Assembly: GCA_948467695.1 (NCBI GenBank)
Contig: CAOKFJ010000001.1
Coordinates: 1 to 28,100, forward strand
From: an uncultured Allobaculum sp.
GTDB taxonomy: Bacteria; Bacillota_I; Bacilli_A; Erysipelotrichales; Erysipelotrichaceae
Length of the DNA: 28,100 nt
Direction of reading: 5' to 3'
The notes beneath the pieces are model-generated. The model was given only the letters and a program-made list of their open reading frames with translations. It did no database searches and was not told the origin of the DNA. The position numbers and the translations under genes were made by a program. Positions 1 to 28,100 of the stretch are shown piece by piece; within the stretch, counting starts at the first letter, position 1; each line of letters starts with the position of its first letter.

Positions 1-4
1 ATAA

Positions 5-952
5 ATGCCGCCATCCAAACCAACCGCATTCAGTGAATACCTGCATGCGCAGAACGCACGCATGCAGTACGACGATGCATGCAAACGGATTCTCGGCAAT
101 CCATGGATTCAAGCCTGGTTTTACTCAGAACTTACCGATGAATTTCGCGGACTTGATCCGGCTCACATCGTTGAAGAGTATCTGAGCAGACCAGATCGAT
201 GCAGAGAACTGAATCCGGAAGACCGAACGATTCCTGATCACCCTGTCATCTATGACAAGAGGTACCAGATCACTGCGCCCGCCGGCAGCGCGACAGATCA
301 GATCATTGTTCATTTCGAATTTCAAAATAACAGCTATCCCAAAGATATAAACAGATGGCGAATGGTATACAATAATTCCAGGTTGATCAGCGGACAGAAA
401 GGGACCGTCTTCCAGAACTCGAACTTCCATCAGATGCTTCGCACGTACTCGATCTGGATTTTCCCGCATCCTCCTGCCAAAGAAGCCAATTCCATCACGT
501 ACTATCCCGCCTACGAAAATCTCATACCGAAAGCGTATCCAGTAATTATAAAGATCTGTCTTGGCGAACCGGACTATCCAACCTATACTGACGTCCTCAA
601 ACTGCTCCATATTCTCGTTTCGCCGGAATACGACGCGAATCAGAAGTGCGGCATGCTCGAAAAGGAATTTAAAATTCCAATGACTGAAGAATTCAAGGAG
701 GAGATCGAAAATATGTGCAATGTAAGCGAATGGATCTATCAAACCGGTGTCGAAAAAGGCATTCAGACAGGGATTCAGACTGGATCCAGAAACACCATGC
801 TCATGTGCATCCGAAGTCTTATGAATGCGCTGAAAATAACCGCCCTGCAGGCAATGAGCATTCTTGCTGTTCCTGCAGATGAACAGCAGCAGTATCTTGA
901 CTTGCTCGCCTCTCCAGAGACAAACCGCATCGCGGATACACAGACGCACTGA
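5..952 (+). CDS. PD-(D/E)XK nuclease family (Rpn/transposase-like) protein
   Basis: A 315-residue protein resembling the Rpn/PD-(D/E)XK 'putative transposase' family, which is abundant and multicopy in gut Bacillota. The N-terminal part has the family layout: a YDDACKRIL-type opening near residue 22, then a short beta-rich core with D98 followed by the E-x-Q signature (E105, Q107, in VHFEFQ) that corresponds to the nuclease E-x-K/Q motif. The C-terminal part carries the tandem GIQTGIQTG stretch near residue 253 that is common in this family, then a helical tail. The ATG lies four bases from the window edge, so its ribosome site cannot be seen. A strong terminator follows at 984, so it appears to end its own transcript. 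Family members are thought to be recombination-promoting nucleases; activity here is inferred only. Confidence 0.75.
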   Translation: MPPSKPTAFSEYLHAQNARMQYDDACKRILGNPWIQAWFYSELTDEFRGLDPAHIVEEYLSRPDRCRELNPEDRTIPDHPVIYDKRYQITAPAGSATDQIIVHFEFQNNSYPKDINRWRMVYNNSRLISGQKGTVFQNSNFHQMLRTYSIWIFPHPPAKEANSITYYPAYENLIPKAYPVIIKICLGEPDYPTYTDVLKLLHILVSPEYDANQKCGMLEKEFKIPMTEEFKEEIENMCNVSEWIYQTGVEKGIQTGIQTGSRNTMLMCIRSLMNALKITALQAMSILAVPADEQQQYLDLLASPETNRIADTQTH

Positions 953-983
953 TCTGCAAAGCCATCTCGTACGAACTAAACAC

Positions 984-1030
984 AACGGATCGGACAAACC
1001 TGCCAAAGGGGTGTCTGATCCGTTTTTTCT
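984..1030 (+). terminator. Intrinsic terminator after the Rpn-like gene
   Basis: An AACGGATC arm at 984-991 pairs with GATCCGTT at 1017-1024. The stem extends inward through GGACA/TGTCT with one wobble, and a run of T follows. It lies 32 bases after the stop codon. Confidence 0.85.
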
Positions 1031-1423
1031 ATTTTGATCCATTTCCGTTCAGTCATTTCCGCATTCGAATACACTGAACGTCATGAATAAGACAGTAAAA
1101 ACTGAAGAGCCGCTGCTGCTGTTTGCTTCGGTTGACCGGTATTCCACACAAAGTACAGGCATGATTCATTTTGGCTTAACCTTCCTTCGATAAAATGGAA
1201 ATGTATCCATGCATGACCAAAACAGCGATCCCTGGAGCTTTGCGGCAGGACAGCAGACACATCGCAAAATGCAGGAGCGCGAAAGAAAAAGCGTTCCCTG
1301 CATTTGGATATGCACCATCAGCATTGGCATTTTAGTATCTTTTCTGTATTGTATGCTTCATATTTCCGGTTTTATTTTCGCGAATGAAATGCGCTGCGCA
1401 TTATGGTTGATAAATCGGAAGAT
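1031..1423. other. Gene-poor spacer before ftsH
   Basis: About 390 bases with no convincing gene. The only ORF of note (1209-1430, plus, 73 codons) encodes a short hydrophobic stretch (residues about 31-57) but has no Shine-Dalgarno sequence, no recognisable family and no clear promoter. I leave it as a weak candidate for a small membrane peptide rather than calling it. A TTGACC at 1132 has no good -10 partner. Confidence 0.4.
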
Positions 1424-1440
1424 TTTGTGAAAATCACAAA
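1424..1440. promoter_or_regulatory. Inverted repeat upstream of the ftsH promoter
   Basis: TTTGTGA at 1424-1430 and TCACAAA at 1434-1440 form a perfect 7-base inverted repeat around AAA. It sits directly upstream of the CIRCE-like element and about 50 bases before the predicted ftsH start of transcription. This is the right size for a dimeric regulator site; the regulator is unknown. Confidence 0.4.
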
Positions 1441-1442
1441 CT

Positions 1443-1469
1443 TTGGCACTCTCGTTGCGATTGTGCCAA
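1443..1469. promoter_or_regulatory. CIRCE-like HrcA operator upstream of ftsH
   Basis: The sequence reads TTGGCACTC-N9-TTGTGCCAA. The known CIRCE consensus is TTAGCACTC-N9-GAGTGCTAA. The left half matches 8 of 9 bases, the right half 6 of 9, and the 9-9-9 spacing is exact. The two changed positions in the core (A to G on the left, T to C on the right) are compensatory, so the TTTGGCAC/GTGCCAAA arms (1442-1449, 1463-1470) stay perfectly complementary. It overlaps the predicted -35 box of ftsH, as expected for HrcA repression. No hrcA gene is in the window. Confidence 0.6.
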
Positions 1470-1483
1470 ACGCAGGTCATAAT
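1455..1483 (+). promoter_or_regulatory. Predicted ftsH promoter
   Basis: A -35 TTGCGA at 1455-1460 and a -10 CATAAT at 1478-1483 (5 of 6 matches to TATAAT) are separated by 17 bases. Transcription would start near 1490 and leave a leader of about 50 bases before the ATG at 1541. Confidence 0.55.
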
Positions 1484-1540
1484 AGGATTCATTAAAAAAA
1501 TATGCACCCTGTTCTCAGACAGCGTGCCACAGGAGGCTGC

Positions 1541-3490
1541 ATGAACACCCCTAACAAGAAAAAGGGCGCGAAGAAACCGCCCGCTAAAAATCTACGTTAT
1601 CTGATCTTAACTTTTCTGATGATCATTCTCTTTGCGGTTATGCTTGCACCGTCATTCATGAACCGCAGTTCCTCAAAGACCGTTTCCTACTCCGACTTTC
1701 TGACGGAAGTGACCGACAAGAAAGTCGATGAAGTGCAAATCAACGGCGACATTGCCAAGTACACGCTCAAAGGCGAGGAAAACAAAGGCAAAGTCTACAC
1801 CACAGCTCTTGTCAACGACCCCAACCTCGTTGACCGCCTGCTCGAAAGCGGCGCGCAGTTCGAAGAAATCCCCGAACAGGAGCCAAACATGTTTATGTCT
1901 GTGCTCATCTCCATGCTGCCGTGGATTCTCATCTGGCTTCTCATGTGGTGGATGTTCCGCTCGTTTAGAAAACGCATGACCAATGCGGCAAGCGGCGGCG
2001 GATTCACCTTCACCAATCCCGATGACAGCAGCAGCGACGATGACGACGCCCCAAGCGGCGGAGGATTCCCGTTTGGCGGATTTGGCGGCATGGGCAACAT
2101 GGGAAAATCCAATGCCAAAGTCTACAAAGGCGAAATGACCCATACCACATTCAAAGATGTCGCCGGTCAGGATGAAGCCAAACAGAACCTGCAGGAAATC
2201 GTCGACTTCCTGAACGAACCGAAAAAATACACCGATATCGGCGCCAAGATGCCTAAAGGCGCACTGCTCGTCGGCCCTCCGGGAACAGGTAAAACGCTGC
2301 TTGCCCGTGCAGTAGCCGGTGAAGCTGGTGTTCCGTTCTATTTCATTGCCGGTTCCGAATTCGTTGAAATGTTTGTTGGACGTGGTGCCGCCCGCGTGCG
2401 CGATCTGTTCAAAGAAGCGCGCAAACATGCGCCCTGCATTATCTTTATCGATGAAATTGATACCATCGGTAAAAAGCGTGACGGTTCCGGATTCAACGGA
2501 AACGATGAACGCGAACAGACGCTCAACCAGCTGCTTGCCGAAATGGATGGTTTTGACGGATCGAAAGGCATCGTTCTTCTTGCCGCGACCAACCGTCCCG
2601 AATCGCTTGACCCCGCTCTGACTCGACCGGGACGTTTCGACCGCCGCATTCCGGTTGAACTGCCCGACCTTGAAGGCCGTCAGGAAATCCTGATGCTTCA
2701 TGCCAAAAACGTAAAAACAGCGCCGAACATCGACTACAACATGATCGCCCGCGCTTCTGCGGGCACTTCCGGTGCCGACCTGGCCAACATCGTCAATGAA
2801 GGCGCGCTTCTTGCCGTACGCGATGGACGCAAACAGGTTGCGCAGCGCGACCTTGAAGAAGCGATCGAAGTTGTCATCGCCGGCGAACAGAAGAAAAACA
2901 AAGTCATTTCGCCGCGCGAGCGCATGGTGGTTGCCTACCACGAAATCGGACACGCTCTTGTTTCCGCATACTGCTCGGAAGCCGCCCCGGTTCACAAAAT
3001 CACCATCATCCCGCGTACAAAAGGCGCACTTGGATATACCATGCAGGTCGATGAACAGGAAAACAACCTGCTCACCAAAGACGAACTGTATTCCCGTATC
3101 GTAACCTACTGCGGCGGACGTGCTGCCGAAGATCTGATCTTCCACTCCATCACTTCCGGCGCCAGCAACGATATCGAAATGGCGACCAAAACAGCGCGTA
3201 TGATGATCACCCGTCTGGGTATGTCGGATTCGTTCGGCATGACCGCCCTTGAAACAGTGAACAACCAGTACCTTGGCGGCGACACCTCTCTGGCATGCTC
3301 GCCGGAGACATCGAGCGCTATCGACCGTGAGGTTATCGCTCTGATCGACAAAGCCTACAAAGAAGCGTATGGCATCCTGTCCGATCACATCATGAAACTT
3401 CATGAACTCGCAAAATACCTGTACGAAAAAGAAACCATCACTGGTGAAGAGTTCTCTGAAATCCTTCATCAGGGCGAAGAACAGGAATAG
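1541..3490 (+). CDS. ftsH: ATP-dependent zinc metalloprotease FtsH
   Basis: Membrane-anchored AAA+ protease that extracts and degrades membrane and unstable cytoplasmic proteins; known to assemble as a hexamer. I chose the ATG at 1541 (649 residues) because AGGAGG lies at 1531-1536; an in-frame ATG at 1502 has no ribosome site. Membrane helices lie near residues 22-40 and 120-140, flanking the extracytoplasmic domain. A Gly/Ser/Asp-rich linker (about 155-195) leads to the AAA domain: Walker A GPPGTGKT (245-252), Walker B IIFIDEID (300-307), and the second region of homology ATNRPESLDPALTRPGRFDRR. The zinc site is HEIGH (467-471), with D544 in SNDIE as the likely third ligand. The pore motif reads FVGRG, with R281 where FtsH usually has a hydrophobic residue. 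Length and motifs indicate a complete, active enzyme. The upstream CIRCE-like element suggests heat-shock control by HrcA. Confidence 0.97.
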   Translation: MNTPNKKKGAKKPPAKNLRYLILTFLMIILFAVMLAPSFMNRSSSKTVSYSDFLTEVTDKKVDEVQINGDIAKYTLKGEENKGKVYTTALVNDPNLVDRLLESGAQFEEIPEQEPNMFMSVLISMLPWILIWLLMWWMFRSFRKRMTNAASGGGFTFTNPDDSSSDDDDAPSGGGFPFGGFGGMGNMGKSNAKVYKGEMTHTTFKDVAGQDEAKQNLQEIVDFLNEPKKYTDIGAKMPKGALLVGPPGTGKTLLARAVAGEAGVPFYFIAGSEFVEMFVGRGAARVRDLFKEARKHAPCIIFIDEIDTIGKKRDGSGFNGNDEREQTLNQLLAEMDGFDGSKGIVLLAATNRPESLDPALTRPGRFDRRIPVELPDLEGRQEILMLHAKNVKTAPNIDYNMIARASAGTSGADLANIVNEGALLAVRDGRKQVAQRDLEEAIEVVIAGEQKKNKVISPRERMVVAYHEIGHALVSAYCSEAAPVHKITIIPRTKGALGYTMQVDEQENNLLTKDELYSRIVTYCGGRAAEDLIFHSITSGASNDIEMATKTARMMITRLGMSDSFGMTALETVNNQYLGGDTSLACSPETSSAIDREVIALIDKAYKEAYGILSDHIMKLHELAKYLYEKETITGEEFSEILHQGEEQE

Positions 3491-3535
3491 CTGCGTCGAA
3501 ATCGACCGATAAAAACAAACATCTGATACACATGC

Positions 3536-3572
3536 AAAGAGGACAGTTCCCGCACGGGCTGTTCTCTTTTTT
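3536..3572 (+). terminator. Intrinsic terminator after ftsH
   Basis: AAAGAGGACAG at 3536-3546 pairs with CTGTTCTCTTT (one G-U) across a 12-base loop and runs into a T tract. It lies 46 bases after the ftsH stop. Confidence 0.85.
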
Positions 3573-3823
3573 ACGTCAAATAGTCTTTCTTCAAAAGTTC
3601 TTGAATCTTCATCGTGAAATACAGAGAATGTTTTTATCAGCGATCTTCGTTCATCCTGATCCTGCGTCTGAGCTGACAATAGGATATTCCTATAACGAAC
3701 GCTGTCTTTATCGCGCATTGTAAAATAATATTTTGCTTGCTCGCTTATTTTTGTCACAATCACGTTAGAGACTTCCGCATTTTCTTCCTGCAGAAGCTGC
3801 CACTATTTAGAAAAGGAGACACT

Positions 3824-4714
3824 ATGTCCAAAGCATCCCCTCGCCCCGCTAAATCGGCTCCGAAGAAAAAAACAGCCAAACCGGCTGCCTCCCCTACTGA
3901 AAAAAAACGCGCGCCTCGTCCAAAACGCGCTGCGCTGATGAAAAAGAGACGCCGCCGCGCCCGCATCCTTGCTGCAAGCGGCATGACCATGATCATTGCC
4001 GCAACCGGACTGATGGGCTATGCCTGGTGGATCGACAGCAGTCAGCCCGGTCCTCTTGAGCCGCTGACTGAAAGCCTTGACTCCATTCCCCATTTACTGC
4101 AATGGGACCAGCGCTGGGGATATGTTCCCTACGGCACCGGCGATGGTAAGCAGCTGTGCATGTACTACACGGGCTGCGCGCCTACCTGTATGTCCATGAT
4201 CGCTTCCTATCTCAAACAGGATCCAGCGCTTACTCCGGTCGTGATGAGCGAGCTTTCAATTATGAATGATGATTATGAGAATGACCAAGGTACGAAAAAC
4301 ACATTCTTTGGTAATGTCTGCAACACCTATAATCTAGGTTATGAAGAACTAGGACAGGACGAGTCCGCCTTGCGCGCCGCTCTTGAACAAGGCAATCCTG
4401 TAATCATTAATGTAGGGGAAGGCGATTTTACTAAGAAAGACCATTTTATCGTAGCCGCCGGTATGGAAAACGATCAAATTCGAATTCTTGATCCCGGCGC
4501 GTACAGCACCTCGCATTTATGGAGTTTCGAAGATATTCTCAGGCAGACAAAAACTATGTGGTCTTTCTGGAATCCAAACGGCAATCCGCAAAATGAAGCG
4601 AATGATTTTTCAGCACCTGCTTCGCCGCAAAACGAGGATTCTTCCGACTATGGCTCTCCTGTCGATGAACCAGTTCCGTTCGATCCCGATCAGCCCTCTG
4701 TTCAGGGTGCGTAA
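3824..4714 (+). CDS. Membrane-anchored C39-like cysteine peptidase (first paralogue)
   Basis: A 296-residue protein. I chose the ATG at 3824 because AAAGGAG lies at 3812-3818. The N-terminus (residues 1-50) is strongly basic and Pro/Ala/Lys-rich, followed by one membrane helix (about 53-70), which puts the rest outside the cell. The extracytoplasmic part fits the C39-like peptidase family (peptidase_C39_2): a QWDQRWG motif (Q93, possible oxyanion residue), catalytic Cys118 in GCAPT, His207 in DHFIV and Asp223 in ILDPG. The C-terminal 45 residues form an acidic Pro/Ser-rich tail. The next gene downstream is a paralogue with the same architecture. Substrate unknown; such enzymes are thought to cleave peptides or cell-wall-associated proteins. 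There is no ABC transporter domain, so this is not a bacteriocin exporter. Confidence 0.85.
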   Translation: MSKASPRPAKSAPKKKTAKPAASPTEKKRAPRPKRAALMKKRRRRARILAASGMTMIIAATGLMGYAWWIDSSQPGPLEPLTESLDSIPHLLQWDQRWGYVPYGTGDGKQLCMYYTGCAPTCMSMIASYLKQDPALTPVVMSELSIMNDDYENDQGTKNTFFGNVCNTYNLGYEELGQDESALRAALEQGNPVIINVGEGDFTKKDHFIVAAGMENDQIRILDPGAYSTSHLWSFEDILRQTKTMWSFWNPNGNPQNEANDFSAPASPQNEDSSDYGSPVDEPVPFDPDQPSVQGA

Positions 4715-4763
4715 TCCGTCAATCAGGGAACGGCTTAAATCTGCATTTTCGCTCTCTCTTTCA

Positions 4764-4775
4764 TCCAATATTGGA
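4764..4775. promoter_or_regulatory. Palindrome with adjacent -10-like element before the second C39-like gene
   Basis: TCCAATATTGGA is a perfect 12-base palindrome. TATATAAAAT follows at 4781-4790 and contains a good -10 match. This suggests the second C39-like gene has its own promoter, possibly controlled at the palindrome. No convincing -35 box is seen. Confidence 0.35.
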
Positions 4776-4847
4776 AAAAATATATAAAATGGATCGGGAC
4801 GGCTTACTGCCTGTACCAGAACCTTATGCAAAACACAGGAGATTTAG

Positions 4848-6083
4848 ATGAACCTGAACGATCCGAAACGGAAACCTTCTCCAAAAGGGAATCCGCCTCG
4901 TATAAACATCAAAAAACTGCCCAAGTTTAAAACAATCAAGCTTAAAAAAATCAAGTTTAAAAAGCTGAAACTGAAGAAGATCAGATTAAAGAAGATCCGA
5001 TTCAGCAGCCCCATCATCAAAAAGCCGGCAGTTCAAAAGCCCGCCGATTTCGCACCGGAAACGAATTCATCCATGCGCAGAACGGGGTCGCAGACATCGA
5101 AAACCACTGCCGCAAAACGAAGAAAAAGGCGTTATCGCTACGATCGAATTGCACTGCTTGTCCTTGGCGCCGCCCTGATCATCAGTCTGCTTGGCTGGGG
5201 CGCATGCGCAGGTGGAAAAGCGCTTGTCCGGCATTTCCAGAAACAGGAACCAGCGATTTCCTGGAAACTGACCAGAGATGAGAAAAAATCGCTTGAAACG
5301 ATCACCTGCCCAGAGAACGTTCTTCCGCAGACATTCGATGCCATTCGCTCTTCAGCGCTAGATGAAGAAAGCGAATGGAACAAACAGGATGCATGGTTTC
5401 TGGCGCATATCTCTGAATTCGATGAAGATCTTCTTTCGTTCTACCTCAACGATCGGGACCGCGCAGATTTCGTTCATGAATGGCCCAATCGTCAGGCGTA
5501 TCAACAGCCGGCAGCGACCATCGGCGTCGCGCTCGATGAATTTCCCGGTCTGCTGCAATGGGATCTTGCGTGGGGATACCAGCCATATGGCGAATCCCTG
5601 ATCTACATCGCCGGCTGCGCACCGACCTGCATGTCCATGATCGCCTCATGGCTCAGACAGGATGAGACGATTACGCCTCGCGTCATGAGCGATCTCGCAA
5701 TTGAATACGGAGATTTCTATCCTGGTCAGGGAACCGGCATTGAATTCTTCGATCACGCCGCCGAGCGGTATGGTCTGATCGTTGAATCTTCCGGAACCGA
5801 TCCCCAATGGCTTCGTCAGATTCTCGCTGAAGGAAAACCGGTGATCTTCCATATGCTTCCCGGCACCTTCACCACCATTGGTCATTACATCATCGGCTAT
5901 GGTCTGGATGAAGAGGGAAAAGTGCTGATTAAGGATCCAAACTCCATCGCCCGCACAAATCAGACATGGGCGCTTGAAGACATTCTCGCTGAATGCGGCG
6001 GAAGCTGGACTTTCTCTTATCCAGAACAGTCTGTTCAGACTTCATCAGAAAGCAACACCATGCAGTCCGAATCAAATTCCTGA
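4848..6083 (+). CDS. Membrane-anchored C39-like cysteine peptidase (second paralogue)
   Basis: A 411-residue paralogue of the preceding gene. The ATG at 4848 follows AGGAG at 4837-4841. Residues 21-45 form a run of five-residue units, [F/L]-K-[K/T]-[I/L]-[K/R], giving an extremely basic cytoplasmic tail. One membrane helix follows at about residues 99-120. An extra domain of about 100 residues (about 125-225) precedes the peptidase core and is absent from the first paralogue. The catalytic set is complete: the QWDLAWG motif, Cys257 in GCAPT, His346 in GHYII and Asp363 in IKDPN. The C-terminus is a short Ser/Thr/Gln-rich tail. Extracytoplasmic location and cysteine protease chemistry follow from the family; the substrate is unknown. 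The duplicated pair may act on different substrates. Confidence 0.85.
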   Translation: MNLNDPKRKPSPKGNPPRINIKKLPKFKTIKLKKIKFKKLKLKKIRLKKIRFSSPIIKKPAVQKPADFAPETNSSMRRTGSQTSKTTAAKRRKRRYRYDRIALLVLGAALIISLLGWGACAGGKALVRHFQKQEPAISWKLTRDEKKSLETITCPENVLPQTFDAIRSSALDEESEWNKQDAWFLAHISEFDEDLLSFYLNDRDRADFVHEWPNRQAYQQPAATIGVALDEFPGLLQWDLAWGYQPYGESLIYIAGCAPTCMSMIASWLRQDETITPRVMSDLAIEYGDFYPGQGTGIEFFDHAAERYGLIVESSGTDPQWLRQILAEGKPVIFHMLPGTFTTIGHYIIGYGLDEEGKVLIKDPNSIARTNQTWALEDILAECGGSWTFSYPEQSVQTSSESNTMQSESNS

Positions 6084-6118
6084 GTTCAACTCTTTTACTG
6101 TTTTCATTCACATCAAAA

Positions 6119-6156
6119 CCCGCCGGCGCTTCCAAACGCCGGCGGGCTTGTTTTTT
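6119..6156 (+). terminator. GC-rich terminator between convergent genes
   Basis: CCCGCCGGCG at 6119-6128 pairs perfectly with CGCCGGCGGG at 6137-6146 over an 8-base loop, followed by CTTGTTTTTT. On the minus strand the same stem is followed by TTTTGATG, so it may also stop the converging adhesin transcript. Confidence 0.9.
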
Positions 6157-6222
6157 AGAACAGACAGTCCGCTTCAAATCATCTTCAAATGCAGCCAAGT
6201 CTCTATAAGCATTGTCCATGCA

Positions 6223-9200
6223 TCACAATCGATGTCGTCTGCGCGCTTCAGTCACCGCAAGAACGCCGCCGCAAATCAGACAGATCAAACCTGTCGCGAC
6301 AAATCCTCCGGTTCCTCTTCCGCCTGTTTCAGGGGGAACAAATCCGGGCGCATTGACGATCGGAATGGAAAATTCACTCTGATCAGGATCAGCCGCTGTA
6401 TCGACCTCGTTTCCTTCGGGGTATCGAACTTCGAACGTATGTGTCTGTGTTTTATACGTTTCGCGATCCATGATCGGAAGCAGCGTTTGCGTATTCAGTT
6501 CGTATACATAATACTTTCCTTCGCGAACCAGATCGGTTATCGCAAGAACCGCTGTTTCTTCTGTTTCGTCTTCTTCAACCGTGATGCTGCCCGTTTTCAC
6601 AAACTCCATGCCTTCCTGATAAGGCGCTTTGTACACACCAAACATATAGATTCCCGGTACGACGGGATTTCCTGTCCCGAAACTCTTTTCAATGGATAGA
6701 GAGCATCGGGGCTTTCGGTTGAAGACATGCATTTCAATTTTCTGCCCATGCTGCGCTCTCCATATATTTTCCGAGGGAAGATTTTGGGGAGGAATGTAAC
6801 CCTCCTCGTCCCGCTTATCAAAGTACGCATACTGCACACTCGGCTCGAATACATATCCTTGGGGCGCTTTGATTTCCGTGATTCGGTACAAAGTATTGAA
6901 TTTCAGGTTCTGGTCGATGCGAAACATGCCGTCCGCGCCGGTTGTGAATACGCCCAGATCCGTAATGACCTCATGATCATCGATTCGAATCTCCTCCACT
7001 TGAAACTCTGCTCCCGGAAGTTTGAGCATCGCGTCATCCTGGTCGATTTTACTGAGAACGAGGTTTTCAGATGTTGTGGAAATCGAATCGCCGCTTGCTG
7101 CATAGGTGAAGCTTTCAACAACTTCGCGAACAGGGGCATCATGCCCGATGCCAATCCACGAAGCGCGGTTGGTCACTGAAACCGTCTGTCCGGGAAGAGC
7201 GTTGATCGTCGCAAAATACGTCACATGGATTTTCTTCTCATCGGGCAGACCGGAAATCTGAAGGGTACGCATGTTTTCTTCATCGCTGTAGGAAATCTTA
7301 TACCCCTCAAGAGGACTGCCGTTTCCATCGACGACTCTGATGTCGTCCGGACTGATGCGCATGACATTTTTATCGTAGGTATCGATGAGTGTGATTGTTT
7401 CAACATTGGGAATCAGATCGATCCCGTTTTGGTTGAGAATGATTTCGAACTTCATTTTCTGCGGTCCGTGCTTCTTCTTTTCCGCATCGCTCATCTCTGC
7501 TTTTCCCTTGTACAGAGCGCCTTTGATTTCCATCGGCAGCGTGTCCTGGGAATACGAGATCTGCGCATCGCCGTTGTACACTTTGACCGTATTGAGCAGA
7601 TTCTGCTTATTCTCCTCCAGTTGTTCGATCAGCGTATTCCAGTCGGTTGTGCATCTGGTGATGATATGCAGAGTGACTTTTTCACGCAGCTGAATGCCGG
7701 ACACTTCGATGCGCACTTTCTGATGTCCATCGACCTCGGTGACTTTCACGTTCTCGATAATCGGTGAGGCAAGGGGATAAGAAACCGTATCATCCGCATC
7801 CTGAGTCAGAAAACATCCGGTGTATTCCTGCGAAGCATCCAGTTCGTCCACATACACAAAAGTGCCTTGGTTGGGATACTGATCTCTCGAGTCGGTGGAA
7901 TACGGATTGGTGCTGATGCGCCAGTCCACATAGGCATAATTCTTTTTCATTTCAAGATTCTGTCTACGAATTTCTTCATCCAGAATCGGTTTCATCACTT
8001 CACGATTTGTATAGGGACGCAAATCTACAGTGCCAATCGGATTTGGAGCCGGATCCTCCTGTTTGGAGTCCATGATTCTTACGCCATCATCGTTCCAGGT
8101 GAATGTCTCGCCCCAGTTTTTACGCACGACACAATAGTTGCGAATCGGAATTCTCGCATCGCTCTGTCCCTCGAGCGACTGAGTGCCCATACGAAAAGCG
8201 GAGGTGTTGTTGAAGGTAAAGCTGAACTTATTGCGGTCATAATGCCATTTCACATTGCCTGCGACATTGATGGCCGAGCGCAGAGCAATGTACAGATGCT
8301 CGTCTTCGCCAAGGATCTGGTGCTCTTCAAATTCCAGATCAAGCACCGTATTGTTCGTGCCGGAAAGCAAAATCGAATAGTTAGAAGGATCGATTTTTCC
8401 TGTTTCAAGCCGGCTGAACACTTTGTCGTAGATTTGAGGATCGCGTCTTGTCGGATCGTTTGCCTGAAGCCGATCAAAACCGGCAAAAGGTGCCTGCGAA
8501 AAATCTTCCGTGGATTTGTATACCCCGATCACTGCGTCATCCTTGAAGGATGTACCATAGTTTGCCGCTTGTCTTCCCAGATCGTCATGAACAACTGTGC
8601 CGGAAGGAATCAGGCTTCCATCCATCCGGATCAGCCATACAAGACTTCCATAGGGATAGCCGTCGCGCGGCAGGTCGGGATCGCGTACGCAAAGTCCCAC
8701 TTTATCCATTTCCAGATGCATGTCCGAAGCTGTGAAACTTGTCACCTTCTTCGTCACTTCGAAAGGCAGAACGCCATTGCCGATACCGATATTGGCTCCG
8801 GTGATCGTATTGCTTAACACCGAAGCAACCGGAACGGCTGTCATCGGTTTGACATAATATTTCAGTTCAAAAGAGAGATGCACATTTTCTGCAAGCGCCT
8901 CGTTTGCCTGACGTATAGCCGGATAATCTGCAGGAATAAATTCAAACTGATCTTCGCCTTCAGGAAGCTGAATAAACACCGTATCCGCAGGCTGATCATT
9001 TTGCATACGCGCACCGGCATAGAGATCCACCTGCACAAATCCGGTATAGCCATAGTCCGTCTGCTTCTCATCGTTCAAAGACAAGGTGTCTGTAAACCGG
9101 GCATGAAATACATCGCCCGTATTCTCTTCATTGATCGCAATGCGGTATCCAAAAGATAAGGGCGGAAGCACAAACGAATCGATATTCAGCAGTGTTCCAT

Positions 9201-11139
9201 CTCTTGCGTACACCGCCTTTCCATTCATCGAAACTTCGACTGGCGCTTCGATCTTCTCATCAAGTTTGACCTTTTCCATCCACTCCGTGCCTTCGATCTT
9301 CGTGTTCACGATTGAATTGACAAAGTACTGGCCACTCACACGATCGGACGTATTGCGAATATACGCTTCATTGCGGAAGTTGAGCGTATCAGTCTGTTCA
9401 AGCGCCATGACTTCGCGAATCGTTTTGTCGAGTCTGACCTGATAGTTGAGTTTGACCTGCTCGCCGGGCTCCATTGCCCCCACAGAAAAACTGCACAGCG
9501 CGTTTCCTTTGTCCAGACCAGCAATCGGTTCAGGCGCCGGCAGCACAAGATCATCCGGACCGGGAGCGTGCCCGATCGCTTTATAGAGTTCTACAGACTC
9601 AGGAAGGACAGAAATTTTATCCTTATGCTCTTTGAGAAAAATATCCGTCTGATACTTCTGAAAACCGAGCATGTCATTGAGAACGATGTTATCAAACCGG
9701 TAGTCGTTATCTGCCAAAGCAGACGCGAGCACACTGAAATTCAGAAGCAGGTTTCCATGCTGATCATTGCTCATCGATACAAACGTCTTTTTAATCGAAA
9801 TCCGGGAATTTAGAATGGCGTCAGCTGATGCTCTTTCCGTTTTGGGCGTCTGAGAACATAAGAGCTGCGCATTGTTGGTCATGACATCCTTTCCGCCTAT
9901 CAGCATTTCTGTATCGATCATGATCGAATACTTCAGACGATATCGGGTGTTCTTCTTCAGCAGTCCGAGATACACGCTGAATCCATCTGCAGGGACCGGA
10001 TGACGGACGCTCTGGTTCTGGAAGTTTTCATACACCAGTTCCGTACCCATCGCATATCCGTCTGAGGGCTCAGGCGGCATCATGTTTTGAGGATTGAGAA
10101 CGATCTGAAACCGGTCATTGCCGGCAAGAGGAATTTCATCGCCGTCCTCGCCTTCGATCAGCCGCATGCTCGAGGGAACAAACCAGCATACCTCTTTGCG
10201 CGATGTCATAAAATCATCGATGATCGCATCGGGAAACGGATTGGCGCCTGTGGTAAAGTCCGTAACGAAATCAGCCTGCACGCGTCCATCATCCAGACGA
10301 TGCATTCCCTCAGCGTGCAGGGAAGTGTCCAGATCTTTCGAAAAATTGTCCGCTGAAGCTCCGTTTTCAATCGAACCCGGATCAATGGTCAGAATGTAGT
10401 CGGTATCACCGACCGTGATATGCGGATCGCTGTCTTTAAAGTATTCATCGAGGTCGAGTCTGGCACTGACAAAAAACGTCCCTTCGCTGATCGTCTCGCC
10501 GATGATATTCGCATAGCGGTCCATGTGAACGTGCACATGACCGGGATTGGCGGGACAGGATTTGAGCGCGCCGATGATTGTCTGATGCTGCTCGCCGCCA
10601 ATTGTATCGGTATGCGTCAGTTCGCCACCGATGATATCGTCCTCCGTGCTTTCCAGAATGCGGGGCATCGGATAGACATACTTGCCCTCGTTTGCCTGCG
10701 CTATTTCTGCTTTGCTCAGATTGGCATATCTGACACGTGCCGCCAGCTGTGATTTCTCATTAAGCACAACGTCGCTGGTATATTCCGTCCATTCCGTATC
10801 GCCCTCGTTTTTGTAGACAAGAACCTGACTGGTGATTCGTTCTGACGGAAAAGGGATCGAAAATCCGCAGCTGTCCTTCGCCTCTTGGAGTAGGGAGTCC
10901 GGCGCTTCTTTTTTCATGGTGCCGTCTTCATCTGATTTTTGGGAAGAGTCTGATGCAAAAACACTATCCCGACTCGCTTCTTTTTCTTTGGCTTCTATGA
11001 TTTCCGGCACACCCGGCCACGACATTCCCGTGCCAGAAACCGCCAGCGAACATGCCATAGCAGCATAGACGAGCAGCAAGACGATGCGGTTAAAAAAATG
11101 ACGGCTGCCGCCGGATGATCTGCATTTTTCCTTCTTCAT
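6223..11139 (-). CDS. Large LPXTG-type cell-wall-anchored adhesin with SpaA/Cna-B domains
   Basis: A 1638-residue surface protein. I place the start at the ATG at 11139, nine bases after GAGGG; a TTG two codons upstream is too close to that site. A basic N-terminus and hydrophobic stretch (about 17-37) form an export signal. A long beta-rich ectodomain (about 60-1350) has no obvious short repeats and resembles the repeated isopeptide or adhesin modules of large Gram-positive tip proteins. A SpaA/Cna-B domain begins near residue 1359 (LVLSKID... ITEIKAPQGY). A second Cna-B-like segment begins near 1478 (CSLSIEKSF). The cell-wall sorting signal is VPPETG at 1601-1606, then a membrane helix and an ARRRHRL tail. 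The variant P-P-x-T-G motif is typical of pilin and adhesin classes. No sortase lies nearby, so it must be anchored by an enzyme encoded elsewhere. Role in adhesion is inferred. Confidence 0.9.
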   Translation of the reverse strand: MKKEKCRSSGGSRHFFNRIVLLLVYAAMACSLAVSGTGMSWPGVPEIIEAKEKEASRDSVFASDSSQKSDEDGTMKKEAPDSLLQEAKDSCGFSIPFPSERITSQVLVYKNEGDTEWTEYTSDVVLNEKSQLAARVRYANLSKAEIAQANEGKYVYPMPRILESTEDDIIGGELTHTDTIGGEQHQTIIGALKSCPANPGHVHVHMDRYANIIGETISEGTFFVSARLDLDEYFKDSDPHITVGDTDYILTIDPGSIENGASADNFSKDLDTSLHAEGMHRLDDGRVQADFVTDFTTGANPFPDAIIDDFMTSRKEVCWFVPSSMRLIEGEDGDEIPLAGNDRFQIVLNPQNMMPPEPSDGYAMGTELVYENFQNQSVRHPVPADGFSVYLGLLKKNTRYRLKYSIMIDTEMLIGGKDVMTNNAQLLCSQTPKTERASADAILNSRISIKKTFVSMSNDQHGNLLLNFSVLASALADNDYRFDNIVLNDMLGFQKYQTDIFLKEHKDKISVLPESVELYKAIGHAPGPDDLVLPAPEPIAGLDKGNALCSFSVGAMEPGEQVKLNYQVRLDKTIREVMALEQTDTLNFRNEAYIRNTSDRVSGQYFVNSIVNTKIEGTEWMEKVKLDEKIEAPVEVSMNGKAVYARDGTLLNIDSFVLPPLSFGYRIAINEENTGDVFHARFTDTLSLNDEKQTDYGYTGFVQVDLYAGARMQNDQPADTVFIQLPEGEDQFEFIPADYPAIRQANEALAENVHLSFELKYYVKPMTAVPVASVLSNTITGANIGIGNGVLPFEVTKKVTSFTASDMHLEMDKVGLCVRDPDLPRDGYPYGSLVWLIRMDGSLIPSGTVVHDDLGRQAANYGTSFKDDAVIGVYKSTEDFSQAPFAGFDRLQANDPTRRDPQIYDKVFSRLETGKIDPSNYSILLSGTNNTVLDLEFEEHQILGEDEHLYIALRSAINVAGNVKWHYDRNKFSFTFNNTSAFRMGTQSLEGQSDARIPIRNYCVVRKNWGETFTWNDDGVRIMDSKQEDPAPNPIGTVDLRPYTNREVMKPILDEEIRRQNLEMKKNYAYVDWRISTNPYSTDSRDQYPNQGTFVYVDELDASQEYTGCFLTQDADDTVSYPLASPIIENVKVTEVDGHQKVRIEVSGIQLREKVTLHIITRCTTDWNTLIEQLEENKQNLLNTVKVYNGDAQISYSQDTLPMEIKGALYKGKAEMSDAEKKKHGPQKMKFEIILNQNGIDLIPNVETITLIDTYDKNVMRISPDDIRVVDGNGSPLEGYKISYSDEENMRTLQISGLPDEKKIHVTYFATINALPGQTVSVTNRASWIGIGHDAPVREVVESFTYAASGDSISTTSENLVLSKIDQDDAMLKLPGAEFQVEEIRIDDHEVITDLGVFTTGADGMFRIDQNLKFNTLYRITEIKAPQGYVFEPSVQYAYFDKRDEEGYIPPQNLPSENIWRAQHGQKIEMHVFNRKPRCSLSIEKSFGTGNPVVPGIYMFGVYKAPYQEGMEFVKTGSITVEEDETEETAVLAITDLVREGKYYVYELNTQTLLPIMDRETYKTQTHTFEVRYPEGNEVDTAADPDQSEFSIPIVNAPGFVPPETGGRGTGGFVATGLICLICGGVLAVTEARRRHRL

Positions 11140-11317
11140 GGTCAAATTCCCTCTTCCGTTCAGAATCTTCGAACGGATTTCTCTCTTTCTTTATCGAAAA
11201 CATTCAAACGATTGTTCTTTTTTCCTTCGTCAGCCGATTTTTCACGCGTATTCCTTTTGCATTCTAAACACGTGTGTTTTCTGTACATTCGATACTTATT
11301 TTAAAACACACACTATC

Positions 11318-11345
11318 ATTGTATCCGCACAGGTGTATCCGTCAA
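11318..11345 (-). promoter_or_regulatory. Predicted promoter of the adhesin gene
   Basis: On the minus strand a -35 TTGACG (11345-11340) and a -10 TACAAT (11323-11318) are 16 bases apart. This predicts a 5' leader of about 170 bases before the ATG at 11139. The octamer CGGATACA occurs twice in the core region, the second copy overlapping the -10 box. Confidence 0.65.
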
Positions 11346-11352
11346 TAACATC

Positions 11353-11378
11353 GTTAACTTGTTTTAACGCAAGTAAAC
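11353..11378. promoter_or_regulatory. Inverted repeat next to the adhesin -35 box
   Basis: GTTAACTTG (11353-11361) and CAAGTAAAC (11370-11378) are inverted with one mismatch around an 8-base spacer. The element ends seven bases upstream of the -35 box, a usual place for an activator or repressor site. The regulator is not known. Confidence 0.45.
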
Positions 11379-11459
11379 GCCAGAACATCAGCATTTATAA
11401 GCATTTTTCTCTCGAAAAAACGCAGATATAATCCGTATCATCCTTTTCTTCTATCCATG

Positions 11460-11497
11460 CAAAAATGCCGGAACCCCCTGATTTGTCGGGTTCCGGC
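11460..11497 (-). terminator. Intrinsic terminator after comEC
   Basis: GCCGGAACCC and GGGTTCCGGC (11467-11476, 11488-11497) form a perfect 10-base stem. On the minus strand it is followed by ATTTTTG. It lies 27 bases beyond the comEC stop. Confidence 0.9.
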
Positions 11498-11523
11498 AAA
11501 ATTCTGTCTGTCATGAAACATTG

Positions 11524-13587
11524 TCAGTTTCGCTTTGCGGGACGGATAAAGCCTGTCAGACCATCCGCGCTCTGCACCATCATCAGCCCTTTGAGCGTGC
11601 TTATATGAATCATGCCGTGATCTGCGGTGTTCAGCCTGTCGATGCCCAGTTCCTCCATCAGTGCCAGCACCTCTCTGTCCGGGTGATCAAATCGGTTGCG
11701 GTATCCCGCCGAAATCAATGCCAGGCGGCAGTTGAGCGCTTGAAGAAAGGCGCGTGATGAACTTGTTTTTGACCCATGATGCCCCGCCTTGAGAATATCT
11801 GCCTGAATATCGTATGCCTCAATGAGCTGCTCCTCGATATTCTTTGAAGCATCTCCCGTCCATAAATATGAAAATCCATCGTACGAGAAAAAGCTGATCA
11901 GACTCTCGTCGTTGCCGCTCTTTTGATCCGCCTGCCGCATGGCAAGCAGAAGCTCAAAAGCATAGTCAACCGGTACCTTCTCATTGCTGTCCGTCACAAT
12001 CTTTTTTACCTCAAACTGCTCGTCCAGAGACTGTACTGCCCCATCATGGTCAAAATCTCCATGCGTGACGACCAGCGCATCAAGAGCCGTGATCTGCCGT
12101 GTGGCAAAAAACGGAATATACAGTTCGTAAGCATTGTCGTGATTAAACCGTCCTGCCGCGTCAATCATGACAACGCTCTTCTGAAAAGGCTCAACAATAA
12201 CAGTTGCATCGCCCTGACCGACATCGAGCAAATAGACGTGGAAAAACGGATCCAGTTTCCATACATATGGATACACAAGAAGCATTGCCGCGCCCGCCAG
12301 CGCCCGCACTCTTTTCCACTTCCAACTGATTCGCAGCAGCCAGATGCCCAATGCGAGCAGATACCACCATGGCGCCATGCCAATTATTTCAAAGCGCTCA
12401 AAAGAAAAAAACGCTCTTTGCAGCACACTTTCCAGCCATATGCCATATCCCTGCATATACAGTCCCGGCAGAGCGGCAATAAAAAACAGACCAAGCATCT
12501 TTCTCATGCTTCCAAAGCCCGCAAGAAGAAACAGATTGACCCGCCCCAGAAAAGCCATCTGACAGATGATCCCAAAAGCTGTCTGCACAAGTTTCTTTCC
12601 GCCTCTGCCTGTCTGAAACTTAGCCGCAAGCAGAATTCCCGACGGAAGCACAAAAGCCATCGAACGCGCCGCACCGGGACAGACAAACAGAAAAAGCAGA
12701 ATGGAGAACGCCATCCGTCTGTCCCGGTTTTCAAAAATCTGCGCGCATACTCCAAAGCATGCCATGCGCACCAGAGAGGGAGAAACGGGAAAAAGCACCA
12801 GACAAACCAGTTCAAGGCCTAGAACGATCCATCCCGCAGTGCTCTTGTCCACTCTTCGCTTGAGCAGGCCGCGAAGCACACTGAAAAGGCCAATCATCGG
12901 CAGTCCCAGCGAACCGATCCAGGCGAGCTCTTCGCTTTCACTGATGCCGTAAAACAGAAGGCGATAAAGCGAAGATGCTTTGCGCGATTCAGTCCACTGC
13001 CATATCCTGCCGCGCAGGGTCTGCGGTTTTGAATCACCCCTTCTTTCCATTTTTGATGCAGAAAAGAAAATCCCTCTGTCATTTGCATATTTCTGAAACG
13101 AAAACAGTCCGGGATTGTTCGAGGTATGAACCGGCTCAAACTGGCGGACCACAATTTGTTCATCCAGACTAAGCCTGTCCTTTTCATACACCAGGACTTG
13201 ATCTTTTCCTGTTGATGCGACCGCATAGCACGAACGGATCTGCGTGATTGTGTATTCTCCTTTCTCAGGCAAGCGCGCGGCATTCGCACGCATGCGCCAG
13301 GCGTTTGAGTACGGCATAAGACACAAAGCCAGCCACATCAGCACATAGCTCGTTTTTCGAAAACGAAGCGAAAACCATATGCCCGCAAGCAGAGCAGCTG
13401 CCAGAATACGATCAGGATCATCGATCCAGAACAGAAGCCATACGCAAACAGCCGCCCCAAGCCAGAACGCTTCACGGATACCGCAAAGCCGCTTCCACAC
13501 TGTTTGAATCCGCTTGAGCGGCTCGCTGTCCTTTGTCCTATTCTCTGGTCGGCGCTTAAAGACAGAGGAATGGCTTAAGCTTTTCAA
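11524..13587 (-). CDS. comEC: ComEC/Rec2 DNA internalization channel
   Basis: Polytopic membrane protein known to carry single-stranded DNA into the cytoplasm during transformation. About 687 residues, near the usual length. The N-terminal soluble segment has the family's NPGLFSFQKYANDRGI-like motif, followed by a competence domain of many membrane helices. The C-terminal metallo-beta-lactamase-fold domain starts at the LLDVGQGDA motif, with HGDFDHD at about 509-515 and the HHGS motif at 603-606. The start is uncertain because no ATG is available. I prefer the TTG at 13587, which has GGAG nine bases upstream; a TTG at 13602 is the outer limit. Either start overlaps the 3' end of comEA, so the two genes are co-transcribed and probably translationally coupled. 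No lesion is visible, so the uptake channel looks intact. Confidence 0.93.
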   Translation of the reverse strand: MKSLSHSSVFKRRPENRTKDSEPLKRIQTVWKRLCGIREAFWLGAAVCVWLLFWIDDPDRILAAALLAGIWFSLRFRKTSYVLMWLALCLMPYSNAWRMRANAARLPEKGEYTITQIRSCYAVASTGKDQVLVYEKDRLSLDEQIVVRQFEPVHTSNNPGLFSFQKYANDRGIFFSASKMERRGDSKPQTLRGRIWQWTESRKASSLYRLLFYGISESEELAWIGSLGLPMIGLFSVLRGLLKRRVDKSTAGWIVLGLELVCLVLFPVSPSLVRMACFGVCAQIFENRDRRMAFSILLFLFVCPGAARSMAFVLPSGILLAAKFQTGRGGKKLVQTAFGIICQMAFLGRVNLFLLAGFGSMRKMLGLFFIAALPGLYMQGYGIWLESVLQRAFFSFERFEIIGMAPWWYLLALGIWLLRISWKWKRVRALAGAAMLLVYPYVWKLDPFFHVYLLDVGQGDATVIVEPFQKSVVMIDAAGRFNHDNAYELYIPFFATRQITALDALVVTHGDFDHDGAVQSLDEQFEVKKIVTDSNEKVPVDYAFELLLAMRQADQKSGNDESLISFFSYDGFSYLWTGDASKNIEEQLIEAYDIQADILKAGHHGSKTSSSRAFLQALNCRLALISAGYRNRFDHPDREVLALMEELGIDRLNTADHGMIHISTLKGLMMVQSADGLTGFIRPAKRN

Positions 13588-14080
13588 ACTTCTTCTCTCC
13601 AATACCGGGCACTTCCATCAAATCTTCAAGCTTCGAAAATCCATGCGCTGCGCGATAGTCGATAATCTTCTGCGCGGTCGATTCTCCTATACCGGGCAGT
13701 TCCATCAGCTCTTCTTTTGTCGCGGTATTCAGGCTGATCAGCGGCGCTTCGTCTTCGCGCGCTTTCTTGCGGATCACCACAACCTCATGCGCGCGCACTT
13801 CTTCCTGCAAAGAAAGCATCGACAGATCCGCGCCAGGCGTACAGCCTCCCGCCGCCTCAATCAGATCTTTAATCGTTGCGCCGTATTTCAGTGTGTACAC
13901 ATCGGGGCTTTCCACTTCCCCCTTGATTTCCGCCTCGATCGTATCCGGCGCAGCGCGATCAAGCGATACCGGCGACAGTCTTCCGGCTGACGCCATAAAT
14001 ATCAGCCCCGCAAAGCAGAGCGGTCCTGTCAGTTTCTGTAGAGTCCTCATACTTTGTAATACGCACAAAACGGCAGTCAT
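13556..14080 (-). CDS. comEA: ComEA-family competence DNA-binding protein
   Basis: Membrane-anchored DNA receptor for transformation, 174 residues from the ATG at 14080. No start has a good ribosome site; ATG 14050 (ten codons later) and TTG 14086 are alternatives. One membrane helix (about residues 19-35) is followed by a SLBB domain (about 46-105, IKGEVESPDVYTL... IKDLIEAAGG). A C-terminal double helix-hairpin-helix domain (about 112-172) has two PGIG turns (LPGIGESTAQKI and VPGIGEKKFEKL), the known DNA-contacting element. It overlaps comEC downstream. The gene is divergent from the large unknown protein that starts at 14295. comEB is absent, as in many Bacillota. Confidence 0.93.
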   Translation of the reverse strand: MTAVLCVLQSMRTLQKLTGPLCFAGLIFMASAGRLSPVSLDRAAPDTIEAEIKGEVESPDVYTLKYGATIKDLIEAAGGCTPGADLSMLSLQEEVRAHEVVVIRKKAREDEAPLISLNTATKEELMELPGIGESTAQKIIDYRAAHGFSKLEDLMEVPGIGEKKFEKLKPFLCL

Positions 14081-14084
14081 GGGC

Positions 14085-14104
14085 AAAAAAATCTCGATTT
14101 TTTT
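14085..14104. promoter_or_regulatory. A/T-rich palindrome directly upstream of comEA
   Basis: Seven A, TCTCGA, then seven T form a 9+9-base inverted repeat with a 2-base centre. A second, looser inverted repeat (TCAGGAAAG ... CTTTTCCTGA, about 14116-14145) lies further upstream. Both fall in the intergenic region between comEA and the divergent gene. Function unknown; operator or leader structure are possible. Confidence 0.35.
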
Positions 14105-14282
14105 ATCCCCGCCTGTTCAGGAAAGCAATCGTTTCCTTTTCCTGACAGGAGATCCGCTTCCGACTTGAATTAAAGTCTGAAAAAGCGTCGTTCAGAAAAG
14201 CCGCATGTCTCAAGATTCAAGATGCGCCACCCTTAAAAGATGTCTTATCTGGCATCGACTTTCATATAGAGAGCGTTTTTCC

Positions 14283-14295
14283 TACAATCTGTTTA
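14283..14295 (+). promoter_or_regulatory. Predicted leaderless promoter of the 1339-residue protein
   Basis: A -10 TACAAT at 14283-14288 is followed after exactly six bases by the ATG at 14295, so transcription should begin at or next to the start codon. A weak -35 (TTCATA, 14261-14266) lies 16 bases upstream. There is no Shine-Dalgarno sequence. The paralogue at 18605 has the same arrangement. Confidence 0.5.
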
Positions 14296-17200
14296 TGACC
14301 AAAATTTATTTCGAGCTGAAGCTCACCAGCTTTTCAGCCCTTCCATATACACCCGCATGTCAGCAGCTCTTTGATGCCATCGACCAGGCTTCTTCTAAAA
14401 TCTGGGACGGCGATACGCTGCTTGATCCCTGCGAACCGCTTCCTTTCTCTGCTTCAGGCGATGAAGCCATTCTTCGTCTGCAATGCACGGAAGCCGACAC
14501 CCTCATGGATTTTCCTGCGCCCTGTGCTATTGAATACACCTTTCTTGGACGCACTGTGCGCTTTTCACTTAAACCCGGCACTTCCTTTGCCAATGCAAAA
14601 TGCGCTTTTGCGCTGATTCTTTCCGTGCTGACCAGCCCTCAGGATCCCTTTGTTCTTCACGGCGATCATCTCGGAATCGCCAACGGGGATATTCTGTGTC
14701 ATTTTGATACACCCTATACACAGAAGCTTCGCAAAGACCTTGAAAAAAAGAGAACTCTTTCTTCGAACATTCGCTCTCTGCAGCTGGAAGCCGAGCGCCT
14801 TGGCGCAATGCAGATGGATCTGCGAAGAAAAAACGCCAAATCGTATATTCGCAAAAAAGGCGAATGGACACCGCGCGACTCGGCCAGACTGCATCACGCC
14901 ATGCAGAAATCCAATGCGTGGAAAGCAGCGCAGCACGCTCTGGATTCAATCGACAAGGAATGCCGCACCTATGCTCTGCAGGTGATGGAGCTTTCTCATT
15001 CAACCAGCATTGTCTCCAATGCGCTGCCCCGACTGATGCACTATGCAATCGCTCAGACGCTGAATGACGCCGAAGGATTCGACGAACTGTTTGCTTATCT
15101 GATCGGCGGCAATCTGGATGGCGCAAAAAGCGTGATTTCCGGCGCGCTTGCCGACAAATGGATCAATCAGTCGCTCCAGCTCAAACTCGAATGGATCTAC
15201 GCGCAGATCCTCATGTGCGCGGCAGACGGCAGTTTCAACGAAAAAACACTCGCGCAAATTATGCCGCTGTTTCAGAACATCAGCATTGTGCACATCGAAA
15301 CTCAGTTCGATGACTGTGTCGAGCTTCTGGATGCGTGCCTGAGCGAGCTGATCGCTCTGTGCATGGATGCCGGCATTGCGCCAGCGCTGATGGACGTGCT
15401 TCGCCTATACAGCGCGCTCTACGATCCCGCAAGCGGACCGTTCGCGCAGCCGACAAATCTGTATCTGTATGCCTGCATCGGCGGCGCAGGCGACGCAATT
15501 CAAATGAATGCCGATCTGGCCAATCTGTATGATCTCGACACGGCGCTCGATACGCTTTACACACTGCGCGATTTCGACAGCATTGATCCGCAGACACGCC
15601 CTTATGCCATTCTTGCCGCATGCTCGCTCATTGCGATGATCGGACCCGACTATTTTGGAGATCTCAAACCTGTACTCGACCGGCTGATGACCTATGTCGC
15701 GGAGGACCTGTTTGACGAAGACAGCCTGGAGCCATGGAAACTGCACTGCACGCTGGTGCTGTTCAACTCCATGCTTATGCTGATCGAAAATGAAGCCGAA
15801 ATTCTCAGCGTTAATGAATCGCTTCAGTGGCTCGGCGCTATACGTTCGAGCCTGAGCATGCGCACGCGCCGCATGGGATGGTCCCATCCGGAAGAACTGC
15901 GCATTCTCATTCTCTGCACCCTGATTCTGTGCGACTTTACCGGCGATCCGCATGAAGGGCTCGCCATACCCCAGATTCTTCGCGATGCGCAAAGCCAGCT
16001 TCCCGGCGTGATGGACATGATGTCCATGTTCGGTCTGAACGGGTATATCGAAATGATGAGTCAGACCGGTATTGCGCCCTCCGTTGAAAACGATCCGTTT
16101 GAAGCGTTCAGTTCCGTCATGCTTCGCGCAGTCAGCGGCATGAGCGACGACGAACTCGATCAGATGGCTGAAATTCTCTGCACATCCGCCGAACAGCTCG
16201 TCGACTGGAGCTTCTTCGATACTGCACGCGTTGTTCTCAACAAAATGTACAAGCTGATCGAGATGATGCCGCAGCAGGAGCTTCTACCTCCCGACTTTGG
16301 CAGCTGGCAAGCCGCAAAAGATCCGTTCGATACAACGGATATGCAGTTTCCCGGCGATCTGGGCACATCTTCATCATGGAGCGAACAGCCGATCAGCCCC
16401 AGCATCGACTGGTCGCAAAGCGAAAGCTCTTCCGACTCTGGATACGACTATCCGCCGTTCGATCCGGAATTCAATCCCGCACAGGACCCGGCATTCAGCG
16501 ATATCTATCCCGCTGACTCCAAAGAAGACTTTGATGCCGATTTCGGTATCGGTTATGACACACCGTATTCCTCTTCGCAAAATCCGTCCGATCTGCTTGA
16601 GCCGGATTTCATGATGGACAATCTGCCCGAAGGACTCGAGGGCGCTCCTGTTCAGGATCCTTTGCGCACTCTCATTCACGTGTTTGGGAAATACATTGAA
16701 CTGTGCCCGATCGGTCATGAACACGCCTCATTCATGACCATGCTCATGCGCGGATGCGACCTTGCGCGCACGCTCTATCTCGAAGACGAGAGCGCATTCT
16801 ACTCTGCGCTCTGCACATGGACTGCCGCGATTGACCGCATGATCGATCATGGTCTGAAGGAACCTGCGCTTATCGCGATGAACAAAGCGCTCGAAATTCT
16901 CGACCACGCCCAGAATATGGATATCGCTCTGCATCTGCGCGACGCCCTGCAGAAAAAAGCGTGGGATCAGATGCTCAGCGTCTACAGCACGCTTGGCGGC
17001 GGCTACATCGAAAAAGGCCGCACACTGGCAAACAAGATCATTTCCGACACCGACCTGCACAATCTGCAGCTGTATTCGCAGGAGGATCTTCTGGTCGTTC
17101 TGCAGGCTGTAAACTTCCTGCTTCGCCACGAAACATCACCCGAACAGTTTTCCGCATACATTTCGATGCTTGAACTGCTCAAACGCCCCGCTCTGCAGGC

Positions 17201-18314
17201 TGAATCCGGAAGTCCGCTCATGCTGCGCTTTCTCAACGTGTGCACCGACGGACTCAAAAGCGCGTATAAAATCGCTGACGCAAACGCCGCCGCTTTCTTC
17301 AAGCAGTCGCAGAAAGAACTGTTCCCCGATCTGCCTCCCTTTGTGGAAATGGCGCTCGGCACCGATACCGAAGCGATGCTTGAGCTTTGCGAAGAGCTGA
17401 AAATGGAACTCCCGCTTCTGATGAAATATCCGCTCATGGCGCTGTTTACTGACATAAATGTGACGTATCCATGCCCTGATCCGGATTGGAAGGAACTGGA
17501 ACAGAAACTCTGCGACACCCTGAACGGTTCGCCGGTTGAAGACTGGCAGGATCTGTTCATCGCTCTTTCCGGCAATCTTGAACGGATCTACACAACAGTG
17601 GACTTTGTCCAGCTTGCGCTGCGCGAATACGACTATCTCGAAGCGCAGTCGATGATTCCCCGGCTCGAGTCGCTGACCGGCAAAAATCTGAGCCGTCTTA
17701 AACTGCGCATGGATCTGTTCGACTGCATCGGCACTGAACTCGAAAACGAAAGCGATGATCCGGATGCCCGTCTGAAGCGTGAGGAATATCTGCTCAATCT
17801 CCATCAGGCAAGAACAGCGCTCGATGCGCATGGCGATCAGGATCCCAACGAGCCGGACGTCCTTCTTCTGTCCTACTTTGTCGACTGCCTGTTTGCTTTC
17901 CACTACATCACCAATTCGAATGTATTCATGAGCCAGCGCTATCTGGATATTCTGTCGCGCAAAATCTCCATTCTGCCCGACGCCTTCTTCAATACAGCAG
18001 CCAGAGCACTGCTGTATCTTCACCTTGGCTTTATCGCCTATCGCCCGGGCTGTCTGGCAAATACAGATACTCCGGAATCCATCGAGCAGGCATATTCTCT
18101 GTGGCAAAGCATTGAAGAACCGCTGATCAACCGTCTGGATCTGATGCTGCTAAGCGCTGTTCTCAATGCGATCGCCGATGCGACGGAAGCCGTTTTCGAA
18201 GAATGCGGACTGAACGTGATGAGTCCGGACAATCTTTCGAAACACTTCCATGCCCTGCAAAACTGGCAGGAAGAACTCAAAGATCTTCTTGCCGACGATA
18301 CGAAAAGCGCCTGA
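14295..18314 (+). CDS. Giant protein of unknown function, first copy of a paralogous pair
   Basis: A 1339-residue protein that I do not recognise. I chose the ATG at 14295 because its N-terminus (MTKIYFELKL) aligns without offset with the paralogue (MNVDYYILTV), and because a -10-like TACAAT ends six bases before it. An in-frame ATG at 14205 has neither support nor a ribosome site. Visible parts: an N-terminal alpha/beta domain (1 to about 135), a charged coiled-coil-like helix region (about 140-230), and a long all-helical segment. An acidic Asp/Ser/Pro-rich low-complexity linker (about 665-785) then leads to a second long helical segment. No signal peptide, membrane helix, Walker motif or catalytic motif was found, so it is probably cytoplasmic. 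The helical parts suggest a solenoid-like scaffold, which is inference. It is divergent from comEA and ends at a strong terminator. Confidence 0.85.
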   Translation: MTKIYFELKLTSFSALPYTPACQQLFDAIDQASSKIWDGDTLLDPCEPLPFSASGDEAILRLQCTEADTLMDFPAPCAIEYTFLGRTVRFSLKPGTSFANAKCAFALILSVLTSPQDPFVLHGDHLGIANGDILCHFDTPYTQKLRKDLEKKRTLSSNIRSLQLEAERLGAMQMDLRRKNAKSYIRKKGEWTPRDSARLHHAMQKSNAWKAAQHALDSIDKECRTYALQVMELSHSTSIVSNALPRLMHYAIAQTLNDAEGFDELFAYLIGGNLDGAKSVISGALADKWINQSLQLKLEWIYAQILMCAADGSFNEKTLAQIMPLFQNISIVHIETQFDDCVELLDACLSELIALCMDAGIAPALMDVLRLYSALYDPASGPFAQPTNLYLYACIGGAGDAIQMNADLANLYDLDTALDTLYTLRDFDSIDPQTRPYAILAACSLIAMIGPDYFGDLKPVLDRLMTYVAEDLFDEDSLEPWKLHCTLVLFNSMLMLIENEAEILSVNESLQWLGAIRSSLSMRTRRMGWSHPEELRILILCTLILCDFTGDPHEGLAIPQILRDAQSQLPGVMDMMSMFGLNGYIEMMSQTGIAPSVENDPFEAFSSVMLRAVSGMSDDELDQMAEILCTSAEQLVDWSFFDTARVVLNKMYKLIEMMPQQELLPPDFGSWQAAKDPFDTTDMQFPGDLGTSSSWSEQPISPSIDWSQSESSSDSGYDYPPFDPEFNPAQDPAFSDIYPADSKEDFDADFGIGYDTPYSSSQNPSDLLEPDFMMDNLPEGLEGAPVQDPLRTLIHVFGKYIELCPIGHEHASFMTMLMRGCDLARTLYLEDESAFYSALCTWTAAIDRMIDHGLKEPALIAMNKALEILDHAQNMDIALHLRDALQKKAWDQMLSVYSTLGGGYIEKGRTLANKIISDTDLHNLQLYSQEDLLVVLQAVNFLLRHETSPEQFSAYISMLELLKRPALQAESGSPLMLRFLNVCTDGLKSAYKIADANAAAFFKQSQKELFPDLPPFVEMALGTDTEAMLELCEELKMELPLLMKYPLMALFTDINVTYPCPDPDWKELEQKLCDTLNGSPVEDWQDLFIALSGNLERIYTTVDFVQLALREYDYLEAQSMIPRLESLTGKNLSRLKLRMDLFDCIGTELENESDDPDARLKREEYLLNLHQARTALDAHGDQDPNEPDVLLLSYFVDCLFAFHYITNSNVFMSQRYLDILSRKISILPDAFFNTAARALLYLHLGFIAYRPGCLANTDTPESIEQAYSLWQSIEEPLINRLDLMLLSAVLNAIADATEAVFEECGLNVMSPDNLSKHFHALQNWQEELKDLLADDTKSA

Positions 18315-18400
18315 TCCACGTTACGTCTCAAAACGTTTCTGCATTCATATTTCCGCATGGATCAAGACGCCAGTCGCCTTTTCAAACCTTCATACAAGCC

Positions 18401-18436
18401 AAAACGGAAAGCCAGATCACGGCTTTCCGTTTTTTT
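18401..18436 (+). terminator. Intrinsic terminator between the giant paralogues
   Basis: AAAACGGAAAGCC (18401-18413) pairs with GGCTTTCCGTTTT (18421 onward) over a 7-base loop and ends in a T tract. It separates the two paralogous genes into different transcripts. Confidence 0.92.
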
Positions 18437-18592
18437 GCGCATGGAACACAAAAGGAAGAACTCAGTAAGGATAATTTCCAATCTTATTAAAACGATCATT
18501 CAATTATATTTAGCTATTATTTTACAGTATGAAATCGGCGTGTTTTTTTATAGTATTTTTTTATTTTTATTTCCATAGACATGTCGATTATC
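18437..18592. other. Strongly AT-rich intergenic segment
   Basis: About 150 bases made mostly of A and T, in contrast with the roughly balanced composition of the flanking genes. It contains no ORF worth calling and lies directly upstream of the second giant paralogue, so it probably carries that gene's promoter region. Confidence 0.5.
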
Positions 18593-18605
18593 TACACTTG
18601 AAGCA
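18593..18605 (+). promoter_or_regulatory. Predicted leaderless promoter of the second giant paralogue
   Basis: TACACT at 18593-18598 is followed after exactly six bases by the ATG at 18605. A weak TTTCCA lies 17 bases upstream (18570-18575). No Shine-Dalgarno sequence is present. The layout matches that at 14283-14295. Confidence 0.45.
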
Positions 18606-19207
18606 TGAATGTTGATTATTATATTTTGACGGTTGATCCCGATCAGCCCGTTTACAGTAGCGAGATGTGGAAAAATCTCGCCACCAGACTCAGCTGCTCC
18701 ATGCAAGCGGCAAAAAACGGCGAAGAACCATTTTTCCTCTCTGCATCAGATGATCTCTGCGCAGGGGATGTATCGCCGTCCTCTTGTGCTTGTGCTGTGC
18801 AGATGCGCATCGTCTATGAACTGGACACGTCAGCGCAGATCTCCATACCAAAGGAAATCCAGCTCCTGCGCGATGAAACGCTCATGCGCTTTCCTCTGCC
18901 AGAGGACATTCAAGACGAAATGCTTGCGGCTGCGTTTATCCTCATCCTTGCCTCGCTGCTCGATCAGACTCATCTTTTTTCCGTCCGCAATGGAAAACTT
19001 ATATTCGACAATGAGCCTCTGCTTTCGTTTGGCCTTCAGATTACAGACATCAAAAAAGAGAACGGAGAAAAAGAAAACCTGTCTGTAACTGATCCGAGCA
19101 AAGAAAAAGAAGACTGCCTCGCTCGACTAAAGACACTTCAATCCGAAGACAGCCGTCTGAACGGCCAGCTCGATGAAATACGCGAAAAAGCATTCGAACA
19201 GCTGTAA
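18605..19207 (+). CDS. N-terminal fragment of the second giant paralogue
   Basis: A 200-residue product if translation stops at the TAA. It contains the N-terminal alpha/beta domain (about 1-150) that aligns with the first 135 residues of the 14295 protein, then a Lys/Glu-rich helix. The start is supported by co-linear alignment with the paralogue and by the -10-like hexamer six bases upstream. No known family is recognised. It could be a stable domain by itself, but the end of the ORF lies in the middle of a predicted helix, so truncation is more likely. Confidence 0.6.
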   Translation: MNVDYYILTVDPDQPVYSSEMWKNLATRLSCSMQAAKNGEEPFFLSASDDLCAGDVSPSSCACAVQMRIVYELDTSAQISIPKEIQLLRDETLMRFPLPEDIQDEMLAAAFILILASLLDQTHLFSVRNGKLIFDNEPLLSFGLQITDIKKENGEKENLSVTDPSKEKEDCLARLKTLQSEDSRLNGQLDEIREKAFEQL

Positions 19208-19264
19208 GCCAAAAAGAAGATTCAAGCCTATTCACGCCAGACGTCCAAAGAAATTCATCTTTCC

Positions 19265-21091
19265 ATGGCAGACAACCCGCAATACTCCAAAGCGCTTTTT
19301 CACCAGGCAGAACGCATCAGAGAACTGAAAAAAGCCTCCCGCGACTACCACGCCGCAAAACTTGCCGACTCGCGCAAGTCCAGCGCGAAGCTTCGCTTCC
19401 TTCTCTTTTCGATTCGGCATGCTCTTTCCGGTGACAGCCATTTTGATCTGCTTGTGCAGCATCTTCTGCGCCCTGTAACAGATATCGAATGCGTTTCCCG
19501 CTTTATTGACACCTGTTCGCACGAGCTTTCTTCGTCCGATGACATCGACGAATGCACTGCATGGCTGCTTGCTGGATTATTCATCAGCGAACTCAGCGCG
19601 AAGAACAGTCCGTACAAAAACATCCTGTGCTTTACCGACGCTCTCCATGGTCTGTACTTCAAAGGTTTGCGCAATACTCAAAAATGCGCAGCAGGAACAT
19701 ATGAAGACTATCTAGGCCAGATCGCTCCCGAAAAACGGATATTCGCATTGCAAAGTCTTGCTGAATGTCTGGAAGAGCTGATGATTCTCCCGCTGGAATT
19801 CAATGTTCCAGGCGAGGCGCCCTTCTGGATTCTTCAATCGATCCACTGGCTTCTAAAAGGACAGGATGCAAATCCATCGTTTGATCTTCATCTGCTCGGA
19901 ACAGCCGCCTGCTGCAATTCGGCAAAACTTGGAGAAGAGATCCGCCAGATGCTGCTCGATCCCGAGTTTGCGTTCCATATGTGTCTTCCCCTCCTTCCAA
20001 GCTCTGCGCTCGATCCTGCCCTGCTTCCCTGGCTTGCTTTATCGCTTTGCGGCTATATGAAACACTTCAAAAACACGGATGAGCTCCTCTATGCAGTGCT
20101 GGATATTCTCGAAACACTTTCCGACCCGGAAACTCTGGAAACCCCTATCGAAAGCTGGAAGGCAAATGCGTACATACACTTCTTCAATCATGTGGTCACC
20201 TTCTTTATGAGCACAGAAGAAACACGTTCGATGTATGAAGCTCTAGAATGTCTGCTCGCCATAGAGAGCTGGATTCAGAAGCGTGTTTATCTATACGGCT
20301 GGGAGACACTGGATGAAGTGAATTTGTTTATCCGCTGCGCGAGCTGCCGCAGTCAGATCCGCATGCGAAGCAGTGATGCAGAACTGCTCGAAAAATGGAT
20401 CTTCTCTCCTTCGCCTCTGTCCGCGGCTTCAGCTTTTCCCGCGCTTGTCGAGCGCGAATGTCTGTATGCCATCGCCACTTCAATACTGATCAAAGAAAGC
20501 GCGAAAACAGCCATTGCGTTTGAGGGCGATCTGTATGAACAGTTCAATCGAGCGGTTTTTCGCCTGCTGGCAGCAGAATCGAAACTCCCCTTGCGCCTTG
20601 AACAGATCGACAGACTCTGCTCGCTTACGGCAATCGCCCCCTCGATTGTGCAAGATGACATGTCGCAAGCAGCGGATGAAGTTCTTCACCTCAATTTCAG
20701 CACTGCATCCATGCGAAGAAACATTGAAGACCTCCTCGATGAGAAGAAAGCCGCATGCCCCGATGCCGGTGGACTGAGCGCAATTCGCTTTGTGCTTAAC
20801 CTTCTTTTTGCCTTTCAGGCGACTGCCTCCAGCGATGCACAGATCTCTCTGCGCGTGCTTGAAAACATCGCCAGTCCGTTTGTCGACAGGGAAAAAGGTT
20901 TCCCTGAACATATTCTTGCTTCCCGCGTCTCTTGCAGCCTTTTGAACGAATCGATCTTCAATGCAGCAAAGTTAAATTCGAATGCATCGTGCCAGAAAAC
21001 GGATATCACCGACTTTCCTTCCCTGTCCAGCATGGCCAAACTGATCAGCGCCTTGCTTGAAAAGACAGAAAACGATTCGATCCCGGAATAA
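19265..21091 (+). CDS. C-terminal part of the second giant paralogue
   Basis: A 608-residue open frame from the first ATG after the TAA, in the same frame as the upstream fragment. The ATG has no Shine-Dalgarno sequence, and homology to the 14295 protein extends upstream of it to the stop codon, so it is unlikely to be a true start. The product would be almost entirely helical, with leucine-rich helices and several Cys residues and no signal or membrane segment. It aligns with the helical segment before the acidic linker and with the C-terminal part of the first copy. No family recognised. Confidence 0.6.
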   Translation: MADNPQYSKALFHQAERIRELKKASRDYHAAKLADSRKSSAKLRFLLFSIRHALSGDSHFDLLVQHLLRPVTDIECVSRFIDTCSHELSSSDDIDECTAWLLAGLFISELSAKNSPYKNILCFTDALHGLYFKGLRNTQKCAAGTYEDYLGQIAPEKRIFALQSLAECLEELMILPLEFNVPGEAPFWILQSIHWLLKGQDANPSFDLHLLGTAACCNSAKLGEEIRQMLLDPEFAFHMCLPLLPSSALDPALLPWLALSLCGYMKHFKNTDELLYAVLDILETLSDPETLETPIESWKANAYIHFFNHVVTFFMSTEETRSMYEALECLLAIESWIQKRVYLYGWETLDEVNLFIRCASCRSQIRMRSSDAELLEKWIFSPSPLSAASAFPALVERECLYAIATSILIKESAKTAIAFEGDLYEQFNRAVFRLLAAESKLPLRLEQIDRLCSLTAIAPSIVQDDMSQAADEVLHLNFSTASMRRNIEDLLDEKKAACPDAGGLSAIRFVLNLLFAFQATASSDAQISLRVLENIASPFVDREKGFPEHILASRVSCSLLNESIFNAAKLNSNASCQKTDITDFPSLSSMAKLISALLEKTENDSIPE

Positions 21092-21442
21092 AGAAAAGCC
21101 ACGCGCTGCTTGCCGGATTTCCCACATCCGCTAAAGAGCGCCGTGCTGCGCAAAAGCTCAATCTCCTTCACTCACGCGTCCCCCTTATTGCGCGGTCATC
21201 TGACTTTCTTTTTGTTCAATGTTTTTGAATACTAGATTCAGGAATGAGAACTAACTCTTATGCGGTTAATCCATAGTAAGAGTCAGCTCGTTTCTCTGCG
21301 ATGCAGATCCTTAGCAGAACCGGAGTATTCAGGCATCTTCTGCCAACATACATTGAACTTTACCTCTTTTTCGAACACCCTTTCTCGCCTGCATCCTTCC
21401 TGTCCCCAGAAGGATGCTGATCGGATGTCTGACCGGTTTTGC
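21092..21442. other. Non-coding stretch after the second giant paralogue
   Basis: About 350 bases with no credible gene. It contains small hairpins: GCAGAA/TTCTGC at 21314-21343, and CTAACTCTTA/TAAGAGTCAG at about 21250-21282, which pairs better on the minus strand. The first clear plus-strand terminator after the paralogue is only at 21443. The stretch is either an unusually long 3' untranslated region or an unannotated small RNA gene. Confidence 0.4.
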
Positions 21443-21473
21443 CGGCGGCAGTTCTTCTGCCGCCGTTTTTTTT
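21443..21473 (+). terminator. Strong plus-strand terminator
   Basis: CGGCGGCAG (21443-21451) and CTGCCGCCG (21457-21465) form a perfect 9-base stem with a 5-base loop and are followed by eight T. It is the first clear terminator after the second giant paralogue, 350 bases away. Confidence 0.92.
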
Positions 21474-21515
21474 ATATTTTACCAGCGGACGCGCCGGTTT
21501 TGCGCAGTAAAAATG

Positions 21516-21549
21516 AAAAAAAAAAAGCAGCGCACGAACGGTGCGCCGC
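21516..21549 (-). terminator. Intrinsic terminator of the 21693 thioredoxin gene
   Basis: On the minus strand GCGGCGCAC and GTGCGCTGC pair (one G-U) over a 5-base loop, followed by about ten T. It faces the plus-strand terminator at 21443-21473. Confidence 0.88.
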
Positions 21550-21692
21550 CTGGGGGAATTCATCTCGATCTGTCGTCTGACGACTATGGAAATCTGTGCT
21601 CTTCTTCAGTTTGGTCACTTGCAGTATTTTGAATGCAGATCCTCTTTCCCGAATGCTGGAGGAGGAATTGATCGGGAAAGAGAGTGCAGGAA

Positions 21693-22016
21693 TTATGCCT
21701 GAGCGTTTTTGACGAAATCGAGAACGCCCTGAATATCGCGGCTTCCGGCGGAAAGCTCCATGAGCTGTCCATTCTGAAAAAAGACAAGAGTCGGGATCGT
21801 GTCGATCTGATAGGCATCGGCCAAATCGTTTAACCGGTCCACATCGCACTGTACGGTTCGCACGCCTTTAGAGGCAAGCTGTGCTGCCGCCTGTTCGAGA
21901 ACGGGATAGAACTTCTTGCAATGAGGACACCATGTCGCGAAGAACTCCACAAGGACATCGGGACTGTTTTTGATCGTTTCGTTGAATTCCTGTGTGCTTG
22001 TCATCTGATCAATCAT
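21693..22016 (-). CDS. Thioredoxin (WCPHC type)
   Basis: A 107-residue single-domain thioredoxin. The ATG at 22016 has AGGAGG seven bases upstream. The active site is W29-C30-P31-H32-C33, with the conserved cis-proline P75 in the TIPTL motif. The CPHC dipeptide differs from the usual CGPC and is more like DsbA-type active sites, so the redox potential may be more oxidising than that of classical thioredoxin. There is no signal peptide, so it acts in the cytoplasm. It is monocistronic, with its own terminator. The next gene upstream is an aldehyde dehydrogenase, and a second thioredoxin lies beyond that. Confidence 0.93.
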   Translation of the reverse strand: MIDQMTSTQEFNETIKNSPDVLVEFFATWCPHCKKFYPVLEQAAAQLASKGVRTVQCDVDRLNDLADAYQIDTIPTLVFFQNGQLMELSAGSRDIQGVLDFVKNAQA

Positions 22017-22140
22017 TCGAAAACCTCCTGCTTACGCTCTAAAGTATGCCGTAAACAGACTGTGCTGCGCATTGCGTTTGCTCATGTTCTGTACATACCG
22101 AAAGGCAGTTCGCCAGCGCGAAAATCTCTTCCTCGTCCCC

Positions 22141-22184
22141 AAAAAAAACGGCGCTTTCTCTGTCGTAACAGAATCAGCACCGTT
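22141..22184 (-). terminator. Intrinsic terminator of the aldehyde dehydrogenase gene
   Basis: On the minus strand AACGGTGC pairs with GCGCCGTT (one G-U), with an inner TTCTGT/ACAGAG stem, and eight T follow. It lies 72 bases after the gene's stop. Confidence 0.82.
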
Positions 22185-22255
22185 CAATTGATCTTCATTT
22201 TACTGTGTTTCTTCACGAGCAAATATATATGCAGATATTGATGGCGCATCGATAT

Positions 22256-23623
22256 CTACTTCAAAAGCTTTCGCACAACTTTCGCCATCCATGGCTTGCG
22301 GTCATTGTAGCGAATGGGCAAATCCAGCAGTTTGATGTCGGGAGATGTCGCCACGGTTTTGATATGCGTGAAAGTCTCGTATCCCCACTTGCCATGATAC
22401 TGTCCCATACCGCTTTCCTTCATGCCTCCAAAGGGAACCGAATCGCTGGCGAGCTGGATGATCGTATCGTTGATGCATCCGCCTCCAAACGGCTGCACTT
22501 TCTTCATGTACTCCTTGTGAAGCTTGTTTCTCGAGAACAGATAGAACGCAAGCGGTGTAGGGAGATCGGCAAGTTCGCGCATCATACCGCGAAAATCACG
22601 GTAGGTGAGCACAGGCAGAATCGGTCCGAAAATTTCTTCCTGCATAACAGGATCTTCGCGCGTGATTCCCGCAAGCACAGTCGGTTCGATCTGCAGCGTC
22701 GGTTCGCTCGCTTTGCCGCCGTACACAACCTGCTCCTGATTGACGTATCCGGTCAGTCTGTCGTAATGCGCGCGGGAAATGATTTTACCGATCTGAGCCG
22801 GATCGGGATACTGCTTGCGCAGTTCGTGTCCAAGCGCAATCATAAACGTCTCAAAAACGGATTCATGCACAAGAACATAATCGGGCGCTACGCATGTCTG
22901 ACCGGCATTGAGAAATTTACCGAATACAATACGGCGCGCCGCCAGGGCAAGATTGGCTGTTTCATCCACAACCGCAGGCGATTTTCCACCCAGTTCGAGC
23001 GTCAGAGGCGTGAGATTTTTCGATGCCGCTTCCATGACAATTTTTCCCAGTTTCTTTCCGCCGGTGAAGAAAATGTAGTCAAAATTCTCTTCGAGAAGAG
23101 CCTGAATTTCTTCGTGTCCCTCGGTATAGACTTCGACCGTCTCGGGATCGAAGACATTATGGACCAGACGCGCCATGATTGCCGAAGTCGCCTTTGCTGC
23201 GTGTCCGGTCTTGAGAATGACGGTATTTCCCGCGGCAATAGCTTCTGCAAGAGGCGCCATGGCCAGATAGAAAGGATAGTTCCATGGCGCCATGATCAAT
23301 ACGACACCATACGGAATCCGGATCGTCTGATATTTTGTTGGAATCTGATGCAAAGGTGTTCCATGCCATTTAACGCGCGCGCGTTTTGGCAGCTGCCTGA
23401 TCTGCTCATCAATATCGGCGAGTACCATACCGATCTCGCTCATGTAGCTTTCATCCGCAGATTTGCCCAGGTCCTCTTTGAGCGCAGCCTCAATTTCGCT
23501 CTGGTGAAGAATGATTTCGTTTTTAAGCATTCGAAGCTGCTGTATGCGCAAAGAAATGTCTCGTGTTGCTCCGCGTTTGAAATTTTCTCTTTGACGCTCG
23601 ATGGTTTCGTGAATGTGTTCCAT
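22256..23623 (-). CDS. NAD(P)-dependent aldehyde dehydrogenase, ALDH3-type
   Basis: A 455-residue enzyme oxidising aldehydes to carboxylic acids in the cytoplasm. I chose the ATG at 23623 because GGAAAGGAG lies at 23631-23639; upstream in-frame Met codons have no such site. Length and motifs fit class 3 ALDH: MAPWNYPF in the cofactor domain, E210 in LELGGKSP, and the nucleophile C244 in GKFLNAGQTCVAPDY. The E-C spacing of 34 is that of ALDH3 enzymes. Two cofactor-site motifs are unusual: LKTGH (K138 to H141) replaces the usual LKPSE, and TGGKKLGK replaces TGS..VGK. The catalytic residues are intact, so activity is expected but cofactor preference may differ. Physiological substrate unknown, possibly medium-chain or lipid-derived aldehydes. 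Monocistronic, with its own terminator. Confidence 0.93.
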   Translation of the reverse strand: MEHIHETIERQRENFKRGATRDISLRIQQLRMLKNEIILHQSEIEAALKEDLGKSADESYMSEIGMVLADIDEQIRQLPKRARVKWHGTPLHQIPTKYQTIRIPYGVVLIMAPWNYPFYLAMAPLAEAIAAGNTVILKTGHAAKATSAIMARLVHNVFDPETVEVYTEGHEEIQALLEENFDYIFFTGGKKLGKIVMEAASKNLTPLTLELGGKSPAVVDETANLALAARRIVFGKFLNAGQTCVAPDYVLVHESVFETFMIALGHELRKQYPDPAQIGKIISRAHYDRLTGYVNQEQVVYGGKASEPTLQIEPTVLAGITREDPVMQEEIFGPILPVLTYRDFRGMMRELADLPTPLAFYLFSRNKLHKEYMKKVQPFGGGCINDTIIQLASDSVPFGGMKESGMGQYHGKWGYETFTHIKTVATSPDIKLLDLPIRYNDRKPWMAKVVRKLLK

Positions 23624-23796
23624 ATATCTGCTCCTTTCCATGCCGTAATGGACAGCTGTTCTGGCAAACAGCAAACTCGGCCCCTGCCCGTTTTTCTGTC
23701 TGCATTTTCGGCTTTTTTATACAGTGAACTGAATTGCGCGATATCTGTTGATTGTATTGTATCCATCGCATGCGCTTTGCGTTGCACGTATTCCCG

Positions 23797-23830
23797 AAAA
23801 AAAGGATGATTTCAGAAATTCGAATCATCC
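23797..23830 (-). terminator. Intrinsic terminator of the second thioredoxin gene
   Basis: On the minus strand GGATGATT (from 23830) pairs perfectly with AATCATCC across an 11-base loop and is followed by seven T. Confidence 0.88.
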
Positions 23831-23839
23831 AAAGAAGAT

Positions 23840-24175
23840 TTATTTTGTTAAAGCTTCAAATGCCCGATCGAGCATTGCGCCAAGCACTGCTTCGTCACGA
23901 TACCCTGATGCGCGAAAGAGAATCTTTCCTTTGTGAACACAAAGAAGCAAGGGCAGAGACTGCACCTGATACGCCTCTGCAAGTTCTTCATTCATGTCGG
24001 CATCGACGGATACCGTGATCATGCTCTTTCTGTACTGCTCGCTGATCGACTCGATCACCGGCGCAAGCATGCGGCACGCTCCGCACCACTCAGCAAAGAA
24101 ATCAATCAGGACAGTCTCGTTTTCTTCCAGCAATGTTTCCAGTTGTTCTTTTGAATGAATTTTCTGCACGCTCAT
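23840..24175 (-). CDS. Thioredoxin-family protein (WCGAC type)
   Basis: A 111-residue thioredoxin fold. I prefer the ATG at 24175; the ORF extends to a GTG at 24184, and neither has a strong ribosome site. The active site is W30-C31-G32-A33-C34, with the cis-proline at P75 (SLP). Ala replaces the usual Pro inside the CGPC motif, which should alter redox potential. The position after the cis-proline is Leu instead of the usual Thr (LPLLL). It is cytoplasmic, as there is no signal. It is clearly different in sequence from the thioredoxin at 21693, so it is not a recent duplicate. It ends at its own terminator. Confidence 0.9.
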   Translation of the reverse strand: MSVQKIHSKEQLETLLEENETVLIDFFAEWCGACRMLAPVIESISEQYRKSMITVSVDADMNEELAEAYQVQSLPLLLCVHKGKILFRASGYRDEAVLGAMLDRAFEALTK

Positions 24176-24334
24176 ATAGACCACTTCAATCTCTGTTTAA
24201 CTGCACTCTCTTATCGGTTTCCTGTATTGTGCGCTTTTCTGATGCCGTCTGTCTCTTCTACGCTCAGCCATGCGCTTGACCGCCCTTTTTCACTCTGTCA
24301 TATGCCGCATCAGTCCAGAAAATAACGAAGAAAT

Positions 24335-24375
24335 AAAAAGGACTGCCAGCATCGTATAGCGATAGCTGACAGTCC
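24335..24375 (-). terminator. Intrinsic terminator of the permease gene
   Basis: GGACTGCCAGC (24340-24350) and GCTGACAGTCC (24365-24375) pair with one mismatch or wobble, and the stem continues through ATCG/CGAT. On the minus strand it is followed by five T. Confidence 0.88.
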
Positions 24376-24404
24376 CTGAATGAATCTATGTTCTATCTGC
24401 ACAA

Positions 24405-25874
24405 TTACTGCGCTCTGGATGGATTATTTGGCGCCGCGGCGTTTTTGGAAACCGGCTTTGGCGCCTGCGCTTCCTTTTTTGCCGCAGTGGACACTTCTGT
24501 ATCGTAGATCAGAAGCATCTCGTCGATCATGCGGCGAAGCTTTTCATCCGCTACCACAAAATCATCCAGTTTCTTCTCTTCCGGTGCATTTTCGCTGACA
24601 GCATCGCGAAGCTGTTTGACTTCGCTGCGGACATTTTCCACAACCTGATTCTGATTGGGGAGCACTTCAGCAGGGTCGTTTGCATGAGCAGAAGCGGTGT
24701 AGATCTGTGCCTGCTCTTCTTTTTCTTTCTGACGCTTCGCTTCTTCATCACGCTTTTTCTGCGTTTCCGCAAGATTGAGACGGGCGATTTTATACATCGA
24801 AGCCATCAGCGGCACACCGAGAATCATGCCGGCTACACCAAAGAGCGTACCGCCGACAACGATGGTGATCATGACGAAGATACCGGGCAGACCGACTTTG
24901 TTTCCAATGACGCGCGGGAAGAACACATTGGATTCAATCTGCTGGATGATGACAAGGAACACCAGGAAGATCAGACACTTGGTCGGCGAGATGGTGAAGA
25001 TGATAAACGCGCCGATACCGCCGCCGATAAACGCGCCGATCATCGGGATCATATTGATGACACCGACAAGAATGCCGATCATTGTCGCGTAGGGCAGCTG
25101 CAGAATGAGCATGCCGACAATGCACATCGTCGACAGAATCGCGGCTTCTATGATTTCACCGATAATAAACGATTTGAACGACTGGTTGATGATGCGCAGA
25201 TCGCGTGTCAGATGCGTGCGTCTTTTCTTCGATACATACAGATCGAGGAACGTGTAGTACCAGCGCACGAAACGCTCCTTCTCGGCAAGGACATAGGACG
25301 AGAAGACAATGACAACAAACAGATTGACGAAGAATCCGGCAAAAGAGGAAACAAATGTCATCGTGCTGTTCATCACATTGCTTGAACCCGAGCCCTTGGC
25401 AATGAAGCTCATAATCGCCGCGAACGTCTGGTCCCAATCGATGTTGCTCGCCTTGAAGCGGTCCGCCAGCGATGGATAGTTGTGCAGCAGTTTCTGGATC
25501 ATGCTGTCGATTTCCGCGAAATACTGCGGCGCTTCATTCGTCAGCATGCGCAGAGCGCTGACAAGGTTAGGAATAATGATGGAAAGGATGAGCACGATCA
25601 GCAGAATCATGACCAGAAATGAGGTCAGGATCGCCAGCGAGCGCGCCCGTTTTACAAAAAACGGCTTGCCGGTGGATTTCAGCTTTCTTTCAACCGGCTC
25701 CATGATCAGATTGAGAACAAAGGCCAGTGCAGCCCCGCCCAGTAAAGAGGTAATGGATGCCATCAGCACCCCGATTCCGGAAAGAACCGAGGAGAAATTG
25801 GTGATAAACAGGATCGCCAGAACGACGATGATGCCCATCATCCACAGCGTCCGGTATTTTCGAAATATTTTCAT
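24405..25874 (-). CDS. AI-2E/PerM-family membrane permease with charged C-terminal tail
   Basis: A 489-residue polytopic protein of the AI-2E transporter (UPF0118/PerM) superfamily. The ATG at 25874 follows a GAGG about seven bases upstream. About seven or eight membrane helices lie in residues 10-360. The family core is clear in the second half: GVINMIPMIGAFIGGGIGAF, the IIQQIESNVFFPRVIGNKVGL block and FGVAGMILGVPL. Members export small molecules, exchange ions or are thought to export autoinducer-2, so the substrate cannot be assigned from sequence. Residues about 365-489 form a cytoplasmic tail with a Lys/Glu/Gln-rich helix (KKRDEEAKRQKEKEEQ), a further predicted helix and an Ala/Pro-rich end. 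This tail is longer than usual for the family. Monocistronic. Confidence 0.9.
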   Translation of the reverse strand: MKIFRKYRTLWMMGIIVVLAILFITNFSSVLSGIGVLMASITSLLGGAALAFVLNLIMEPVERKLKSTGKPFFVKRARSLAILTSFLVMILLIVLILSIIIPNLVSALRMLTNEAPQYFAEIDSMIQKLLHNYPSLADRFKASNIDWDQTFAAIMSFIAKGSGSSNVMNSTMTFVSSFAGFFVNLFVVIVFSSYVLAEKERFVRWYYTFLDLYVSKKRRTHLTRDLRIINQSFKSFIIGEIIEAAILSTMCIVGMLILQLPYATMIGILVGVINMIPMIGAFIGGGIGAFIIFTISPTKCLIFLVFLVIIQQIESNVFFPRVIGNKVGLPGIFVMITIVVGGTLFGVAGMILGVPLMASMYKIARLNLAETQKKRDEEAKRQKEKEEQAQIYTASAHANDPAEVLPNQNQVVENVRSEVKQLRDAVSENAPEEKKLDDFVVADEKLRRMIDEMLLIYDTEVSTAAKKEAQAPKPVSKNAAAPNNPSRAQ

Positions 25875-26044
25875 AATCAGCCTCGCATTGATATCTTTCG
25901 TTACCTGTCATGATATCTTTTTTCTGCTTCGATCCGTGTCTTTTTTTACACTAAATCGTCCGAAATGTGTATGCGCTTTCGAATCGTCTGATTTTCGCGC
26001 CGTTCATTTTGAAACAGACTCCACGCAGACATATCGCTGCAGCA

Positions 26045-26212
26045 TCATGACATATAATTCTTCAGAAAATACAGTCCGGCAATCAGGCAGATCGCTCCGC
26101 CTGCCAGATACCACAGATTTCCCCAGAACAGAGAAACCATCGAGAAGGCGCATGCGCCAAATAGAAACAGAAAACTCAGCCATCCAGCCGTTTTGTGATT
26201 CATTGGTTTCAT
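26045..26212 (-). CDS. Small two-helix membrane protein
   Basis: A 55-residue peptide. The ATG at 26212 is supported by GGGGAG eight bases upstream; the open frame extends further to 26254 without a ribosome site. After a short basic N-terminus (MKPMNHKTAG), two hydrophobic segments lie at about residues 10-28 and 31-48, separated by WGN, with a KNYMS end. It looks like a hairpin integral membrane protein. No family recognised. It lies between the permease gene and the divergent muramidase gene. Confidence 0.65.
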   Translation of the reverse strand: MKPMNHKTAGWLSFLFLFGACAFSMVSLFWGNLWYLAGGAICLIAGLYFLKNYMS

Positions 26213-26239
26213 GTCAGATTCTCCCCTTCGTTTTTCAAC

Positions 26240-26248
26240 ATCATACCA
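26240..26248 (-). promoter_or_regulatory. Extended -10 promoter of the small membrane protein gene
   Basis: On the minus strand TGGTATGAT gives an extended -10 (TGn plus TATGAT). It lies about 30 bases before the ATG at 26212, leaving a short leader that contains the ribosome site. No good -35 box is seen, as is typical for extended -10 promoters. Confidence 0.45.
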
Positions 26249-26432
26249 TTGCAATTTTCAAATCAGGCTCGTGTTGCCGTAATGAAAGAATCCTGAAAGC
26301 ACGGACATACCGTCACTTCTCTGATCGTTTTGACCATGCATCCGCCTACGGTCGCTTATTTCTATTCAACGCGATGGATTTCATGTATTTTTATTGTAAT
26401 TATTTTAAAAATTTCCGGCAAAATCTGATCGG

Positions 26433-26440
26433 AAAGGAGG
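26433..26440 (+). promoter_or_regulatory. Strong Shine-Dalgarno without a usable start codon
   Basis: AAAGGAGG is a near-perfect ribosome site on the coding strand of the muramidase gene. The next 15 bases contain no ATG, GTG or TTG; only an ATA at 26456 follows, and it is in another frame. This suggests a lost start codon or a base missing or added before the open frame. Confidence 0.5.
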
Positions 26441-26486
26441 GACAAGAAAGGCGCCATAGAAAAAGAAAAACTAATCCCCCAAAAAA

Positions 26487-27125
26487 ATCGCGGCTTCAGC
26501 GCGCTCCAGTACGAAACCAAAGAGCAGAGCATCGAAAGCCCGATTATCGTCTTCCAGACGCATTCTGATCGTCCTGATTCTGTTCTCCATCAGCTGCTCC
26601 ATCTTTGCGCTGCTCATGCCAGCCAGAACCGTGCACTCGCGCGAAGAAATTCTGACGCTTGTCGAGCATTATGCCGCCAAAGAAGGAATTTCCGATCATA
26701 TTTCCAAACTGAAAGCCATCGTGACCGTCGAGTCCAACTGGGAAGCTGAGGATGTCTTCCAGTCGAGCGAATCGCTCGGCCTGCCGCCCAACTCGCTTTC
26801 CACACGCGATTCCATCAAGCAGGGCGTTCACTACTACCGCACGCTTCTTGATAAAGCGCAAAGTCTCGGTGTCGATCAGGATGCCGTCTTTCAGGCATAC
26901 AACTTCGGAAGCGGATATCTCGACTACGTGGCAGAGAATGGCAAAAAACACACCTCCGCTCTTGCCGAAGCCTTCTCTTCAGAGCACGCCAAAGGGGTTA
27001 TCGTCGCCTATCCCAATCCGATCGCCATTGAGCGCAATGGCGGATGGCGATACCAGTACGGCAATATGTTCTATGTCGACCTCATCCACCAGCACCTCGA
27101 ACCTGCTTCCTCCAACAATCCATAA
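26487..27125 (+). CDS. Membrane-anchored lysozyme-like muramidase with an abnormal start
   Basis: Peptidoglycan hydrolase of the lysozyme-like family seen in Bacillota (PF13702 type). The core matches the family: catalytic Glu in IVTVESNW (E39 counted from the ATG at 26616), then the QSSES block, SIKQGVHYYRTLLDKA and QAYNFGSGYLDYV. The first ATG (26616) lies at the end of a hydrophobic segment. The open frame continues upstream to the TAA at 26472 and encodes a basic region and a good membrane anchor (RRILIVLILFSISCSIFALL), so the true protein must start further upstream. No in-frame ATG, GTG or TTG exists there. I give ATC 26487 as the outermost near-cognate codon. An AAAGGAGG lies at 26433-26440, in front of no usable start in this frame. 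The catalytic domain should act outside the membrane. Confidence 0.75.
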   Translation: MAASARSSTKPKSRASKARLSSSRRILIVLILFSISCSIFALLMPARTVHSREEILTLVEHYAAKEGISDHISKLKAIVTVESNWEAEDVFQSSESLGLPPNSLSTRDSIKQGVHYYRTLLDKAQSLGVDQDAVFQAYNFGSGYLDYVAENGKKHTSALAEAFSSEHAKGVIVAYPNPIAIERNGGWRYQYGNMFYVDLIHQHLEPASSNNP

Positions 27126-27131
27126 ACATTC

Positions 27132-27171
27132 AGCCGGATAGCGCCAACTTTCTGTTTAGCGCCATCCGGCT
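27132..27171. terminator. Inverted repeat between convergent genes, probable bidirectional terminator
   Basis: AGCCGGATAGCGC and GCGCCATCCGGCT form a 13-base stem with one mismatch around a 14-base loop. The T tracts are poor on both strands. It lies between the convergent muramidase and coiled-coil genes, 7 bases after the muramidase stop. Confidence 0.65.
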
Positions 27172-27182
27172 GTTCTGCTTCT

Positions 27183-27413
27183 TCATGTGTACAAATACTT
27201 CTCTGCCTGCTTCTGCGCATCTCGAAAAATGTTCAACACGCTTTGCGCCGCATCCTCAATCGAGCCGGGCTGTTCAAAGTCAATGCATGGACTGGATATC
27301 CGCTCCTGAAGAGTTCTGTTTTCCTGGCGCAGAGCAGCAATCTTCTTCTGCTGCCAGGAAGCGATCGCAATCAGATCGTTTTTCTTCAGTTTATGTATCT
27401 GCTTGGGCGTCAT
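27183..27413 (-). CDS. Small coiled-coil protein
   Basis: A 76-residue cytoplasmic protein. Residues about 8-38 form a basic coiled coil (KKNDLIAIASWQQKKIAALR...), followed by a conserved-looking C-terminal motif, GSIEDAAQSVLNIFRDAQKQAEKYL. This resembles the G-S-I-A-E-A-x-L...VFEAAQxAAxxYL motif of small uncharacterised Bacillota proteins. Its ATG overlaps the stop codon of the upstream surface-protein gene in an ATGA arrangement, so the two are translationally coupled. The upstream gene encodes a pilin-like surface protein, which suggests a linked envelope role. Function unknown. Confidence 0.75.
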   Translation of the reverse strand: MTPKQIHKLKKNDLIAIASWQQKKIAALRQENRTLQERISSPCIDFEQPGSIEDAAQSVLNIFRDAQKQAEKYLYT

Positions 27414-28100
27414 TCATGTTCCGCTTTCTTGCGATAAGCAATCCCTGCCAGAGCGGATGCCCCCAGTGCGGCGATCAGAAACAGACCGCCAAGAAGCGCG
27501 GCATGTTCAATTACCGCGGTATTCACATCGCTCTTGCCTTTGGGTTTGGAAGAAGATGATTTCGAACTGGATTTCGATTTCGACCGGGAACTTGACTTCG
27601 AATTGGACTTGCTGCTCGAACGGCTAGAAGAAGCTGACGATTTTGAAAAAGATGAAGACGACGCGCTCGAAGAATAATCTTCTTCGAGTATCGTTTTCGG
27701 AAGCGCTCTGACGTCAAACGCATACTCGCCATTTTCGTCAAGACGGGGAATGGAAAGCAGAAAAGGGGCGATATCTCTAAATCCTCTGATGCTTGCTTTC
27801 TGCCGAATGAGATACAGTCCAGCGGGCAGATTCTGGCATGCTGCCTTTCCCTGTCGTATCAGGTGGACTGTCCCTTTTATTCGTTTTTCTCTTGCATAGC
27901 CGTCAAGTTCGCGCGCTGTTGTCTGATGCATCAGGTTTTCAAGAGGCATTTTTTCATCACGGAATGCTTCCGTATATACAAATCCGCTTTTTGACACTCC
28001 GGATGCATCCAGATCGGCAACACGGATCAGTTCAATCGAACCGGAGTCGAGTTTCCTGTGTCTGTATTCAAAAATCAGCGTAATGCTTCCTGTCCTTATC
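27410..28100 (-). CDS. Pilin-like surface protein, partial at the window edge
   Basis: The frame is open to the last base of the window, so the start lies outside; a GTG at 27997 is internal. The visible 229 residues begin with a beta-rich segment (SITLIFEYRHRKLDSGSIELIRVADL) and continue with FRDIAPFLLSIPRLDENGEYAFDVRALPK. Both resemble the prealbumin-like/Cna-B folds of small Gram-positive surface proteins. A stalk of about 50 residues, almost only Ser and Lys with a few Arg and Ala, follows. One membrane helix (ALLGGLFLIAALGASALAGIAY) and a KKAEHE tail end the protein. No LPxTG-like motif lies between stalk and helix, so it may be retained by the helix alone. The stop codon overlaps the start of the coiled-coil gene. 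Confidence 0.75.
   Translation of the reverse strand, partial: IRTGSITLIFEYRHRKLDSGSIELIRVADLDASGVSKSGFVYTEAFRDEKMPLENLMHQTTARELDGYAREKRIKGTVHLIRQGKAACQNLPAGLYLIRQKASIRGFRDIAPFLLSIPRLDENGEYAFDVRALPKTILEEDYSSSASSSSFSKSSASSSRSSSKSNSKSSSRSKSKSSSKSSSSKPKGKSDVNTAVIEHAALLGGLFLIAALGASALAGIAYRKKAEHE

What the first reader, a model, noticed from the sequence alone, without database searches (positions are those of the whole stretch)
14295..21091. Pair of giant paralogous proteins of unknown function
The 1339-residue protein at 14295 and the interrupted frame at 18605-21091 share co-linear similarity at the N-terminal domain, the helical regions and the C-terminus. Neither has a recognisable family, signal, membrane segment or catalytic motif. 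The first copy carries an extra section of about 500 residues, including an acidic low-complexity linker. A tandem duplicated, very large helical scaffold of this kind is unexplained. This is the best candidate for an undescribed system in the window.
Basis: partly seen in the sequence, partly recalled or inferred. Interest (0 to 1): 0.75.

Follow-up and report, generated by a model that had tools for sequence, protein, structure and literature searches.

The report
Giant leaderless solenoid proteins of Allobaculum
Gut bacteria of the genus Allobaculum carry an undescribed, fast-changing family of very large, mostly helical proteins, probably intracellular docking scaffolds, whose genes appear to be read from messages that begin directly at the start codon.

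Summary
Giant 1 (14295-18314, 1339 aa) is intact; giant 2 (18605-21091) is a diverged paralogue broken by TAA at 19205-19207. Similarity is strong in the middle, weak at the N-terminus, marginal at the C-terminus. No credible family match (Pfam, NCBIfam, PHROGs, PADLOC, PDB sequences). The genome belongs to Allobaculum; the family was found in 3 of its 5 genomes held and in 3 of 315 of the order, including a 1293-aa hypothetical protein of A. mucilyticum. The tandem pair is not the natural unit: pieces of a third copy lie on two other contigs, beside adk and beside rpsM. Modest-confidence models show an alpha/beta head, a coiled-coil hairpin and an alpha-solenoid (to about residue 610); the rest is unmodelled. 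Best reading: a genus-restricted, fast-evolving, probably non-enzymatic cytosolic scaffold or adaptor family, each gene a stand-alone leaderless unit. The partner is unknown; the pilus neighbourhood is suggestive only.

The parts
14261..14288 (+). promoter-like site of giant 1: TTCATA, 16 nt, TACAAT; TACAAT ends exactly 6 nt before the ATG at 14295
   Evidence: the region as a whole holds no excess of promoter-like sites: 5 found, 6.5 expected
14295..18314 (+). giant 1: 1339 aa, intact, net charge -101, no membrane segment
   Evidence: start supported by P0001
14295..14708 (+). N-terminal alpha/beta head of giant 1 (residues 1-138), with W-D-G at 37-39; residues 115-141 low confidence
   Evidence: shared with A. 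mucilyticum, G136 and giant 3
14709..15062 (+). predicted coiled-coil hairpin (residues 139-256)
15063..16274 (+). predicted alpha-solenoid (residues 257-660), about eight two-helix units by my count; helices after residue 613 have pLDDT under 50
   Evidence: few changes between giant 1 and P0001 (14 of 404)
16275..16664 (+). acidic linker (residues 661-790), most changed between giant 1 and P0001 (17 of 130)
16665..18311 (+). C-terminal part (residues 791-1339), not modelled; last ~280 residues shared with A. mucilyticum and with the C-terminal fragment on contig C149
18401..18436 (+). intrinsic terminator after giant 1
   Evidence: -19.5 kcal/mol, 0 of 200 shuffles as good, T-run; not listed by the scan
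18570..18598 (+). weak promoter-like site of giant 2: TTTCCA, 17 nt, TACACT; TACACT ends exactly 6 nt before the ATG at 18605
   Evidence: below the threshold of the scan
18605..21091 (+). giant 2: diverged paralogue, 200 codons, TAA at 19205-19207, then 627 codons in the same frame
   Evidence: profile matches span the TAA
21443..21465 (+). intrinsic terminator about 350 nt downstream of giant 2

Best explanation
A lineage-restricted family of very large, acidic, probably non-enzymatic cytosolic adaptor or scaffold proteins. Each gene is a stand-alone unit whose -10-like box sits 6 nt before the ATG (inferred: the mRNA starts at or next to the start codon and is translated without a Shine-Dalgarno site); the two window copies also have their own terminators. 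The protein would present an alpha/beta head and a coiled-coil hairpin on a long alpha-solenoid whose surface binds partner proteins. Its sequence drifts fast while size, start layout and, in most members, acidity persist, as expected if the partner also changes fast (a phage or surface component). Shown by sequence: family, range in the genomes searched, copies, start layout, acidity, missing P-loop. Predicted at modest confidence: head, hairpin and solenoid to about residue 610. Inferred only: cytosolic location, protein binding, partner, role.
For: Relatives at about 17-25% identity; giant 3 matches the family profile from its first residue, E 1.8e-15. Starts: 5 of 5 readable members have TANNNT (4-6 of 6 to TATAAT) + 6 nt + ATG; 27 of 6008 ATGs on both strands of ten loci do; shuffles give a product of 1.1e-8, 1.5e-7 after 13 offsets. 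The criterion was set after four starts were seen; the fifth (giant 3) is the only fresh test, chance about 0.03 by its own shuffles. The layout recurs in the genus: RlmA in G000 and G060, a membrane-anchored protein in both, a response regulator in G060 and G003. Fold: pLDDT 61, pTM 0.50 for residues 1-690; 68, 0.53 for 1-262. Constraint: 83 differences between giant 1 and P0001 are uneven (chi-square p 1.5e-5; region limits partly chosen after the bins): 1006-1206 1.5%, solenoid 3.5%, 791-1005 5.6%, coil 6.8%, 1207-1339 9.0%, head 12.3%, linker 13.1%. No Walker A or ABC signature in 8 of 8 sequences.
Against: The models rest on 5-6 rows; pLDDT is under 50 from residue 614 of the longer model, and the C-terminal half is not modelled. 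Structural matches are generic. No partner or operon link. Giant 2 (TAA) and the G136 copy (frameshifts) are broken, so the family may be dispensable. The -35 elements are weak: 4 of 6 in giants 1 and 2, 3 of 6 in giant 3, 2 of 6 in the other two. A GAGGAA lies 17 nt before the A. mucilyticum ATG, outside the range scored and probably too far to act (my reading of the sequence shown there). A loose PD-(D/E)xK-like pattern occurs in 3 of 8 sequences at unrelated places and a CxxC in one. Giant 2's longer part and the C149 fragment are less acidic (about -3 per 100 residues). No RNA data.
Confidence: 0.5

Rival explanations
1. A cytosolic helper or regulator of the neighbouring sortase-pilus/adhesin island (SpaA-type adhesin, pilins, sortase), for example holding pilus components before export.
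For: The nearest SpaA-type gene lies about 3-5 kb from a giant at 3 of the 4 loci seen: window (adhesin 6223-11145), A. mucilyticum, G136. SpaA matches in G060 and G136 fall in about three clusters each. In G136 the giant lies near the island although the ALDH gene is about 480 kb away.
Against: Giant 3 lies beside adk; no pilus gene seen on those two short contigs. G003 and G116 have SpaA proteins but no detected giant. Orientation differs and transposase-like genes lie between in two genomes. Synteny may simply be inherited.
Confidence: 0.15
2. An anti-phage or anti-mobile-element protein: a solenoid sensor or scaffold in an arms race.
For: Giant 24% identical to A. mucilyticum over its length against 69% for ALDH and 73% for the lysozyme-like protein; patchy presence, copy-number change, broken copies; transposase-like genes beside it in two genomes (named by sight).
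Against: PADLOC: no hit for 4 of 5 sequences at E up to 0.5, one partial match (E 0.0027, to a methyltransferase model) for the C149 fragment. No effector domain or defence neighbours seen. The adhesin is as diverged (25%), pilin-like 34-38%, thioredoxins 41-49%.
Confidence: 0.15
3. A decaying gene family without present function; open frames survive by chance or recent duplication.
For: Giant 2 has an internal TAA; the G136 copy is broken; none detected in G003 and G116.
Against: Open frames of 1339, 1293 and at least 999 codons, uneven substitutions, shared start layout. The G136 assembly looks error-rich: other genes there are broken too.
Confidence: 0.12
4. A Rad50/SMC-like protein: sheet-bearing head with a coiled-coil hairpin.
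For: Foldseek ranks Rad50 heads first, cohesin and condensin heads soon after, for the N-terminal model.
Against: Best E 1.4e-3, none at or under 0.001; TM-scores 0.09-0.29, rmsd about 14-19 A; no Walker A and no ABC signature in 8 of 8 sequences.
Confidence: 0.02

Closest known systems
Alpha-solenoid adaptors and scaffolds (importin-beta, LGN/Pins, AP and COPI subunits appear in the list)
   Same: predicted superhelix of two-helix units of about 41-52 residues (my count); acidic; no P-loop
Bacterial leaderless (TA-led) genes, PMC3160421 (passages seen)
   Same: TANNNT about 12 bp upstream of the start codon, counted from the first T; no Shine-Dalgarno site nearby
   Different: that paper is a genome survey (it includes a Firmicute, Lactococcus lactis); here the layout is kept within a fast-diverging family of giant proteins
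Hypothetical protein of Allobaculum mucilyticum (P0002; strain 128 chromosome NZ_CP078089.1)
   Same: same family, 1293 aa, same start layout, beside a pilus island and ALDH
   Different: 24% identical, one copy found, no counterpart aligned to most of the acidic linker

Membership tests
alpha-solenoid repeat proteins (TPR/HEAT/ARM) | tandem antiparallel helix pairs stacking into a superhelix | tested here: met
   AlphaFold model, residues 260 to about 610, block pLDDT 39-87; helices from 614 on under 50; residues 691-1339 not modelled
alpha-solenoid repeat proteins (TPR/HEAT/ARM) | match to a repeat profile in Pfam | tested here: not met
   0 families for giant 1 at E up to 5; none credible for A. 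mucilyticum, G136 pieces, giant 2 and the C149 fragment. So solenoid-like, not a named repeat family
bacterial leaderless genes | TANNNT about 12 bp upstream of the start codon | tested here: met
   5 of 5 readable family starts
bacterial leaderless genes | no Shine-Dalgarno site | tested here: met
   best match to AGGAGG 2-3 of 6 within 3-14 nt of the ATG in 5 of 5; A. mucilyticum has GAGGAA at 17 nt
bacterial leaderless genes | mapped transcription start at the start codon | not testable with these tools
   no RNA data
Rad50/SMC ATPases | Walker A and ABC signature | tested here: not met
   absent from 8 of 8 family sequences or pieces
STAND-type or other P-loop regulators with helical repeats | P-loop NTPase domain | tested here: not met
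   no G-x4-G-K in 8 of 8, no such Pfam domain
sortase-anchored surface proteins | signal peptide and LPxTG plus membrane anchor | tested here: not met
   no strongly hydrophobic segment, no LPxTG
known anti-phage systems (PADLOC) | match to a defence protein model | tested here: not met
   no hit for 4 of 5 sequences at E up to 0.5, one partial hit (E 0.0027) for the C149 fragment

The most novel reading that the evidence does not exclude
An undescribed protein family: giant acidic solenoid scaffolds with a W-G alpha/beta head, spread in Allobaculum as stand-alone leaderless cassettes into separate chromosomal sites, kept translatable when Shine-Dalgarno initiation is reduced (stress or phage attack), and evolving fast against a changing partner: a lineage-specific stress or defence scaffold.
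Probability: 0.15. Interest if true: 0.65.

Novelty: new variant of a known kind. Interest (0 to 1): 0.42.

Why it matters
Allobaculum is a gut genus (recalled). It carries a family of very large proteins with no relatives outside the genus in the searches made here; they differ between species about as much as a neighbouring surface adhesin, yet appear to keep a leaderless start. If so, they are a natural set of long leaderless genes in a Firmicute and a clear test of why leaderless initiation is kept for particular genes. A binding partner would show what these scaffolds do.

Tried and rejected
Look-ups without a credible hit: Pfam (best E 0.025 for a giant-2 piece, below its cut-off), PHROGs (best E 0.048), PADLOC (E 0.0027, C149 fragment), NCBIfam (none), PDB sequences with two profiles (41: one at E 0.053; 42: none). 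Three protein searches gave one hit each: P0001, P0002, P0002; each scored about 8000 candidates only, and one search missed P0001 although it was a row of the query, so absence there is weak evidence. Genome-contig scan: 217 stretches, 1 relative, A. mucilyticum strain 128. IMG/VR: 88 stretches, no relative. Plasmids and phages, protein mode, giant 1: no match; phages by DNA with giant 2: no match.

Hits in G192 and G174 (E 0.003, 0.008) lie in frames that look like metal-binding (ZnuA-like) lipoproteins by sight: rejected as chance. A hit in G136 with the C-terminal profile (E 0.013) was not pursued.

Idea that each species has a giant after adk: rejected for four genomes. The adk-rpsM gap is about 1.2 kb in G060, 0.43 in G003, 0.46 in G116 and 3.6 kb of other, broken frames in G136.

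Fold searches: generic solenoids, coiled coils, Rad50-like arrangement; none stands out. Papers: 13 hold 'Allobaculum mucilyticum', none about this protein by title and abstract start (56); some found none; 101 and 103 listed five each, none on point by title and abstract start; none of these was opened.

Full report
WHAT IS THERE. The window (G000:C1:1-28100) lies in a 1.99 Mb, 315-contig, 68% complete genome. Its genus is Allobaculum: genome G060, given as same genus, carries the protein held as A. mucilyticum P0002, and its contig length equals that of NZ_CP078089.1. Giant 1 (14295-18314) encodes 1339 aa. Giant 2 (18605-21091) is one frame broken by TAA at 19205-19207. Codon usage scores highest in the stated frame for giant 1 and both long parts of giant 2. 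A strong terminator follows each (in the scan terminator-like sites as such are not in clear excess, 12 against 9.9), so they are probably separate units rather than an operon.

HOW ALIKE ARE THEY. Residues 429-617 of giant 1 match giant 2 at 22% identity, E 4e-9; 0 of 1000 shuffles reach the middle score. The N-terminal part: 2 and 3 of 1000. The coiled-coil part: 69. The C-terminus: 10 and 23, against 32 for a non-co-linear comparison. Giant 2's N-terminal piece against the G136 member: 0 of 1000; against A. mucilyticum: 159 of 1000. Paralogues, then, firm in the middle.

HOW FAR THE FAMILY REACHES. A profile of five rows found 3 of 315 genomes of the order at E 0.001 or better, all in this genus; rows of the profile match by construction. 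In the family 5 of 272 passed E 0.01, two of them rejected as chance. Within the genus 3 of 5 genomes have members: the window's, A. mucilyticum (one intact, 1293 aa) and G136 (one broken copy). G003 and G116 gave none at E up to 10; a member diverged beyond detection, or in a missing part of an incomplete assembly, is not excluded. P0001, 94% identical over 1339 aa, is the only close relative found.

A THIRD COPY. A profile of six rows found contig C206, E 3.6e-8. There the end of secY and adk (named by sight) are followed by a 999-codon member open to the contig end, matching the profile from its position 1 to 633, E 1.8e-15 for one sequence searched. Contig C149 carries a C-terminal piece (284 codons, open at the contig end), then a DUF5648 protein, rpsM, rpsK, rpoA and rplQ (named by sight). 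In G003 and G116 adk and rpsM are about 0.45 kb apart. I infer that C206 and C149 hold the two ends of one giant 3 inserted between adk and rpsM; they were not joined.

THE START SITES. The five readable starts share one layout: giant 1 TACAAT, giant 2 TACACT, giant 3 TACAAT, A. mucilyticum TATAAT, G136 TATACT, each followed by exactly 6 nt and ATG. No AGGAGG-like site better than 3 of 6 lies within 3-14 nt of the ATG; A. mucilyticum has GAGGAA at 17 nt. Among the ATGs on both strands of ten loci 27 of 6008 have such a box at that distance; among 77 long-frame starts 4 do, three of them family members and the fourth a frame antisense to ftsH; giant 1 was counted there at its upstream ATG and so missed; at 7 nt 3 of 77 starts have a box, at 5 nt 1 of 77. 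Shuffles give 1.1e-8, or 1.5e-7 after 13 offsets, but the criterion was set after four starts had been seen; the fifth, giant 3's, is the one fresh test, chance about 0.03. A survey defines bacterial leaderless genes by TANNNT about 12 bp before the start (PMC3160421, passages); PMC12340547 reports this arrangement as a promoter for leaderless mRNA in Deinococcus-Thermus (listing and passages). The layout recurs in the genus: of 17 exact TATAAT-N6-ATG sites in two genomes (8 for the pattern read backwards), 7 open frames of more than 200 codons: RlmA in both genomes, an orthologous membrane-anchored protein in both (50% identical), a response regulator, the A. mucilyticum giant, and a PPIC-domain frame not judged. 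A response regulator in G003 that looks like its counterpart has TAAAAT-N6-ATG.

THE PROTEIN. Net charge is -101 (giant 1), -100 (A. mucilyticum), -47 for 659 residues of G136, -40 for 999 of giant 3, -16 for 200 and -21 for 627 of giant 2, -8 for the 284 of C149. W-[DT]-G at residues 36-41 is in 4 of 5 N-termini and missing in giant 2. AlphaFold on 1-690 (6 rows): pLDDT 61, pTM 0.50; on 1-262 (5 rows): 68 and 0.53. Both show the same strands and helices to residue 112 and a helical hairpin (about 140-256); the longer model adds a solenoid, confident to about 610 and under pLDDT 50 from 614. Structure comparisons give common helical arrangements only. Between giant 1 and P0001 the 83 differences are fewest in 1006-1206 and the solenoid, most in the head and linker.

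NEIGHBOURS AND RATE. The window's SpaA-type adhesin (6223-11145), the A. mucilyticum pilus locus and the G136 pilus locus each lie about 3-5 kb from a giant; on giant 3's two short contigs no pilus gene was seen. The giant is 24% identical to A. mucilyticum over its length, like the adhesin (25%); others of the locus: pilin-like 34-38, thioredoxins 41 and 49, AI-2E 58, ALDH 69, lysozyme-like 73.

VERDICT. A real, undescribed family, found only in Allobaculum here, most likely of intracellular scaffold or adaptor proteins with leaderless expression. The scaffold role is inference; the leaderless start is well supported by sequence but unproved without RNA. Partner and role are open; the pilus and phage readings are both alive.

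Noticed in passing
L028 (G060:C1:1439387-1439668): The A. mucilyticum SpaA-type adhesin related to the window's adhesin shows a TAA inside a SpaA-domain match, so a large gene near a giant is interrupted there too.
   Followed up: partly
window 3737-6083: Two adjacent proteins with C39-like peptidase domains between ftsH and the adhesin.
   Followed up: no
window 5-952: 315-aa protein without a Pfam hit at E 0.001; by eye it resembles transposase-like nuclease proteins; not tested.
   Followed up: no
window 27410-27997: Ser-rich protein similar to pilin-like proteins beside sortases in A. mucilyticum and G136, suggesting that a pilus island continues past the window.
   Followed up: partly
L038, L048, L041, L042, L045, L068:5626: Other apparently leaderless genes in the genus: RlmA, a small membrane-anchored protein, a response regulator.
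   Followed up: partly
L060 and L004; L067: The adk-rpsM interval of the ribosomal cluster takes insertions: giant 3 and a DUF5648 protein in the window's genome (inferred), unrelated broken frames in G136.
   Followed up: partly
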